Assembly: GCF_009708075.1 (NCBI RefSeq) | Contig: NZ_WMBT01000004.1 | Span: 1-64,000 of the forward strand | Reading direction: 5' to 3' | DNA: 64,000 nucleotides | Source: Paracoccus lichenicola | GTDB taxonomy: Bacteria; Pseudomonadota; Alphaproteobacteria; Rhodobacterales; Rhodobacteraceae | Shown: positions 1-64,000 of the stretch, one piece after another | How the letters are laid out: every line of letters begins with the position of its first letter | How positions within the stretch are numbered: position 1 is the first letter of the stretch | Position numbers and translations under genes: made by a program | The notes under the pieces: model-generated | The model's input: only the letters and a program-made list of their open reading frames with translations | Database searches by the model: none | Told to the model about the DNA's origin: nothing

Positions 1-2
1 AG

Positions 3-56
3 GGGCTTGCTCATGGCCCACCAACGTATGAGCAGCGGTTTTGTCAGGCGCTCTAA
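3..56 (+). CDS. Possible 3' end of an upstream gene
   Basis: One plus-strand frame is open from the window edge and stops with TAA at 54-56, giving a 17-residue tail that reads roughly GLAHGPPTYEQRFCQAL. A strong hairpin follows 20 bases later, as expected at the end of a transcription unit. Nothing about the function can be said from so short a piece, and an open frame this short could arise by chance. Confidence 0.25.
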   Translation, partial: GLAHGPPTYEQRFCQAL

Positions 57-75
57 GTGGCGCGTGGCGCAACGA

Positions 76-106
76 GCGGGGGAAACGCTAGTCGCGTTTC
101 CCCCGC
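76..106. terminator. Perfect 13-bp hairpin, likely shared terminator
   Basis: Bases 76-88 pair perfectly with 94-106 around a 5-base loop, and the stem is very GC-rich. It lies just downstream of the minus-strand FAD hydroxylase that ends at 126 and just after a possible plus-strand gene end at 56, so it could terminate both. No long T tract follows on either strand, which is common for GC-rich alphaproteobacterial terminators. Confidence 0.6.
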
Positions 107-125
107 CCGGCAGCATTCAAAGATC

Positions 126-1325
126 TTACCGCATCCCCAACCCGGCCCGCATCATCAGCCGCCGCACCGGCGCGATGCCGTAAAGCCCGCCAAGCGCCGC
201 CGCGCGCAGGTCGCGCAGGGGGCGGGCGTTGGCCTGGCTCGCGCGGTTCAGCGCGTCGATGCCCAGCAGGCGGGCATAGGCCTCGGGGCGGCGGGCGCGG
301 TCATAGGCGGCAAGGCCCCCCGCATCGCCCGGCTCGTCGCCCGACAGGTCGATCAGCGCCGACAGGTCGGCCAAGCTCATGTTCAGGCCCTGCGCGCCGA
401 TGGGCGGGACGACATGGGCGGCCTCGGCGATGAGGGCCGTGCCGGGACCGGTGAAGCGATGGGCGATCTGGCTGATGATCGGCCATTGCGTCAGGCGCGT
501 GGCCAGCGTCAGGCGACCCAGGACGCCTGCCGAGCGGGCGTTCAGCTCCGCCTCGAAGGCATCACGCGGCAGGGCGGCAAGGCGCGCGACCTCTCGGCCA
601 TTCTCCATCCAGACCACCGCAGAACAAGGCTTGCCGTCCCGGTCGGGCAAGGGCACCAGCGTGAACGGCCCGCCGGATCGGTGGATCTCGGTCGAGACAT
701 TGCCATGCGGCACGTCATGCGTGACGGCGAAGGCCAGCGCCTTCTGGCCGTATCGAAAGGTCCGCACGCCGATACCAAGCGCCTGGCGCACGGGCGAATC
801 GCGACCGTCCGCGCCCACCAGCAGCCGCGGCTGGACGCGGCGTCCGTCGGTCAGCGTGACAAGGGCGCCTTCGTCGCGGGCCAGGACGCCCGCCGTGCCG
901 GTGCCGGGGTCGAAGCGGACATTCTCCATCCCGGCCAGCCGGACGGTGATTTCTCGCCGCAGCAGCCAGTTGGGCAGGTTCCAGCCGAAGGGCTGGTCGC
1001 CGATCTCGGAGGCATCGAAATCGCGGATCAGCCGGGCCACCGGCTGCGCGCCGCCCGCATCGACGATGCGCATGACCTGCAAGGGTGTCGCATGGGGCAG
1101 CAGGCGGTCCCACAAGCCGATGCGCCGCAGCAGCGCAACCGAGGGCGTCAGGAAGGCGGTGGTGCGCAAGTCGGCGCCCTCGGCCCCTTCCTCCGTCACG
1201 GGCGGGGCGGGATCGACGCACAGGGTCGAAAAGCCCTGCGCCCCGAAGGCGGCCGCCGTGATCAGCCCGGCGATGCCGCCGCCGGACACCAGGATGTCGA
1301 TGCGCTCAATCTCGGCTGCGCTCAT
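126..1325 (-). CDS. UbiH/UbiL-type FAD-dependent ubiquinone hydroxylase
   Basis: A 399-residue class A flavoprotein monooxygenase of the UbiH/UbiF/COQ6 family, which hydroxylates the polyprenyl-benzene ring during ubiquinone synthesis at the inner membrane. Visible motifs are the N-terminal dinucleotide-binding GGGIAG at residues 15-20, a middle GADGRDS segment that fits the DG motif, and a C-terminal segment near residue 300, where the usual GDAAH reads AEAAH followed by PPIGAQGLN. Length is normal for the family. The ATG at 1325 lies 10 bases from the stop of the small membrane-protein gene at 1336, so the two may be cotranscribed. Which ring position it hydroxylates (UbiH, UbiF or the alphaproteobacterial UbiL) cannot be decided here. 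Confidence 0.85.
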   Translation of the reverse strand: MSAAEIERIDILVSGGGIAGLITAAAFGAQGFSTLCVDPAPPVTEEGAEGADLRTTAFLTPSVALLRRIGLWDRLLPHATPLQVMRIVDAGGAQPVARLIRDFDASEIGDQPFGWNLPNWLLRREITVRLAGMENVRFDPGTGTAGVLARDEGALVTLTDGRRVQPRLLVGADGRDSPVRQALGIGVRTFRYGQKALAFAVTHDVPHGNVSTEIHRSGGPFTLVPLPDRDGKPCSAVVWMENGREVARLAALPRDAFEAELNARSAGVLGRLTLATRLTQWPIISQIAHRFTGPGTALIAEAAHVVPPIGAQGLNMSLADLSALIDLSGDEPGDAGGLAAYDRARRPEAYARLLGIDALNRASQANARPLRDLRAAALGGLYGIAPVRRLMMRAGLGMR

Positions 1326-1335
1326 ATGCCGCAGC

Positions 1336-1521
1336 CTAGTTCCCGGCGGTGAACAGCAGCATGATCGTGAAGACGACCACCGTCAGGACCACGCCAAGCA
1401 GGCCAAGCACGGGCAGGCCGAACTGGACGACGGCCAGGACGACGATCGCGACGACGACCAGCAGCAGGGCGATGACAAGGACATTCACGCGATGTCCGCT
1501 TTTGTCGGCGGTATGGGTCAT
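1336..1521 (-). CDS. Small two-helix membrane protein, unknown function
   Basis: A 61-residue protein starting MTHTADKSGHRVN. The remainder is almost entirely hydrophobic and contains two likely transmembrane helices separated by a short QFGLP turn. The ATG at 1521 is preferred over an upstream in-frame ATG at 1641 because an AGGTG ribosome-binding site sits about 5 bases before it, and the longer version would overlap the HAD gene that ends at 1565. It lies 10 bases upstream of the FAD hydroxylase and may share its transcript. I recognise no family. Confidence 0.65.
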   Translation of the reverse strand: MTHTADKSGHRVNVLVIALLLVVVAIVVLAVVQFGLPVLGLLGVVLTVVVFTIMLLFTAGN

Positions 1522-1564
1522 GGGACACCTATGGGATGGATGCACGTCCGGCATTGTGGCGCAA

Positions 1565-2257
1565 TCACCCCTGGCCCGCAATGCGACGCAGGAACGCAGG
1601 GAGGTCGTGGACATGGTGATCGACATGGGCGGGCACCGCACCCGTCATCGCGTCCGGCCCGTGCCGCCCCGGTCCGACCAGGATCGTGCGCATCCCCAGG
1701 TCATGCGGGACGGCCAGGTTGCGGGGGTCGTCCTCGAAGAAGGCGGCGCGGGTGGGGTCGATGCGGGCGGCCTCGATCACCGCGTGGAACGCCTCGGGGC
1801 GGGGCTTGGGGTGGAAATGCGTCTCGGCGATGCCGTGGATCGCCTCGAAGATGGGGGCGGGGGTATCCGTGCCGATCGTGCCCATCCCCCGCGCCCGCAG
1901 CACCTTGGCGGCATAGGCGGCGTCGGCATTGGTATGGATCAGCTTGCGCCCCGGCAGCGCGGCGATGGCCGCCGCCAGGTCGGGCGCGGGCCGCAGGGGG
2001 GCGAAGTCGATGTCGTGGACCTCGTCCAGATAGGCTACGGGGTCGATGGCATGTTCGGCCATCAGCCCCGCCAGGGTGGTGCCGTGGCGCGCCCACCAGT
2101 CGCGCCGCATCCGGTCGGCGGCGTCGCGTTCCACGGCCAGCGTGCGCATGACGTAATCCGTCATCCGCGATTCGATCTGCGGGAACAGCGCCATGTCCGG
2201 CGGGTAGAGCGTGTTGTCCAGATCGAAGATCCAGGTATCGACATGCGCAAAATCCAT
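1565..2257 (-). CDS. HAD-superfamily phosphatase, pyrimidine 5'-nucleotidase type
   Basis: A 230-residue HAD hydrolase close to the pyrimidine 5'-nucleotidase (YjjG/SDT1-like) group, which dephosphorylates nucleoside monophosphates in the cytoplasm. Motif I is FDLDNTLY with the nucleophile D12 and general acid D14. Motif II is the Thr in LIHTNAD, motif III is a Lys in HPKPRPEAF, and motif IV is FFEDDPRN. A helical cap lies between motifs I and II. The gene begins at 2257 and is divergent from the GntR gene starting at 2323, so the 65-base gap holds both promoters. The exact substrate is inferred from family resemblance only. Confidence 0.82.
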   Translation of the reverse strand: MDFAHVDTWIFDLDNTLYPPDMALFPQIESRMTDYVMRTLAVERDAADRMRRDWWARHGTTLAGLMAEHAIDPVAYLDEVHDIDFAPLRPAPDLAAAIAALPGRKLIHTNADAAYAAKVLRARGMGTIGTDTPAPIFEAIHGIAETHFHPKPRPEAFHAVIEAARIDPTRAAFFEDDPRNLAVPHDLGMRTILVGPGRHGPDAMTGAVPAHVDHHVHDLPAFLRRIAGQG

Positions 2258-2322
2258 CCCCGCTGCCTAGCCCTTGAACAGCGTGCTTGCAATCGCCCCC
2301 TGCGCGGCCAATCGTGCGGCCC

Positions 2323-2949
2323 ATGAAGGACGCATATTCCCTGATCCTCGCCGCCATCGAATCCGGCACCTATCGCCCCGGCGACCGGCTGGTGGAATCG
2401 GAACTGGCCGAACGCTTCGGCGTGTCGCGCACCCCGGTCCGCGAGGCCTTGCAGCGGCTGGAAACGCAACAGATGCTGGTCCGCGACGGACGCAGCCTGA
2501 TCGTCGCATCCCTGGACCACAACCAGCTGGCCGAGCTTTACACGGTGCGGGCCGAGCTGGAGGCCCTGGCCGCCCGCCTGGCCGCCCGCCACGCCACCCC
2601 CGAGGAGGTGCGCGTGCTGGCCCAGATGGTCGCCGACGACCAGAAGGCGGTGGGCAACCCCGAGGCCCTGGCGCGGGCCAACAAGCGGTTCCACCACCAG
2701 ATCCACCTGGCGTCCCACAACCGCTACCTGGTCCAGCAGCTTGACCTAGTGCATCGGTCCATGGCGCTGATGGCGCGCACCTCGCTGGCCGCCGAAGGGC
2801 GCAGCGAGACCGCCTTGGCCGAACACAAGCGCATCGTCGATGCCATCGCGGCGGGCGACGGGGCGGCGGCGGACCGCGCGCTGCGCCAGCACATCTCGAT
2901 GGCCTGGGAAACGCGGCTGAAGCTGGAAGCGGCGGCGGATCGTGACTGA
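2323..2949 (+). CDS. GntR-family regulator, FadR/FCD subgroup
   Basis: A 208-residue transcription factor. The N-terminal winged helix-turn-helix is clear (YRPGDRLVESELAERFGVSR followed by TPVREAL, about residues 18-45). An all-helical FCD ligand-binding domain follows, containing the metal/ligand histidines typical of this group (HHQIHLASHNR and EHKRIVDAI). ATG 2323 is chosen over a TTG at 2287 because the fold begins immediately after it. The 3' end overlaps the alkA-like gene by 8 bases, so the two are translated together. The effector is unknown; FCD regulators usually bind organic acids. Confidence 0.85.
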   Translation: MKDAYSLILAAIESGTYRPGDRLVESELAERFGVSRTPVREALQRLETQQMLVRDGRSLIVASLDHNQLAELYTVRAELEALAARLAARHATPEEVRVLAQMVADDQKAVGNPEALARANKRFHHQIHLASHNRYLVQQLDLVHRSMALMARTSLAAEGRSETALAEHKRIVDAIAAGDGAAADRALRQHISMAWETRLKLEAAADRD

Positions 2950-3577
2950 GGCCCCGCGCCTGATCCGGTCCGATGCGGATCTGGCCCAAGGCATGGCGCA
3001 TCTGGTCGCCGTTTGCCCGGTCTGGGCGCGGGTCGCGCCGGATCTTGGCCCCCTGCCCTTGCTGCGCCGCGCCGAGGGGTTCGAGGCGCTTGCGGGCGCG
3101 GTCATCGCGCAACTGATCTCTGTCGCGGCGGCGGACGCGATCTTTGCCCGCCTGAAGGCGGCGGGGCTGATGACGCCCGAGGCGATCCTTGCCGCGTCCG
3201 AGGACGCCTTGCGCGCGGCGGGCCTGTCGCGGCCCAAGGCGCGCTATCTGAAGGGCATCGCGGCAGCGGGGCTGGACTGGGACGGCTTGCGCGCGATGCC
3301 CGACGACCGGGCCGTGGCCACCCTGACCGCCCTGCCCGGCATCGGCGCCTGGACCGCCGAGATTTACCTGAAGATGGCGCTTGGCCGGGCCGATGCCTTC
3401 GCGGCGGGCGATCTGGCCCTGCAAGAGGCCGCGCGGATGATGTATGGCCTGGACGCCCGCCCCACCGCCGCCGCCCTGCGCCGGATGGCGGAACCCTGGC
3501 GCCCCTGGCGCGCGGTTGCGGCCCGGGGGCTGTGGGCTTATTACCTGCGGGCCAAGGGCCGCGAGGGAATCCGATGA
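2942..3577 (+). CDS. DNA-3-methyladenine glycosylase II (AlkA-like)
   Basis: A 211-residue helix-hairpin-helix DNA glycosylase that excises alkylated bases to start base excision repair. The HhH is the LPGIGAWTAE segment near residues 130-140, followed by the catalytic Asp in FAAGDLALQEA. It lacks the N-terminal domain of E. coli AlkA, as is usual for shorter bacterial homologues. The start is a GTG at 2942 inside the end of the GntR gene. The stop overlaps the next gene in an ATGA, so GntR, glycosylase and esterase form one translationally coupled unit. Confidence 0.85.
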   Translation: MTEAPRLIRSDADLAQGMAHLVAVCPVWARVAPDLGPLPLLRRAEGFEALAGAVIAQLISVAAADAIFARLKAAGLMTPEAILAASEDALRAAGLSRPKARYLKGIAAAGLDWDGLRAMPDDRAVATLTALPGIGAWTAEIYLKMALGRADAFAAGDLALQEAARMMYGLDARPTAAALRRMAEPWRPWRAVAARGLWAYYLRAKGREGIR

Positions 3578-4227
3578 CCGTTCTGAAATCAGCCCGCAAG
3601 GGACCAACCAAGGCCGATGCTGTCGTGGTCTTCCTGCACGGATACGGCGCGGACGGCGCCGACCTGCTGGGTCTGGCCGATCCCCTGTCGCCGCATCTGC
3701 CGGGGGTGGCCTTTCATGCTCCCGACGCGCCGGAACGCAGCGTCAACAACCCTTTCGGATACCAGTGGTTTCCGATCCCCTGGCTGGACGGATCGACCGA
3801 GGCGCAGGCGCGCGAGTCGATGGCCCGGTCCGTGGACCTGCTGAACGCCTGGCTGGACAAGGTTCTGGCCGACGAGGGGCTGACGCCGGACCGCATGGTC
3901 GTGGTGGGCTTTTCCCAGGGCACGATGATGGCGCTGCACGTCCTGCCGCGCCGGGATCAGGCGGTGGCGGGGATCATCGGATTTTCGGGCCGGTTGCTGG
4001 CCCCCGAACTGCTGGGAACGGAAGCGAAGGTCAAGCCGCCGGTCCTGCTGCTGCATGGCGACCAGGATCCGATGGTGCCGTTCCAGGACATGCAGCTGGC
4101 GGGCGAGGCGCTGGAGGCGGCGGGCTTCACGGTCTATGGCCATGTGATGAAGGGCACCGGGCACGGGATCTCGCCCGACGGGCTGTCGGTGGCGCTGAGC
4201 TTCGTGAAGGATCGGTTGGGGAAATAA
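3574..4227 (+). CDS. Phospholipase/carboxylesterase family alpha/beta hydrolase
   Basis: A 217-residue serine hydrolase of the phospholipase/carboxylesterase (YpfH/EstB-like) family. The oxyanion-hole region is FLHGYGADGADL, the nucleophile is the Ser in GFSQG near residue 115, the acid is the Asp in HGDQDPMVP, and the His is in GTGHGI near the C-terminus. The ATG at 3574 overlaps the stop of the glycosylase gene in an ATGA. These enzymes hydrolyse short-chain esters; the natural substrate is unknown. Transcription probably ends in the hairpin repeat beginning at 4230. Confidence 0.85.
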   Translation: MTVLKSARKGPTKADAVVVFLHGYGADGADLLGLADPLSPHLPGVAFHAPDAPERSVNNPFGYQWFPIPWLDGSTEAQARESMARSVDLLNAWLDKVLADEGLTPDRMVVVGFSQGTMMALHVLPRRDQAVAGIIGFSGRLLAPELLGTEAKVKPPVLLLHGDQDPMVPFQDMQLAGEALEAAGFTVYGHVMKGTGHGISPDGLSVALSFVKDRLGK

Positions 4228-4229
4228 AG

Positions 4230-4283
4230 CCGGGGGCGCTTCGCCCCCCGGACCCCCAGAGGATATTTGGACCAAGGCAAAGA
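4230..4283. repeat. Dispersed hairpin + GGATATTT element, copy A
   Basis: A GC-rich hairpin (4230-4238 with 4242-4251, one bulged base) is followed 9 bases later by GGATATTT at 4261-4268 and then a purine-rich GGACCAAGGCAAAG. Four related copies occur in this window, at about 13721, 22101, 29611 and 56562. Here it sits between the convergent ends of the esterase and VOC genes, consistent with a shared terminator. Confidence 0.8.
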
Positions 4284-4285
4284 GC

Positions 4286-4711
4286 CTATCCCCAGATTGC
4301 CGGGTCGGCCAGTTCGATCGAATTGCCCGCCGGATCGCGCAGATAGATCGACCGGGCGCCGTTGGGCCAGCGGAAATCGGCCTCGATGGCGATGCCCCGG
4401 GCAGCCAGGTGTTCGCGCCAGGCGTCCAGGTGGCCGGGCGCGACGGCCAGGCAGAAATGGCCCGGCCCGCGCGCGCCGTGCGGGGGGACGGGCAGGCGGG
4501 CGTCGGGTTTCGGCGGCTGCTCGGTGGCCGCCGGGTTGAAGACCAGCAGCACCTGCGCGGGCGCCACGCGAAAGAACACGTGCCGTCCCGGCACGGTCTG
4601 GAACGGCTGCAATCCCATCACGTCGCGCCAGAAGATCGTGGCCGCGTCCAGATCCTCTGCATAAAGCGCGGATTCGAGCGTGCCAAGGACAGGGGGCGTT
4701 GTTGCGGCCAT
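4286..4711 (-). CDS. VOC-family (glyoxalase/bleomycin resistance fold) protein
   Basis: A 141-residue single-chain vicinal-oxygen-chelate protein with the usual paired beta-alpha-beta-beta-beta modules. The features visible are LESALYAEDLDAATIFWRDV at the N-terminus, GHFCLAVAP in the middle, and YLRDPAGNSIEL at the C-terminus, whose Glu is a typical metal ligand. ATG 4711 is preferred to a TTG at 4747. Members include lyases, dioxygenases and antibiotic-binding proteins; the function here cannot be assigned. It is a stand-alone gene convergent with the esterase. Confidence 0.82.
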   Translation of the reverse strand: MAATTPPVLGTLESALYAEDLDAATIFWRDVMGLQPFQTVPGRHVFFRVAPAQVLLVFNPAATEQPPKPDARLPVPPHGARGPGHFCLAVAPGHLDAWREHLAARGIAIEADFRWPNGARSIYLRDPAGNSIELADPAIWG

Positions 4712-4892
4712 GGCCCGCAGCCTGCCATGGGCAAGGGCAAGGGGCAACTGTCACCGCCTTGTCACCGATCCGGATTATCCATCGGCAGGATAGATCGGGG
4801 GGCTTGCCAGATGCCTGACGCGATATATAGTCGGGCTGAAGGATCTGACGGGGCGCCCCCGGCCACCCATGGGGGCAGGCGGGAAGGCGTTT

Positions 4893-5492
4893 ATGCTGGA
4901 TCAGCGACATCAGGCGGATTTTCGGACCCAGTTCGTGCGCGAGCCTGCGAGCCTGCGCCATTATCCCGCCCTGGTGCTGAATGCCGATTACCGGCCCTTG
5001 TCCTATTACCCGCTGTCGCTCTGGCCCTGGCAGGAGGCGATCAAGGCCGCCTTTCTGGACCGCGTGGACATCATCGCCGAATACGACACGGTCGTCCGAA
5101 GTCAGCGGCAGGCGTTCAGGCTGCCCTCGGTCGTCGTCCTGAAGGATTACGTCAAACCCCAGAAGCGCGTGGCCTTCACGCGCTTCAATCTTTTTCTGCG
5201 CGACGAATTCTGCTGCCAGTATTGCGGGCACAAGGGCGACCTGACCTTCGATCATGTCGTGCCCCGGTCGCGCGGCGGCGTCACCAGCTGGGAAAACGTG
5301 GTGGCCGCCTGTTCGCCCTGCAACCTGCGCAAGGCCAACCGCAGCCTGCGCCATTCGGGGATGAGCCTGCGCCGCAAGCCCCGCCAGCCGTCCCCCGAGG
5401 AAATGCACGCGGCAGGCCGGCGATTCCCGCCGAATCACCTGCACGACAGCTGGATGGATTTCCTGTATTGGGACGCCGAACTGGAAAGCTGA
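4893..5492 (+). CDS. HNH endonuclease family protein
   Basis: A 199-residue protein with an HNH_5-type nuclease domain near the middle. Two Cys pairs (CCQYCG and CSPCN) bracket the core, and the catalytic His lies in TFDHVVPRSRGG, followed by WENVV. The N-terminal half (HYPALVLNADYRPLSYYPLS) is well conserved in alphaproteobacteria. I chose ATG 4893, 5 bases after a GGGAAGGC ribosome-binding site; an in-frame ATG at 4869 would add eight residues. It is a chromosomal housekeeping-type HNH protein with no methylase or phage genes nearby, so a restriction role is not implied. Confidence 0.85.
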   Translation: MLDQRHQADFRTQFVREPASLRHYPALVLNADYRPLSYYPLSLWPWQEAIKAAFLDRVDIIAEYDTVVRSQRQAFRLPSVVVLKDYVKPQKRVAFTRFNLFLRDEFCCQYCGHKGDLTFDHVVPRSRGGVTSWENVVAACSPCNLRKANRSLRHSGMSLRRKPRQPSPEEMHAAGRRFPPNHLHDSWMDFLYWDAELES

Positions 5493-5496
5493 ACGC

Positions 5497-5670
5497 TCAG
5501 GCGTCGTGGTCGTGGCGGTCGCCATGGGCCAGATGCAGCGCGGCGGCCGCCGACAGCGTGATCATCGCCAGCACCACCATCGGCGCCTCGGCTGAAAACG
5601 CCGCCCACAGCGTCAGCGCGGCGACAAGGATGACTGCGGCGATCAGGACCAGAAAGTGCGGCAAGGGCAT
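5497..5670 (-). CDS. Small membrane protein, unknown function
   Basis: A 57-residue protein, MPLPHFLVLIAAVILV at the start, with two likely transmembrane helices and a short His/Asp-rich tail (HLAHGDRHDHDA) that might bind a metal. A GGGGGAGGAGA ribosome-binding site lies about 10 bases before the ATG at 5670. Its 3' end is 4 bases from the convergent HNH gene. Longer in-frame starts would run towards dapA and have no comparable ribosome-binding site. No family is recognised. Confidence 0.6.
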   Translation of the reverse strand: MPLPHFLVLIAAVILVAALTLWAAFSAEAPMVVLAMITLSAAAALHLAHGDRHDHDA

Positions 5671-5771
5671 GGCGGGTCGTCTCCTCCCCCTCAATATGGG
5701 GCGAAGAATCCGCTTTGAAAAGACGATGCGGAAAATGCGCGCGAAATTGCCACATGCCTCCCGGACAGGCG

Positions 5772-6647
5772 TCAGAGCAGGCCCGCGTGGTCCAGCGCCG
5801 CGTCGATCAGGCGGCGGGTCGGGTCGGTCAGCGGCACCAGCGGCAGGCGCACCCGTTCGTCGCACAGGCCCAGCCGGGACATCGCGTATTTCGCGCCGAC
5901 AAGGCCCGGCTCGACGAAGATGGCGATGTGCAGGGGCATCAGCCGGTCCTGGTATTCCAGGGCCTTGGCATAATCGCCCGCCAGGGTGGCCTCCTGGAAC
6001 TCGGCGCAGAGCTTCGGGGCCACGTTGGCCGTCACGCTGATGCAGCCCACGCCGCCATGGGCGTTGAAGCCGAGCGCCGTGCCGTCCTCGCCCGACAGCT
6101 GCACGAAATCGGGACCGCAGGCGATGCGCTGCTGGCTGACGCGCTCCAGCTTGCCGGTGGCGTCCTTGACGCCGATGATCGTGGGCAGTTTCGCCAGTTC
6201 GCCCATGGTTTCCGGCGTCATGTCCACGACCGAGCGGCCCGGGATGTTGTAGATGACGATGGGCAGGTCCGACGCCTGGGCCAGGGCGGTGTAATGGGCG
6301 ATCAGGCCGGCCTGGGTGGGCTTGTTGTAATAGGGCGTCACGACCAGGGCCGCGTCCGCCCCCACTTCGGCCGCGTGGCGGATCAGGCCGATGCCTTCGC
6401 GGGTGCTGTTCGACCCCGCGCCCGCGATGACGGGGATGCGGCCGTCCACGGCGCGCACGACCTCCTCGATCACCAGGCGGTGTTCGTCATGGGTCAGGGT
6501 CGGGCTTTCGCCGGTGGTGCCGACCGGGACAAGGCCGTGGCTGCCCTGGTCGATGTGCCAGTCCACCAGCTTTTTCAGCGTGTCCAGGTCCAGCTCGCCG
6601 TCCGGGGTGAACGGCGTGACCAGTGCGGGCAGGGATCCCTTGAACAT
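5772..6647 (-). CDS. dapA: 4-hydroxy-tetrahydrodipicolinate synthase
   Basis: A 291-residue class I aldolase that condenses pyruvate with aspartate semialdehyde in lysine and diaminopimelate synthesis. Motifs along the TIM barrel are [20 protein letters not shown], the catalytic Tyr in VIYNIPGR, and the Schiff-base Lys in IIGVKDATG near residue 160. Length is exactly that of the family. ATG 6647 begins [13 protein letters not shown], the standard start; the frame stays open further upstream but that extension does not resemble DapA. The gene is divergent from slt across a 110-base gap. Pairing with a murein hydrolase fits the cell-wall use of diaminopimelate. Confidence 0.95.
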
Positions 6648-6757
6648 GACACGCTTCCTTGCAGATGGTATGGATTGCGCGCCTGATAGCGGGGCAAGCG
6701 GCACTTGCCAAGGTTGTGAATTGCGTCCCCGGCGCCGCACGGTGACACAGGGTGGTG

Positions 6758-8812
6758 ATGCGACTTCTGCGCGACATGCTGGCCGCCGGGCTGCTGATGC
6801 TGGTCCCCCTTGCCCCCGCCCGGGCCGAGGATGCGGGCGCGATGGCGTTGGCCCTGTCCGCGGCCGAGACGAAGGACTGGGTGACGGCCCGCGATGCCGC
6901 CCGCCGGTCCGGTCCCATGGCCGAGGCCCTGGTCGGCTGGCAGGCCCTGCGCGGCGGACATGGCGAGGCTGGCGATTACATCGACTTCGTGCGCGCTTAC
7001 GGGGACTGGCCGGGCCTGGCGATGCTGCGGGAACGCGGCGACGCCAAGCTGCGCCCCGACCTGCCCCCGCAGGACATCCGCGACTGGTTCGGGGATCGCT
7101 TGCCGGATACGCTGGCTGCTGAAAACGCTTTCCTTGTCACGCTGGACCCCGCCGCCGCGAAGGTGGAACGCGCGCGCTTCTGGACCACGGTCCCGCTGAC
7201 CGCGCCCGAGGAAGCGGCCTTCCTGACGGCCCACGGTGCCGAGCTGGCACCCCTGATGACCGCGCGGGCCGTCGCGATGCTGGACCGGCAGGACTGGGCG
7301 CAGGCCGACCGCCTGATGCCGAAATTGCCCGAACCGGACCGTCCCCTGCTGGCCGCGCGCATCGCCCTGCAGGCCGGGCGGGCGGGCGTGGACGACCTGA
7401 TCCTCGCCCTGCCCCCTGATGTCCGCGCCGATCCCGGCCTGACCATGGACCGTTACCTGTGGCGGGTCGGCGCCAAGCAGCACGACGGCGCGCAGGCGCT
7501 GATGCTCGAGGCGTCCACCAGTGCCGACGCCCTGCGCGACCCGGCGGTCTGGGCACCCATGCGGGTGGATTACGCGCGCATGGCGATGCGCCGGGGCGAT
7601 TGGGCGCGGGCCGAGGCCTTGGCGCGGCCGCATTTCCTGCCCCCCGAAAACCGCCATTACGCCGATCTGGAATGGCTGGCGGGCTTTGCCGCGTTCAAGC
7701 AGGGGGCGGCGGACCGGGCGCTGGCGCATTTCCGGCACCTGGAAACCGTAGTGGGCAGCCAGATCAGCACCTCGCGCGCCCTTTACTGGCAGGGCCGCGC
7801 GCACGGGACGCTTGGCGACGGGGCGGCGGCGGAGGCGGCCTATGCTCAGGCGGCACTGATGCCCGGCACCTATTACGGCCAGCTTGCCGCCGAACGGATC
7901 GGCGCGGCCATGCCCGCCGATTATGCCGCCCCCGGTCCCCTGCCCGACTGGCGCGGCGCGCCCTTGGGCGGCAGCAGCGTCTTCCAGGCCGGGCTGTGGC
8001 TGCTGGCGACGGGACGGCCGGACGAGGCGCAGCGGTTCTTCCTGCACCTGTCGGAAACCGCTGATCCCCGGGACACGCTGCGGATGGCCCGCCTGATGTA
8101 TCAGGCCGGGATGCCCTGGCACGGGCTGCGCCTGTCGAAACGCGCCGCCGACAAGGGCCTCATCCACCCCGCCGCGCATTTTCCGCTGACCGGGCTGCAC
8201 GAAACGGATTTCGACATTCCGCCCGAACTGGTCCTGTCCATCGCGCGGCAGGAATCCGAATTCAACCCCGCCGCCCAAAGCCCCGTGGGCGCGCGGGGGC
8301 TGATGCAGGTGATGCCCGACACGGCCCGGCAGATGGCCCGCCAGATCCGCGAACCCTTCGATCTGGCGCGGCTGACCACGGACGGGGCCTATAATGCGCG
8401 TCTCGGCGCGGCCTATCTGGCAGGGCTGCGCGAGCGGTTCGGGGCATCCACGGCGCTGACGGCCTCGGGCTACAACGCCGGGCCGGGGCGTCCGGCGCGA
8501 TGGCTGCGCGATTTCGGCGACCTGCGCCGGGACGCGGATCCGGTGGAGTGGGTCGAGATGATCCCCTTTGACGAAACCCGCAATTACGTCATGCGCGTGA
8601 CCGAGGCGATGCCCGTCTATCGCGCCCGCATCCTTGGGAAACCCGCGCCCATCGTGCCCACCTGGGATCTGACCGGCGGCGGGCTGATGCCGCCCCCCGT
8701 GGCGCGGCTGACGCTGGCCCTGTCCCGGCGGCCGGTCGAAAAGCCCTTTATCGGGCCAAGGCTGCCCGAAGGGTGGCAGCCGGTGGCGGTCAAGGCCGAG
8801 GTCGCACGATAG
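6758..8812 (+). CDS. slt: Soluble lytic murein transglycosylase
   Basis: A 684-residue periplasmic enzyme that cleaves peptidoglycan glycan strands to anhydromuropeptides. It has a signal peptide ([21 protein letters not shown]), a long alpha-helical superhelix, and a C-terminal lysozyme-like domain. The catalytic Glu is in [16 protein letters not shown], followed by [13 protein letters not shown] and SGYNAGPGR. Three in-frame starts (GTG 6752, GTG 6755, ATG 6758) are possible; the ATG is used here. The final codons ([14 protein letters not shown]) recur, diverged but in frame, downstream of the next gene at 9550-9591, suggesting that the 3' end was duplicated when the acetyltransferase gene arrived. 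Confidence 0.92.
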
Positions 8813-8887
8813 GGACGGGATCCCGGATTGACGGGGACCAAGCCTTCTGCTTATCGGCAAGACCCATGGAACCGGGCAGCCACAAGG

Positions 8888-9514
8888 ATGGCACGCCGTG
8901 AACGAAGGGCCGGAAACGTGATCAAGCCGAACCCGCTTGGAAACGCCCATACGGAACGTCGTCTGGCCAGGCATCTGGCGGACGGGTTTCCGATCAGCAT
9001 CGGCCGTCACACCTATGGCGCGCCCAATCTCCATTGGACCCGAGGAGACTTTTCACACAGGCTGGTGATCGGATCGTTCTGTTCGATCGCAGAGGATGTG
9101 AGCATCTTCGTGGGGCGTCACGGCCGGCACAACATCGACTATGTGTCGTCCTATCCGATGAACATGGTGTTCGGAAATGCCAGGAACAGAATCCCCTCGG
9201 CCTATGAAAAAGGGAACCTGAGCGTGCGCATCGGCAACGATGTCTGGATCGGACGCGGAGCGATGGTTCTGGCAGGCGTGACCATCGGCGACGGGGCGGT
9301 CATCGCCGCGCGGGCTGTCGTGTCGAAGGACGTGCCCGCCTATGACATCGTCGGAGGTGTTCCCGCAAGGCGCCTCCGCAGCCGGTTCACCCCCGATGTC
9401 GTGCAGACCCTGCTGGCGCTGAAATGGTGGGACTGGCCGGACGAGAAGATCGAGCGCAATCTCGATTTCTTTACCAGGCCGGACTTTGCGGCACTGGTGG
9501 ACGACATCGCCTGA
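8888..9514 (+). CDS. CatB-related xenobiotic-type O-acetyltransferase
   Basis: About 208 residues of left-handed beta-helix acetyltransferase. Hexapeptide repeats are obvious in [20 protein letters not shown] and in [20 protein letters not shown], followed by [14 protein letters not shown], the classic end of the helix in Vat/CatB and capsule acetyltransferases. An internal insert with the likely catalytic His is [13 protein letters not shown]. The start is uncertain: ATG 8888, GTG 8918 or TTG 8828. Its base composition is low for the window: I counted 32 and 34 G+C in the 60-base lines starting at 9121 and 9181, against 45 of 60 in a slt line (7801). Together with the duplicated slt tail behind it, this points to acquisition by transfer. 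The acceptor may be a surface sugar or an antibiotic. Confidence 0.82.
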
Positions 9515-9549
9515 GCCGACCGCTAACCAGACGAACGCCGAATCCAAGG

Positions 9550-9591
9550 CCGAGGCTGCCTGCGGGATGGCAGCCGGTGGCGGTCGAGGCG
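9550..9591 (+). pseudogene. Remnant copy of the slt 3' end
   Basis: Fourteen codons here read PRLPAGWQPVAVEA, against [14 protein letters not shown] at the end of slt (8756-8797). That is 12 of 14 residues and 35 of 42 bases identical, with no gap. No start, and no more of slt, is present. The acetyltransferase gene lies exactly between the two copies. The simplest reading is that this is the original 3' end of slt, displaced when a fragment carrying a diverged slt tail plus the acetyltransferase recombined in. Confidence 0.65.
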
Positions 9592-9609
9592 TCGGGGGGC
9601 GGTGATGAT

Positions 9610-9715
9610 GGTGCGTGCAAGCACGCACCCTACCCCTTGCGAACGGATCGTAGGGTGCGTGCTTGCACGCACCGCAAGCCTGCGGGCCATGGTGCGCGGC
9701 AAGCACGCACCCTAC
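9610..9715. repeat. Three alternating copies of a 24-bp palindromic repeat
   Basis: The unit is GGTGCGTGC-AA-GCACGCACC followed by CTAC. It occurs forward at 9610-9633, inverted at 9650-9673 and forward again, slightly degenerate and one base longer, at 9691-9715. Each unit is itself a 9-bp-arm palindrome, and neighbouring units can also pair with one another. The last unit supplies the stop codon (9712-9714) of the minus-strand EamA transporter. The array lies between the slt remnant and that transporter. Confidence 0.9.
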
Positions 9716-10665
9716 CCGCCCCGCATCCGCGCCCGCCACAGCGTGAACAGCCCCGCCGCGACCACGATCGCCGTGCCGATGACGACGTTCATGTGCAGCA
9801 CCTCGCCAAAGACCAGGACGCCGATGACGCTGACCCAGGCCAGTTGCGTATAGGCGAAGGGTTGCAGGGCCGAGGCCTCGGCCAGTTCATAGGCGCGGAT
9901 CAGCAGCCAGTGCGACAGGGTGCCAAGGGCGCACAGCATCCCCATCCAGGCCCAGTCGGAAGGGGCCAGCCATTCCCATTGCCGGATGCCCAGGGCCGTC
10001 GCCGTGACGGCCCCGGCGATGCCGGTCCAGAAAAAGCTCACCTCGGCCGGATCGTCGCGCGACACGTGCCGCGTCAGCAGCCCGTAAAGCGCGAACAGCA
10101 GCGCCGAGGCCAGGGCCAGCCCCGCCCCCAGGTTCAGCACCGTGCTGCCGGGGCGCAGGATGATCAGGATGCCGACAAAGCCCACGCCGATCGCCGTCCA
10201 GCGCCGCCAGCCGACCTTTTCGCCCAGGATCGGGCCGGACAGCGCCGCGACCAGCAGCGGATAGGCGGTGAAGATCGCGTGCGTGCCGACCAGGCCAAGG
10301 CGCACGAAGGCCTCGACCATCAGCGTGGTCTCGACCACCAGGATCGCGCCGCGCAGGATCTGCGTTCTGGGCCGCTTGGTGCGGATGGCACGGCGCAGGC
10401 CGCCCGGCTGGCGCGAGACCATGGCTGTCACGAACAGCGCAAAGACCCAGTATCGCAGCATGACGACCAGGACCGGCGGGTATTCCGATCCCAGCATCCG
10501 CGAAAAGGCGTCCTGCATCGCGAAGATGAAGCTGGTCGCGCACATCAGCAGGATCGCAAGCCCGGTGCGGTCGGGCAGCGCGCCGGTCCTGGGCGGAACC
10601 GGAGGCGGCGCCGAGGCGGTGGCCGCCGATGCGGCATAGGGCGGGTGGTTCTGGTCTTTCGGCAT
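9712..10665 (-). CDS. EamA/DMT-superfamily transporter
   Basis: About 317 residues with ten predicted transmembrane helices in two homologous EamA halves, the drug/metabolite exporter fold. The first helix begins at LAILLMCATSFIFAMQDAF, and the second half contains FWTGIAGAVTATALG and VIGVLVFGEVLHMNVVIG. The substrate is unknown; relatives export amino acids, purines or riboflavin. The preceding Ala/Pro-rich cytoplasmic tail is poorly conserved; ATG 10665 is used, with ATG 10692 possible. Its stop codon lies inside the third palindromic repeat, so the original C-terminus may have been trimmed by the repeat. Confidence 0.82.
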   Translation of the reverse strand: MPKDQNHPPYAASAATASAPPPVPPRTGALPDRTGLAILLMCATSFIFAMQDAFSRMLGSEYPPVLVVMLRYWVFALFVTAMVSRQPGGLRRAIRTKRPRTQILRGAILVVETTLMVEAFVRLGLVGTHAIFTAYPLLVAALSGPILGEKVGWRRWTAIGVGFVGILIILRPGSTVLNLGAGLALASALLFALYGLLTRHVSRDDPAEVSFFWTGIAGAVTATALGIRQWEWLAPSDWAWMGMLCALGTLSHWLLIRAYELAEASALQPFAYTQLAWVSVIGVLVFGEVLHMNVVIGTAIVVAAGLFTLWRARMRGG

Positions 10666-10745
10666 GGCGCGGTCCCCGGTCGGTCCCGCCATGCGCCTGT
10701 TTCCGCCGCAAGGTCAAGGCAAGCCTGCCTTGCGCATCGTGCAAG

Positions 10746-11534
10746 TCAGTCCCGCGTGCGGATGATCCTGGCCAGCGGCTCGAAGACCTGCGTGTTCGCC
10801 GCGATCAGGCGGCCCGATTCCAGCGGGTCGTCGCCGTCGCGAATGCCTTCGACGAAACCGCCCGCCTCGCGCACCAGCAGGATGCCTGCCGCCACGTCCC
10901 AGGGCTTGTTGCCGCGTTCCCAGTATCCGTCATATCGCCCCGCCGCGACATAGGCCAGATCCAGTGCCGCCGCGCCCATCCGCCGCACGCCTGCCGTCAC
11001 CGGCATCAGCCGCGCCAGATCCTGCAAGGCGGCGGGCAGCGGGCCGCGGCCTGCAAAGGGAATGCCGGTGGCGAACAGCGATTCGTCCAGGCGGCGCCGC
11101 CCCGAGACGCGCATCCGCTGGTCGTTCATGAAGGCGCCGCCGCCCTTCTCGGCCACGAACATCTCGTCCTTGGCGGCGTCGAAGATCACGGCGGCGACGA
11201 TTTCCCTTTTATGCTCCAGCGCGATGCTGATGGCCCAATGCGGCAGCCCGTGCAGGAAGTTGGTGGTCCCGTCCAGGGGATCGACGATCCAGCGCCGCGT
11301 CGGATCCTCGCCCGCTTCCTCGCCCGTTTCCTCGCCCAACCAGCCATAGTTCGGGCGCGCGCTGCGCAGTTCTTCCTTGATGATCCGCTCGGCTTCCTGG
11401 TCGGCCTTGGTGACGAAATCGCCCGCGCCCTTGACGCTGACCTGAAGGTTCTCGACCTCGCGGAAATCCTTGACGAGGCTGCGCCCGGCCTTGCGGGCGG
11501 CCTTGATCATGACGTTGAGATTGGCGCTTGCCAT
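10746..11534 (-). CDS. suhB: Inositol-1-monophosphatase family protein SuhB
   Basis: A 262-residue Mg-dependent phosphatase of the inositol monophosphatase family. Motifs are the metal ligands GEETGE near residue 70, WIVDPLDGTTNFLHG near residue 85, and KPWDVAAGILLVREAGG near residue 215. ATG 11534 gives the standard alphaproteobacterial start MASANLNVMIKAARKAGRSL, with GGAG upstream; a longer in-frame version is an artefact. In enterobacteria SuhB also acts with Nus factors on rRNA antitermination; whether it does so here is not shown. A 306-base gap with several hairpins lies upstream. Confidence 0.93.
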   Translation of the reverse strand: MASANLNVMIKAARKAGRSLVKDFREVENLQVSVKGAGDFVTKADQEAERIIKEELRSARPNYGWLGEETGEEAGEDPTRRWIVDPLDGTTNFLHGLPHWAISIALEHKREIVAAVIFDAAKDEMFVAEKGGGAFMNDQRMRVSGRRRLDESLFATGIPFAGRGPLPAALQDLARLMPVTAGVRRMGAAALDLAYVAAGRYDGYWERGNKPWDVAAGILLVREAGGFVEGIRDGDDPLESGRLIAANTQVFEPLARIIRTRD

Positions 11535-11616
11535 GGGATGCTCCGGGAACAGGGGTTGGGGCGTCATAGGGGCAAGCGGGGGGAATGTGAAGCATGGGCT
11601 GTCCTGCCCTTGATCT

Positions 11617-11827
11617 GGCGAAGGCCATCGCCTTCGCCACGTCACAACATCGCAACCTGAACCGCCGGGCCTCAAAGGCCCGGCCAGCGCCCGCCCCGCC
11701 CCCAGGCGGGCGCTTCATGCCCCCTCGGGTCGGGCGCTGGCCTCTCGTGGTCGCGGGGTGGCACCGTCCTTGGTGGCAGCCTTGCGCAAAGGGCGGAGGA
11801 AATGCAGTGCATTTCCTTTTCCCGCCC
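11617..11827. repeat. Cluster of inverted repeats between metR and suhB
   Basis: The gap 11535-11840 has no gene. It contains GGCGAAGG/CCTTCGCC (11617-11624, 11631-11638) and CCGGGCCT/AGGCCCGG (11665-11672, 11676-11683). A 12-bp arm at 11682-11693 can pair either with 11731-11742 or, in part, with GGCGGGCGC at 11705-11713. An odd palindrome GGAAATGCA-G-TGCATTTCC (11798-11816) is flanked by GGGCGG and CCGCCC. The last lies just after the metR stop and may end that transcript; the rest may shape the suhB leader. The suhB promoter should also be here, but I cannot place it. Confidence 0.7.
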
Positions 11828-11840
11828 AGGCAAGGGTCAG

Positions 11841-12755
11841 TCAGGCCGCCGCCCCGCGCAGCATCCGCAGGGGTTCCGTTCGCGACAGGCGCAAGATGTG
11901 GGCCATGTAGGGCTGGCCCAGATCCTCGGACCGCACCGCCGCGTAAAGCCGCCGGATGATCCCGCCGCGCGTCAGGGGCAGCATGGCGATTTCCGCGTTG
12001 GCGGTTTCGCGGCGCAGCACCCAGTCGGGCATCACCGCCACGCCCCGCCCCGACGCCACCAGCATCAAGGCTACGGCGGTCAGTTCGACCGTGCGCTGCA
12101 AGGCGGGTTCCACCCCGGCAGGCGTCAGGAACTGGCTGAACACGTCCAGACGCGCGCGGTCCATGGGATAGGTGATGAGGGTTTCCCCTGCCAGATCGGC
12201 GGGATCGGCGTAACCCTTGGCCACCAGCGGGTGATCGGCGGGCACGACCAGCGTGGGGGAATAATCGAACAGCGGCTGGAAGGCGATGCCCGCCATCTCC
12301 TCGGGGTCGGACGAGATCACCAGATCGACCTCTTGCCGGGCCAGCGCGGGCAAGGCGCCGAAGGCCAGGCGCTGGCGGATGTCCAGGTCCACCTCGGGCC
12401 AGGCGCGGCGGAAGATGTCCAGGACCGGCAGCAGCCAGTCGAAGCAGGCGTGGCATTCCATGGCGATGTGCAGCCGCCCGATGCGGCCTGCCTCGACGCC
12501 CTTGAACTCCGCCTCGGTGGCGGCGACCATCGGCAGCACCTGTTCGGCCAGGCGCAAGAGCCGCATCCCCGCGGGGGACAGGCGCATGGGCTTGGCGCGG
12601 CGGACGAACAGGTCCACCCCGGCCTGTTCCTCCAGCGCCTTGACCTGGTGGGACAGGGCCGACTGGGTGATGTTCAGCACCTCGGCCGCGCGGGCTAGGC
12701 CGCCTTGTTCGTGGATGGCGCGGACGGTGCGCAGGTGGCGCAGTTCCAGATGCAT
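11841..12755 (-). CDS. metR: LysR-family regulator, MetR type
   Basis: A 304-residue LysR regulator. The winged helix-turn-helix is at residues 1-60 (ARAAEVLNITQSALSHQVKA) and is followed by a periplasmic-binding-protein-like effector domain. The effector-domain segment RIGRLHIAMECHACFDWLLP and the divergent position next to metF identify it as MetR, which senses homocysteine and activates methionine genes. ATG 12755 is 91 bases from the metF start, and an interrupted dyad resembling a MetR box lies between. It probably represses its own gene and activates metF. Confidence 0.9.
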   Translation of the reverse strand: MHLELRHLRTVRAIHEQGGLARAAEVLNITQSALSHQVKALEEQAGVDLFVRRAKPMRLSPAGMRLLRLAEQVLPMVAATEAEFKGVEAGRIGRLHIAMECHACFDWLLPVLDIFRRAWPEVDLDIRQRLAFGALPALARQEVDLVISSDPEEMAGIAFQPLFDYSPTLVVPADHPLVAKGYADPADLAGETLITYPMDRARLDVFSQFLTPAGVEPALQRTVELTAVALMLVASGRGVAVMPDWVLRRETANAEIAMLPLTRGGIIRRLYAAVRSEDLGQPYMAHILRLSRTEPLRMLRGAAA

Positions 12756-12757
12756 GG

Positions 12758-12770
12758 TGAGGCAGGCTCA
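12758..12770. promoter_or_regulatory. Candidate MetR operator
   Basis: TGAG-N5-CTCA is a perfect interrupted dyad immediately upstream of metR. It has the 4-5-4 spacing of the enterobacterial MetR box TGAA-N5-TTCA. A second, wider pair of TGAG and CTCA half-sites lies about 10-30 bases further on in the same metR/metF gap. Identification rests on position and symmetry only. Confidence 0.45.
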
Positions 12771-12846
12771 TGTTGATCTTGAGGATTATGAATTTGTCTC
12801 ACGCCCTGACGCATGGCACAAGCGGCGAAAGCCAAAGGAATCGTTC

Positions 12847-13719
12847 ATGTCCCGCCCCACCATCAGCTTCGAGTTCTTTCCGCCGAAGACGCTGGACGCG
12901 TCCTTCCGGCTGTGGGAAACCGCGCGGGCCTTGGCGCCGCTGGCGCCTGATTTCGTGTCCGTCACCTATGGCGCGGGCGGCACCACCCGCAAGCTGACGC
13001 ACGAGGCGGTGACGACCATCCACCGCCATTACGGCATCCCCGTCGCCGCCCACCTGACCTGCGTCGAGGCCACGCGCGCCGAAACGATGGAGATCGTGCA
13101 GGCCTATGCCGATGCCGGGATCCGCGAAATCGTGGCCCTGCGCGGCGACGCGCCCAAGGGCCAGGACCGCTTCACTCCCCATCCCGAGGGCTTTGCCGAC
13201 ACGGTCGAGCTGATCGAGGCGATTGCCGCGCGCGGCGACATGACGATCCGCGTCGGTGCATACCCCGAGCCGCACCCCGACAGCAGCGGCACGGATGCCG
13301 ACGTGGCCTGGCTGAAGCGCAAGATCGACGCGGGCGCGACCAGCGCGATCACGCAGTTCTTCTTCGAGGCCGACACCTTCTTCCGCTTCCGCGACAAATG
13401 CGCCGCAACAGGCATCGACGCCCCGATCATCCCCGGCATCCTGCCGATCCAGGGGTGGGCCGGGGCCAAGCGGTTCGCCGCGACCTGCGGGACCAGCGTG
13501 CCGGGTTGGGCCGAGGAGGCGTTCTCGAAGGCCGCAGCCGAGGGTCCGGCGGCGGAACGCGCGCTGTCGGAACGCACCTGCGTCAAGCTGTGCCGCGACC
13601 TGCTGGACGGTGGCGTGGACCGGTTGCATTTCTATACGCTGAACAAGCCCGACCTGACGCTGGCCGTCTGTGCGGCGCTTGGGGTCGAGCCGGTGCGCGA
13701 CCTGGGCGCGGTGGCGTAA
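12847..13719 (+). CDS. metF: 5,10-methylenetetrahydrofolate reductase
   Basis: A 290-residue FAD-containing TIM-barrel enzyme that reduces methylene-THF to 5-methyl-THF, the methyl donor for methionine. The start MSRPTISFEFFPPKT carries the catalytic Glu in SFEFFPPK. Other family segments are VTYGAGGTTR, ALRGDAPKG, ITQFFFEADTF and FYTLNKPDL. ATG 12847 follows an AAAGGA ribosome-binding site; a longer open frame upstream crosses the metR gene and is not real. It is divergent from metR, which should control it, and is followed by copy B of the hairpin repeat. Confidence 0.95.
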   Translation: MSRPTISFEFFPPKTLDASFRLWETARALAPLAPDFVSVTYGAGGTTRKLTHEAVTTIHRHYGIPVAAHLTCVEATRAETMEIVQAYADAGIREIVALRGDAPKGQDRFTPHPEGFADTVELIEAIAARGDMTIRVGAYPEPHPDSSGTDADVAWLKRKIDAGATSAITQFFFEADTFFRFRDKCAATGIDAPIIPGILPIQGWAGAKRFAATCGTSVPGWAEEAFSKAAAEGPAAERALSERTCVKLCRDLLDGGVDRLHFYTLNKPDLTLAVCAALGVEPVRDLGAVA

Positions 13720-13720
13720 G

Positions 13721-13773
13721 CCGGGGGTTTCACACCCCCGGACCCCCGTGGGATATTTAGGCCAAGGCAAAGG
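13721..13773. repeat. Dispersed hairpin + GGATATTT element, copy B
   Basis: The arms CCGGGGGT (13721-13728) and ACCCCCGG (13734-13741) pair perfectly. Nine bases later comes GGATATTT (13751-13758) and then AGGCCAAGGCAAAGGG. It begins directly after the metF stop and ends just before the convergent decarboxylase, as a shared terminator would. The tail after GGATATTT closely matches copy A. Confidence 0.85.
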
Positions 13774-13778
13774 GTTCG

Positions 13779-14933
13779 TTATTCAAAGCCCATCACCGTG
13801 GCCCGCGTCATCGCGCCAAAGCCGTTGAAGCGGGTGTTGGTCACGACCGAATAGGCGCCTGCGCCGTGGAAGATGACATAGTCGTCCTCGGCGATGTCGT
13901 CTGGCAGGGCCAGCTCGCCCGGCAGGCGGTCCACCGAATCGCAGGTCGGGCCGAAGATCACGCGGCCCGTCCGTTCGCCGCTGCGCGGCCTGCCTTGCGG
14001 GGTCAGGACCTCGATGCGGTCGAGATTGCCGATGACCGGCAGTTCGGCCAGGTTGCCATAGACGCCGTCGTTCAGGAACACGTTTGCGCCGTCGCGCAGG
14101 CCCTTGACGCGGGCGATCAGCGCATAGGCGTCGGCGCACAGGCCCCGGCCCGGTTCGCAGACAAGCGCGGGGGCGTCCGTGCCGAAGCATTCGGCCACCG
14201 TGTCGCCGATCTTGGTGAAGATCGACGGCAGGTCGGGCGCCACCCCCGCCAGGCGGTGCGAGGGGAAGCCGCCGCCCACGTTCAGCCGATGCGCCCGGAC
14301 ACCCGCCATGTAGCAGATCTCGCGCGCCACGCGGATATAGCTTTCCCAAGCCATCGGGTCGGTGCATTGCGTGCCCGGATGGAAGGTCAGCGAGGCGACA
14401 TGACCCCGATCCGCCACCCGCCGCAGCAGATCGGCCGCCAGATCCGGCGTGGCCCCGAACTTGGACCCGAAGTCATAGGCCGCGCCCGGCACCGGCAGCT
14501 TGAAGCGGGGCGAGATCTCGACCCCCTGCCCTTCGACCGAAACCGGCACCTGCTCGAACAGCTTGTCCAGCTCGCTGCCGCTGTCCACCGACCAAGCAAG
14601 GATCCCTTCGCGCACGCCATGGGCGATTTCCCGGCGCGAGCGGACGGGGTTGTGGTAATGGCGCGCCGTGCCCGGGGCCAGGCGGCCGATCAGGTCGATC
14701 TCGTACGGCGAGGCCACGTCGAAGCCCTGGATCCCCGCCGTGACGAGGTTCTGGATCACGGTCTCGTCCGGGTTCGACTTCACGGCATAGGTGACAAGGC
14801 CCGGAAAGCCCGCCAGGAACTGCCGTGCGCGGTCCTGCAACACCGTGGGCGCGAAGGCCATCACCGGATGGTCGGGCTGAAGATGGCGGATCAGGTCGGC
14901 CGGATTGTCCCAGACGGTCTTCTGTGTCCTCAT
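13779..14933 (-). CDS. Fold-type III ornithine/lysine decarboxylase
   Basis: A 384-residue PLP decarboxylase of the eukaryotic-like ODC/LDC group, which makes putrescine (or cadaverine) for polyamine synthesis. The PLP lysine is K52 in TYAVKSNPD. Other active-site elements are HPGTQC, the glycine loop NVGGGFPS, CEPGRGLCADA and the dimer-interface Cys at about residue 331 in FGPTCDSVD. ATG 14933 follows AAAGGATCC; a 24-residue upstream extension is unlikely. It is divergent from an Lrp regulator. Ornithine versus lysine preference cannot be read with certainty; putrescine formation fits the carboxynorspermidine genes at 50-52.5 kb. Confidence 0.9.
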   Translation of the reverse strand: MRTQKTVWDNPADLIRHLQPDHPVMAFAPTVLQDRARQFLAGFPGLVTYAVKSNPDETVIQNLVTAGIQGFDVASPYEIDLIGRLAPGTARHYHNPVRSRREIAHGVREGILAWSVDSGSELDKLFEQVPVSVEGQGVEISPRFKLPVPGAAYDFGSKFGATPDLAADLLRRVADRGHVASLTFHPGTQCTDPMAWESYIRVAREICYMAGVRAHRLNVGGGFPSHRLAGVAPDLPSIFTKIGDTVAECFGTDAPALVCEPGRGLCADAYALIARVKGLRDGANVFLNDGVYGNLAELPVIGNLDRIEVLTPQGRPRSGERTGRVIFGPTCDSVDRLPGELALPDDIAEDDYVIFHGAGAYSVVTNTRFNGFGAMTRATVMGFE

Positions 14934-15037
14934 CGGCGGATCCTTTCGCGTTCGCGGGGTTGCGGCCCTCGGGTCCAGAATGACGCCTCGGGCCGGCGAT
15001 TTCACCGGCGAAAGGGATGGATTTGCCGCCCCTGCCG

Positions 15038-15048
15038 GTCATAATGAC
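15038..15048. promoter_or_regulatory. Candidate operator in the decarboxylase/Lrp gap
   Basis: GTCAT-A-ATGAC is a perfect 11-base dyad 37 bases before the Lrp-family start. A second imperfect symmetry (CCGGCGATTTCACCGGCG, about 14993-15010) lies nearer the decarboxylase. Both sit in the 151-base divergent gap, where an Lrp regulator would be expected to bind. AT-rich cores are typical of Lrp/AsnC sites. No footprint evidence exists. Confidence 0.4.
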
Positions 15049-15084
15049 GGCCATCATGGCTTTTCGACGATCTGCGGGACCGGA

Positions 15085-15516
15085 ATGGACGAACTGGATC
15101 GCAACATCATCGCGCTGCTGTCGCAGGATGCCCGCACATCCGTCGCGGTGCTGGCGCGGCGGTTGAAGGTTGCCCGGTCCACCCTGCAGGCGCGGCTGGA
15201 ACGGCTGGAACGCTCGGGCGCGATCGCCGGCTATACGCTGCGGCTTGGCGAGGCGGCACGGCCCGGCCGCATCCGCGCCGCCGTCCTGCTGGCCATCGAG
15301 CCGCGCAGCCAGCCCGCCGTCCTGACGCGCCTGAAGGCCATGCCGCAGGTCGAACGCATCCACACGACCAGCGGGCGCGTCGATCTGCTGGTCCAGATCG
15401 CCAGCGGATCGACCACGGAACTGGACGAGGCGCTGGACCGCATCGGCGCCATCGACGGCGTGCGATCCTCGGAAAGCCTGATCCACCTGTCTACCAAGCT
15501 CGACCGCGCGGTCTGA
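15085..15516 (+). CDS. Lrp/AsnC-family transcriptional regulator
   Basis: A 143-residue Lrp/AsnC protein. The N-terminal helix-turn-helix is at residues 1-45 (MDELDRNIIALLSQDARTSV, then RRLKVARSTLQARLERLE), followed by an alpha/beta RAM ligand domain from about residue 65. ATG 15085 begins the usual MDELDRNII. Being divergent from the ornithine/lysine decarboxylase, it probably senses an amino acid or polyamine and controls that gene. The ligand-binding loop region (TTSGRVDLLVQIAS) is intact. The target is inferred from position only. Confidence 0.88.
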   Translation: MDELDRNIIALLSQDARTSVAVLARRLKVARSTLQARLERLERSGAIAGYTLRLGEAARPGRIRAAVLLAIEPRSQPAVLTRLKAMPQVERIHTTSGRVDLLVQIASGSTTELDEALDRIGAIDGVRSSESLIHLSTKLDRAV

Positions 15517-15526
15517 CGGGGGCAGT

Positions 15527-16162
15527 CTAGCGCAGCCGGAACAGGTCCACGAAATCCTGCGCCGCCCCCGCATCGCCCGATAACCCGATCATCCCGTCGC
15601 TTGCCAGATCGGCCAGCGGCACCCGGCCATAGACCGCGCGCGCCAGGCTGTTGCCATTGCCCGACAGGGTGAAATCCGCCGGCTCCACGCCTGCCTTGGG
15701 GCGCAGAATGCCGTCGCCCGTCAGGCGCAGCACGAAGGACTCAGCCCCCATCCGCATCGCCGCCGTCACCTGCCGCCCCTCGGCCCCCCCGATCATCGCG
15801 GTCATGGAGATCACCAGCGCCGCCGGGCTGATGAACCGCCTTGGATCATGGCCCGGATGCAGCGCCCCCCAGCGGCACATCGCCTGCAGGACCGGCATCA
15901 GGTCCTGTCCCGAAGGCGTCAGCGCGTACTGCCCCGCCTCGTGCGTCACCACGCCTGCCTGCGCCAGTTGCGCCAGCCGCTGCGTCAGCACCGCCGCCGT
16001 GACCCCGGGCAGCCCGTGGCGGATCGCCTGGAACCGCTTGGGGGCCAGCATCAGTTCGCGCACCACCAGCAGCGCCCAGCGGTCGCCGATGATGTTCAGG
16101 GCATGGGCGGCAAGGCATCCCTCGTCATAGCGGATGCGCGGATCATGGCGGGTCTGTGACAT
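15527..16162 (-). CDS. HxlR-family winged-helix regulator
   Basis: A 211-residue regulator. The N-terminal HxlR domain (about residues 1-105) has the signature CLAAHALNIIGDRWALLVVREL, then RFQAIRHGLPGVTAAVLTQRL. A C-terminal extension of about 100 residues resembles an SCP2-like or ligand-binding domain (TGDGILRPKAG, RAVYGRVPLADLA), as in some larger HxlR proteins. It is divergent from the double DUF1428/VOC/GST operon with a 75-base gap holding an inverted repeat, so it is the probable regulator of that operon. HxlR proteins usually respond to electrophiles or redox signals. Confidence 0.87.
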   Translation of the reverse strand: MSQTRHDPRIRYDEGCLAAHALNIIGDRWALLVVRELMLAPKRFQAIRHGLPGVTAAVLTQRLAQLAQAGVVTHEAGQYALTPSGQDLMPVLQAMCRWGALHPGHDPRRFISPAALVISMTAMIGGAEGRQVTAAMRMGAESFVLRLTGDGILRPKAGVEPADFTLSGNGNSLARAVYGRVPLADLASDGMIGLSGDAGAAQDFVDLFRLR

Positions 16163-16176
16163 GGCACAGGGTATCA

Positions 16177-16197
16177 GTTGCTTTTTCATACTGCAAC
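16177..16197. promoter_or_regulatory. Candidate HxlR operator
   Basis: GTTGC at 16177-16181 is repeated inverted as GCAAC at 16193-16197, and an outer GTAT/ATAC pair (from 16171) overlaps it. The AT-rich spacer contains CTTTTTCATA. It lies 16 bases upstream of the HxlR start and 41 bases upstream of the DUF1428 start, as expected for a divergent autoregulated operator. Confidence 0.45.
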
Positions 16198-16237
16198 GGG
16201 CACCCTTCCTTTTGTGATCCAGGAAGGGGGGATTCTC

Positions 16238-16969
16238 ATGACCTATGTTTCCGGTTTCGTCGCCGCCGTGCCCAGTGCCAACAGGGACGCGTTCATCGCC
16301 CATGCCAGGGCCGGCTGGCCCTGGTTCCAGCAGCGCGGCGCGCTGCGCATGGTCGAATGCCTGGGCGCGGACGTGAAGCACGGCAGGCAGACCGACTTTT
16401 ATCGCGCGACCCAGGCCAGGGACGACGAGGTGCCGCTGTTTTCCTGGGTCGAATGGCCCGACCGCGCCACCGCCGACGCGGCCTGGGCCGGCATGGCAAA
16501 TGGCGAGGATTTGCCAGACATGCCCGAACCGCCCTTTGACGGCGCGCGCATGTTCTGGGGCGGCTTCAACCCCATCGTCCAGGTGGGCGAAAGCAGGCCC
16601 GGAAGCTATATCCAGGGCTTCGTGCTGGCCGCGCCCGAGGACAGGAAGCAGGCCTATATCGACATGGCCCGCAGCGCGACGGACATGTTCCGGCGCATGG
16701 GCGCAACCTTCCAGATCGAATGCTGGGGCGAGGACGTGCCCCATGGCAAGCAGACCGACTTTTACCGCGCCACGGACGCCAAGGAGGGCGAGGTGCCGCT
16801 GTTCTCCTGGATCGAATGGCCCGACCGCGCGACCTGCGACGAAGCCGCCCGCCAGATGGAGGCCGAGATGGAGGGGATGGAGATGCCCGACATGCCCTTC
16901 GACGGGATGCGCATGTTCTGGGGCGGCTTCACGCCAGTCTTCGACAGCAAGGCCGAGGTGCAGGGATGA
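16238..16969 (+). CDS. Tandem double DUF1428 protein
   Basis: A 243-residue protein built from two copies of a DUF1428 domain of about 118 residues each. Copy 1 (residues 1-118) and copy 2 (about 120-240) share the segments HGRQTDFYRAT / HGKQTDFYRAT, EVPLFSWVEWPDRAT / EVPLFSWIEWPDRAT, and ARMFWGGFNP / MRMFWGGFTP. DUF1428 is a ferredoxin-like barrel domain of unknown activity, normally found singly, so this is an in-gene duplication. A strong GGAAGGGGGG ribosome-binding site precedes ATG 16238. It is first in an operon with the VOC and GST genes (ATGA overlaps). The function is unknown; the context suggests handling of a reactive small molecule. Confidence 0.88.
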   Translation: MTYVSGFVAAVPSANRDAFIAHARAGWPWFQQRGALRMVECLGADVKHGRQTDFYRATQARDDEVPLFSWVEWPDRATADAAWAGMANGEDLPDMPEPPFDGARMFWGGFNPIVQVGESRPGSYIQGFVLAAPEDRKQAYIDMARSATDMFRRMGATFQIECWGEDVPHGKQTDFYRATDAKEGEVPLFSWIEWPDRATCDEAARQMEAEMEGMEMPDMPFDGMRMFWGGFTPVFDSKAEVQG

Positions 16970-17751
16970 AGGTTCACGGACGCCCCCTCTGGTTCGAGCT
17001 TGCGACCGGCAAGGGCCATCTGGATGCGGCAGGCGATTTCTATCGCAAGGTGATCGGCTGGCAGATCGGCGACAGCGGGATGGAGGGGTTCCGCTATCAC
17101 CTCGCCACCGCCGACGGCGACAGGGTGGCCGGGCTGATGGAGATGCCGGGCGATGTCGCGGACATGCCGCCCGCCTGGACGGTCTATTTCGGCGTGGACG
17201 ACGCCGACCGCGCGGCCGCCGGTATCCGGGCCGCGGGCGGTCAGGTCTTTCGCGAACCGGCCGACATTCCCGGCACCGGCCGCTTTGCCGTCGCCGCCGA
17301 CCCGCAGGGCGCGCCCTTCGGAATCCTCGCGCCGCTGCCGATGGAGGACGGCACGGGCGGCCAGGCCTTCGACCAGGCAAGGGCCGCGCATGGCAACTGG
17401 ATCGAACTGATGACCACCGATCCCGGCGCGGGTCTCCGCTTCTATGCGGCCCTGTTCGGCTGGACCGCGGGCGAGGCGATGGACATGGGCGGCATGGGCA
17501 CCTACCGGCTGTTCCGCCATGACGGCGCGGACATCGGCGGCATGATGGGTCTGGGCCAGGCGCCCCGGCCCTGCTGGCTGGCCTATTTCGGCGTCAACGG
17601 CGTCAAGGACGCGGTGGGGCGCATCACGGAGGCGGGCGGCACCGTGCAGCACGGCCCGACCCCGGTTCCGGGCGGGGCGCATATCGCCGTCGCGACCGAT
17701 CCGCAGGGCGCCCCGTTCGCCCTGGTCGGCCCTTTGGAGGTGACAGCATGA
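16966..17751 (+). CDS. Two-domain VOC (glyoxalase-like) protein
   Basis: A 261-residue protein with two VOC modules. Module 1 (about residues 5-125) has PLWFELATGKGHLDAAGDFY and VAADPQGAPFGILAP. Module 2 (about 135-258) has WIELMTTDPGAGLRFYAALF and VATDPQGAPFALVGP. This matches the CFP-30B-like VOC proteins of actinobacteria and alphaproteobacteria, whose reaction is not established. ATG 16966 overlaps the DUF1428 stop, and its own stop overlaps the GST start, both as ATGA, so the three proteins are translationally coupled. Confidence 0.87.
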   Translation: MKVHGRPLWFELATGKGHLDAAGDFYRKVIGWQIGDSGMEGFRYHLATADGDRVAGLMEMPGDVADMPPAWTVYFGVDDADRAAAGIRAAGGQVFREPADIPGTGRFAVAADPQGAPFGILAPLPMEDGTGGQAFDQARAAHGNWIELMTTDPGAGLRFYAALFGWTAGEAMDMGGMGTYRLFRHDGADIGGMMGLGQAPRPCWLAYFGVNGVKDAVGRITEAGGTVQHGPTPVPGGAHIAVATDPQGAPFALVGPLEVTA

Positions 17752-18389
17752 CCCTGGTCCTGACCACCTATGACTGGGTGCCCGAATTCGCGCGCGGCTT
17801 CGTGCGCGACATCCGGGTGCGCTGGCTGCTCGAGGAACTCGGGCGGCCCTACCGGATCGAGACCGTGCCGCTGCGGGACCGGACGGCCGATCATCTGGCG
17901 CACCAGCCGTTCCACCAGGTGCCCTTCATCCGCGACGGCGACCTGACGCTGTTCGAATCGGGTGCCATCCTGCTGCACCTGGCCGAGGGCACCCCCCTGA
18001 TGCCCCCTGCGCAGCGCCCCCATGTCCAGCAATGGCTGATCGCGGCGCTGAACAGCGTCGAGCCGTTCAGCATGGCCTGGGTCATCCCCAAGTTCTTCGA
18101 CCAGGACGAGGCAGGGGCCGCCAAGCGCGAACCCCTGCTGCGGCAACGGCTTGCGCAATTGCAGACGGCCTTGGGCGACCGCCCCTGGCTGATGGGCGAA
18201 GGCTTCACCGTGGCCGACCTGCTGATGGCCGACATCCTGCGCCTGCCCGCGCGGAACGGGTTGCTGGACGACCTGCACGGGCTTGCGGCCTACGCCGAAC
18301 GCGCCACCGACCGCCCCGCCTTCCGCAAGGCGCTGGCCGACCAGATGGCGCATTGGCGCGCGGCGGATGAAAGGCGGGGGGCGGCCTAG
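17748..18389 (+). CDS. Glutathione S-transferase family protein
   Basis: A 213-residue GST. The N-terminal thioredoxin-like domain (about residues 1-78) contains the cis-Pro segment FHQVPFIRDGDLTLFESGAIL, whose ES pair binds the glutathione gamma-glutamyl group. The all-helical C-terminal domain contains the conserved N-capping box GEGFTVADLLMADILR. It closes the HxlR-controlled operon. GST together with VOC proteins commonly detoxifies electrophiles through glutathione adducts, the likeliest role here. No terminator hairpin was recognised before the toxin-antitoxin pair. Confidence 0.88.
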   Translation: MTLVLTTYDWVPEFARGFVRDIRVRWLLEELGRPYRIETVPLRDRTADHLAHQPFHQVPFIRDGDLTLFESGAILLHLAEGTPLMPPAQRPHVQQWLIAALNSVEPFSMAWVIPKFFDQDEAGAAKREPLLRQRLAQLQTALGDRPWLMGEGFTVADLLMADILRLPARNGLLDDLHGLAAYAERATDRPAFRKALADQMAHWRAADERRGAA

Positions 18390-18399
18390 CTGCAGGCCA

Positions 18400-18427
18400 T
18401 TGTCGATCCAGCCTTCGGGCGTTATCC
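18400..18427 (+). promoter_or_regulatory. Possible promoter of the toxin-antitoxin pair
   Basis: TTGTCG at 18400-18405 and TTATCC at 18422-18427, with a 16-base spacer, resemble a sigma-70 -35/-10 pair 28 bases upstream of the antitoxin ATG. A GAAAGGCC ribosome-binding site follows. The match is moderate and the assignment tentative. Confidence 0.3.
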
Positions 18428-18454
18428 TTGAAACTGTAGATCGAAAGGCCTCGG

Positions 18455-18634
18455 ATGCGAACTGACAGCCGTGCCGATATTCAACGCTGGATCAAATCCG
18501 GCCCGCCGGGTCAACAGGCCGCGCCGGGTTATGACGAATGGCTGAAAGCCGAGATCGCCGCAGGCATCGCCGAACTCGACGCCGGAAAGTTCATGACGCT
18601 GGAGGACATGAAGCGCGAATTCGGGCAGGAATGA
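18455..18634 (+). CDS. Short ParD/RelB-like antitoxin
   Basis: A 59-residue protein, MRTDSRADIQRWIKSG at the start and [15 protein letters not shown] at the end. The segment YDEWLKAEIAAGIAELDAGK resembles the C-terminal toxin-wrapping helix of ParD-type antitoxins. The usual N-terminal ribbon-helix-helix is not recognisable, so this antitoxin may neutralise without binding DNA in the normal way. It is shorter than a 60-residue cutoff and easily missed by gene finders. A GAAAGGCC ribosome-binding site precedes the ATG. The last codons overlap the toxin start in an ATGA, the usual coupling of antitoxin and toxin. Confidence 0.75.
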   Translation: MRTDSRADIQRWIKSGPPGQQAAPGYDEWLKAEIAAGIAELDAGKFMTLEDMKREFGQE

Positions 18635-18915
18635 GGATCGTCCTTTCGGACCTGAGCCGCCGACGGCTTCATGAAATCCAGTCCTATATCGCCTTCCACA
18701 ATGCCAGGGCCGCGACCCAGGTCGCAGACCGCATCCTCTATGCGGCTGAAATGCTGGCCGACTTCCCGGACCTTGGCACGCGGTGGCAAGGCGGATCCAC
18801 GCGCACCCTGGTGGTGTCGGGCCTGCCATACCGCCTGCACTATCGTATCGTGGGCGACACCGTTCAGATCATCACGATTGCCCATACCAGCCAGCGGCTA
18901 CCCAAGCTGGGGTGA
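18631..18915 (+). CDS. RelE/ParE-family toxin
   Basis: A 94-residue RelE/ParE-fold protein. Recognisable pattern: an N-terminal strand (RIVLSDLS), two helices ([40 protein letters not shown]), then strands [20 protein letters not shown] and a C-terminal IAHTSQRLP. The HNARAA and PYRLHYR features fit ParE (gyrase poison) better than RelE (ribosome-dependent nuclease), but the target is not provable from sequence. It starts inside the antitoxin stop. Four plus-strand genes lie upstream (DUF1428, VOC, GST, antitoxin) and valS follows 71 bases later. Confidence 0.85.
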
Positions 18916-18986
18916 AGCGCCCGTGGCACTTGGCCTTTCCCCCCTCTTTCGCTAATCCATCCCCCAAGCGAAGGGGATCTGCCGAC

Positions 18987-21900
18987 ATGAGCATGGACAA
19001 AAGCTTTGACGCCACCGCCGCCGAGGCGCGGATCGGCGCGGAATGGGAACGCCTGGGCGCGTTCGCCGCCGGGGCCAACGCCTCGCGGGCCGAGACCTTC
19101 ACCGTGATGATCCCGCCCCCGAACGTCACCGGCAGCCTGCATATCGGCCACGCCTTCAACAACACGCTGCAAGACATCCTGGTCCGCTGGCACCGGATGC
19201 GCGGCTTCGACACGCTGTGGCAGCCCGGCCAGGACCATGCGGGCATCGCCACGCAGATGGTCGTGGAGCGCAAGCTTGCGTCCGAGGGCAAGCCGCCGCG
19301 CCGCGACTGGAACCGCAAGGATTTTACCGACGAGATCTGGCGGTGGAAACAGGAATCCGGCGATACGATCATCAACCAGCTGAAGCGGCTTGGCGCCTCG
19401 TGCGACTGGTCGCGCAACGCCTTCACCATGTCGGGGGCGCCTGGTGCCCCTGCGGGCGAGGAGGGGAATTTCCACGACGCGGTGATCCGGGTCTTCGTGG
19501 ACCTTTATAACAAGGGCATCATCTATCGCGGCAAGCGCCTGGTGAACTGGGATCCGCATTTCGAGACGGCGATCAGCGATCTCGAGGTCGAGAACCGCGA
19601 GGTTCCCGGCCACATGTGGCATTTCAAATACCCGCTGGCGGGCGGCGAGACTTATGAATACGTCGAACGCGACGCGGACGGCACCGTCACGCTGCGCGAG
19701 GTCCGCGATTATATCTCCATCGCCACCACGCGCCCCGAAACCATGCTGGGCGACGGCGCGGTGGCGGTTCATCCGTCGGACGCGCGCTATGCCCCCATCG
19801 TGGGCAAGCTGTGCGAGATCCCCGTGGGGCCGCGCGAACACCGCCGCCTGATCCCGATCATCGCCGACGAATACCCGGACCCGAACTTCGGCAGCGGCGC
19901 GGTCAAGATCACCGGGGCGCATGACTTCAACGACTACGGCGTGGCGATGCGCAACGGCATCCCGCTTTATGCGCTGATGGACAGCAAGGGGGCGATGCGG
20001 TCGGACGGCCTCTCCTATGCCGAGTCCGCCGCCATCGCGACCCGCGCGGCACGGGGCGAGGACGTGGGCGACGTGTCGGACGTGAACCTGGTCCCCGAGG
20101 ATCTGCGGGGTCTCGACCGGCTGGAGGCGCGGCGGCTGGTCATTGCCCAGATCAATGCCGAGGGCCTGGCCGTCACATACCTGCACAAGGAAATCGACGA
20201 GGACACCGGGGCCGAGCATCTGGAACGCCGCCCGGTCGTGGAGGCCAAGCCGATCATGCAGCCCTTCGGCGACCGCTCGGGCGTGGTGATCGAGCCGATG
20301 CTGACCGACCAGTGGTTCGTGGACACGAAGCGGATCGTCGGCCCTGCCTTGGAGGCCGTGCGGTCAGGCCGGACCGAAATCCTGCCCGAGCAGCACAAGA
20401 AGGTGTATTTCAACTGGCTCGAGAACATCGAGCCCTGGACCATCAGCCGCCAACTGTGGTGGGGGCACCAGATTCCGGTCTGGTATGGATTGGACCTCGC
20501 GCCCGAAGGCCAGGTCGATGACGATGGCGACGGCGAACTGGACGACGTGGAAATCTTCGCGCTGCTGGAGGAAGGCCTGGTCCACCGCGACGAGATCCAC
20601 CACGCCGCCGCCAGCTTCGCCGAGGTGGCCGAGCGGTTCCGCGACGCCATCGCTGGGCTGCCCGCCCCCCTGGAAATCGCCCGCATCGTCGAGGTCGCGG
20701 ACCGCGAGGCCGCCATCGACGCCTTTGCCCAAGGCCTGGCCGATTACAACCTGAGCCAGGATCCCACCCGGCTGGTCTATCCCGTCTGGCGCGACCCGGA
20801 CGTGCTGGACACCTGGTTTTCCTCGGGCCTCTGGCCCCTGGGCACGCTTGGCTGGCCCGAGGACACGCCGGAACTGCGCAAGTATTTCCCGACCGACGTG
20901 CTGGTCACGGGCTTCGACATCATCTTCTTCTGGGTCGCCCGGATGATGATGATGCAGCTTGAGGTCGCGGGCGACGTGCCGTTCCGCACGGTCTATGTCC
21001 ATGGCCTGGTGCGCGACGAAAAGGGCGCGAAGATGTCGAAGTCGAAAGGCAACGTCATCGACCCCCTGTCGCTGATCGACGAATACGGCGCCGACGCGCT
21101 GCGCATGACGCTGACCGGCATGGCCGCGATGGGCCGCGACCCCAAGCTGGGGCCGAAGCATGTCGAGGGCGCGCGGAACTTCGTCACCAAGATCTGGAAC
21201 GCCACCCGCTTTGCCGAGATGAACGGCGTGCGTGGCGGCGGCGCGATGCCCGCGCCCAGCCATACGGTGAACCGCTGGATCATAGGCGAGGTCGCGCGGA
21301 TCCGCATCGCCACGGACGAGGCGCTGGCCTCCTATCGCTTCAACGACGCGGCGAACGGCCTTTACGCCTTTGTCTGGGGCAAGGTCTGCGACTGGTATGT
21401 CGAATTCGCCAAGCCCCTGTTCGACGGCGACCATGCCGATGAAACGCGGGCCACGATGGGTTGGGTTCTGGACCAGTGCTATCTGCTGCTGCACCCGATC
21501 ATGCCCTTCGTGACCGAGGAGTTGTGGCGGCTGACCGGCGACCGCGCCAAGATGCTGGTCCACGGCGACTGGCCGACCTATGGGGCGGAACTGATCGACG
21601 CGGAGGCCGACCGCCAGATGAACTGGGTGATTTCGCTGATCGAAGAGGTCCGGTCCGCCCGCGCCCAGATGGGCGTTCCGGCAGGTGCCAAGCTGGACCT
21701 GATCGCGACCGAGGCGGAAGCAGCGGCCCGCGCGGCCCTGACCGCCAACAGCCCGCTGATCGAGCGGCTGGCGCGGGTAAACGAGCGGTCGGCGCATGTG
21801 ACCTCAACCAGCCACGTGACTGCGCGCGGCACCATCACGGTGGCGGTGCCGGGGGCGAGCTTCGCCCTGCCCATCGGCGACGTGATCGACGTGGCGGCGG

Positions 21901-22094
21901 AAACCGCCCGGTTGCAGAAGGCGGTAGGCAAGTCCGAGAAAGACGCCGAGGGCTTGCGCAAGCGGCTGTCGAACCCGCGCTTCGTGGAAAACGCGGAACC
22001 CGAGGTGATCGAGGAAACCCGCGACAAGCTGGCCGCGCTGGACGACGACCTGACGCGCCTGCGCGCGGCCCTGGCGCAATTGGCGGCGATGTGA
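18987..22094 (+). CDS. valS: Valyl-tRNA synthetase
   Basis: A 1035-residue class Ia synthetase charging tRNA-Val. HIGH is at residues 52-55 ([12 protein letters not shown]), the editing domain carries [20 protein letters not shown], and KMSKS is at 682-686. An anticodon-binding domain and a C-terminal coiled coil ([20 protein letters not shown]) follow. It is longer than E. coli ValS mainly through an insert of about 100 residues between GHQIPVWYG and DVLDTWFSS. The insert contains a 12-residue loop at D511-E522 with a perfect EF-hand pattern. ATG 18987 follows an AAGGGG site; an upstream extension overlaps the toxin gene and is rejected. Confidence 0.97.
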
Positions 22095-22100
22095 GCCGCT

Positions 22101-22163
22101 GCCGTCGGGGGCGCTTGCGGGGATCGCAGGTGCCTCCGGCGGGGATATTTAAGTGAAGAAGAA
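22101..22163. repeat. Dispersed hairpin + GGATATTT element, copy C
   Basis: This copy has a weaker stem (GCCGTCGGGGGC against GCCTCCGGCGG, two mismatches), then GGATATTT at 22143-22150 and AAGTGAAGAAGAAGCC. The last part matches copy D rather than A and B, so two tail types exist. The element overlaps the end of the minus-strand HisC-like gene: its TAA stop and the codons for GFFFT are made of repeat sequence. Confidence 0.7.
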
Positions 22164-23261
22164 GCCTTGGAGCGTGGACAGCGCGCGGGGGAGCGCCTCG
22201 GCCAGGATGTCCAGTTCCGGGTCGGGCGCGCAACTGATGCGGATGCAGCGGTTGAGCGGCGCCGCGCCGGGCATTCGGATGAAGACGCCTTCACTTGCCA
22301 GCGCATCGACCAGGCGGCGGGCGAAGGCGCCATCGCGATGCGTGTCGAGCGCCACGAAGTTGGTGGCGGATGGCAGGGCGGTCAGCTGGTTTTCCGCGCC
22401 GATGGCGGCGATGCGCTGGCGCGCCCCATCCACCCGCGCCACGACCTGCGCCAGCCAGTCCTGATCCTGCAATGCGGCAAGCGCGCCGATCTGGCTGATG
22501 CGGTTCATGCCGAAATGGTTGCGCACCCGGTCGAAGGCCGCGATCAGGTCGGGGTGGCCGATGGCGTAACCCACGCGCGCGCCTGCCATGCCGTAGGCCT
22601 TGGAAAAGGTGCGCATCCGAATGACCCGGGGATCGTCGGCGGCGATGGCCGGGATGGCGCTTGCGGAGGCGAATTCGGCATAGGCCTCGTCCAGGACCAG
22701 CAGCGTGCCCTCGGGAAGCTGGTCCAGCATCGCCTCGATCACCGCGCCGTCGTGCCAGCTTCCCATCGGGTTGTCCGGGTTGGCGAGATAGACCAGCCCC
22801 GCCCCGGTCTGGCGGGCGCGATCCAGCAGCGCCTGCGGGTCCTCGGCGTCATGGCGATAGGGCACCTTGTCCAGGCTGCCCCCGAAGCCGGTCACATGGA
22901 AGTTGAAGGTCGGATAGGCCCCGTCCGAGGTCACCACGACATCCCCCGGCGCGACCGTCAGGCGCACCAGCAGGCCCAGCAAGCCGTCGATCCCCTCGCC
23001 CACGATGATGTTGTCGGCCCGGACGCCATGATGCGCGGCCAGCGCCTGCGTCAGGTCATGGCTGGCCGGATCGCCGTATTTCCAGACCTCGCCCGCCGCC
23101 GCCTGCATCGCGGCCACCGCGCGCGGACTGGGGCCGAAGCCGTTCTCGTTGGCGCCAAGACGCGCGGCGAAGGGGCGGCCCGCCTGGCGTTCCAGCGTTT
23201 CCGGCCCGACGAAGGGCACGGTCGCGGGCAGGCCTGCGGCGATCGGGGCAAGGCGGACCAT
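22149..23261 (-). CDS. HisC-like fold-type I aminotransferase
   Basis: A 370-residue PLP aminotransferase of the histidinol-phosphate aminotransferase family. The PLP lysine is K221 in RTFSKAYGMAGARVG. Upstream are the LGANENGFGPSP substrate loop, NPDNPMG at 161-167 and DEAYAEF at 191-197. The C-terminal Arg is in NRCIRISCAPDPE. No his genes are nearby, so it may act on an aromatic or other amino acid instead of histidinol phosphate. ATG 23261 overlaps the stop of the stand-alone RAM-domain gene in an ATGA. Its extreme C-terminus (GFFFT) is encoded by repeat copy C. Confidence 0.87.
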   Translation of the reverse strand: MVRLAPIAAGLPATVPFVGPETLERQAGRPFAARLGANENGFGPSPRAVAAMQAAAGEVWKYGDPASHDLTQALAAHHGVRADNIIVGEGIDGLLGLLVRLTVAPGDVVVTSDGAYPTFNFHVTGFGGSLDKVPYRHDAEDPQALLDRARQTGAGLVYLANPDNPMGSWHDGAVIEAMLDQLPEGTLLVLDEAYAEFASASAIPAIAADDPRVIRMRTFSKAYGMAGARVGYAIGHPDLIAAFDRVRNHFGMNRISQIGALAALQDQDWLAQVVARVDGARQRIAAIGAENQLTALPSATNFVALDTHRDGAFARRLVDALASEGVFIRMPGAAPLNRCIRISCAPDPELDILAEALPRALSTLQGFFFT

Positions 23262-23497
23262 CAGAAGGCGCGAAAGGTCATGGTGGTCAGCGTGCGGCTG
23301 ATATGGGGGATGTCGAACAGGCGTTCGGAGAGATACCGGCCGACATCCTCGTCTTCGGGGATATAGACCTTGGCGATCAGGTCGTAGTCGCCGGATGTCG
23401 AGTAAAGCTCGCTCACGACCTCGCGGTCATAGATGGCTTGGGCGACCTGATAGGTCTTGCCAGGCGCGCAGCGGAACTGAACGAAGACGGGTCGCAT
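23261..23497 (-). CDS. Stand-alone Lrp/AsnC ligand-binding (RAM) domain
   Basis: A 78-residue protein consisting only of the alpha/beta RAM domain of Lrp/AsnC regulators: MRPVFVQFRCAPGKTYQVAQ, then SELYSTSGDYDLIAKVYIP and HISRTLTTMTF. The helix-turn-helix is absent. A strong AGGAGG ribosome-binding site 5 bases before ATG 23497 shows that the short form is the real gene and not the 153-residue frame. Such proteins form decamers that bind amino acids. Translation is coupled to the HisC-like aminotransferase, suggesting that it senses the enzyme's substrate or product. A regulatory role without a DNA-binding domain would need a partner. Confidence 0.87.
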   Translation of the reverse strand: MRPVFVQFRCAPGKTYQVAQAIYDREVVSELYSTSGDYDLIAKVYIPEDEDVGRYLSERLFDIPHISRTLTTMTFRAF

Positions 23498-23526
23498 GGT
23501 GGCCTCCTGCTTGGGTCGGGCGCAGG

Positions 23527-24897
23527 TTAGACCGCCGGCGCGGGACGGGTCCAGACCCCGCGCGCGTGGCCCCGCCAGAAGCGCGCCATCAGCAGCGCGG
23601 CCGCCACCGTTAGCCCGACGCACAGCCCCAGCCACAGCCCGGCGGGACCGAGGCCCCCCGGAAAGGCCAGGCCCCAGGCCACGGGCATCCCCACCACCCA
23701 ATAGCTGAAGCCCGCGATCCACATGGGCACGCGCGTGTCATGGACACCGCGCAGGAAGCCAAGCGCGATCACCTGGAAGGCATCGGTCAATTGGAACAGC
23801 GCCGCATAGACCAGCAGCGCCGCGCCAAGCGCCACGATGGCCGGCCCGCGCGCGTCCGTGGGGTCGAGGTAGAGCCGCACCAACCAATCGCCCGCCAGCA
23901 GATAGATGCTGATCGCCAGCGCGGCGAAGACCAGCGACATGGCGATCACCGTAACGGCGGCGTCGCGCATCCAGGCGGCGTCGCCCCGGCCCTTGGCCTG
24001 GCCCACCCGGACCGTCGCGGCATTCGACAGGCCCAGATGCACCATGAAGGTGATCGACGTGATCTGCAGCGCGATCCCGTGGGCCGCCAGTTCCTGCGTA
24101 CCGATCCAGCCCATCATGACGTTGGAACCCACGAACAGCCCGCCCTCGGCCACCATGGTCAGGCCGATGGGCCAGCCCAGGCGGAACACTTGGCCCAGGG
24201 CAGCGGTGTCGGGCTTCCAGAACCGCTGGAACAGGTGATACTTGCGCGTCGCGGGCAGCCAATGGGCATAAAGCGCCAGCACGGCCAATTGCAGGGTCTG
24301 CACGATCACGCTGGAGATAGCCGCGCCCCGCACGCCCAGTTCGGGAAAGCCCGCGTTTCCGAAGGTCAGAAGCCAGATCAGCCCGATGTTCACCGGCAGC
24401 CCGGCCAGCGTCACCCACATCACGACCTGCGCCCGCTCCAGCGCCGCCAGATAGGAATTGAGCGCCAGCGCCCCCAGCATCGGCAGCAGGCCCCAGCCGG
24501 CGATGCGCAGGAAATCCTGCGCCAGCGCGGCCACCGTTTCCGTCTGGCCAAGCGCCAGCAGGATCGGGCCGGAAAACCAGAACAGCGGCTGGCACAGGAC
24601 CGCATGGATCGCCGACAGCCACAGCGCCATGCGGGCGGCGCGGCGGACCTCGGTCTCATCCCCGCGGGCGATGGCGGTGGCGATCAGGCCCATGACGCCG
24701 GTGCCGTAGCCCATGCCCAGGAAGAACAGGATGTGGATCATCGAGGTCGCGATGACCAGGGCCGCCAGCGCATCGACCCCGTACCAGCCCAGCATCACCG
24801 TGTCGCTGACATGGATGCCCATGCGCGCCAGATGGCTGCCGATCAGCGGCAGGCCCAGCGAGAGCGTCGCGGCGACATGGGGAAGGTAGCGGGTCAT
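23527..24897 (-). CDS. MATE-family efflux transporter
   Basis: A 456-residue membrane protein with about twelve transmembrane helices in two six-helix bundles, of the NorM-like MATE family of Na+- or H+-coupled drug and metabolite exporters. Typical segments are LGLPLIGSHLARMGIHVSDT at the start of helix 1, GYGTGVMGLIATAIARGDE and the matching second-half RVGQAKGRGDA. It starts at ATG 24897 and ends 29 bases before the RAM-domain gene on the same strand, so these may share a transcript. The 183 bases upstream (24898-25080) hold nothing that I recognise. Confidence 0.9.
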   Translation of the reverse strand: MTRYLPHVAATLSLGLPLIGSHLARMGIHVSDTVMLGWYGVDALAALVIATSMIHILFFLGMGYGTGVMGLIATAIARGDETEVRRAARMALWLSAIHAVLCQPLFWFSGPILLALGQTETVAALAQDFLRIAGWGLLPMLGALALNSYLAALERAQVVMWVTLAGLPVNIGLIWLLTFGNAGFPELGVRGAAISSVIVQTLQLAVLALYAHWLPATRKYHLFQRFWKPDTAALGQVFRLGWPIGLTMVAEGGLFVGSNVMMGWIGTQELAAHGIALQITSITFMVHLGLSNAATVRVGQAKGRGDAAWMRDAAVTVIAMSLVFAALAISIYLLAGDWLVRLYLDPTDARGPAIVALGAALLVYAALFQLTDAFQVIALGFLRGVHDTRVPMWIAGFSYWVVGMPVAWGLAFPGGLGPAGLWLGLCVGLTVAAALLMARFWRGHARGVWTRPAPAV

Positions 24898-25080
24898 GGG
24901 GCGGGCTTAGCGCGGCAAGGGGCGCTGCACAATCTGCAAGGCGGGCGGGCAGTTTATCGGGAATGTTGAAAGCGGAGGGATCTTCTTTGGGACATAGGCT
25001 GCTGGGTAGGAGGCGCCCTTGCCGGAACATAGCGCAAATACGTTGTCACCCTTGAACCCGACAGGCCTGATTTCGAGACC

Positions 25081-25416
25081 TTAACTGCCGGTCGAAGCCG
25101 CAGAAATTTCGCGGCCCAACCAATCCAAATAACCGCTGATCGCAGCTTCGTCCCGTTTGCAATAGGACCACTTCAGGTGCTTTCGCACCGAGATGAAGCC
25201 CGCCTGCCGGAGAATGTCCAGATGCCTGCTGGCGGTGGGTTGGGCGACAGTCAGCGCCTCGGCAATCAGCGTCATGCAGACACCGAACTCCACCGGATCG
25301 GCGGACCACTGGTGGCCAAACTGCTTCCCCGGCTCTGCCAACAGCCGAAGGATGCGCAGTCGCGGCTCGCTTGCCATGGCCCGGATTTGTATTGATCTGT
25401 TCATACTTTCAATCAT
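25081..25416 (-). CDS. ArsR-family winged-helix regulator
   Basis: A 111-residue ArsR/SmtB-type repressor. Helix-turn-helix: ALTVAQPTASRHLDILRQAG at about residues 56-75, preceded by EPRLRILRLLAEPG. It has only two Cys residues (C47 in EFGVCM and C85 in WSYCKRD), and they are not in a CxC metal-binding arrangement, so a non-metal effector is likely. In-frame ATGs at 25416, 25404 and 25377 are all possible; none has a strong ribosome-binding site. It is divergent from the Asp-nucleophile hydrolase, and the 16-base gap is covered by an 18-bp perfect palindrome. It probably represses that hydrolase and itself. Confidence 0.85.
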   Translation of the reverse strand: MIESMNRSIQIRAMASEPRLRILRLLAEPGKQFGHQWSADPVEFGVCMTLIAEALTVAQPTASRHLDILRQAGFISVRKHLKWSYCKRDEAAISGYLDWLGREISAASTGS

Positions 25417-25419
25417 ATC

Positions 25420-25437
25420 GTCATTTAGCTAAATGAC
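25420..25437. promoter_or_regulatory. 18-bp perfect palindrome, likely ArsR operator
   Basis: GTCATTTAGCTAAATGAC is a perfect palindrome occupying the gap between the divergent ArsR and hydrolase genes. It overlaps the first annotated ATG of the hydrolase (25433) and lies 4 bases from the ArsR start. The surroundings are very AT-rich for this genome, so overlapping promoters are likely. Its position over both starts fits a repressor site. Confidence 0.65.
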
Positions 25438-26308
25438 AATACGAGTCGCCACGATGCTGAACCTTCCGAACACCGCTATTATCGAGGGCAGTGCAGTCCG
25501 CTGGGGCAGGATCGGGAAGGGGCCACCGCTTGTCGCGATCCACGGCACCCCGTTTTCCTCGCAGGTCTGGCGCAGGATCGTGCCGGAGTTTGCCGACCGC
25601 AGAACGGTCTATTACTTCGATCTGGTAGGCTACGGTCTTTCCGAAATGCGTGAAGGGCAGGATGTTTCCCTCGGCGTGCAAAACAAGGTTCTTGCCGCCC
25701 TGTTTGCGGAGTGGGGCGTCGAACGTCCCGACGTTCTGGCCCATGACTTTGGCGGTGCCACCGCCTTGCGCGCATGGTATCTGGACGGGCTTCGCTATGC
25801 CTCGCTGACGATCTTCGATGCTGTTGCCCTTGCACCCTGGGGGTCGCCCTTCGTTCAGCACGTGCGACGCCACGAAGCGGCCTTTACCGGGATGCCGGAC
25901 TATATGCACCGCGCGCTGCTGCGGGCCTATTTGCAGACGGCAGCGCACAACCCGTTGTCGGAGGATGCGCTGGAAATTTACAGCGCTCCGTGGCTCGGGC
26001 CAGTTGGTCAGGCAGCATTCTATCGGCAAATTGCCCAGATGGACCAGCGTTTCACGGATGAGGTCGAAGCGCTCTACGACCGTCTGGACTGCCCTGTCAC
26101 CGTTCTTTGGGGGATGAAGGACGATTGGATTCCCTATGAGAAAGGCACAGCACTTGCCGCCTTGATCTCGGGGCGTCCCGTGGTCCCAGTCCCTGAGGCC
26201 GGGCATCTGGTGCAAGAGGATCGCCCCGAGGTTCTTGTGGCGGCGGTTCTGAAAGGCTTCAGCGACAGCTGCTCGTCCTCTTCGTCCCGCAAGGCAATCG
26301 TTCGATGA
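25433..26308 (+). CDS. Alpha/beta hydrolase with Asp nucleophile (dehalogenase-like)
   Basis: A 291-residue alpha/beta hydrolase. The nucleophile elbow reads AHDFGG, with D105 where esterases carry Ser, as in haloalkane and fluoroacetate dehalogenases and epoxide hydrolases. Oxyanion region: IHGTPFSSQVW (residues 36-46). Acid: D230 or D231 in GMKDDWIPYE. Base: H258 in EAGHLVQEDRP. Phe106 replaces the Trp that usually follows the nucleophile in haloalkane dehalogenases and binds halide, so true dehalogenase activity is not assured. The C-terminal tail is Ser-rich. The start may be ATG 25433 (inside the palindrome) or ATG 25454. GC content (34 of 60 in the line at 25621) is below the neighbours, suggesting transfer together with the ArsR gene. 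Confidence 0.8.
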   Translation: MTIRVATMLNLPNTAIIEGSAVRWGRIGKGPPLVAIHGTPFSSQVWRRIVPEFADRRTVYYFDLVGYGLSEMREGQDVSLGVQNKVLAALFAEWGVERPDVLAHDFGGATALRAWYLDGLRYASLTIFDAVALAPWGSPFVQHVRRHEAAFTGMPDYMHRALLRAYLQTAAHNPLSEDALEIYSAPWLGPVGQAAFYRQIAQMDQRFTDEVEALYDRLDCPVTVLWGMKDDWIPYEKGTALAALISGRPVVPVPEAGHLVQEDRPEVLVAAVLKGFSDSCSSSSSRKAIVR

Positions 26309-26381
26309 TCAGTTCCACCAGACTGATCGGCTGAAACCGGCGCTTATCGGCTGTGGCGCATAGACGCCTCCGCCGCCGCTG

Positions 26382-26735
26382 TCAGCCCCGGCCGGTGGTC
26401 ACGATCCGCAGCCTGTGCACCGACTTCTGGATCCGCCCCCGCACCTCGTCGGGTTCACTAGCGACGGCCTGGATCAGCGCGCGCATGTCGCCTCGGGCGG
26501 TGTTCAGCTGGTCGATCAGCGACATCACCATGGCCAGGGCGTCGTCGGGCAGGTCATAAACCTCGCTCAGATCGCAGAGCAGTTGCAGCCGCGCCACGTC
26601 CGCGTCGGTAAAGGCAGGACCGTCCGGCGTGACGACGGGCGTCACCACATGCGCGGCGATGAAGGAATGCAGGCGCGCGGGGTCCAGATCCTCAAGGATC
26701 GCCACGACCTCGGTTTCGGAATAATGCCGGGCCAT
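26382..26735 (-). CDS. cbpM: Chaperone modulator CbpM
   Basis: A 117-residue MerR_2/CbpM-type protein, mostly helical, with an N-terminal HTH-like segment (MARHYSETEVVAILEDLDPA, then LHSFIAAHVVTPV) and a helical C-terminal half (DLSEVYDLPDDALAMVMSLI). CbpM binds the J-domain of CbpA and blocks its stimulation of DnaK. The gene starts 4 bases after the cbpA stop, the usual cbpA-cbpM order. The short gap 26309-26381 towards the convergent hydrolase shows no clear hairpin. Confidence 0.85.
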   Translation of the reverse strand: MARHYSETEVVAILEDLDPARLHSFIAAHVVTPVVTPDGPAFTDADVARLQLLCDLSEVYDLPDDALAMVMSLIDQLNTARGDMRALIQAVASEPDEVRGRIQKSVHRLRIVTTGRG

Positions 26736-26739
26736 CCCC

Positions 26740-27666
26740 TTACCCCCCCGTTTTCATTCCCGCGCGCGGATCATAGCGGTGATCCTTGCGCCATTCCTCG
26801 AAGAAGCGGGCCAGGTTGTCGTCCACCTTGGGCGGCATCACGATCTTCAATTCCACCTGCTGGTCGCCGCCGTTGATGCCGCGCCCGCGCAGGCGCAGCT
26901 TTTGCCCGGTGGTGGCGCCCCTGGGGATGGTCAGGTTGACCGGGCCGTCGATGGTGGGGACGGCCACCTTGCCGCCCAGCACGGCCTCGTCCAGGGTGAT
27001 GGGCAGGGTCAGCAGGATGTCGTCGCCCTCGCGCCGGAAATCGGGATGGGGGGCCACGCTGACCGTCAAATAGGCGTCGCCCGGCCCGCCCTGGCCCAGG
27101 CCTTGCCCACCCTTGCCTTTCAGCCGGATGGTCTGGCCGTCGCGGGTGCCCTTGGGGATCGTCACCTCCAGGTCGCCGCCCTCGGGCAGGGTGATGCGGG
27201 TCTTGCCGCCCCGCGCGGCGGTCAGGAAATCGACCTGCAAGGAAAAGCGGTAATCCTGGCCCCGGACATGGAAGTCGCGCGGATCCTCGGGGCCGCGCCC
27301 GAAGCCGCCAAAACCGCCGCGCCTGCCGAACAGGTCCGAAAAGACATCCGACAGGTCGGGATCGCCGTCAAAGCCATAGCTGCGCGCGTATGGGTTGCCC
27401 GCGGCCTCGGCATGGTCGCGCCAGGGGCGGCGCTGCGGGCGTTCCTGGCCCTGGGCGTCGATCTCGCCCGCGTCGAACCGGCGCCGCTGTTCGGGGTCCT
27501 TCAGCAGGTCATAGGCGGCGGAGGCCGCCTTGAACCGCGCCATCGCCGCAGGGTCGGGGTTCAGGTCGGGATGATCCGACTTGGCGATCTTGCGATAAGC
27601 CTTCTTGATCTCGGCATCCGTGGCCGATTTCGTCAGTCCCAAGGCTTCATACGGATCGCCCGCCAT
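26740..27666 (-). CDS. cbpA: DnaJ-like co-chaperone CbpA
   Basis: A 308-residue type II J-protein that delivers substrates to DnaK. The J-domain at residues 1-65 has the HPD motif (SDHPDLNPD). A Gly/Phe-rich linker (FGRRGGFGGFGRG) and two C-terminal beta-sandwich domains follow (TIPKGTRDGQTIRLKGKGGQ; TIPRGATTGQKLRLRGRG). The cysteine zinc finger of DnaJ is absent, as in CbpA. ATG 27666 follows GGGGATTGTA; an ATG 21 bases upstream is possible. It is cotranscribed with cbpM. Confidence 0.9.
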   Translation of the reverse strand: MAGDPYEALGLTKSATDAEIKKAYRKIAKSDHPDLNPDPAAMARFKAASAAYDLLKDPEQRRRFDAGEIDAQGQERPQRRPWRDHAEAAGNPYARSYGFDGDPDLSDVFSDLFGRRGGFGGFGRGPEDPRDFHVRGQDYRFSLQVDFLTAARGGKTRITLPEGGDLEVTIPKGTRDGQTIRLKGKGGQGLGQGGPGDAYLTVSVAPHPDFRREGDDILLTLPITLDEAVLGGKVAVPTIDGPVNLTIPRGATTGQKLRLRGRGINGGDQQVELKIVMPPKVDDNLARFFEEWRKDHRYDPRAGMKTGG

Positions 27667-27722
27667 TACAATCCCCCATTTCATCACTTGCTATCAACAA
27701 GATAGGCGCGCTTCGCCGTTCA

Positions 27723-28781
27723 TCAATAGGGCAGCGGATACTGCTTGTGCATCCGGTCGATGGCTTTCCTCAAATCGTCGGGCAGGGGCTTGCCCAGTCC
27801 CGCGATCAGGTGGTCCAGCTGGTCCGTCCGCGTGGCGCCGATAATGGGCACGACCTTGAAGGGCCGGGTCAGTTGCCAGGCGATCGCCATGTGGATGGCG
27901 TCCCAGCCATGATCGGCGGCCAGCTTGCGATACGCCTCGGTCGCGGCGATGCCCTGCGGCGTCTTGCGCCCGCCCAGGTTGCCCAGGCCGCCGCCGGCCT
28001 TGTCCACCGCCGCCCGGCTGCCTTCGGGCATGGCCCCGCCCGCATACTTGCCCGACAGCAGGCCCGCCGCCAGGGGGGAATAGGAGAGCAGCGTCACGTT
28101 CTCGTTCACCGCGACCTCGGCCCCGTCGGTGTCGAAAAGGCGATAAAGCAGCGAATATTCGTTCTGGATCGCGGCCATGCGCGGGGCGCCGATGTGGTCG
28201 GCCACGGCGCACCACTGGGTCAGGCCCCAGGCGGATTCGTTGGACAGGCCCACGGCGCGGATCTTGCCCGCCTTTTTCGCAGCGTCCAGCGCGCCCAGCA
28301 CGTCGGCCATGTGGTCCAGCGTCTGCTGTTTCGACTGCTTCGAGGGATCATAGGTCCAGTTCTGCCGGAAGGCATAGCTGCCCCGCACGGGCCAGTGCAG
28401 CTGATACAGGTCGATGTGGTCCGTTTGCAGCCGCTTCAGCGATCCGTCGATGGCCCCGGCGATGATCGCCCCGTCATAGGGCGCACCATTGCGGACCATC
28501 TGGCTGGGACCGGTGATCTTGGTGGCGATCTCGACCCGGTCGCGATTGCCCGTGCGCGCCAGCCAGGTGCCGAGGATGGTTTCCGTCAACCCGATGGTTT
28601 CGCGGCGGACGGGGTTCACGGGATACATCTCGGCCGTGTCCAGGAAGGTGATGCCCGCATCCAGCGCGCGGTCGATCTGGGCGTGGCCCTCGGCCTTGGG
28701 CGTCTGGTTGCCGAAGGTCATGGTGCCAAGGCAGATCTCGCTGACGGCGACATCGCTGCCGCCCAGGGTGACGCGCTTCAT
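27723..28781 (-). CDS. Aldo/keto reductase (Tas-like)
   Basis: A 352-residue NADPH-dependent aldo/keto reductase of the Tas/YajO type. The catalytic tetrad is visible: Asp in FLDTAEMYP, Tyr in the same segment, Lys in VEIATKITGPS, and His in LYQLHWPVRG. NADPH-binding segments are SYSPLAAGLLSGKY and PIIGATRTDQL near the C-terminus. The insert PVNPVRRETIGLTE is typical of Tas. The physiological substrate is unknown. It sits between the ABC importer and cbpA on the same strand with gaps of about 60 bases, so it may be separately expressed. Confidence 0.9.
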   Translation of the reverse strand: MKRVTLGGSDVAVSEICLGTMTFGNQTPKAEGHAQIDRALDAGITFLDTAEMYPVNPVRRETIGLTETILGTWLARTGNRDRVEIATKITGPSQMVRNGAPYDGAIIAGAIDGSLKRLQTDHIDLYQLHWPVRGSYAFRQNWTYDPSKQSKQQTLDHMADVLGALDAAKKAGKIRAVGLSNESAWGLTQWCAVADHIGAPRMAAIQNEYSLLYRLFDTDGAEVAVNENVTLLSYSPLAAGLLSGKYAGGAMPEGSRAAVDKAGGGLGNLGGRKTPQGIAATEAYRKLAADHGWDAIHMAIAWQLTRPFKVVPIIGATRTDQLDHLIAGLGKPLPDDLRKAIDRMHKQYPLPY

Positions 28782-28841
28782 GGGGGTTCCTTTCGTCCGT
28801 TCGCGCGCAGGTTAGCGATGGGGCGGCGGGGCGCAAGGCCG

Positions 28842-29594
28842 TCAGGCGCGGGCGTAACCGCGCGAGGCCGCGATCAGTTGGCGGGTGTATTCCTGCTGCG
28901 CGGTGCCTTGGCGCAGGGCGGTGACGCCCATCACCTCGACGATGCGGCCCGCCTGCATGACGGCCAGCCGGTCGCACATGTGGCCCACCACCGCCAGGTC
29001 GTGGCTGACCATCACGTAGGTCAGCCCGTGTTCGGCGCGCAGGTCGGCCAGCAGGTTCAGGATTTCCGCCTGCACGCTGACATCCAGCGCGCTGGTCGGC
29101 TCGTCCAGCAGCAGCAGGCGCGGTTCCGCCGCCAGAGCGCGCGCAATGGCGACCCGCTGGCGCTGCCCGCCCGAGAGTTGGTGCGGATAGCGGAAGCAGA
29201 AGCCGCGGCCCAGGCCAACGTCGTCCAGCAGGCGCGCGATGCGGCGGTCGATGTCGTCCATGCCTTGCAGGCGCAGGGTTTCCGACAGGACCGCATCGAC
29301 CGAATGGCGAGGATGCAGGCTGGCATAGGGATCCTGGAAGACCATCTGCACGGTCTTGAAGAAGGCCCGGTCGCGCTTGCGGGCGCTTTGCGGCTTGCCC
29401 GCCACGGCGATGGTCCCGGACCAGGTGTCGATCAGGCCCGCGATGGCGCGCAGGATGGTGGACTTGCCGGACCCGGATTCGCCCACGAGGCCGAAGCTTT
29501 CGCCTTGAGGGACGGTGAAGCTGGCGTCCTGCACCGCGTCCACGCGGTCGGGCGGATGGCCGAACCAGACGTTCAGGTTTTCGACCGTCAGCAT
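28842..29594 (-). CDS. Peptide/nickel-type ABC importer ATPase (DppF-like)
   Basis: A 250-residue ABC ATPase of the Dpp/Opp family. Walker A is GESGSGKST near residue 40, the signature is LSGGQRQR, Walker B is [13 protein letters not shown] and the switch His is in [13 protein letters not shown] 29594 ([12 protein letters not shown]) is chosen because the frame further upstream is made of repeat copy D. The long C-terminal oligopeptide-binding cap of typical DppF is short here. It is the last gene of the five-gene importer, separated from dppD by the repeat, whereas the other junctions overlap or nearly touch. Confidence 0.9.
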
Positions 29595-29610
29595 GGGCGG
29601 CACCGTTGCT

Positions 29611-29663
29611 GCGGGGGTTTCACACCCCCGCGCCCCCGTGGGATATTTGCGTGAAGAAGAAGC
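29611..29663. repeat. Dispersed hairpin + GGATATTT element, copy D, inside an operon
   Basis: Arms GCGGGGGT (29611-29618) and ACCCCCGC (29624-29631) pair perfectly. Nine bases later comes GGATATTT (29641-29648), then GCGTGAAGAAGAAGC as in copy C. It fills the only sizeable gap of the ABC importer operon, between the two ATPase genes. Since the operon is read on the minus strand, the transcript passes the element tail first. It could attenuate expression of the distal ATPase. Confidence 0.85.
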
Positions 29664-29664
29664 A

Positions 29665-30543
29665 TCAAAGGCCCCCCGGAAATTCAGTATCCAGGCTTTG
29701 GGTGATCGTGTCGCCCTCGCGCCAGGCGTCCTGGCGTTGCAGCACCGGCAGGCGGTCTTGGGGCGCATCCAGGCGCGGCAGGCTGTTCAGAAGGCCCTGG
29801 GTATAGGGATGGCGGGCCTGGTGCAGATCCTTGGCGGCCAGGGTTTCCACGATCCGGCCCGCATACATGATCAGCACCCGGTCGCAGAACTGCGCGACAA
29901 GGTTCAGGTCGTGGCTGATGAAGATCAGGCCCATGCCCCGATCGCGGACCAGGCGGTCCATGATGTTCAGAACCTCGGTTCGGACGGACACGTCCAGGGC
30001 CGAGGTGGGTTCGTCGGCGATCAGGATTTCCGGGTCGGGGGCCAGCATCATCGCGATCATGATGCGCTGGCCCATGCCGCCCGACACCTCGTGCGGATAG
30101 GCGGCCATGACCCGTTCCGGGTCTCGGATCTGGACGGCGCGCAGCATCTCCAACGCCTTGTCGCGGGCTGCGTGCTTCGCTCCGCCCGCGTGGAGGCGAT
30201 AGGCTTCCATGATCTGGTCGCCGACCGTCATCACCGGGTTCAGGCTGAACTTGGGATCCTGCATGACCATGCTGATCCGCCTGCCCCGGATCCGGCGCAT
30301 CCGGCGTTCCGGCAGGTTCAGGATCGACTGGCCGTCCAGCTCCATCCGGTCGGCGGTCACACGCCCGGGCGGGCGCACCAGCCCCAGGATCGCGCGGCCG
30401 GTCATCGACTTCCCCGACCCGGATTCGCCCACGACCCCCAGGCGTTCGCGGCCCAGGTCGAAGCTGACGCCGCGCACGGCCTCGAAGGTGCCCTGGCGGG
30501 TGGGGAAGGTGACGCGCAGGTTGCGGACGGACAGCAGCGTCAT
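29665..30543 (-). CDS. Peptide/nickel-type ABC importer ATPase (DppD-like)
   Basis: A 292-residue ABC ATPase. Walker A is GESGSGKSM (Met instead of Thr at the last position shown), the signature is VSGGMGQR, Walker B is [14 protein letters not shown] and the switch His is in IFISHDLNLV. The C-terminal part has RHPYTQGLLNSLPRL, the oligopeptide-transporter cap typical of DppD/OppD. ATG 30543 overlaps the permease stop in an ATGA. It pairs with the DppF-like protein to energise uptake through the two permeases. Confidence 0.92.
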   Translation of the reverse strand: MTLLSVRNLRVTFPTRQGTFEAVRGVSFDLGRERLGVVGESGSGKSMTGRAILGLVRPPGRVTADRMELDGQSILNLPERRMRRIRGRRISMVMQDPKFSLNPVMTVGDQIMEAYRLHAGGAKHAARDKALEMLRAVQIRDPERVMAAYPHEVSGGMGQRIMIAMMLAPDPEILIADEPTSALDVSVRTEVLNIMDRLVRDRGMGLIFISHDLNLVAQFCDRVLIMYAGRIVETLAAKDLHQARHPYTQGLLNSLPRLDAPQDRLPVLQRQDAWREGDTITQSLDTEFPGGL

Positions 30544-31445
30544 TCCTTGGCCCCTTTCGGATCCAGCACGTCGCGCAAGCCGTCGCCCAGCAGGTTGAAG
30601 GCCATCGAGACGATGAAGATCGCGATCCCCGGCATGGCGGCCACCCACCAGAAATCCAGGATATAGGTCCGCCCGTCGGAAATCATCGCCCCCCATTCCG
30701 GCATCGGCGGCTGCGCGCCAAGACCCAGAAAGCCCAGGCCCGCCGCCGACAGGATGATCCCCGCCATGTCCAGCGCCACCCGCACGATCAGCGAACTGAC
30801 GCACAGCGGCCAGATGTGCTTGACCAGCAGCCGCAGCGGTCCCGCCCCTTGCAGGCGCGCGGCGGCGATGAAGTCGGCGTGGCGGATGGTCAGCGTTTCC
30901 GCCCGCGCCAGGCGCGCATAGGGGGGCCAGGCGGTCAGGGCCAGCGCCAGCACGGCGTTGGTGATGCTGGCGCCCAGGGCCGCGACGAAGGCCAGGGCCA
31001 GGATCAGCTTGGGGAAGGCCAGGAAGATGTCGGTGATCCGCATCAGCACCTGGTCCACCCATCCCCCCGCGAAGCCCGCCACCGTGCCGATGAACAGCCC
31101 GATGACCGGCGCGATCAGCGCCACGGTGCCCACGATGAACAGCGTGATCCGCGATCCATGGATCAGCCGCGACAGGATGTCCCGGCCAAGAGCGTCGGTG
31201 CCCAGCCAGTGTTCGGCGGATGGCGGTTGCAGGCGGCCCGCCAGATCCTGTGTGAAGGGGCTTTGCGGCGCGAGCCATGGCGCGAAGATCGCCATGCCGA
31301 TCAGCAGCACCAAGACGATCAGCCCCAGCATCGCCAGCGTGTTGCCCCGGAAGGTCAGCCAGCCTTGATAGAGCGACCCCCAGCGGGCCTGCGCGCGAGT
31401 CTGGGGCGCGTCGCTTAACAGCCAATCGCGTCTGGTCTGGTTCAT
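30540..31445 (-). CDS. Peptide/nickel-type ABC importer permease (DppC-like)
   Basis: A 301-residue inner-membrane permease with about six transmembrane helices. It has the DppC/OppC N-terminal helix followed by HWLGTDALGRDILSRLIHGS and the EAA loop in YARLARAETLTIRHADFIAA. ATG 31445 overlaps the DppB-like stop in an ATGA, and its own stop overlaps the DppD-like start. It forms the heterodimeric channel with the upstream permease. Confidence 0.93.
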   Translation of the reverse strand: MNQTRRDWLLSDAPQTRAQARWGSLYQGWLTFRGNTLAMLGLIVLVLLIGMAIFAPWLAPQSPFTQDLAGRLQPPSAEHWLGTDALGRDILSRLIHGSRITLFIVGTVALIAPVIGLFIGTVAGFAGGWVDQVLMRITDIFLAFPKLILALAFVAALGASITNAVLALALTAWPPYARLARAETLTIRHADFIAAARLQGAGPLRLLVKHIWPLCVSSLIVRVALDMAGIILSAAGLGFLGLGAQPPMPEWGAMISDGRTYILDFWWVAAMPGIAIFIVSMAFNLLGDGLRDVLDPKGAKE

Positions 31446-32506
31446 TTCGACCTCGGGTCCAGCACGCGATACAGGATGTCGCTGAGGATGTTCAGAAGCA
31501 CGAAGCAGGTGCCGACGACCACCGTGCCGCCCAGGACCGCGTTCATGTCGCCCGACAGCAGCGCCTTGGTGATGTATTGGCCAAGGCCCGGCCAGCTGAA
31601 GATGATCTCGGTCAGGACCGATCCTTCCAGCAGCGACCCGAAGGACAGGGCGATCACCGTCACCAGCGGGATCGAGATGTTGCGGAAGGCGTGGCGCCAG
31701 ATCACCGCGCGTTCGGACAGGCCCTTGACGCGGGCGGTGGTGATGTATTCGGCGGACAGCTGCTCCAGCATGAAGCTGCGGGTCATGCGGCTGATATAGG
31801 CGAGGCTGAAATAGCCAAGCAGGCTGGCGGGCAGGATGATGTGGCTGAACGCGTCCTGGAACGCGCCCCAATCCCCCGCGATCAGGGAATCGACCAGGAT
31901 CAGCCCGGTCACGGTGGGGATCATGCCGTCATAGATGATGCCCTGCCGCCCCGGTCCCCCGACCCAGCCGAGGATGCCGTAGAAGACCAGCAGCCCCATC
32001 AGCCCCAGCCAGAAGATCGGCATGGAATATCCGACCAGCGCCACCACGCGCGCCACCTGATCCACGATCCCGCCCCGGCGCGCGGCGGCGATCACGCCCA
32101 AGGGCACGCCGATCAAGACGCCGATCAGGGTGCCCAGCGTCGCCAGTTCCACCGTCGCCGGGAACACCCGCAGGATGTCGTCCACGACCAGTTGGCCGGT
32201 GGAGATCGAGCGCCCGAAATCGCCGGTCAGCACGTCGCCCAGGTAGCGCGCGAACTGCACATACAAGGGCCGGTCCAGGCCCATCGCCTGATAGGCCGCG
32301 TCGTATTGCGCCTGGCTGGCGCGGTCGCCCACCACCTTCAGCACCGGGTCGATGGGCATCACCCGGCCGATGATGAAGGTGATCAGCAGCAGGCCCAGCA
32401 TGGTCAGGGCCAGCGACAACAGCGTGCCACTGACGCTGCGGGCGCGGCGGCGGCGGGCCGCAGAACGGCCGTCGCCCTGCCCCTTGGCGATGTCGGTCGC
32501 GGCCAA
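31442..32506 (-). CDS. Peptide/nickel-type ABC importer permease (DppB-like)
   Basis: A 354-residue permease with a first helix LALTMLGLLLITFIIGRVMP and a periplasmic region containing MGLDRPLYVQFARYLGDVLT, typical of DppB/OppB. The EAA loop is YITTARVKGLSERAVIWRHA. The start appears to be TTG at 32506, 3 bases after the binding-protein stop, with GGGCGAATAGG before it; no good ATG precedes helix 1. The Arg-rich N-terminal tail (RSAARRRRARS) is cytoplasmic. Confidence 0.9.
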   Translation of the reverse strand: MAATDIAKGQGDGRSAARRRRARSVSGTLLSLALTMLGLLLITFIIGRVMPIDPVLKVVGDRASQAQYDAAYQAMGLDRPLYVQFARYLGDVLTGDFGRSISTGQLVVDDILRVFPATVELATLGTLIGVLIGVPLGVIAAARRGGIVDQVARVVALVGYSMPIFWLGLMGLLVFYGILGWVGGPGRQGIIYDGMIPTVTGLILVDSLIAGDWGAFQDAFSHIILPASLLGYFSLAYISRMTRSFMLEQLSAEYITTARVKGLSERAVIWRHAFRNISIPLVTVIALSFGSLLEGSVLTEIIFSWPGLGQYITKALLSGDMNAVLGGTVVVGTCFVLLNILSDILYRVLDPRSK

Positions 32507-32509
32507 GGC

Positions 32510-34108
32510 CTATTCGCCCTTCGTCACCTGCCGATACATGACCGAGGTCACGGACCCGCCCGAGTTCCAGTTCTCCACGTTGTCGCGCAGGCCGGTGTTC
32601 TCGACCCGCTGGAACAGCGGCACGATGGGCGCCTCGGCCTGGTACTGTTTCTGGATGTCCAGATACATCTGCGCGCGCTTGTCGGCGTCCTGTTCCAGGG
32701 TCGCGGCCACGGTGGCCTGGTTCATCGCCTCAGGGACGGCATAGGCGTTGCGCCAGGCCAGAAGGCCGGTGGCCTGCGCCTCGTCGCTGTTGTCGGGGTT
32801 ATAGGCGAAGGTCGCGACGTTGGTGTTCGGGTCCGAATAATCCGGTCCCCATTCGCCCAGGAAGATCGGCACGTCGCGGGCGCGATAGGCATCCAGCACC
32901 TGCGCGCCGGTCATCTGCTGGATTTCCAGGGTCAGCCCGGCCTCGGCCATGGACGCCTGAAGGGCTTGGGCCACGTCCACGTATTCGCGCAGGTCGCGGA
33001 CCTTGGTGGTGATGGTCTTGCCGGACATGCCGGCCTCGTCGATCAGGGCCTTGGCGCGGGCCACGTCATGGGTCCAGGGCAGGTCCTCCAGGGCGCCCAG
33101 ATAACCTTTCGGCAGGATCGACTGGTGCGGCACGAACATGCCCTTGAGGAAGCTGTTCGCGATCCCGTCATAATCGACCAGGTATTTCATCGCCTCGACC
33201 ACCTTGGGGTTCGACAGCACCGGATCTTTCTGGTTCAGGCCCATGTAGAGGATCCGGCCGCGCGGTTCGTCCTGGATCTTCACGCCCTCGACCGCGGCGA
33301 TGGATTCCACATCGGTCGGCGACAGGTTGCGGGCGGCGTCGATGTCGCCCTGTTCCAGCAGCAGGCGCTGCGCGCTGGATTCGGCCACATTGCGCACCAC
33401 CACCCGCTTCATCGCGGAGGCGCCTTGGAAATAATCCTCATAGGCGGTGAACTGCACGGCCTCGTTCGGGCGCCAGCCGGCCAGCACGAAGGGACCGGAC
33501 CCGGCCTCGTTGGTGTTCAGCCAGGTGTTGCCCAGGTCCTCGCCTTCCGCATTGGCCATCACCGTTTCCTTGTCCACCACGCTGGCGATGTTGGCGGTCA
33601 GGCAGTTCAGCACGAAGGTCGGCGCATAGGGCTTGTCCAGGTGCAGCGTCAGGGTGGTGTCGTCGAAGGTGATCTTTTCCTCGACGTTGTCGGCGGTAAA
33701 TCCGAACTGCGTCAGGATGAAGGCCGGGGTCTTGTCCAGCTTGACCGCGCGTTGCAGCGACCAGGCGGCATCCTCGGCCCGGACCGGGTTGCCGGAATGG
33801 AAGGTCACGCCGGGGCGCATGGTGAAGGTGATGGACAGCCCGTCCCCGCTGACCTCCCAACTGTCGGCAAGCGAGGGCTTGAAGCCCGCCGCCATGTCCA
33901 GCGGGTCGAAATCGACCAGCCGGTCATAGGTGTTCTGGTTCACGTCGTTGCCGGAAAATTCGAAGCTTTGCGCCGGATCCAGGCTGATGATGTCGTCGAT
34001 GGCGGCGGCCACGACCAGGGTGTCGGCGGGGGTTTCCGCATACGCGGCGGGCGCGATGGCCAGGGCCGAGGCCAGCAGGATCGCACGCGGGGTCAGCAGG
34101 TGGTTCAT
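32510..34108 (-). CDS. Periplasmic substrate-binding protein, DppA/OppA family
   Basis: A 532-residue solute-binding protein (SBP family 5). The signal peptide is MNHLLTPRAILLASALAIAP followed by AAYA, with mature start at about residue 25. Family segments are IISLDPAQSFEFSGNDVNQN, WEVSGDGLSITFTMRPGVTF and GLNQKDPVLSNPKVVEAMKY. Substrates of this family include peptides, nickel and glycans; the peptide/nickel label is generic. It is the first gene of the importer operon. The 94-base gap behind it (34109-34202) should hold the promoter. Confidence 0.92.
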   Translation of the reverse strand: MNHLLTPRAILLASALAIAPAAYAETPADTLVVAAAIDDIISLDPAQSFEFSGNDVNQNTYDRLVDFDPLDMAAGFKPSLADSWEVSGDGLSITFTMRPGVTFHSGNPVRAEDAAWSLQRAVKLDKTPAFILTQFGFTADNVEEKITFDDTTLTLHLDKPYAPTFVLNCLTANIASVVDKETVMANAEGEDLGNTWLNTNEAGSGPFVLAGWRPNEAVQFTAYEDYFQGASAMKRVVVRNVAESSAQRLLLEQGDIDAARNLSPTDVESIAAVEGVKIQDEPRGRILYMGLNQKDPVLSNPKVVEAMKYLVDYDGIANSFLKGMFVPHQSILPKGYLGALEDLPWTHDVARAKALIDEAGMSGKTITTKVRDLREYVDVAQALQASMAEAGLTLEIQQMTGAQVLDAYRARDVPIFLGEWGPDYSDPNTNVATFAYNPDNSDEAQATGLLAWRNAYAVPEAMNQATVAATLEQDADKRAQMYLDIQKQYQAEAPIVPLFQRVENTGLRDNVENWNSGGSVTSVMYRQVTKGE

Positions 34109-34202
34109 GGTGGTTTCCCTGTTTCCTTGGTCCCCGCATCAGGGCGGGGTTGCATGACAGGCAGCGTGGCCCAAGGCTGCGCGGCTGGCAAGCCCTTGAC
34201 GA

Positions 34203-35363
34203 TCAAGCCTGCCGCAATGTCCGCCGGAACGCGGCCAGCCAGCGGGGTGCGTCGAATCCCGGCGGGGGATCCGGGGCATAAAGCTGGCGGTCCAGATCGG
34301 CCAGCAGGGCCGGCGGGCGCTGATCGCGCCAGCGCAGGTGCCGGTCCACGGCGTCGCGCAGGGCGGGCAGGTCCCCCTCCGCAGCCGCCCGGCGCATGGC
34401 CCGCGCATGGGGCCCGGGCAGCAGGCGACGGATGCGCGCCCGGATCGCGGCCGCGGGCAGCAGCCCCCGGCCTTGCAGCATCAAGCCAAGCGATGCCGCA
34501 ATGCCCCCGCCCAAGGCCAAAACTGCAAGCGGCCAGCCGCGCCACGTCCCTTGGTCGGACGCACCGAAGTTCGATCCGAACCCCGCGAAACCGAAGGGGA
34601 TCGGCTTCAGCGGCGCCACCTCGATCTGGCGGCTGTCGGTGTCGAACCAGGAAAACGCCTCGGCATGAAGGATGGCGGGTTCGCCGGTGCGGGGGCGCAA
34701 CTGCCATTCCCAGACCACGCGCGCGACAGGCCCCGCCTCGGTCAGGACGGTTTCGCGGTGTTCCGGCTGGCTGAACAGGATCAGCCAGGGCTCGGACAGG
34801 TCGGGGCGCACGGGCAGGTGGTGGGCCAGCGCGCCAAGCGCCTCGACCGTGACGCGGCGGGTCAGGATCTCGTTCTTTTGCAGGCGGCCGGGGTCGGCCG
34901 ACAATTCGTCCGTCAGGGTCAACTGGCTTGCCGACAAAGGCGGGGCATCCGTGGGAAAAGGTTTCACGCCCAGGGTGATCGGCGCGGCGGTGACGGTGGT
35001 TTCCGCCCGCTGGCCGTTGTCCTGGACAAAGGTCAGCTTGTGGTCGATGGGACCGACTGTCAGCGCGCCCTCGCGCCGGGGAAACAGCGCCACCTTGCGT
35101 TCAAAGATCTGCAACAGCCGCCCGTTCACGCGTTCCTTGTGCCAATCGTCCCGCGCGACCTGGATCCAGTCGTAGTCCGGGGAATTCGGGAACTCCATGT
35201 CCTCCAGAGAGACCGTCAGATCGTATTCGCCCCGGATGGTCAGCTCGACCATTTCCGACACGACCGGGTTGCCGTGGTCGTGCAGGATCATCAGCCGCGT
35301 GTCGCCCTGGGCCAGGGCGACAGAGGCCAGCATCAGCCAGGCAAGGAACGCGCGCATCACCAT
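34203..35363 (-). CDS. BatD-like membrane protein, last gene of the MoxR/Bat operon
   Basis: A 386-residue protein with a signal peptide (MVMRAFLAWLMLASVALAQ), a large periplasmic beta-rich part, one transmembrane helix near residue 280 (WPLAVLALGGGIAASLGLML) and a cytoplasmic helical tail. Position and architecture fit BatD (oxygen-tolerance/DUF7939-like), whose molecular function is unsettled. Its ATG overlaps the TPR gene stop by 7 bases. It is inferred to work with the two von Willebrand proteins at the membrane. Confidence 0.75.
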   Translation of the reverse strand: MVMRAFLAWLMLASVALAQGDTRLMILHDHGNPVVSEMVELTIRGEYDLTVSLEDMEFPNSPDYDWIQVARDDWHKERVNGRLLQIFERKVALFPRREGALTVGPIDHKLTFVQDNGQRAETTVTAAPITLGVKPFPTDAPPLSASQLTLTDELSADPGRLQKNEILTRRVTVEALGALAHHLPVRPDLSEPWLILFSQPEHRETVLTEAGPVARVVWEWQLRPRTGEPAILHAEAFSWFDTDSRQIEVAPLKPIPFGFAGFGSNFGASDQGTWRGWPLAVLALGGGIAASLGLMLQGRGLLPAAAIRARIRRLLPGPHARAMRRAAAEGDLPALRDAVDRHLRWRDQRPPALLADLDRQLYAPDPPPGFDAPRWLAAFRRTLRQA

Positions 35364-35971
35364 GGATCGCCCTCCTCGGGGCGGATCAGGCCCATCTGCG
35401 CGCGGCGGTCGAACTCGGCGCGGATGCGCAGCTTCAGGAACTCGCCGGGGTCGTCGATGATGGTGTCCAGCCATTGGTCGGTCGCGGCCAGGCCCTTGGC
35501 GTCCAGCCGCCGTTCCCAGTCCGGCCCGGATGCGTTGGCCAGCAGGTCCGAGATCGGGATGTCCCCCGCCTCCATCCCCCATGCCCCCTTGATCCGGCCT
35601 GGCACCGTGGATTCCCCCTGATGGGGCGGAACCATGGCCGCGACCAGGTCGCGGTTCCGCCGCGCCTGTTCGTCGGCGGGATTGGCGAACAGCATCGCGT
35701 CGAAATAGGCGACCGACAGGGGGTAATCGCCCGTCGCCGCCAGCGACAGGCCTCGGTTATAGGTCTGCGACCGCCCCGCCTTGGCGAAGGCCGCATCGGC
35801 AGCCGGGTAGTCGCCAAGGCGATACAGCGCCACGCCCCGCGCCGCCGGATCGTCCAGCAGCCACGCCGCCGCCCGGTCCAGCCCGGCGCGCAGGGCCAGG
35901 CGGCCAAGCGCCTCGGGACCGGCCACGGCCAAGGCGGCAAGGCCTGCCAGGGCGATCAGCACAGGTCTCAT
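35357..35971 (-). CDS. TPR-containing BatC-like protein
   Basis: A 204-residue protein with an N-terminal signal/anchor (MRPVLIALAGLAALAVAGPE) and two or three TPR-like helical pairs: ARGVALYRLGDYPAADAAFA, then YNRGLSLAATGDYPLSVAYF. The C-terminal half is acidic to mixed and ends LRIRAEFDRRAQMGLIRPEE. It matches the TPR partner (BatC or BatB C-terminal part) of aerotolerance operons. Its start overlaps the vWA gene stop in an ATGA. Confidence 0.78.
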   Translation of the reverse strand: MRPVLIALAGLAALAVAGPEALGRLALRAGLDRAAAWLLDDPAARGVALYRLGDYPAADAAFAKAGRSQTYNRGLSLAATGDYPLSVAYFDAMLFANPADEQARRNRDLVAAMVPPHQGESTVPGRIKGAWGMEAGDIPISDLLANASGPDWERRLDAKGLAATDQWLDTIIDDPGEFLKLRIRAEFDRRAQMGLIRPEEGDPW

Positions 35972-36867
35972 TCCTGTCTCCGCAGCATGACCAGCAGCGG
36001 CGGCAGCGCCAGCAGCGCCAGCCAGGGACCAAGGTCGCGGTATTGCAGCGCCCGCAGCACGGGGTCGCGGGTCGATCCGCCGCTGCGGGCCAGGCGGGCG
36101 GCCAGCGCGTCCATGTCGCCCCAGGCCATCGCCGCCCCGCCGCGCGCCAGGCGGTCCAGGGCATCGGCGGGCGCGGCGGGGGCACCCGGCGCGCGCCCAT
36201 CCAGCCGCAGCGCGGAAATCCGCGCGCCCTGCGCCGCCAGCCGGTCGGCCTCGGCCACAGCCTGCCGGTCCACGCCGCCCCCGTCCGAGATCAGCACCAG
36301 ATCGGCGCGGGGCAGTCCGGCCAGCATCTGCGCGGCCATGCCGATGGCGGCGGCCGGACGGCTGCCCTTGCCCGGCATCGTCCCGCCGTCCAGAACGCCG
36401 ATCTGGGTCTGCAATGTCGCGATGTCCAGCGTCGGCGCGGATGCGGTGAAGGCCTCGCCCCCGTACAGGATCAGCCCGACCGGGCGCCCGGACAGGGCTT
36501 GGGCCAGTCCCGCCGCAGCCAGCTTGGCCTGATCCAGCCCCGCCCCCGCCGCGACCGAGGGCGACAGGTCCACCGCCAGCACCACCGCATCGGCCTGCGC
36601 CAGCACCGGCGCATCGCTGCGCGGCAAGGCCGGCCCCGCCAGGCCCAGGGTCAGCACCGCCAGCGCCAGCGGCGCCAGCAGCCGCATCCACAGGGGCTGC
36701 CGCCCGCCCAGATGGCCCAAGGCCCCCATCGCGCGCAGCATGTCGCGCCCCATCACCCGTTCCCACCCCCCGGCATCGGGGGGCCGCATCAGGCGCAGCC
36801 CGGCCAGCCCCGCCAGCGGCAGCAGCGCCAGCAGCCACAAGGGGCGCAGCAGGATCAGCCCGTCCAT
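35968..36867 (-). CDS. von Willebrand factor A protein, BatB-like
   Basis: A 299-residue membrane protein. Two N-terminal helices (LLRPLWLLALLPLAGLAGL; LLAPLALAVLTLGLAGPAL) are followed by a periplasmic vWA domain with the MIDAS motif DLSPS (in VVLAVDLSPSVAA), and a C-terminal helix LLALPPLLVMLRR. The Thr/Asp positions of the MIDAS appear later as DGGTMPG and LISDGGG. ATG 36867 lies inside the end of the preceding vWA gene (13-base overlap). Confidence 0.82.
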   Translation of the reverse strand: MDGLILLRPLWLLALLPLAGLAGLRLMRPPDAGGWERVMGRDMLRAMGALGHLGGRQPLWMRLLAPLALAVLTLGLAGPALPRSDAPVLAQADAVVLAVDLSPSVAAGAGLDQAKLAAAGLAQALSGRPVGLILYGGEAFTASAPTLDIATLQTQIGVLDGGTMPGKGSRPAAAIGMAAQMLAGLPRADLVLISDGGGVDRQAVAEADRLAAQGARISALRLDGRAPGAPAAPADALDRLARGGAAMAWGDMDALAARLARSGGSTRDPVLRALQYRDLGPWLALLALPPLLVMLRRQE

Positions 36868-37802
36868 CCGCGCCTCCGCCCGGCGATCCCGAACAGGCAC
36901 AAGGCGGCCACGCCGGCAGGCCAGACCCACAGGGGCTGCCACAACCGCATGGGCGGGCGGGCCGAGGGGTTCGGCTCCAGCCGGTCCAGGCTTTCAGCCA
37001 CGGCCTGCAGGTCGGCGGTGTCGCGGACGCGGAAGCTTTCGCCCCCCGCCACCCGGGCCACGGCGCGCAGGGTCGCCACGTCCACGGCGTCGCGGGAATC
37101 CGGCTGGTTTTCCAGATCCTCGGGACCCAGGGCGATGGAATGGACGCGGATGCCGTGGCCCTGGGCCAGGCGCGCGGCCTCGACCGCCGGGACGGTGCCC
37201 GAGGTGTCCACGCCGTCCGACATCAGCACGATCACCCGGCTTGGCGCATCGCTGCGCGACAGGCGCTTGGCGGCAAGGCCAAGGCCGTCCGAAATGGCGG
37301 TGCCGCGCCCGGAGATGCCGATCTGCGCTTCGGCAATGGCGCGGGCCACGGCCTCCACGTCGAAGGTCAGGGGGGCCGCGAAATAGGCGCGCTCGCCAAA
37401 GATCACCAGCCCGATCCGGTCGCCGCGCCGGGCCGCGACAAAGGCCGATGCGGTGCGCTTGACCGCCTCCAGCCGGGTGACGGGCTGGTCGTCCAGAAAG
37501 AAGTCCTCCTTCAACATGCTGCCCGAGAGGTCCATCACCAGCACGATGTCGCGCCCCGAGGCCGGGATCACGTCGCTGGCGACCTCGACGCGCGGACCGG
37601 CCAGGGCGATGACCAGGGCGGTCCAGGCCAGCGCCGCCAGCCATGGTCCCCGGCCCCGGGCCGCGCCGGCGGGGCGGGCGGCGCGCAGAAGATGCGCGGG
37701 CACCGTCAGGGCGGGCCGGGGCACGGCCATCGGCGGCAGCAGGCGCCGCACCAGCAGCGGCAAGGGCAGAAGCAGCAGCAGCCAGGGCCAGGCGAGGCTC
37801 AT
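36855..37802 (-). CDS. von Willebrand factor A protein, BatA-like
   Basis: A 315-residue membrane protein with an N-terminal helix (SLAWPWLLLLLPLPLLVRRL), a second helix near residue 60, a vWA domain with a perfect MIDAS DLSGSM (in IVLVMDLSGSMLKEDF), TAISDGLGLAAKRL and VLMSDGVDTSG, and a C-terminal helix. It is the canonical BatA partner of MoxR AAA ATPases. The start at 37802 overlaps the DUF4381 stop in an ATGA. Confidence 0.88.
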   Translation of the reverse strand: MSLAWPWLLLLLPLPLLVRRLLPPMAVPRPALTVPAHLLRAARPAGAARGRGPWLAALAWTALVIALAGPRVEVASDVIPASGRDIVLVMDLSGSMLKEDFFLDDQPVTRLEAVKRTASAFVAARRGDRIGLVIFGERAYFAAPLTFDVEAVARAIAEAQIGISGRGTAISDGLGLAAKRLSRSDAPSRVIVLMSDGVDTSGTVPAVEAARLAQGHGIRVHSIALGPEDLENQPDSRDAVDVATLRAVARVAGGESFRVRDTADLQAVAESLDRLEPNPSARPPMRLWQPLWVWPAGVAALCLFGIAGRRRGWTG

Positions 37803-38137
37803 CCCCGGCGGACCCCGCGCAGGGCGATGCGTTCGATCGCCTCGTCGCCGGGCGCGGGGGCCGCGCCATAGGCGGCGGCGCGCAAGGGATCCGGCAATCG
37901 CCCCAGGATGCGCGCGACAGCCAGGATCCGGTCCTGCGCCGGCATCCCGCGGGTGGCCCGGATCAGGGCGCGCCGCGACGGCCTGCGCGCCATGACCAGG
38001 CGCAACAGCCACGCGGCGACCAACCCCGCCAGCAGGCCGATCCCCGCCAGGGCCAGCATTTCCGGCCAGCCAGGCGCCGCCATGCCCAGGGGCAGGCGCG
38101 GAGGGGACAGTTGGGCCAGCAAGTCGTCGCGCGTCAT
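37799..38137 (-). CDS. DUF4381 membrane protein
   Basis: A 112-residue protein with a short N-terminal segment (MTRDDLLAQLSPPRLP), one transmembrane helix (EMLALAGIGLLAGLVAAWLL) and a basic cytoplasmic helical tail. Size and position between DUF58 and vWA genes fit DUF4381 of Bat operons. Its start overlaps the DUF58 stop in an ATGA. The function is unknown; it is probably a membrane scaffold. Confidence 0.75.
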   Translation of the reverse strand: MTRDDLLAQLSPPRLPLGMAAPGWPEMLALAGIGLLAGLVAAWLLRLVMARRPSRRALIRATRGMPAQDRILAVARILGRLPDPLRAAAYGAAPAPGDEAIERIALRGVRRG

Positions 38138-38964
38138 GGCGCGACCTCGGCCAGGGTGACGCCAAGCGCGCGCAACCGCGCCAGATCGGCGGCCGTGTCC
38201 GGGGGCGACAGCCGGGCGATGCGGCTGCGGCGGCCGTCGCTGACCGCAAGGGGACCGGACGGGGGCTGCATCTCGGCATCGTCCAGCATCAGGGCCAGCG
38301 TGACCGACCGGCGCCGGGCCAGTTCGGCCAGGGCGGGTTCCGCGCCTGCCAGGCCGTCCAGGCAGGTCGCGACCAGCACCCGCCCGCCCGGCGGGGACAG
38401 GCGCATGGCGCGGGCCAGGGCCTCGGACAGCGGCCCGGGACCGGGGGACGACAGGGCCAGGTCGTGCTGGCGCGCCAGGGCGGCGCAGATCGCGGCCATG
38501 TGCCCGTCGCCGCCCGATCCGCGCAGTTCCGCCAGACGCGCGCCCGCCATCAGCGCGGCCACCGATCCCCCGCGCCCCGCCACGCGCCAGCCCGCCTGCG
38601 CCAGATGCCGGGCCGCGCGGACAGACCGCAGCGCGGCCCCCGTGCCCCACAGCATCGGCGCACGGAAATCGGCCAGCAGCAGGATCGTGTCGTCGCGATC
38701 CTCGTGCAGGCTGCGGATATGCGGCTGTCCGGTGCGCGCGGTCGCCGCCGGGTCCAGGCGGCGGGGATCGTCGCCCGGGACATAGGCGCGGATTTCGCGC
38801 AGGTCCATGCCCGCGCCCGGCATCCGCGCGGGAACCGCCCCCGCGCGCCGGGTCAGGGGCCGGTGCCTGCCCCGGGCGGGGGCCTGGTCGCGCAGGGCCA
38901 GCAGCTCGGCCGCGGTCAGGCGAATGCCCGGCGCGTCGGGCAGGCCTGCGGGCAAGGCTACCAC
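38134..38964 (-). CDS. DUF58 protein
   Basis: A 276-residue cytoplasmic protein with the DUF58 signature DLREIRAYVPGDDPRRLDPA, then TGQPHIRSLHEDRD and TILLLADFRAPM, a degenerate vWA-like fold. DUF58 proteins are encoded next to MoxR ATPases in most bacteria and are thought to link the ATPase to membrane vWA proteins. The start is a GTG at 38964 overlapping the moxR stop by 7 bases. Confidence 0.87.
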   Translation of the reverse strand: MVALPAGLPDAPGIRLTAAELLALRDQAPARGRHRPLTRRAGAVPARMPGAGMDLREIRAYVPGDDPRRLDPAATARTGQPHIRSLHEDRDDTILLLADFRAPMLWGTGAALRSVRAARHLAQAGWRVAGRGGSVAALMAGARLAELRGSGGDGHMAAICAALARQHDLALSSPGPGPLSEALARAMRLSPPGGRVLVATCLDGLAGAEPALAELARRRSVTLALMLDDAEMQPPSGPLAVSDGRRSRIARLSPPDTAADLARLRALGVTLAEVAP

Positions 38965-39917
38965 GGGCGCACCTGGGCCAGGATGTCGGCGACCAGGCTA
39001 CGACTGGTGCGGCCTTCGCCGCTGGCCGACCAGGCGGGGATCAGGCGGTGGGACAGGGCATCGGCGGCCAATGCCTCGGCATCCTCGGGCAGGCCGTGGT
39101 CGCGGCCGTGCAGCCAGGCCCGCGCGCGGACCCCTGCCGCCAGGGCCAGCGTGCCGCGCGGGGACACGGGATGTTCCACCCATTCCGCCACCGCGCCGCC
39201 GGGCCGGGTCGCCATGACCAGCCGGACGATGAAGTCCTTGAGGGCGGGGGCCAGGTGGATCCGCGCGACCTCGGCGCGGGCCTTTGCAAGATCGGCGGCG
39301 GTGACGGCGGTGCCGCGAAGCGGGGCGGGCGAGACCGCCTCGGCCTCGACCAGATCCAGGATCGCGCGTTCGGCCTCGGCCCCCGGCAGGTCCAGGCGCA
39401 GGTGCAGCAGGAAGCGGTCAAGCTGCGCCTCGGGCAGCGGGAATGTGCCCTCGTGTTCGATGGGGTTCTGGGTCGCCACGACCATGAAGGGATCGGGCAA
39501 GGGCCGCGTCACGCCGCCGGTCGTGACCTGCCCTTCGGCCATCGCCTCCAGCAGGGCGGACTGCACCTTGGGGGGCGCGCGGTTGATCTCGTCCACCAGC
39601 ACCAGGCTGTGGAAGATCGGGCCGGGGATGAAGTCGAAGCCGCCGGTTTCCGGGCGGAACACCTGCGTGCCCGTGAGGTCCGAGGGCAGCAGGTCGGGCG
39701 TGCACTGGATGCGGGCATGGCTGCCCGGCAGGTGTGCCGCCAGCGCCTTGACGGCGCGGGTCTTGGCGATGCCCGGCGGTCCTTCGATCAGGACGTGGCC
39801 GCCCGCCAGCAGCGCGATCAGCAGGCGTTCGACCAGAACGTCATGGCCGATCAGAGTCGCGCCGATTTCCGCGCCAAGGCGGCGGACGGCATGGGCCGGT
39901 TCGCGGTGATCGTCCAT
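38958..39917 (-). CDS. MoxR-family AAA+ ATPase
   Basis: A 319-residue AAA+ ATPase of the MoxR/RavA group. Walker A is GPPGIAKT at residues 46-53, Walker B is LVLVDEINRAPPKVQ, and the sensor-1 region is VATQNPIEHEGTFPLPEAQL, highly characteristic of MoxR. It heads the seven-gene operon, with a strong GGGGAGGAAG ribosome-binding site before ATG 39917. MoxR proteins act as chaperones in maturation of metalloproteins or envelope complexes; the client here is unknown, but the quinol oxidase operon next door is a tempting candidate. Confidence 0.92.
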   Translation of the reverse strand: MDDHREPAHAVRRLGAEIGATLIGHDVLVERLLIALLAGGHVLIEGPPGIAKTRAVKALAAHLPGSHARIQCTPDLLPSDLTGTQVFRPETGGFDFIPGPIFHSLVLVDEINRAPPKVQSALLEAMAEGQVTTGGVTRPLPDPFMVVATQNPIEHEGTFPLPEAQLDRFLLHLRLDLPGAEAERAILDLVEAEAVSPAPLRGTAVTAADLAKARAEVARIHLAPALKDFIVRLVMATRPGGAVAEWVEHPVSPRGTLALAAGVRARAWLHGRDHGLPEDAEALAADALSHRLIPAWSASGEGRTSRSLVADILAQVRPW

Positions 39918-40015
39918 CGCTTCCTCCCCTCGCGCTGAACGGGACCAGTGTGCAACCGCGCGGGAACGGGTTCCAGCGTTAAAGGGCAATTCGTCCTGCC
40001 ACTTTGGTCTGAAAC

Positions 40016-40699
40016 CTAGCCCCGCAGCGCGTAAGCCGTCAGCACCACCAGCCCGCCCGCCATGGCGAACCAGGTCAGCGCATAGGACAGGTGGCTGTTG
40101 CGGAAGGCGGTCACGGTCAGGCCGCCGATGGGCTGGCCCTCGCCCGCGCGGTCGGCGTCGATGAAATAGGGCGCGGCGTCCGTCAGGCCCAGCGTCGCCG
40201 CGATAGCCTGGGTGTCGCGGGAATACCAGCGGCCTGCCTCGGGATCGTTGGCGCGCAGGAAGGCGCCGTCCGGTTGGGACAGGCGCAACAAGCCCGTCAC
40301 GGTCTGCGGACCGGCAGGCAAGGGGCGGTCGTCGCGGCGGTCGGCGGCCACGAAGCCCCGGTTGACCAGCACGGGCCAGCCTTGCCGGGTGACAAGTGGC
40401 GTCATCACCCAGAAGCCCGCCCCGCGCTCGGTCACGGCCTGCACCAGCACGTCGCTGTCGGGGACATAGTCCCCCGTCACGCTCACCCGGCGGTATTCGG
40501 CATTGTCGGCCGTCAGCCCTGCCCAGTCGGCAGGTCCCGGCGCGGGCACGGGCGCTGCCGCCACGCGGGCATCCACCCGGGCGATCAGATCAGACTTCCA
40601 GGCCAGCCGCTGCACCTGCCAGAGGCCAAGCCCCATCAGCACCACGAAGGCGATCCCCGCCGCCACCAGCAGCGCGACGGGGCGGCGGCGGGGGGTCAC
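40016..40699 (-). CDS. SURF1-family oxidase assembly protein
   Basis: A 227-residue inner-membrane protein. The N-terminal transmembrane helix VALLVAAGIAFVVLMGLGLW is followed by QVQRLAWKSDLIARVDARV, the SURF1 signature. The central domain contains VLVNRGFVAADR, and the C-terminal helix is SYALTWFAMAGGLVVLTAYAL. SURF1 helps insert heme or assemble heme-copper oxidases. GTG 40699 overlaps the cyoD stop in a GTGA, so it belongs to the cyo operon and presumably serves the quinol oxidase. Confidence 0.9.
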   Translation of the reverse strand: MTPRRRPVALLVAAGIAFVVLMGLGLWQVQRLAWKSDLIARVDARVAAAPVPAPGPADWAGLTADNAEYRRVSVTGDYVPDSDVLVQAVTERGAGFWVMTPLVTRQGWPVLVNRGFVAADRRDDRPLPAGPQTVTGLLRLSQPDGAFLRANDPEAGRWYSRDTQAIAATLGLTDAAPYFIDADRAGEGQPIGGLTVTAFRNSHLSYALTWFAMAGGLVVLTAYALRG

Positions 40700-41112
40700 G
40701 ACCCCAGGCCCAGGGCCTCGTGATCCATCTGCGGCATCATGTTGGTGTTCATGTGATACATGACCCACAGGGACCCGGCCAGCACGATGACCAGAATGAC
40801 GACCGTGAAGATCAGGGCCATCATCGTCCAGCCCTCGTCGCTGCGGGTGTTCATGTGCAGGAAATAGACCATGTGGACCAGGATCTGCACCACCGCCAGC
40901 CCGACCACCACCGCCGCCGTCAGCAACCGGCTTTCAAACCCGCCGCCCATGACCACGGCAAAGGGGATCGCCGTCAGGATCACCGACAGGATGAAGCCGG
41001 TCATGTAGGACCGGACGCTGCCGTGATCCTGGCCGTCGTCGTGATGGTCGCCCTGCCCTTCGGCCTGGCGGGTGGCGCGGTGCTTGTCGCCCTGGGCTTC
41101 AATCGAACTCAT
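40696..41112 (-). CDS. cyoD: Cytochrome bo3-type quinol oxidase subunit IV
   Basis: A 138-residue protein with an acidic/His-rich cytoplasmic N-terminus (GQGDHHDDGQDHGSVRSY) and three transmembrane helices: TGFILSVILTAIPFAVVMGG, LLTAAVVVGLAVVQILVHMV and MALIFTVVILVIVLAGSLWV. This is the standard CyoD layout with a somewhat longer N-terminus. Its start and the CyoC stop share one base (TGATG). Confidence 0.92.
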   Translation of the reverse strand: MSSIEAQGDKHRATRQAEGQGDHHDDGQDHGSVRSYMTGFILSVILTAIPFAVVMGGGFESRLLTAAVVVGLAVVQILVHMVYFLHMNTRSDEGWTMMALIFTVVILVIVLAGSLWVMYHMNTNMMPQMDHEALGLGS

Positions 41113-41729
41113 CAGATCATCCCCAGCAGATAGACGAAGGTGAAGACGCCGATCCAGATCACGTCCAGGAAATGCCAGAACATCGACAGGCAGGACAGGC
41201 GGCGGCGGTTCGCGTCGATCAGCCCGCGCTGGCCGACCTGGATCATCAGCGTGACCAGCCACAAACAGCCGAAGGCCACGTGCAGCCCGTGGGTGCCGAC
41301 CAGCGCGAAGAAGGACGACAAAAAGGCCGACCGCTGCGGCCCGGCGCCCAGGTGGATCAGGTGGTTGAACTCGTAAAGCTCGACCGCCAGGAACGACAGG
41401 CCGAAGACCAGCGTCACCGCCAGCCAGGCCAGCGTGCCGTTCCTGCTGCCCTTGACCATCGCCAGCATGGCAAAGCCGTAGGTGATCGAGGACAGCAGCA
41501 GGAATGCCGTGTTCAGCGCCACCAGTTCAAGGTCGAACAGATCCTTCGGTCCCGGCCCGGCGGCATAGCTGGTGCCCAGCACCCCGAAGACCGCGAACAG
41601 GATCGCGAACATCAGGCAGTCGCTCATCAGGTAGACCCAGAAGCCGATGCTGGTGGATGCGCCCTCGTGGTGGTGGTGCGGCTCGACCTCCCAGAAATCG
41701 CCGGGGGGTGTCTGCGAAACGGTGCTCAT
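41112..41729 (-). CDS. cyoC: Cytochrome bo3-type quinol oxidase subunit III
   Basis: A 205-residue membrane protein with five helices, the CyoC length. It begins with a His run (EVEPHHHHEGAST), then GFWVYLMSDCLMFAILFAVF. The conserved Glu is in LAVELYEFNHLI, and WHFLDVIWIGVFTFVYLLGM is the family C-terminus. It lies 3 bases after cyoB. Confidence 0.94.
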   Translation of the reverse strand: MSTVSQTPPGDFWEVEPHHHHEGASTSIGFWVYLMSDCLMFAILFAVFGVLGTSYAAGPGPKDLFDLELVALNTAFLLLSSITYGFAMLAMVKGSRNGTLAWLAVTLVFGLSFLAVELYEFNHLIHLGAGPQRSAFLSSFFALVGTHGLHVAFGCLWLVTLMIQVGQRGLIDANRRRLSCLSMFWHFLDVIWIGVFTFVYLLGMI

Positions 41730-41732
41730 GGA

Positions 41733-43739
41733 TCAGGCCCCCTGCGCGGAAAGCTGGCGGTCGCGGGCGGCTTCCGTCGCCCGGACCTCGGCGGCCGGGA
41801 TGTGATAATCGCGCCCGTAGTTGAAGGTATGGACGATCGAAGCGATCACCACGCCCGCGAAGGACAGCGCCGCCAGCCACCAGATGTACCAGACCAGCGC
41901 AAAGCCGCAGACGGTAGCAAGGCCCGCAATGATCACCCCTGCCCCGGTGTTCCTGGGCATGTGGATCGGCAGGTATTCCGCGCGCGGGCGGGTCTGGCCG
42001 AACCGCTTCATGTCCCACCAGGTGTCCAGCCCGTGGCTGACCGGGGTGAAGGCGAAGTTGTAGGCGGGCGGGGGCGAGGAGGTCGCCCATTCCAGCGTGC
42101 GCCCGTCCCAGGGATCGCCGGTCACATCCCGCAGCGTGTCGCGGTTCCTGATCGACACGGCGAACTGGACGAACATCGCGGCGATGCCGACGGCGATCAG
42201 GGCCGCGCCGAAGGCGGCAATGACGAACCAGATCTGCAGGCTGGGGTCGTCGAACACCCGCACCCGCCGCGTCACGCCCATCAGGCCCAGGATGTACAGC
42301 GGCGCAAAGGCGGTCCAGAAGCCCACCACCCAGAACCAGAAGCTGACCTTGCCCCAGAAGGCATCCAGCCGGAAGCCGAAGGCCTTGGGCCACCAGTAGT
42401 TGACTGCCGCGAACAGGCCGAACAGCACGCCGCCGATGATGACGTTGTGGAAATGCGCCACCAGGAACAGCGAGTTGTGCAGCACGAAATCGGCGGGAGG
42501 CACGGCCAGCAAGACGCCCGTCATGCCGCCGATCACGAAGGTCAGCATGAAGGCCACGGTCCACATCATCGGCAGCTCGAACCGGATGCGGCTGCGATAC
42601 ATGGTGAACAGCCAGTTGAAGATCTTGGCCCCCGTGGGAACCGAGATGATCATCGTGGTGATCCCGAAGAACGAGTTGACGGACGCCCCCGACCCCATCG
42701 TGAAGAAGTGGTGCAGCCAGACCAGATAGGACAGGATGGTGATGCAGACCGTCGCATAGACCATCGAGGTGTATCCGAACAGCCGCTTGCCGGTGAAGGT
42801 CGCCACCACCTCGGAATAGACGCCGAACAGCGGCAGGATCAGGATATAGACCTCGGGGTGGCCCCATATCCAGATCAGGTTCACGTACATCATGGCGTTG
42901 CCGCCAAGATCGTTGGTGAAGAAGTTGGTGCCGACGTAACGGTCCAGCGTCAGCAGCACCAGCGTCGCGGTCAGCACCGGGAAGGACGCCACGATCAGGA
43001 TGTTCGTGCACAGCGCCGTCCAGGTGAAGATCGGCATCCGCATCATGGTCATGCCGGGCGCGCGCATCTTGATGATCGTCACCAGCAGGTTGATGCCCGA
43101 CAGCGTGGTCCCCACCCCCGCGACCTGAAGGCCCCAGATGTAGTAATCCACGCCCACATAGGGGCTGTAGCCCAGGCCCGACAGCGGCGGAAAGGCCAGC
43201 CAGCCGGTCTGCGCGAACTCGCCCACGAACAGCGACATCATCGTCAGGACCGCGCCGCCGACCGTCATCCAGAACGAAAAGTTGTTCAGGAACGGAAAGG
43301 ACACGTCGCGCGCGCCGATCTGCAGGGGCACCACGAAGTTCATCAGCCCCGTGACGAAGGGCATTGCCACGAAGAAGATCATGATGACGCCGTGGGCGGA
43401 AAACACCTGGTCGTAGTGGTGAGCGTTCAGATAGCCCTCGGACCCGTTGAAGGCCATGGCCTGCTGCAGCCGCATCATGATCGCGTCGGCGAATCCGCGC
43501 ACGAACATGACCAGGGCCAGCACGATATACATGATGCCGATCTTCTTGTGATCGACGGACGTGAACCATTCGGTCCACAGGTATGACCACAGCCGGTACT
43601 TGTGCAGCATCCACAGCATCGCCACGCCGCCGATGGCGACGACGACGCCGGTGGCCCAGACGATCGGATCCTGGGGAACGGCGTGCCAGTCCAGGCGGCC
43701 CAGCAGGAAGGTGGTCGGGATTTCGGAAGGAATTGCCAT
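41733..43739 (-). CDS. cyoB: Cytochrome bo3-type quinol oxidase subunit I
   Basis: A 668-residue heme-copper oxidase catalytic subunit with about 15 transmembrane helices. It reduces O2 to water and pumps protons. The CuB/Tyr cross-link site is [15 protein letters not shown], the D-channel region is [13 protein letters not shown] upstream, and [15 protein letters not shown] carries the heme ligands. Length and the N-terminal extra helix ([16 protein letters not shown]) fit CyoB. The start is ATG 43739, 12 bases after cyoA. Confidence 0.96.
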
Positions 43740-43751
43740 CGTCGGATCCGC

Positions 43752-44942
43752 CTACAGGTTCTGGTCCGCGCCGCGGGGCGGCACGGATTGCGTCAGTCGG
43801 TTGGGCAGCAGGTTCAGGCCCAGGATGCCTTGCGGCGCGTCCAGCCCCCGCCCGCGCAGGGGCGCCAGCTCGCGCGGCGCGCTGTCGCTGGGGGCGGCGC
43901 TGGCCAGCATGTCGTTCAGTTCCTCGACGCTGCAGATGCCGCTGACCTGGAAGGGCGGCAGGCCGAGGATGGGCCGCGCGGTGCCGGGTGCGTCGGCATC
44001 GGCCAGCGCCGCCACGTTTGCGATGCCGGGCAGGCCCATCCCGCCCTGCGCGTCCAGGGCCATCATCTCGGCCATGCACATGCGGCCTTCCTCGACGCAC
44101 ATGTTCACGACGCGGCTGAAGAGCTGCGGGTCCACCTGGGCAAAGGCCATGGGCGGCACGTTCTCGCTGGGCTTTTCCAGCTCCAGATAGCGGGCGCGGT
44201 CCAGGGTTTCGCCGCTAGCCTGCGCCTGCGCCACCCATTCGTCAAAGCCCGCGCCGTCCAGGGCATGGGCCTTGAACCGCATCCCGGAGAATCCGTGGCC
44301 GGAATAATGCGAGGCAAGCCCCTGGTATTCCCCCGCCTGGTTGAAGACGCCGTGCAGCGTGGTCTGCATCCCCGGCATGGCATAGATCATCCCCGCCATC
44401 GCCGGGATGTAGAAGGCGTTCATGACGGATGTCGAGGTCAGCGTGAATTCCACCGGCCGGTCCACCGGCACGGCCATCCGGTTGACGGATGCCACGCCCT
44501 GCTCGGGATAGATGAACAGCCATTTCCAGTCCAGCGCCACGACCTGCACCTGCAAGGGCTGCCGGTTCGCGACCGGCGTTTCGGCGTCGATCCGGTCCAG
44601 CGGGCGATACGGGTCCAGCAGATGCGTGCCGACCCAGGTCAGCGCGCCCAAGGACACGATGATCAGCAGCGGGATCGCCCAGATCACCAGCTCCAGCTTG
44701 GTCGAATGGTCCCAGTCGGGATCATAGCTGGCCTGCGTGTTCGTGGCCCGATAGCGCCAGGCGAAGAACACCGTCAGCGCCATCACCGGAACGATGATGA
44801 TCAGCATCAGCAGGGTCGATTGCACCAGCAGGTCGGCCTGGCGCGCCGCGATGTCGCCCGAGGGCGACAGCACCACGGGCTTGCACGCCGGCACCAGCAA
44901 AAGAGGCGCAAGCCAGGAAAGACGTTTGAGAAGATGTGCCAT
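43752..44942 (-). CDS. cyoA: Cytochrome bo3-type quinol oxidase subunit II
   Basis: A 396-residue lipoprotein subunit. The signal ends in LLLVPAC, a lipobox whose Cys is acylated. Two transmembrane helices and a cupredoxin domain follow. The CuA ligands of cytochrome c oxidase are missing: where they should be, the chain reads GEYQGLASHYSGHGFSG. It is therefore a quinol oxidase and not a cytochrome c oxidase. ATG 44942 is preferred over a GTG at 44975. The gene leads the cyoABCD-SURF1 operon; the 224-base gap before it (44943-45166) holds its promoter and that of the divergent transporter, with no regulator box that I could identify. Confidence 0.95.
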   Translation of the reverse strand: MAHLLKRLSWLAPLLLVPACKPVVLSPSGDIAARQADLLVQSTLLMLIIIVPVMALTVFFAWRYRATNTQASYDPDWDHSTKLELVIWAIPLLIIVSLGALTWVGTHLLDPYRPLDRIDAETPVANRQPLQVQVVALDWKWLFIYPEQGVASVNRMAVPVDRPVEFTLTSTSVMNAFYIPAMAGMIYAMPGMQTTLHGVFNQAGEYQGLASHYSGHGFSGMRFKAHALDGAGFDEWVAQAQASGETLDRARYLELEKPSENVPPMAFAQVDPQLFSRVVNMCVEEGRMCMAEMMALDAQGGMGLPGIANVAALADADAPGTARPILGLPPFQVSGICSVEELNDMLASAAPSDSAPRELAPLRGRGLDAPQGILGLNLLPNRLTQSVPPRGADQNL

Positions 44943-45166
44943 GTCGGTAATGACCCCGTTGACCGCGCGAATCACGCGGCTGTTCAGACGACGACGCCCT
45001 GAGATTGCCGTTCAGATAGTCGCCATGACTTGGGTCAAACATAAGACAATTTGTCGCGTATTCATTTCCGCCGTTCCGGTGCATGGATGCCTGAACCGCG
45101 CGAATCCCCCGGGGATGTCGCGTGCCCGTTTCATGCTGTCCTGCCCAACCCGGATTGGTTCACGCA

Positions 45167-46486
45167 ATGGCGACATCTGCCGAAATCCCTTCTCGTCAAA
45201 GTCCCGGCAAGGATGCCGACGACATCCACGTCTCGCCTTCGGACATCGCGGTGGGCGTGGTGATCGGGCGCACGTCCGAGTTCTTCGACTTCTTCGTCTT
45301 CGCCATCGCCTCGGTGATCGTGTTCCCGGCGCGGCTGTTTCCCTTCGTGGATCCGCTGACCGGGACGCTCTTGTCCTTCGTGCTGGTGGCTCTGGCCTTT
45401 GTCGCGCGGCCCATCGGCACGGCGATCTTCATGTATATCGACCGCGAGCAGGGGCGCGTGGCCAAGCTGACGCTGGCCTTGTTCCTGCTGGGCACGTCCA
45501 CGGTCGCGATGGGGCTGGTGCCGTCCTATGCGGTGCTGGGCGAATGGGCGATCGTGGTGATGGCGCTTTTGCGCATCGGCCAGGGCCTGGCCATCGGCGG
45601 CAGCTGGGACGGGCTGGCATCCCTGCTGGCGCTGAGCGCGCCCAAGCGCAAGCGCGGCTTTTATGCGATGGTGCCGCAGCTTGGCGCGCCCATCGGGCTG
45701 ATCGTGGCGGCGCTGCTGTTTTCCTATCTCGTGTCCAACATGTCCGAACAGGACTTTCTGGACTGGGGCTGGCGTTATCCGTTCTTCGTGGCCTTTTCGG
45801 TCAACGTGGTGGCGCTGTTCGCGCGGTTGCGCATCATCGCCTCGCCCGAGTTCCAGGAGGCCTTCGAGACGCGGGAATTGCAGCCCACGCCCATCCGCAC
45901 CGCGTTCCGGTCCGACTGGCGCGCGATCTGGCTGGCGTCCTTCGTGCCGCTGGCAAGCTTTGCCATGTTCCACATGGTGACGGTGTTCCCGCTGTCCTGG
46001 GTTTATCTCTACACCGACGAGACGCTGACCTTCTTCCTGAACCTGACGGCGCTTGCCGCGGCCTTCGGCCTGGCGTCGGTCCTGCTGTCGGGTTACCTGG
46101 CGGACTGGTTCGGGCGGCGGCGCGTGCTGCTGTGGGGCGCGCTGGCCATCGGCGCCTTCAGCCTGCTGGCGCCCCTGCTGCTGCAAGGCGGCAAGACGGG
46201 CGAATCCGTCTACATGATCGGGGGCTTCCTGATCCTGGGGATCAGCTTCGGCCAATCCTCGGGCGCGGTGGCGTCGATGTTCAACAGCCGCAACCGTTAC
46301 ACCGATTCCGCCTTTGCCTCGGCGCTCGGCTGGCTGTTCGGCGCGGGCCTGGCGCCACTGACGGCACTGTTCCTGTCCACCACGCTGGGCCTGTTCGCGG
46401 CGGGGCTGTATCTGCTGTCGGGCGCGGTGGCGACGGCGGTCGCGCTGTGGTTCGTGCGGCAGATGGAGTTTCAGAAGCAGGGCTGA
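45167..46486 (+). CDS. MFS transporter, metabolite:H+ symporter (MHS) type
   Basis: A 439-residue permease with twelve helices of the MHS branch (ProP/KgtP/ShiA-like) of the major facilitator superfamily. The N-terminus has GRTSEFFDFFVFAIAS, then FVARPIGTAIFMYIDREQGR, the usual loop 2-3 motif, and LRIGQGLAIGGSWDGLASLL. The second-half repeat is LADWFGRRRVLLWGAL. The substrate is unknown; osmolytes, dicarboxylates or shikimate are typical. ATG 45167 is chosen; a GTG at 45122 adds 15 residues. It is convergent with glcB across a perfect terminator hairpin. Confidence 0.88.
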   Translation: MATSAEIPSRQSPGKDADDIHVSPSDIAVGVVIGRTSEFFDFFVFAIASVIVFPARLFPFVDPLTGTLLSFVLVALAFVARPIGTAIFMYIDREQGRVAKLTLALFLLGTSTVAMGLVPSYAVLGEWAIVVMALLRIGQGLAIGGSWDGLASLLALSAPKRKRGFYAMVPQLGAPIGLIVAALLFSYLVSNMSEQDFLDWGWRYPFFVAFSVNVVALFARLRIIASPEFQEAFETRELQPTPIRTAFRSDWRAIWLASFVPLASFAMFHMVTVFPLSWVYLYTDETLTFFLNLTALAAAFGLASVLLSGYLADWFGRRRVLLWGALAIGAFSLLAPLLLQGGKTGESVYMIGGFLILGISFGQSSGAVASMFNSRNRYTDSAFASALGWLFGAGLAPLTALFLSTTLGLFAAGLYLLSGAVATAVALWFVRQMEFQKQG

Positions 46487-46501
46487 TCGGCCCTGGCGAA
46501 A

Positions 46502-46538
46502 CGGGAAAACCGCCGCTTTGGCAACGGCGGTTTTCCCG
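46502..46538. terminator. Bidirectional rho-independent terminator
   Basis: A perfect 14-bp stem (46502-46515 with 46525-46538) around a 9-base loop. The stem contains AAAA and TTTT next to GC pairs, so each strand ends in a short T run within the arm. It lies exactly between the convergent transporter (ends 46486) and glcB (ends 46542). Confidence 0.85.
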
Positions 46539-46541
46539 GTC

Positions 46542-48704
46542 TCATGCGCGCCGCAATGCCTTGGCCTGCCTGCGCCGGGCGTGCAGCGCCGGTTCGGTAT
46601 AGCCCGAGGGCTGCGTGGCCCCCGTCAGCACCAGATCGCGCGCGGCCTCGAAGGCAGGGCCGTCGAAGCCGGGGGCCATCGGGACATAGGCCGGATCGCC
46701 CGCGTTCTGTTCGTCCACCTTCACCGCCATGCGGCGCAGGGCGTCCTCGACCTGGTCGCGGGTGATCAGGCGCTGTTCCAGCCAGTTCGCCAGCAGTTGC
46801 GCGCTGATGCGGCAGGTGGCGCGGTCTTCCATCAACGGCACGTCGTCGATGTCGGGCACCTTGGAACAGCCCACCCCCTGATCGACCCAGCGGACCACAT
46901 AGCCCAGGATCCCCTGCGCGCTGTTGTCCAGTTCGCGCAGGATCTGGTCCTGCGGCAAGGGCGTGTCGCCCATCAGCGCAGGCGTCAGCAGGGCGTCCAG
47001 GTCGGGGACCGGTTGGCCCGCCAGTTCGTCCTGGCGCGCGGCGACATCGACGGCGTGGTAATGCAGCGCGTGCAGCGTGGCGGCCGTCGGACTGGGCACC
47101 CAGGCGGTATTGGCGCCCGATTGCGGATGGGCGATCTTCGTCGCCAGCATCTCGGCCAGGGCATCGGGTTTCGCCCACATGCCCTTGCCGATCTGCGCGC
47201 GCCCCCGCAGCCCGCAGGCCAGGCCGATCAGCACGTTGCGATCCTCGTATGCCTTGAGCCAGCCCGACCGGCGCGTGGCATCGCGGCCCGCAAAGGCGCC
47301 CGCCTGCATCGCCGTATGGATCTCGTCCCCCGTGCGGTCCAAAAAGCCGGTGTTGATGAAGAATACCCGGTTGCGGATCGCGTGGATCGAGGCGGCAAGG
47401 TTGGCGCTGGTGCGCCTTTCCTCGTCCATCAGGCCCAGCTTGACCGTGTTGGCGGGCAGGCCCAGGATTTCCTCGACCCGGGTAAAGGTGCGGTCGGCGA
47501 AGGCGGCCTCGTCGGGACCGTGCATCTTGGGCTTCACCACATAGATCGCGCCCGCGCGGCTGTTCCTTGGCCCTTCCGTCTTGCGCAGATCGTGGATGGC
47601 GCAGGCGACCGTCACCATGGCGTCCATCAGCCCCTCGGGCGTGTCCTGCCCGTCCAGGCGCACCGCATCCGTGGTCATCAGATGGCCCACGTTGCGCACC
47701 AGCAGCAGCGCGCGGCCCGGCAGGGTGAGGGTGCTGCCGTCGGGGCGCGTCACCTGGCGGTCAGGGGCCAGGCGGCGGGTCATGGGCTTGCCGTTCTTTT
47801 CAAAGCTGTCGGTCAGATCACCCGTCATCAGGCCCAGCCAGTTGGCATAGACATCGACCTTGTCGGCGGCATCGACGGCGGCCACGCTGTCCTCGCAATC
47901 CTGGATGGCGGTCAGCGCGGCTTCCAGCACCACGTCGCGCAGGCCTGACGCAGAGGCCGCGCCGATGGGGTGGCCGGGGTTGATGACCAGTTCGACATGC
48001 AGCCCGTGGTGGCGCAGCACAAGGCCCGTGTCCTTGCCCGCCACATGGGTGCCGACAAAGGCGGACGGATCGCGCAGCGCGACATCGGACGTTCCGAGGG
48101 TGGCCGTCAGCCCCCTTTCATCGGCGCGATAGGCCAAAACATCGGCATGGCTGCCGCCGGCCAGCGGGAAGGTTTCGTCCAGAAATTGCGCCGCGCGGGC
48201 CACGACCGCATCCCGGCGGGCCGGGTCGATGGGACCGGGTGCGGGCGGCGGTCCCATCACGTCGGAGCCATAAAGCGCATCGTAAAGCGACCCCCAGCGG
48301 GCATTGGCGGCGTTCAGCGCGAAACGGGCATTGCTGACCGGCACCACCAGCTGCGGCCCGGCGACCTGCGCGATCTCGGGGTCGATGCGGCCATTGTCGA
48401 TGGCGAAGGGCGCGGGTTCGGGCACAAGATAGCCGATCTCGGCCAGGAAGGCGCGATAGGCCGACACGTCCCAGGGCTGGTTGCCGCGCGCCTTGTGCCA
48501 GGCGTCGATCCGGCCCTGCAACTCGGCCCGGCGGTCCAGCAGGGCACGGTTCTCGGCCGCAAGATCGGCCAGCAGCCCGGCATAGCCCGACCAGAAGCGA
48601 TCCGCATCCACGCCCGTGCCGGGCAGCACCCGGGTTTCCACGAAGGCGGCCAGGTCCTCGGCCACGTCAAGGCCGTGCCTCTGGATATAGCGGGTGGGGG
48701 TCAT
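46542..48704 (-). CDS. glcB: Malate synthase G
   Basis: A 720-residue monomeric enzyme condensing glyoxylate with acetyl-CoA to malate in glyoxylate and glycolate metabolism. Family segments are YVVKPKMHGPDEAAFADRTF, LGLMDEERRTSANLAASIHA with the catalytic Arg, RVFFINTGFLDRTGDEIHTA, GKGMWAKPDALAEML and WVDQGVGCSKVPDI near the C-terminus. ATG 48704 follows AAAGGAG; the upstream 15 codons are not part of it. No isocitrate lyase is present in the window. Confidence 0.96.
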   Translation of the reverse strand: MTPTRYIQRHGLDVAEDLAAFVETRVLPGTGVDADRFWSGYAGLLADLAAENRALLDRRAELQGRIDAWHKARGNQPWDVSAYRAFLAEIGYLVPEPAPFAIDNGRIDPEIAQVAGPQLVVPVSNARFALNAANARWGSLYDALYGSDVMGPPPAPGPIDPARRDAVVARAAQFLDETFPLAGGSHADVLAYRADERGLTATLGTSDVALRDPSAFVGTHVAGKDTGLVLRHHGLHVELVINPGHPIGAASASGLRDVVLEAALTAIQDCEDSVAAVDAADKVDVYANWLGLMTGDLTDSFEKNGKPMTRRLAPDRQVTRPDGSTLTLPGRALLLVRNVGHLMTTDAVRLDGQDTPEGLMDAMVTVACAIHDLRKTEGPRNSRAGAIYVVKPKMHGPDEAAFADRTFTRVEEILGLPANTVKLGLMDEERRTSANLAASIHAIRNRVFFINTGFLDRTGDEIHTAMQAGAFAGRDATRRSGWLKAYEDRNVLIGLACGLRGRAQIGKGMWAKPDALAEMLATKIAHPQSGANTAWVPSPTAATLHALHYHAVDVAARQDELAGQPVPDLDALLTPALMGDTPLPQDQILRELDNSAQGILGYVVRWVDQGVGCSKVPDIDDVPLMEDRATCRISAQLLANWLEQRLITRDQVEDALRRMAVKVDEQNAGDPAYVPMAPGFDGPAFEAARDLVLTGATQPSGYTEPALHARRRQAKALRRA

Positions 48705-48825
48705 CGCGCTGCTCCTTTGTGACTCGTGCGGCGGCATACCATCGTGCACTTTCGCATCCCTTACGTCACGCCCCGCGCCTTTCCAAGCCGGAATGAAAAG
48801 TTTTTCTGGCCTTCGGAAAAGGCGG

Positions 48826-50061
48826 CTAGTCCCCGGCCTTCTCCTCGGCCACCACGGCTGCCGTCGCTTGGCGCGCGGCGCTTTCGTCCTCGGCCTGGGC
48901 GCCGGCCTCGACGATGTCGCGGGCTTCCTCCTCGTCCTCGTCCTCGATGGCGGGGGGTTCCTCGCCCGCCAGGAAGTTGCCGAACTTTTCCCAGCCGGGG
49001 ATGTAATCGGCCAGCACCCGCAGCACGACCAGCACCGGCACGGCGATGATCATGCCGATCACCGACCACAGCCAGGCCCACAGCGCGACGGCCAGGAACA
49101 CCACCACCGTGTTCATCTGCAACCGGCGCGACACGAAATAGGGCGTGATCACCTGCCCCTCCAGCGAGGTCAGGAACATGTAGGTTCCCGCCACCATCAT
49201 CGGCCAGAAGACGCCCGGCATGACGACAAGGGCCACGATGCCGGACACCGCGACGCCCGTGATCGCGCCCAGATAGGGGATATAGTTCAGCACGAAGGCG
49301 CCGATCCCGAACAGGATCGCGCCGGGCATCCCCCAGGCGAACATCGCAAGCCCGATCGCCAGCCCAAGCCCCGCATTGATGATGGTGATCGCGCCCAGGT
49401 AATTGCCCAGCGAATCCTCGATCTGCCGCAGGGCCAGATAGGCGCTGCGCTTTTCGCCAAGGGAATCGAAGCTTTGCACGATCTTGAGATACAGAAGATC
49501 GCCCGAGGCCAGCATGAAGAACAGCAAGAACAGCGTGAAGACCACCTGGCCCGCGATGGCGGGGGTGAACTTCATCAGCGAGGTCAGGGTGCTGTCGCGG
49601 GCTTCCTCGACCATGACGGTGGGGGTTGCCTCGCCATCCCCGCTGCCGTTCTGGACCTCCTCGATCTGCTGGGCGGCCTGCTGCAATTCCTCGAAGGATT
49701 CGCGCAATTCGCTGAACTTCTGTTCCAGGCGGACCTTGATCGTGGGCAGGTTCTGGGCCGCCTGGTTGATCGGGCCGCTGGCGCCCAGGCCGATCAGCGC
49801 CGCCGCCACCACAAGGCCCAGGGTCACGACCGTGGCGGTCAGCGCATCGGGGATGCCGCGGCGGCGCGCGAGGCGGCGCAGGGGCGTGAAGACAAAGAAC
49901 AACAGCGCGGCCAGCGTCACCGGCATCAGGAAGTCACGCCCGGCGGCGATGGCGGCAAAGGCCATGATCAGGAAGATGCCGACGACGGCCCAGTTGGCCG
50001 CGCGCCCGCTGGCGCCGCTGCCTGCCGATCCGAACCGCGGAAAGCTGAACTTGTCGGCCAC
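48826..50061 (-). CDS. AI-2E family transporter (PerM-like)
   Basis: A 411-residue membrane protein with seven or eight helices of the AI-2E/PerM/TqsA family. It has a central coiled-coil periplasmic insert (QKFSELRESFEELQQAAQQI), the family segment GAFVLNYIPYLGAITGVAVSG, and a long acidic C-terminal tail (AIEDEDEEEARDIVEAGAQA). Members export autoinducer-2 or act as Na+/H+ antiporters; the function here is open. The start is uncertain: GTG 50061 (chosen) or GTG 50088. Confidence 0.82.
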   Translation of the reverse strand: MADKFSFPRFGSAGSGASGRAANWAVVGIFLIMAFAAIAAGRDFLMPVTLAALLFFVFTPLRRLARRRGIPDALTATVVTLGLVVAAALIGLGASGPINQAAQNLPTIKVRLEQKFSELRESFEELQQAAQQIEEVQNGSGDGEATPTVMVEEARDSTLTSLMKFTPAIAGQVVFTLFLLFFMLASGDLLYLKIVQSFDSLGEKRSAYLALRQIEDSLGNYLGAITIINAGLGLAIGLAMFAWGMPGAILFGIGAFVLNYIPYLGAITGVAVSGIVALVVMPGVFWPMMVAGTYMFLTSLEGQVITPYFVSRRLQMNTVVVFLAVALWAWLWSVIGMIIAVPVLVVLRVLADYIPGWEKFGNFLAGEEPPAIEDEDEEEARDIVEAGAQAEDESAARQATAAVVAEEKAGD

Positions 50062-50104
50062 GCCCCTTGCCCCCCGCGTCAACGCCACGGGTCCCGAACG
50101 CGAA

Positions 50105-50131
50105 CGGCGGCCCGGTCGTTCCGGGCCGCCG
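50105..50131. terminator. Hairpin terminator after the polyamine genes
   Basis: An 11-bp perfect stem, CGGCGGCCCGG (50105-50115) with CCGGGCCGCCG (50121-50131), around TCGTT. It lies 24 bases after the stop of the minus-strand carboxynorspermidine dehydrogenase and before the AI-2E gene, so it likely separates the two transcripts. Confidence 0.7.
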
Positions 50132-50155
50132 CCGAATGCCCGCAGCGCGGGTGCG

Positions 50156-51382
50156 TCAGATGGGATGGTCGCCCGCGGCGTCGATCACGCGGGTGGGCAG
50201 GCCCATCTGCCCCAGCAGGTCCAGGAAGGGGCGGGCGGGCAGATCCTCGACATTGGCCATCTTGCGCACGTCCCAGGTGCCGCGTGCGACCAGGATCGCC
50301 GCCGCGACCGGGGGCACGCCCGCGGTATAGCTGATGCCCTGGCTGCCGACCTCAAGGAACGCTTCCTTGTGGTCGGCGACGTTGTAGATGAAGACCTCGC
50401 CCGGCTTGCCGTCCAGGCGGCCCTTGACCAGGTCGCCGATGCAGGTCTTGCCCTCGTAATCGGGGGCAAGGCTGGCAGGATCGGGCAGCACGGCCTTGAC
50501 GACCTTCAGGGGCACGACCTCCTGCCCCTCGGCGGTCCTCACGGGCTGCTCGGACAGCAGGCCCAGGTTCTTCAGCACCGTGAAGACATTGATGTAATGG
50601 TCCCCGAAGCCCATCCAGAAGCGCACGTCGGCGTCGGGATAGCGGGCGGACAGGCTGTGCACCTCGTCATGGCCGGACAGATAGGCCTTGCGCTTGCCCA
50701 CCACGGGCAGATCCCATTCGCGGCCCACCTCGAACATCCTGTTCGTCCGCCATTCGCCATTCTGCCAGGAATAGACCTGGCCCGTGAATTCGCGGAAGTT
50801 GATCTCGGGGTCGAAGTTGGTGGCGAACCAGCGGCCGTGGGAACCGGCATTGATGTCCACGATGTCGATCGAGTCGATGCTGTCGAAATACTCGTCCTCG
50901 GCCAGGCGGGCATAGGCGTTGACCACGCCGGGATCGAAGCCCGCGCCCAGGATCGCGGTGATGCCGGCCTGCGCCACATCCTCGCGCCGCTTCCATTCGT
51001 AGTTGCCGTACCAGGGCGGCGTTTCGCAGATCTTGGCCGGATCCTCGTGGATGGCCGTGTCGATATAGGCGGCGCCCGCGCGGATGCAGCCTTCCAGGAC
51101 GGTCATGTTGACGAAGGCCGTGCCCACGTTGATGACGATGCCCGCGTCCACCTTGCGGATCAGGGCCTCGACCTCACCCGCGTTCATCGCGTCCAGCGCA
51201 TGGCTGGTGAAGGGCATCTGGTGCCCCTTGGCGCGCAAGCCGTCGATGATCGCGTCGGCCCGGCCTTGGGTGCGGTTGGCGATGTGCAGGTCGCCGAATT
51301 CGGCGGCCCATTGCGCCGCCTTGTGCGCCACGACTTGCGCGACGCCACCCGCGCCGATGATGAGGACGTTCTTCTTGACCAA
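50156..51382 (-). CDS. Carboxynorspermidine/carboxyspermidine dehydrogenase
   Basis: A 408-residue saccharopine-dehydrogenase-like enzyme. It reductively condenses a diamine with aspartate semialdehyde to carboxy(nor)spermidine. The Rossmann motif is IIGAGGVAQVVAHK (residues 8-21). Other conserved segments are AYIDTAIHEDPAKICETPPW, LGAGFDPGVVNAYARL and VDINAGSHGRWFATNFDPEI. The start is TTG 51382 preceded by AAAGGATCC at a good distance; no ATG fits. It follows nspC (gap 35 bases) in a two-gene polyamine operon and ends before a hairpin terminator. Confidence 0.92.
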   Translation of the reverse strand: MVKKNVLIIGAGGVAQVVAHKAAQWAAEFGDLHIANRTQGRADAIIDGLRAKGHQMPFTSHALDAMNAGEVEALIRKVDAGIVINVGTAFVNMTVLEGCIRAGAAYIDTAIHEDPAKICETPPWYGNYEWKRREDVAQAGITAILGAGFDPGVVNAYARLAEDEYFDSIDSIDIVDINAGSHGRWFATNFDPEINFREFTGQVYSWQNGEWRTNRMFEVGREWDLPVVGKRKAYLSGHDEVHSLSARYPDADVRFWMGFGDHYINVFTVLKNLGLLSEQPVRTAEGQEVVPLKVVKAVLPDPASLAPDYEGKTCIGDLVKGRLDGKPGEVFIYNVADHKEAFLEVGSQGISYTAGVPPVAAAILVARGTWDVRKMANVEDLPARPFLDLLGQMGLPTRVIDAAGDHPI

Positions 51383-51417
51383 TTACGGATCCTTTCCGGG
51401 GTTGCAGGAAGGCAGCC

Positions 51418-52518
51418 TTACGACAGGCTGGATTTATACTCTTCATAAGGAAAGCTGCGGACGGTGCGGATGGTCCCGTCGTCCTCGCGGATGGCGATGG
51501 CGGGCATGGCGACGCCGTTGAACCAGTTCTTCTTGACCATTGTATAGCCCGCCGCGTCCGCGATGCTGATCCGGTCGCCGATCGCCAGGGGCTGCGGGAA
51601 ACGCGCGTCCCCGAAGATGTCGCCTGCAAGGCAGGTCTTGCCCGCGATCTGGTATGCGTGATCGCCCGCCTGCGGCAGCTTGGCCGTTTCGCGATAGATC
51701 AGCAGGTCCAGCATGTGCGCCTCGATGCTGCTGTCCACGATGGCGACCTGCTTGCCGTTGTCAATGATGTCCAGGACGCTCACCTCCAGCGTGGCGGTGC
51801 CGGTGATGCTGGCCTCGCCCGGCTCCAGATAGGCCTGGACGCCCCAGCGGTCCTGGAAGGCCTTGAGCCGGTCGGCCAGGCGGTCCAGCGGATAGCCGTC
51901 GCCGGTGAAATGGATGCCGCCGCCCAGGGACACCCAGTCCAGGCGCTTGAGGATCGCGCCGAATTCGGTCTCGATCCGGGTCAGCTGGCTGTCGAACAGG
52001 TCGAAGTCGCGGTTTTCGCAATTATAATGGATCATCACCCCGCTGATGCGGTCCATCGCCGCATCCAGCCGCGCCATGTCCCATTCCCCCAACCGGCTGA
52101 AGGGCCGCGCCGGGTCGGCCAGATCGAAGCCGCTGGTGGAAAAGCGCGGGTTCAGGCGCAAGCCGCGCGCGATCCCTGCCGTCTTGTTGTCGTATCGGTC
52201 CAGCTGGGACAGGCTGTTGAAGATGATCTTGTCGGCATAGGACACCGCCTCGTCGATCTCGTGGTCGGCCCAGGCCACGGAATAGGCATGGGTTTCCTTG
52301 CCGAACTCCTCATGCCCCAACCGCAGCTCGAACAAGGACGACGACGTGGTGCCGTCCATGTGGTCGCGCATGACATCGAACACCGACCAGGTGGCAAAGC
52401 ATTTCAGCGCCAGCAGCGCCCTGGCCCCCGACGCCTCGCGCAGCCAGGCCACCCTTTCCATGTTGCGGCGAAGCGCCGGCTTGTCGATCAGATAAAAGGG
52501 CGTCTGAATTCCGGCCAT
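51418..52518 (-). CDS. nspC: Carboxynorspermidine/carboxyspermidine decarboxylase
   Basis: A 366-residue fold-type III PLP decarboxylase that completes the alternative spermidine/norspermidine pathway. The PLP lysine is K39 in LLALKCFATW. Further segments are LRLNPRFSTSGFDLADPARP, VSLGGGIHFTGDGYPLDRL, AYLEPGEASI and the active-site Cys in GKTCLAGDIFGD. ATG 52518 is used; the frame continues upstream into the next gene without support. With the ornithine-type decarboxylase at 13.8 kb and the dehydrogenase next door, the expected product is spermidine or a similar triamine. Confidence 0.93.
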   Translation of the reverse strand: MAGIQTPFYLIDKPALRRNMERVAWLREASGARALLALKCFATWSVFDVMRDHMDGTTSSSLFELRLGHEEFGKETHAYSVAWADHEIDEAVSYADKIIFNSLSQLDRYDNKTAGIARGLRLNPRFSTSGFDLADPARPFSRLGEWDMARLDAAMDRISGVMIHYNCENRDFDLFDSQLTRIETEFGAILKRLDWVSLGGGIHFTGDGYPLDRLADRLKAFQDRWGVQAYLEPGEASITGTATLEVSVLDIIDNGKQVAIVDSSIEAHMLDLLIYRETAKLPQAGDHAYQIAGKTCLAGDIFGDARFPQPLAIGDRISIADAAGYTMVKKNWFNGVAMPAIAIREDDGTIRTVRSFPYEEYKSSLS

Positions 52519-52607
52519 GCGAAACCTTTGTCGTTCAAGGCGAAAGGACCGATATAGCCACCGCCCGGGGTTTTCGCAAGAAAGCGTGACGCGCGGATGA
52601 CGGCGGG

Positions 52608-52973
52608 TCAGCCGCCCGCGGCAAAGCGGCGGAATTCGCGCTTGAGCAGTTCCAGTTCCGCGCGCAGCTGCGCCACCTCGGCCAGCAGGTCGTCGCCCGC
52701 GACCGTTCCCGCGACCAGGGTCAGGCTGCACAGCACCTGCGATCTGGGGCTGTCGGGATCGCCCGCCACCAGCAGCAGGCCATTCACCCCGTTGTCGATG
52801 ACGGTGGCGGGAAGATCGGCCGCCACCGACCAGACGCCCGGACCGGCATCGCGCAAGGCGGCCCTGGCGACGACCTGGCCGCGATGAACCACCGACAGGT
52901 CGGCGGGCGGATTGGTTGCCTGCAATGCGCCGTTCCAGCAACCGGCCACGACGCCATGGCTTTCAAACTTCAT
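52608..52973 (-). CDS. Uncharacterised protein with C-terminal coiled coil
   Basis: A 121-residue protein of unknown family. The N-terminal two thirds look like a beta-rich domain (MKFESHGVVAGCWNGALQAT, then VAADLPATVIDNGVNGLLLV). The C-terminal 30 residues form an amphipathic helix or coiled coil (LLAEVAQLRAELELLKREFR). ATG 52973 is 11 bases after the stop of the DUF6478-type gene, so the two are cotranscribed and may interact. It could be a small phage-like or envelope protein, but nothing decides this. Confidence 0.65.
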   Translation of the reverse strand: MKFESHGVVAGCWNGALQATNPPADLSVVHRGQVVARAALRDAGPGVWSVAADLPATVIDNGVNGLLLVAGDPDSPRSQVLCSLTLVAGTVAGDDLLAEVAQLRAELELLKREFRRFAAGG

Positions 52974-52984
52974 CGCCGCCCCCT

Positions 52985-53758
52985 TCAGGTCTGCGCGCGC
53001 GGATGGTGCGACACCACCGCGTCGTTGATGCTGACCGCATTCATGCGCGGCTGCTCGAAGATCAGGTCCAGCCAGGCCCGTTCGATCGGCCGGTTCGCCA
53101 GGTCGGCATAGGCCAGGTCGAACTCGGCGCGGCGCGCGGCGCCCTGCCCTTCGACCGGATGGCCAAGCTGGCGCAGCATGGTTTCGGTGTTCGGCCCCTG
53201 CACCAGGTTGATGCGGGCATACATCGTGATCGGGCGTTCCGCATCCATCACCGTGTCCAGCAGCAGCACCCGGTCCGGGCCGAGGCGTTCCAGCGCATCG
53301 CCCGGCAGTTCCAGCGCCAGCGCCAGGAAGCTGCAGGTGGTGCCCAGCATCTCGATCCGCAGGCCATAGCTTGCGCCCTGCCCCGGCTGCGGCCGCAGCG
53401 ACTGGCGCAGGATCATCGCGCCGTGGGGGCAGTCGTGCCACAAGGCCGCATCCTCGCCCAGCCGTTGCCCGTTCCCGGGCGAGGCGACGGCCTGCGGGCT
53501 GATCTGGCCCCGCAGCAGGTGCGGTCGCCAGAACCAGTCCGTGCCGGGGGGCAGGTCGCCTTCCGACACCTCGTTCTTGCGCAGCATCCACGGGTCCGAA
53601 GCCTGCAGGAACCGCGACAGTTGCCGATGCAGGATTTGTGCCCGTTCCCGCAGTTCGGGATCGACAGGACGCGGCGTGCGGTCCTGTTTGTCAGCCAGGC
53701 GGGGCCAATCAATGCGATCCCGATGGCGCCCCAGGATTTGCAGCAGTTGCTTGACCAT
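52985..53758 (-). CDS. DUF6478-like protein, unknown function
   Basis: A 257-residue protein resembling the DUF6478 family of Rhodobacterales. Segments such as GTDWFWRPHLLRGQI, GEDAALWHDC, ARINLVQGPNTETMLRQL and RAWLDLIFEQPRMNAVSIND are the features that I recognise. There is no signal peptide or transmembrane helix. ATG 53758 begins MVKQLLQILGRHRD; a longer frame from 53803 is less likely. The role is unknown; restriction to this bacterial group and the small partner gene downstream make it a clade-specific module. Confidence 0.7.
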   Translation of the reverse strand: MVKQLLQILGRHRDRIDWPRLADKQDRTPRPVDPELRERAQILHRQLSRFLQASDPWMLRKNEVSEGDLPPGTDWFWRPHLLRGQISPQAVASPGNGQRLGEDAALWHDCPHGAMILRQSLRPQPGQGASYGLRIEMLGTTCSFLALALELPGDALERLGPDRVLLLDTVMDAERPITMYARINLVQGPNTETMLRQLGHPVEGQGAARRAEFDLAYADLANRPIERAWLDLIFEQPRMNAVSINDAVVSHHPRAQT

Positions 53759-53817
53759 TCGGGGGTCCCTTGTCCGTTCCCCGTGTGGATAAACTGCAAC
53801 CATGACGTGAACAAGCG

Positions 53818-54096
53818 TTACGCGACCAATTCGTTCAGCCGGGCGGCGCAGGCGAAATCCGCATCCGTCAACCCGCCCGCGTCATGGGTGGTGAAGGCCA
53901 CCTCGCAATAGCCCCAGCCGAAGCGCACGTCGGGATGATGGTTCTGCCGGTTGCCCAGCCAGGCCGCCAGATTCGCCATCTCGACGGCCTTGGCAAAGCC
54001 CTTGAAGGGGAAGCGCCGCAAGATCGCCTTCCCGTCCGGCGACAGCTGCCAGCCGTCCAGGTCCGCCAGCCGCGCCGCGATGTCCCCGGCCTCCAT
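53818..54096 (-). CDS. phhB: 4a-hydroxytetrahydrobiopterin dehydratase
   Basis: A 92-residue pterin-4a-carbinolamine dehydratase, which recycles the pterin cofactor of aromatic amino acid hydroxylases. The signature is NRQNHHPDVRFGWGYCEVAF, followed by THDAGGLTDAD. Length is normal for the bacterial family. No phenylalanine hydroxylase is in the window. It lies 11 bases downstream of cardiolipin synthase on the same strand. Confidence 0.92.
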   Translation of the reverse strand: MEAGDIAARLADLDGWQLSPDGKAILRRFPFKGFAKAVEMANLAAWLGNRQNHHPDVRFGWGYCEVAFTTHDAGGLTDADFACAARLNELVA

Positions 54097-54107
54097 GCCG
54101 ATCCCCT

Positions 54108-55547
54108 TCACAACAACGGCGAGGCCAGCGCCAACAGGTTGTTGCGCAGCCGGCGCAGGATGGACCAGCCGCGCACCTCCTCCAGCGTGATCTCGCGCGA
54201 CCGCTCGGCATAGCTGTCCTGGCGCGCATCCAGTTCGGCCACGAATTCGTGATCGAAGACCGCCATGTTCACCTCGTAGTTCAGCTCGAAGCTGCGGCGG
54301 TCCAGGTTGGCGCTGCCGACCATGCCCATGCGGCCGTCCACGGTCATGATCTTGGAATGCAAAAGCCCGTCCTGGAACAGCAGGATCCGCGCGCCCGCCG
54401 ACAGCAACCCGTAATAGAAGCCCTGGCTGGTCGCGCCGACGACAAAGGAATCGTTGCGGGCGGGCAGGATCATCGTCACCTCGACCCCCCTGCGGGCGGC
54501 GGCGCGGACGGCGGCGTCCAGGGCGGTGTCGGGCACGTAATAGGGCGTGGTGATCACCACCCGGTCGCGCGCCGCGTGCAGCATCCCGGTCAGGCAATCG
54601 GAAATCGACCCCTGCCGCCGGTCCGGCCCGGTGGGAATGACCTGCGCGACCTCTCCGGGATCGGCGACGGGCGCGACGGGCAACAGCATGTCGCCCAGAT
54701 CCTTGCCGGTATAGCTCATCCAGTCGCCCAGGAAGACCGACTGGAACTGCCGCACGACCGGACCCTCGACCGACATCAGGATGTCCACCCAGGGGGCGAA
54801 GCGCGGCTTGATGGCAAAGGCCATGTCGGCGCAGTTGCGGCTGCCGGAAAAGGCCACGCGGTTGTCCACCACCAGGATCTTGCGGTGGTTGCGCAGGTCC
54901 AGCCGCCGGAACAGCACGCTGATGAAGGGTAGGCCCCAGGGGAATGCCGTGACGCATTCGGCCCCGGCTTCCTGCATCCGGGTCCACAGCGCCGACCGCA
55001 CCAGCAGGCGCGACCCCAGGGCATCGACGATCACCCGGCATTCGACGCCGCGCGCGGCGGCGCGGGCCACGGCCTCGGCGACCTTCCGGCCGGAATGGTC
55101 GGGCAGCCAGATGTAGAACAGGACATGGACGTGATCCACGGCCCGGTCGATCGCGTCGATCATCCGGTCGATGGATTCGTCGCCCTCCTCCAGCAGGCGG
55201 ATGCGGTTGCCCGACAGCGCCGACATGCCGCCCACGGCCGCATTCGCCGCCACCACGGGCAGCGCGTAATGAGGGGGTTCCGCGATCACGGCGGGGTTGG
55301 GGACGCGCAGGTTGGTCAGCCGGTCGCGCACGTCGGCCATGCGCTGCACCTCGGCCTGGTTCAGCCGCACCTCTCCGAACAGGACATAGGCCAGGATGCC
55401 GACCAGGGGCAGCGCCTCGATCACCATGATCCAGGCCAGGCGGACGGACGGGTCCAGCCGCGGGCGGATCAGGACGCGCGCGATCAGGGCAAGCGTGACC
55501 GTCGTATGCAGCATGACAAGGAATGAGGCCCACATGGCCCGCATCAT
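54108..55547 (-). CDS. Cardiolipin synthase (two-HKD phospholipase D family)
   Basis: A 479-residue membrane enzyme that joins two phosphatidylglycerols to cardiolipin. Two N-terminal transmembrane helices ([40 protein letters not shown]) precede two PLD domains. HKD 1 is [19 protein letters not shown], near residue 240. HKD 2 is [20 protein letters not shown], near residue 420. The exact start is uncertain among ATGs at 55547, 55544 and 55535. It is divergent from accD across about 80 bases. Confidence 0.92.
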
Positions 55548-55626
55548 TCCCGCCCGCCACGGCAATTGCAATTCCCCCCGTCGCGGCCTATCTCGGGGGC
55601 TTGAAAACAGCAGGGACCGCCCGCGA

Positions 55627-56547
55627 ATGAACTGGATCACCAACTATGTCCGTCCGCGCATCAATTCGCTGTTCTCGCGCCGCGAGGTGCCCGAGAACCT
55701 GTGGACCAAGTGCCCCGAATGCGGAACGATGCTGTTTCACCGCGAACTGTCGGACAACCTGAACGTCTGCACCAGTTGCGACCATCACCTGGCGATCAGC
55801 CCGCGCGACCGTTTCGCGGCGCTGTTCGACGGCGGCGTGTTCCTGGACGTGAAGGTGCCCGAACCCATCGCCGACCCGCTGCAATTCCGCGACCAGAAGA
55901 AATACCCCGACCGCATGAAGGCCGCGCAAAAGGCCACCGGCGAAAAGGAAGCCATGCTGGTGGCCGAGGGAGAGATCGGCCGCACCCCCATCATCGCCGC
56001 CGCCCAGGACTTCAGCTTCATGGGCGGGTCCATGGGCATGTATGTGGGCAACGCCATCATCGCCGCCGCCGAACGGGCGGTGAAGACGAAACGCCCGCTG
56101 GTGCTGTTTTCGGCGGCGGGCGGCGCGCGGATGCAGGAAGGCATCCTGTCGCTGATGCAGATGCCCCGCACCACGGTGGCGGTCGAGATGCTGCGCGAAG
56201 CCGGCCTGCCCTATATCGTCGTGCTGACCCACCCGACTACCGGCGGCGTCACCGCCAGCTATGCCATGCTGGGCGACATCCAGATCGCGGAACCCAATGC
56301 GCTCATCTGCTTTGCCGGTCCCCGCGTGATCGAACAGACCATCCGCGAAAAACTGCCCGAAGGCTTCCAGCGCGCCGAATACCTGCTGGAACACGGGATG
56401 CTGGACCGGGTGACGCACCGCAAGCAGTTGCGCGACGAGCTGGTCTCGATCCTGCGCCTGCTGGGCCGGATGCCCGCGCCCACCCGCGCCGACCTGCCCG
56501 CGCCGGTGGCCCCGTCTGTCCAGCCCGAACCGGCGCCCGCCGACTGA
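55627..56547 (+). CDS. accD: Acetyl-CoA carboxylase carboxyltransferase subunit beta
   Basis: A 306-residue subunit of the carboxyltransferase that makes malonyl-CoA with AccA. An N-terminal C4 zinc ribbon ([22 protein letters not shown]) and the crotonase-like core ([42 protein letters not shown]) are clear. The Pro/Ala-rich C-terminal tail is typical of the group. ATG 55627 gives [16 protein letters not shown]. folC follows after the repeat element E, the usual accD-folC order in alphaproteobacteria. Confidence 0.96.
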
Positions 56548-56561
56548 TTTCATCTTCGCCC

Positions 56562-56596
56562 AAATATCCCGGGGGTCCGGGGGCTGGCCCCCGGCT
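56562..56596. repeat. Dispersed hairpin + GGATATTT element, copy E (reversed)
   Basis: In reverse orientation relative to copies A-D, this gap shows AAATATCC (56562-56569), a 7-base spacer, then CCGGGGG (56577-56583) pairing with CCCCCGG (56588-56594). It separates accD from folC, which are on the same strand, so it is not simply a terminator at convergent ends. In this orientation the accD transcript meets the GGATATTT end first, as in copy D. Confidence 0.8.
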
Positions 56597-56604
56597 GCAA
56601 CAGC

Positions 56605-57876
56605 ATGAGCCATTCCGACGCCGTCCTGGACCGCCTGATGTCGCTCCACCCCAAGGTCATCGACCTGTCGCTGGACCGGATGCACCGGTTGCTGGCGGCC
56701 CTGGGCCACCCCGAACGCTGCATCCCCCCGGCGATCCACATCGCGGGCACCAACGGCAAGGGCAGCACCCAGGCCATGATCCGTGCGGGGCTTGAGGCGG
56801 GTGGCTGCCGCGTCCACGCCTATACCTCGCCGCATCTGGCGCGGTTCCACGAACGCATCCGCGTGGCGGGCGATCTGATTGCCGAGGCCGATCTGGCGGC
56901 AACGCTGGAAGAATGCGAGGCCGCGAACGCCGGCCAGCCCATCACCTTCTTCGAGATCACCACCGCCGCCGCCTTCCTGGCCTTTTCCCGCACCCCCGCC
57001 GATTACACGCTGCTCGAGGTGGGCCTCGGCGGCAGGCTGGACGCGACGAACGTGATCGACAGCCCCCGCCTGACCGTCATCACCCCCGTCAGCATCGACC
57101 ACACGCAATACCTGGGCGAGACGCTGCCCCTGATCGCGGCGGAAAAGGCCGGGATCATCAAGCGCGGCGTGCCGGTGGTCGTCGGCCCCCAAGACGACGA
57201 GGCCCTGCGCGTGATCGAGGCCAAGGCATCCGGCCTGACCGCGCCGGTCCTTGCCCATGGCCAGCACTGGATGATCGCGCCCGACAGGGGCGGCATGGTC
57301 TATCAGGACGACCACGGGTTGTGGGATCTGCCGCTGCCGAACCTGATCGGCCCGCACCAGATCCAGAACGCCGGCACCGCCCTTGCCGCCCTGCGCCAGT
57401 TGGGCGCGACGGACGCCCAGGCCCGCGCGGCGGTCACGCAGGCCCAATGGCCCGCCCGGATGCAGCGCCTTCGCCGCGGCCCTCTGGTCGATCTGGCCGG
57501 TCCGCAGGCCGAGTTGTGGCTGGACGGCGGCCACAACCCGGCGGGGGGCGAGGCGGTGGCCGCGACGCTGGCCGCCATGCCGCCGCGGCCGACGCATCTG
57601 GTCTGCGGGATGCTGAACACCAAGGACATCGCGGGCTATCTGCGCCCGCTTGCGGCCCACGCCCGGTCCCTGACCGCCATCGACATCCCCGGTGAGCCGA
57701 ACACCCTGCCCGCCGAAACGACGGCAGGGCTAGCCGCCAGCGTCGGCATGACCGCGACCACCGCCACGGATGCGGCGGAAGCCATCACGCAGATCATCGC
57801 CCGCGACCCCAAGGCGCGGATCCTGATCTGCGGGTCGCTCTATCTGGCGGGGCGGGTGCTGCGGGAAAACGGCTAA
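56605..57876 (+). CDS. folC: Bifunctional folylpolyglutamate/dihydrofolate synthase
   Basis: A 423-residue Mur-ligase-type ATPase adding glutamate to dihydropteroate and folates. The P-loop is HIAGTNGKGSTQAM near residue 47. Other segments are YTSPHLARFHERI, EVGLGGRLDATN and the C-terminal domain LDGGHNPAGGEAV. ATG 56605 begins MSHSDAVLDRLMSLHP and lies about 8 bases after repeat element E. It ends before a complex of nested hairpins. Confidence 0.95.
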   Translation: MSHSDAVLDRLMSLHPKVIDLSLDRMHRLLAALGHPERCIPPAIHIAGTNGKGSTQAMIRAGLEAGGCRVHAYTSPHLARFHERIRVAGDLIAEADLAATLEECEAANAGQPITFFEITTAAAFLAFSRTPADYTLLEVGLGGRLDATNVIDSPRLTVITPVSIDHTQYLGETLPLIAAEKAGIIKRGVPVVVGPQDDEALRVIEAKASGLTAPVLAHGQHWMIAPDRGGMVYQDDHGLWDLPLPNLIGPHQIQNAGTALAALRQLGATDAQARAAVTQAQWPARMQRLRRGPLVDLAGPQAELWLDGGHNPAGGEAVAATLAAMPPRPTHLVCGMLNTKDIAGYLRPLAAHARSLTAIDIPGEPNTLPAETTAGLAASVGMTATTATDAAEAITQIIARDPKARILICGSLYLAGRVLRENG

Positions 57877-57885
57877 GCTGTGAGA

Positions 57886-58074
57886 GGTCCGGCAGGTGAA
57901 TGTCCAGTGGACATTCGCCCGGACCGATTGCCCGAAGGCCGTAGGCCGCAGGGCAAGGGGCGTGCAACCGGACCGGACGCCAGCAATCCGGCCGCGCCTG
58001 ACTGGGCGGGCGCGTTTATCGCGCCTGCCAAGGGGCAGGCAGGCGCGGCCGGATTTGTCGCGGGACAAATCCGG
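57886..58074. repeat. Chain of nested hairpins between folC and zapE
   Basis: The convergent gap contains four or five stem-loops in a row. (1) GGTCCGG...CCGGACC (57886-57925), enclosing the odd palindrome AATGTCCA-G-TGGACATT. (2) TTGCCC-GGCC...GGCC-GGGCAA (57928-57956). (3) A perfect 14-bp outer stem 57987-58000 with 58040-58053, enclosing (4) a 10-bp stem 58005-58014 with 58020-58029. (5) An 11-bp perfect stem 58049-58059 with 58064-58074, which shares bases with stem 3. It could be a double terminator or an inserted structured element. Confidence 0.8.
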
Positions 58075-58083
58075 CAAGGCCCT

Positions 58084-59184
58084 TCACCCCTTGTCCTGTC
58101 CCCAATCCGCGTCCTGCATCTCGCGCAAACGGCTGGCGGTGCGCTCGAACTCGAAGCTGCCCTCGCCCTCGTTGTAAAGCTGCTCGGGCTGGTCCGCGCC
58201 GCTGGCAATCAGGCGGACCTTGGCCTCGTACAGCGCGTCGATCAGCGTCACGAACCGCTTGGCCTCGTTGTAGTTCGACGCCGACAGCCGGGGGATCCCG
58301 TCGATCATCAGCACCCGGACCGTCCGCGACAGGGCCAGGTAATCCGCCGGACCCAGGGGCTTGCCGCACAGATCCCAGAAACCCGACCGGCCCACGCCAT
58401 CGGCAAACAAAGGCAGGGTAAAGCTGCGCCCGCCGACCTCGATCCGGCGCGGCTCGCCCGCAGCATCCCCGGTCAGGTCAGACCAGATCGCGTCCATTGC
58501 CGCCTTGGCGGCCGCATCCGCCGGGCAGAACCAGACCTGTCCGCCCGACGCCCGCCCCTGCCGGTGGTCCACGGGGCTGTCCAGGCACACGACCTCCATC
58601 CGCTGGCGGATCAGGGCGATGAAGGGCAGGAACAATTGCCGGTTCAGCCCGTGCTTGTACAGATCCTCGGGCGCGCGGTTCGATGTCGTGACGATCACCA
58701 CGCCCTGTTCCAGCAGCACCTGGAACAGCCGCCCCACGATCATCGCGTCGGCGATGTCGGTGATCTGCATCTCGTCGAAGCACAGCAGGCGCACGGCGGC
58801 CGCGACCTCCAGCGCCACGGGGCGCACGGTGTCCTGATCGCCCCGCTGGCGGGCGCGGTTCAGCCCGGCCTGGATTTCCTGCATGAATTCATGAAAATGC
58901 ACGCGCCGCGCGGGCACGGTCGCGGCCTCGGCCATCAGGTCCATCAACATCGACTTGCCGCGCCCGACCCCGCCCCACAGGTAAAGCCCCTTCGGCGCGG
59001 CAACGGGCGGCGGGCTGCCCACGCCCAGAAAGGCGCGCCAGGCCGACCGCTTTTCCGGCGGGGGCGCGGCAGAGATGTCGTCCAGCACCCGGTCCAGATG
59101 CGGCAGCACGGAAAGCTGCGCCGGATCCGCCTCGATCCGCCCATCCGCCACGCGCTGCCGATAAAGATCGCCGACCTTGCCCAT
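58084..59184 (-). CDS. zapE: Cell division protein ZapE (AFG1-like ATPase)
   Basis: A 366-residue P-loop ATPase of the AFG1/ZapE family, which acts at the division ring and in membrane-protein quality control. Walker A is GGVGRGKS at residues 71-78, Walker B is LLCFDEMQITD, and IVTTSNRAPEDLYK plus LMIDGIPRLSASNYNEAKRF are family signatures. ATG 59184 (MGKVGDLYRQRV) is the standard start; a longer frame upstream overlaps the divergent mtnN and is rejected. Confidence 0.93.
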   Translation of the reverse strand: MGKVGDLYRQRVADGRIEADPAQLSVLPHLDRVLDDISAAPPPEKRSAWRAFLGVGSPPPVAAPKGLYLWGGVGRGKSMLMDLMAEAATVPARRVHFHEFMQEIQAGLNRARQRGDQDTVRPVALEVAAAVRLLCFDEMQITDIADAMIVGRLFQVLLEQGVVIVTTSNRAPEDLYKHGLNRQLFLPFIALIRQRMEVVCLDSPVDHRQGRASGGQVWFCPADAAAKAAMDAIWSDLTGDAAGEPRRIEVGGRSFTLPLFADGVGRSGFWDLCGKPLGPADYLALSRTVRVLMIDGIPRLSASNYNEAKRFVTLIDALYEAKVRLIASGADQPEQLYNEGEGSFEFERTASRLREMQDADWGQDKG

Positions 59185-59287
59185 GGGCGCGCCCTTGCCA
59201 CGGATGCCGCGCGTCCCGCAAGGGCCAATGCTTGACCCGCGGCCCCGCCTCGTGCCACCCCTGCGAAGGCCAGAGCCGCGAGGATCC

Positions 59288-59935
59288 ATGACCAAGTCCC
59301 CCACCCGCATCGCGGGCATTCCCGTCCTGTTCGTCATGGCGGCCGCCGCCGAATACGGTCCCGCCCTGCGCGCCCGCATCGACCCCCTCATCACCGGCAT
59401 CGGCCCGGTCGAGGGCGCGGTGCAGCTGACCGCCGCCCTGGCCGGAATGGCGGACCTGCCCCGGTTGATCGTGTCGCTGGGGTCGGCGGGTTCGGCGCGG
59501 CTGGAACAGGCCGAGGTGTATCAGGTCACGGCGGTCGCCTATCGCGACATGGACGCATCCCCCCTGGGGTTCGAGAAGGGGCGCACGCCGCTGCTGGACC
59601 TGCCGGTCCGCGTCGAATTGCCCCACCGGGTCGAAGGCATCACGGGCGCGACCCTCTCCACCGGCGCCAACATCGTCAGCGGCGCGGGCTATGACGCCGT
59701 GGCCGAGGACATGGTGGACATGGAAACCTTCGCCCATCTGCGCGCGGCCCAGCATTTCGGGGTTCCGCTGATTGGGTTGCGCGGCATTTCCGACGGCGTG
59801 GCGGAATTGCAGCACCTGTCGGACTGGACGCAATACCTGCACATCATCGACGAAAAGCTGGCGGGGGCCGTGGACCGGATCGCCGACCAACTGGCCGACG
59901 GAAGGCTGATCCCCGGCGCCCCGCGCTTGTCCTGA
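59288..59935 (+). CDS. mtnN: 5'-methylthioadenosine/S-adenosylhomocysteine nucleosidase
   Basis: A 215-residue nucleoside phosphorylase-fold enzyme that cleaves adenine from MTA and SAH, recycling by-products of methylation and polyamine synthesis. The N-terminal Glu is in AAAAEYG, the ribose-binding region is VSLGSAGSA, the catalytic segment is VDMETFAHL and the purine-binding Asp is in LRGISDGV. ATG 59288 is used; the frame upstream overlaps zapE. Sequence is diverged from E. coli MtnN, so substrate preference is inferred. Confidence 0.85.
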   Translation: MTKSPTRIAGIPVLFVMAAAAEYGPALRARIDPLITGIGPVEGAVQLTAALAGMADLPRLIVSLGSAGSARLEQAEVYQVTAVAYRDMDASPLGFEKGRTPLLDLPVRVELPHRVEGITGATLSTGANIVSGAGYDAVAEDMVDMETFAHLRAAQHFGVPLIGLRGISDGVAELQHLSDWTQYLHIIDEKLAGAVDRIADQLADGRLIPGAPRLS

Positions 59936-59987
59936 GGGCCGCCAGCCCCTAAACCCCCTGGGGGCACATCGACCGGACAAGGCAGAC

Positions 59988-61781
<1,794 letters not shown>

Positions 61782-62321
61782 TCATTTCGGCGCGGCATAG
61801 ACCGCCGCCCAGAACCGCGTCCTGCCGTCCGGCCCGATGGCCTGCCCGATGCCGTAATCGCGGACCTGCGGGATCAGCATGTTCGCCAGATGGCCGCTGG
61901 ATGCATTCCATTCCGCCAGCACGCGGTCCTGGGAAAACGGTCCGGCGGCGATATTCTCGGCCGTGACGGTGGGCGCATAGCCTGCGGCCTTGACGCGCGG
62001 GCCGGGACCGCTGGTCCTGCTGCCGATATGCGTCATCCGCCCGCGCTGCGCCATGTCGCAGGCGTGCCGGGCCGCCACCTGCGCCAGCACCGGATCGGGC
62101 TGCACGGGCTGCAGGCCTGCCTTGCGGCGCACGGCATTCGTGGCCGCCGCGCCGTGGCTGTTCTGGCTGGAACTGGTGGCAAGGCAGGTGGCCTTGCCCG
62201 CCGACATCAGTTGCATGGCATGGGGGTCGCCGCCCCCGGCCTTGATGCCCGTTGTGGACTGCGCGCAGCCCGACAGGACGGCACAGACCAGAAGGGCGGA
62301 CAATCGCATGGGATGTGTCAT
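61782..62321 (-). CDS. CAP/SCP-domain lipoprotein
   Basis: A 179-residue secreted lipoprotein. The signal peptide ends in AVLSGC, a good lipobox. The mature protein is a CAP (cysteine-rich secretory/PR-1) domain: AARHACDMAQRGRMTHIGSR, then TAENIAAGPFSQDRVLAEWN and SSGHLANMLIPQVRDYGIG. The two His residues (H in MTHIG and SGHLANM) and Glu of AENIA form the usual CAP pocket. ATG 62321 follows AAGGTGAAATC; a downstream ATG at 62309 is possible. The role is unknown. It is divergent from kbp. Confidence 0.87.
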   Translation of the reverse strand: MTHPMRLSALLVCAVLSGCAQSTTGIKAGGGDPHAMQLMSAGKATCLATSSSQNSHGAAATNAVRRKAGLQPVQPDPVLAQVAARHACDMAQRGRMTHIGSRTSGPGPRVKAAGYAPTVTAENIAAGPFSQDRVLAEWNASSGHLANMLIPQVRDYGIGQAIGPDGRTRFWAAVYAAPK

Positions 62322-62447
62322 GATTTCACCTTGTGAAGCAAAGTGCACTCTACGGGTGAAAGCATGAATGAAGTAACAATGCACGGTTGCAATTTAGGGG
62401 ACGGGCCATGCGATAACCAGATGGAACGCTTGCTTCAACCCCGCGTT

Positions 62448-62468
62448 TTTCGTCAGATCACGACGAAA
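62448..62468. promoter_or_regulatory. Inverted repeat upstream of kbp
   Basis: TTTCGTC (62448-62454) and GACGAAA (62462-62468) form a perfect dyad with a 7-base spacer, ending 17 bases before the kbp ATG. A second, smaller dyad TTCAC-CTT-GTGAA lies at about 62324-62336, near the CAP gene start. They may be operators or a leader hairpin; there is no evidence to choose. Confidence 0.35.
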
Positions 62469-62485
62469 CACAGCCGAAAGGATGC

Positions 62486-62995
62486 ATGATGGCCATCTGG
62501 GATTTCGTGAAGGACGCCGGGAAATCGGTCTTCGGCAAGGCCGAGGCGGCCGAACCCGCCAAGCCGCAAGCCCCTGCCCCGGCGGCGGCAAAGCCCGCGC
62601 ATGATCCCGACACCACCCGCAAGGTCGCGGCGCTGAAGGCCGAGTTGAAGGCGCTGAACCTGGACAAGGACGATGTCCACTTGACCCTGCGCGGCGATAC
62701 CGTCAAGGTCGAAAGCAAGGGCGCCAACCGCGAGACGCTGGAAAAGCTGATCCTGGCCCTGGGCAACATCGAGGGCATCGCCAAGGTCGAGGCCGACCTG
62801 CCGGATGCCGGACCCGAGGCAGGCAAGGCCCCCGTCTTCCACACCGTCAAGAAGGGCGAAACCCTGTCCGAGATCGCCAAGGCCTATCTGGGCAGCGCCG
62901 GCAAGTACAACGCCATCTTCGAGGCGAACCGTCCGATGCTGTCCGATCCCGACAGGATCTATCCCGGCCAGACCCTGCGCATCCCGCAGGCGTGA
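62486..62995 (+). CDS. kbp: Potassium-binding protein Kbp (BON-LysM)
   Basis: A 169-residue soluble protein like E. coli Kbp/YgaU, a cytoplasmic K+ sensor. It begins MMAIWDFVKDAGKSVFGKA, then a Pro/Ala-rich linker (residues 22-40) longer than in E. coli, a BON domain (about 45-107, ending LGNIEGIAKVEADLPD) and a LysM domain (about 117-167, HTVKKGETLSEIAKAYLGSA, ending IYPGQTLRIPQA). There is no signal peptide. Adjacent in-frame ATGs (62486, 62489) are equivalent. Confidence 0.9.
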   Translation: MMAIWDFVKDAGKSVFGKAEAAEPAKPQAPAPAAAKPAHDPDTTRKVAALKAELKALNLDKDDVHLTLRGDTVKVESKGANRETLEKLILALGNIEGIAKVEADLPDAGPEAGKAPVFHTVKKGETLSEIAKAYLGSAGKYNAIFEANRPMLSDPDRIYPGQTLRIPQA

Positions 62996-63133
62996 CCCGC
63001 CGACGCGGCGTCCGCGCGACCTGACGCCGCGTCTCCGCCCTGGCGCGCGGCCAAGCCCCTTGCCCCCCTTCCCGCCGATGGCCCATTGTGTTTCCCGAGA
63101 GGGATCAGGAGGATGGTCCCGGGGGGAGGATGG

Positions 63134-64000
63134 ATGAACCGCTTCATCAGCTATGACGACCGCAACGCCCTGGAAGCCGAGATGCCCTATGCGGCGCGCG
63201 ATCTTCCCGTCACGATCTACGGCTTTCTGGCCCGCACCGCCCAGCGGGTTCCCGACCGGCCCGCGATCAGCTTCCAGCTTCTCTCGGACCCGCGCGGCCA
63301 TGCGACGACCCTGACCTGGAAGGATCTGCTGGAACGCGTCACCGAGACCGCCAACCTGCTGCGCAAGCTGGGCGTCGGCCCGACCGACACCGTGGCCTAT
63401 CTGCTGCCCAACAGCATCGAGACGCCCGTGGTTCTGCTGGCGGGCGCGACGGCGGGGATCGTGAACCCCATCAATCCGCTGCTGGATGCCCAGCAGATCG
63501 CGGGCATCCTGCGCGAAACCCGCGCCAAGGTGCTGGTCACGCTGCGCGCCTTTCCCAAGACCGACGTGGCCCAGAAGGCCGCCGAGGCCGTGGCCCTGGC
63601 CCCCGGCGTCACCCATGTGGTCGAGGTGGACCTGAACCGCCACCTGCGCGGGTTGAAACGCTGGATCGTGCCGCTGATCCGCCCCCGCGTGAAGCGCCGC
63701 GGCAAGGCCAGGGTCCTGAACTTCGAGGCCGCGACCAGCGGCGAACGCCACACGCGCCTGGATTTCGAGGACATCCAGCAGGACCGGGTCGCGGCCTATT
63801 TCCACACCGGCGGCACCACCGGCACGCCCAAGGTGGCCCAGCACAAGTATTCCGGCATGATCTACAACGGCTGGCTGGGGGGATCGCTGCTGTTCGATGA
63901 AAACGACGTGCTGATGTGCCCGCTGCCGATGTTTCACGTCTTCGCCGCTTATCCGATCCTGATGTCCTGCCTTGCGTCGGGCGCGCATGTCGTGATGCCC
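63134..64000 (+). CDS. Acyl-CoA synthetase (AMP-binding), 5' part only
   Basis: The first 289 codons of an adenylate-forming enzyme; it runs past the end of the window with no stop. The N-terminal domain is in place: MNRFISYDDRNALEAEMPYA, PDRPAISFQL, WKDLLERVTETANLLRKLG, VAYLLPNSIETPVVLLAGAT and the phosphate-binding motif YFHTGGTTGTPKVAQ (about residue 219), then MCPLPMFHVFAAYP. It is a medium/long-chain acyl-CoA synthetase-like member whose substrate is unknown. A GGGGGGAGGATGG ribosome-binding site precedes ATG 63134. Confidence 0.9.
   Translation, partial: MNRFISYDDRNALEAEMPYAARDLPVTIYGFLARTAQRVPDRPAISFQLLSDPRGHATTLTWKDLLERVTETANLLRKLGVGPTDTVAYLLPNSIETPVVLLAGATAGIVNPINPLLDAQQIAGILRETRAKVLVTLRAFPKTDVAQKAAEAVALAPGVTHVVEVDLNRHLRGLKRWIVPLIRPRVKRRGKARVLNFEAATSGERHTRLDFEDIQQDRVAAYFHTGGTTGTPKVAQHKYSGMIYNGWLGGSLLFDENDVLMCPLPMFHVFAAYPILMSCLASGAHVVMP

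Follow-up and report, generated by a model that had tools for sequence, protein, structure and literature searches.

An HxlR-linked gene module of Paracoccus lichenicola encoding tandem DUF1428, VOC and glutathione S-transferase proteins, with a possible role in electrophile detoxification

Regulators of the MarR/DUF24 type, namely YodB, QsrR and CatR of B. subtilis and S. aureus, govern regulons in which a short palindromic operator precedes detoxification genes such as those for quinone reductases and ring-cleavage dioxygenases. YodB is reported to sense quinones by S-alkylation of Cys6 and to prefer the sequence TACT-N7-AGTA (PMC8063818). In the HxlR family the Cys11 position is conserved and has been reported to sense electrophiles or oxidants, and the K13A substitution made B. 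subtilis HxlR insensitive (PMC7835342). Arg34 of the A. tumefaciens glutathione S-transferase (GST) GSTH1-1 is known to be catalytic, its loss abolishing the activity (PMC3319563). Also consulted for the module were PMC4924334 and PMC6798810. Other described relatives are the single-domain DUF1428 protein YbaA (PF07237; structure 2okq), the two-domain VOC proteins Rv0577 (3oxh) and the AfsK-binding KbpA, and a set of tandem barrel proteins (2pgc, 5f9p, PenE 9kdp and sulfur oxygenase reductase).

The locus described here lies in a window of 64,000 nucleotides (the whole stretch of DNA that was analysed) from Paracoccus lichenicola, and comprises the following features.

15527-16162, minus strand: HxlR/DUF24-family regulator of 211 residues (PF01638), with Cys16 and a C-terminal domain (about residues 105-208) that is SCP2-like by predicted fold
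16176-16192, no strand: probable operator AGTTGCTTTTTCATACT, a form of RGTT-N9-AACY, kept in related gaps
16177-16197, no strand: inverted repeat GTTGC-N11-GCAAC noticed earlier, arms 16177-16181 and 16193-16197
16238-16969, plus strand: tandem DUF1428 protein of 243 residues (two PF07237 domains)
16966-17751, plus strand: two-domain VOC protein of 261 residues (Glyoxalase Pfam family), related to Rv0577 and without conserved His
17748-18389, plus strand: glutathione S-transferase of 213 residues (GST_N/GST_C)

The regulator gene is arranged head-to-head with the row of DUF1428, VOC and GST genes. An earlier, sequence-only reading of this DNA had proposed these four genes in this order, with the three enzyme genes translationally coupled; Pfam profile matches bear out the former, and ATGA start/stop overlaps at 16966 (DUF1428/VOC) and 17748 (VOC/GST) are seen in the sequence. 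The start at 16177 given there is the left arm of the inverted repeat. DUF1428 begins at the ATG at 16238, with AGGAAGGGGGG upstream, and 67 of the 68 tandem proteins that were aligned have this Met1. The genome of the window has one DUF1428 gene only, that of this module. A role in anti-phage defence was dropped, as PADLOC gave no match for the four proteins of the module.

The product of the divergent gene matches PF01638 with 67.9 bits (cut-off 20.8), and the HxlR-type winged helix is matched in all 49 members of its family at an E-value of 0.001. Cys16, the counterpart of B. subtilis HxlR Cys11 in the alignment, is invariant in the 49 aligned regulators. The module has the regulator fold and the position of the sensor Cys in common with the YodB, QsrR and CatR regulons, and like them a short palindromic operator, here predicted, facing genes that are here putative detoxification genes. 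It differs from them in the sequence of the operator, in its targets and in the extra SCP2-like domain of the regulator. The C-terminal part of the regulator gives a sequence-profile match to the alkylsulfatase YjcS (E-value 0.0025), and a Foldseek search with its predicted structure identifies alkylsulfatases, UbiJ-SCP2 and SCP2 proteins; in structural comparison alkylsulfatases match this part with Z 11.6-14.5. The Pfam SCP2 profile scores 21.1 bits, just under the cut-off of 21.3, in the window regulator; across the family SCP2 is matched in 5 and Alkyl_sulf_C in 17 of the 49 members at an E-value of 0.001. By fold and by weak profile match the domain is SCP2-like. The model of the regulator is reliable for most of the chain (pLDDT 90.4) and poor at residues 14-16, which hold Cys16. 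Within the literature searched, which leaves subscription journals mostly outside, no report pairing HxlR with 'sterol carrier' was found, nor, in the same literature, one joining any three of HxlR, glutathione S-transferase, Paracoccus and VOC family.

The inverted repeat that had been pointed out between the divergent genes is present. As a conserved operator it does not hold: only 6 of 40 related intergenic regions contain it unaltered, whereas the 17-mer AGTTGCTTTTTCATACT occurs within 3 mismatches in 30 of the 40 (21 of 25 Paracoccus gaps and 9 of 15 others) and in none of 1,600 shuffles. The 17-mer is also found in most of the single-domain loci that were read and beside an HxlR-VOC pair (L158); in the survey of single-domain loci it is absent at L125, L131 and L143. 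The wider pattern of these loci is RGTT-N9-AACY, with the perfect arms AGTTGC-TTTTT-GCAACT in L026. A score of at least 18.5 with a symmetric consensus is reached by 56 of 80 gaps and by 0.1% of shuffles, and the loosest score, 15, by 79 of 80 gaps and by 22% of shuffles; only the stricter thresholds are meaningful, since the consensus was derived from the scored loci themselves. The copy in the window is weakly palindromic (6 of 17 positions). A consensus promoter scan found no sigma-70-like promoter, and putative -35 elements possibly overlap the operator-like site in both directions. On the basis of this conservation positions 16176-16192 are probably the operator. An overlapping 21-mer is matched within 3 mismatches at one place only in the window's own genome, this gap, so that the control looks local. 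A wider regulon was set aside on the same count, with looser sites being possible.

PF07237 matches two stretches of one open reading frame with 220.1 bits (cut-off 27), so both halves belong to the family of YbaA, and they are 53% identical to each other. YbaA of E. coli is a single domain encoded with none of these neighbours in the 5.1-kb stretch read, whereas the window protein has two domains in one chain. The sequence-only reading described DUF1428 as having no known activity, which fits the literature: no assigned function of DUF1428 or YbaA was found in the literature searched, subscription journals being mostly outside, and a paper that names DUF1428 only lists a gene. It also considered the duplication unusual. 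Scanning a single genome of each species identified at least 585 DUF1428 relatives, and in the best 80 loci, which were read, 76 have the tandem in one open reading frame, one has it split over two (L077) and three have a single domain (L080-L082). In 121 genomes of the genus the DUF1428 matches are tandem in 66 cases, single in 47 and fragments in 4, labels that we set from the profile range. The duplication is thus common, and its mirroring by a two-module VOC protein in our view carries no weight, Rv0577 (3oxh) being a solved two-domain VOC protein.

The model of the tandem protein has a pLDDT of 95.2 over 243 residues in one chain. YbaA (2okq) matches it over one half at a time with 43-45% identity, and 2pgc, sulfur oxygenase reductase, 5f9p (anthrone oxidase-like) and PenE (9kdp) match it end to end with Z 15.2-17.6, at about 8-11% identity, a likeness of fold that shows no function. 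The protein is predicted to form a single-chain, two-half alpha+beta barrel of the tandem monooxygenase type. Both halves largely keep the pairs E40/E161, D45/D166, G49/G170, T52/T173, D53/D174, E64/E185, W73/W194, D101/D222 and R104/R225, and with these conserved polar residues neither half looks degenerate. In trees built on only 114-115 columns, a single clade, separate from the other lineages, unites the N and C halves of the Rhodobacterales-type proteins with the single domains of Paracoccus, with support of 99 (SH-aLRT) and of 100/99 in a second tree of a 65-row subset chosen by us from 226 rows. This picture agrees with separate duplications; gene conversion could look alike. The single domain of P. 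onchidii (L080) groups with an N half (97/85), which suggests loss of a C half.

The conservation of the neighbourhood, on which the sequence-only reading had made its module depend, was counted in the best 80 loci with profiles built here, an HxlR being accepted within 4 kb at 200 bits or more, a VOC within 2.5 kb at 200 bits or more and a GST within 2.5 kb at 150 bits or more. These loci comprise 27 of the Paracoccus type (L012 and L081 by our assignment), in which HxlR occurs in 25, VOC in 20 and GST in 15, and 53 others, in which the corresponding counts are 26, 28 and 27. At least one of the three partners is found in 41 of the 53 loci outside Paracoccus; the remaining 12 have none, several of their contigs being short. 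Within the genus, 108 of the 121 genomes encode DUF1428 and 100 encode the HxlR ortholog (both in 99, DUF1428 alone in 9, HxlR alone in 1, neither in 12; Fisher p 3e-10, uncorrected for shared descent). Of 106 orthologous HxlR matches in these genomes 96 are divergent from a DUF1428 gene, with profile-to-profile gaps of 88-165 bases, and 21 of 117 DUF1428 matches are not beside HxlR. The DUF1428 gene of the 96 divergent pairs is tandem in 62, fragmentary in 1 and single in 33, at the same place of the operon. Among 289 genomes of the class to which the window belongs, 51 have DUF1428, as does E. coli. With at most ten candidates per genome scored, only five HxlR matches in this class exceed 270 bits, all of which adjoin DUF1428; the sixth-best has 121 bits. 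The co-conservation is therefore strong, and by these sequence comparisons the four-gene module is real and conserved across bacteria.

The GST has 3lq7 and 2ycd as closest solved relatives (E-value about 1e-43). It shares with GSTH1-1 the catalytic Arg, its Arg20 being the counterpart of Arg34, and this residue is kept in 45 of 46 rows, with one gap, the rows being the window GST and 45 matches of at least 190 bits in the best 80 loci. It differs from GSTH1-1 in Leu166, which by our reading of the alignment replaces Arg187, and in Tyr8 at the place of Phe22 (Tyr in 24, Phe in 16 and Leu in 5 of the 46 rows), so that a Tyr-type mechanism is also possible. The VOC protein has two Glyoxalase stretches (Pfam, 74.9 bits) and is closest in solved structure to Rv0577 (3oxh; E-value 7.8e-40). 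It has the two-domain build of Rv0577 and KbpA in common, and its best NCBIfam match is KbpA (NF053614) with 106.4 bits, below the cut-off of 250. Invariant residues in 45 VOC rows include Trp9, Glu11, Tyr44, Trp71 and Tyr180.

The co-conservation, the invariant Cys16 of the regulator (49/49) and the conserved Arg20 of the GST (45/46) lead us to favour, tentatively and with slightly less than even confidence, a locally regulated module for the detoxification of electrophiles in the manner of the YodB and QsrR regulons. An HxlR dimer on 16176-16192, between two divergent promoters, would repress both. A lipophilic thiol-reactive compound, for which something quinone-like is the first guess, would modify Cys16. 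The role of the SCP2-like domain may be to hold this hydrophobic compound or to aid dimerisation. HxlR would then leave the DNA, and DUF1428, VOC and GST would be induced together. The GST would join the compound to glutathione, perhaps by an Arg-type mechanism, and the VOC protein could be a binding protein or an enzyme other than glyoxalase I. DUF1428 would be an enzyme of the antibiotic-monooxygenase type, built as an alpha+beta barrel and having a ligand site in each half; its tandem gene would provide a single-chain form of what is otherwise a homodimer.

The sequence-only reading had left the choice between detoxification and catabolism open. Its detoxification half is strengthened by the three observations just named; its catabolic half draws on a few roseobacter-type CoA/TRAP loci. 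As a catabolic operon, DUF1428, VOC and GST would break down one particular growth substrate, aromatic or lipid-derived, with the SCP2-like domain binding the substrate as effector and Cys16 not acting as a sensor. We consider this less likely but a serious rival, with several points in its favour. The SCP2-like domain points to a hydrophobic ligand, and some of the fold relatives (5f9p, which is anthrone oxidase-like, and PenE) have polycyclic aromatics as substrates. Clustering of the neighbouring genes in the best 80 of at least 585 loci, antisense open reading frames included, revealed CoA-transferase family III in 5 loci, enoyl-CoA hydratase-type genes in 4, TRAP DctM in 5 and DctP in 4, one member of each cluster being checked by Pfam; they lie 1-6 kb away, and L016 and L024 hold all four. 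These neighbours, with ABC-ATPase clusters of similar size (4-5 loci each), slightly favour catabolism. Against it, such genes, the ABC-ATPase cluster included, occur in only 12 of the best 80 loci, roseobacters are rich in CoA/TRAP-type genes anyway, and Cys16 does not vary in 49 rows. Other recurrent neighbours in the same 80 loci are PhnB-type genes (PF06983) in 18 and RibD_C, small VOC and AHSA1 genes in 8 each (one member of each checked).

The adjacency could also have been inherited within Paracoccus by functionally unrelated genes, which we regard as improbable. Many Paracoccus loci do share their flanks by descent, and components can be lost singly. The exceptions that were read include all ten HxlR regions not adjacent to DUF1428 and two of the 21 non-adjacent DUF1428 regions. 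HxlR faces a two-domain VOC gene alone, DUF1428 being absent, in L158, and a GST gene in L164-L167; of these four, L164 and L167 also have a called small VOC gene (Pfam check in L164). Its neighbours in L160-L162 include a small VOC gene and a DUF899-like one (both Pfam-checked in L162), and in L159 a DUF899-like gene; in L163 it is without any such partner and has Ser at the position of the sensor Cys. L168 and L169 have a tandem DUF1428 gene, and HxlR, VOC and GST are all missing from 8.7 kb there. The components are lost independently (as in L158, L168 and L169), which argues against an obligate complex of the three enzymes. A flanking decarboxylase and valS, taken as an internal control for an inherited neighbourhood, are found in 20 and 19 of the 27 Paracoccus-type loci and both in none of the 53 others, where the partners do recur. 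Many sphingomonad loci have them in the permuted order HxlR, GST, DUF1428, VOC, which argues for selection on the gene set, and the operator-like site recurs in 9 of 15 gaps outside Paracoccus.

Separate loss of members, the 21 of 117 DUF1428 matches away from HxlR, the 12 of 53 loci with none of the partners, the CoA/TRAP neighbours, the ybaA gene without such partners in the stretch read, the promoter scan, the weak palindrome and the derivation of the symmetric consensus from the loci it was scored on are points against the detoxification reading.

A metal-dependent glyoxalase module with methylglyoxal as inducer, the first inducer named by the sequence-only reading, is very improbable. The VOC protein matches the Glyoxalase Pfam family, and GST and GFA-type genes stand beside a DUF1428 gene elsewhere. 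Glyoxalase I has metal-binding His residues. The VOC protein scores 26.2 and 21.5 bits against glyoxalase I models with cut-offs of 246 and 120, and none of the 45 VOC rows' invariant or nearly invariant residues is a His; by eye, Trp9/Trp145 stand at the first ligand place and Gly119/Ala252 where the last Glu would be. The glyoxalase I metal site is therefore unlikely, and the corresponding chemistry is weakened by these far sub-cut-off scores and the lack of a conserved His.

Least probable of all is that the regulator responds to formaldehyde by crosslinking Cys to Lys, like HxlR of B. subtilis, which the regulator family, the Cys position and the presence of some methylotrophs in Paracoccus would fit, and which is weakened by the Lys13 position, two after the Cys, being A in 34, T in 10, M in 4 and E in 1 of the 49 regulators and never the Lys that the insensitive K13A variant indicates is needed there.

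Returning to electrophile detoxification, a more elaborate and doubtful proposal is that HxlR-SCP2 is a two-input sensor, combining a reactive Cys with a lipid-type pocket, over a glutathione-linked pathway, that DUF1428 acts on quinoid or lipid-derived electrophiles as a cofactor-free alpha+beta-barrel enzyme, and that a homodimer and a single-chain pseudo-dimer have repeatedly replaced each other within one operon. The module described here links the DUF1428 family to a regulator, to an operator-like site and to two partners that recur, by which its induction and its chemistry become directly testable. The occurrence of single and fused DUF1428 at one place of the operon offers a natural comparison of a homodimeric with a single-chain barrel.

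The module is bordered in the window by the following two gene pairs.

13779-15516: left flank; pyridoxal-dependent decarboxylase (PF02784) and a divergent regulator, read from its ORF as putatively Lrp-like
18455-18915: between GST and valS; small ORF and an overlapping ParE-type toxin gene (PF05016, 47.7 bits)

Among the best 80 of at least 585 relatives, only Paracoccus-type loci have a counterpart of the left-flank decarboxylase. The small ORF of the 18455-18915 pair encodes 59 amino acids, for which a Pfam search returned no match, and the two ORFs probably constitute a type II toxin-antitoxin pair.

In two related loci (L016, 8137-12718; L024, 7510-12413), the module is followed downstream by minus-strand genes for CoA-transferase III, an enoyl-CoA hydratase-type protein and a TRAP transporter.

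The pairing of HxlR with GST recurs where DUF1428 is missing. In four loci (L164, 2731-4609; L167, 2840-4639; L165 and L166) a GST gene lies head-to-head with a paralogous HxlR gene, two of them having a small VOC gene in between, and DUF1428 is absent from the regions read around these HxlR genes. Another HxlR paralog (L163, 3941-4687) has Ser at the sensor-cysteine position, and the usual partner genes were not found nearby.

DUF1428 has also been identified on plasmids. A conjugative plasmid of Mameliella alba encodes a single DUF1428 flanked by two GST genes (L147, 2086-6477); two VOC genes and a gene for an alpha/beta hydrolase accompany them. The plasmid operon of Paracoccus liaowanqingii (L148, 2797-7391) comprises DUF899, DUF1428, two VOC, GFA, GST and GFA genes and is adjoined by a MarR gene; it is a further glutathione-linked setting for DUF1428, with a different regulator.
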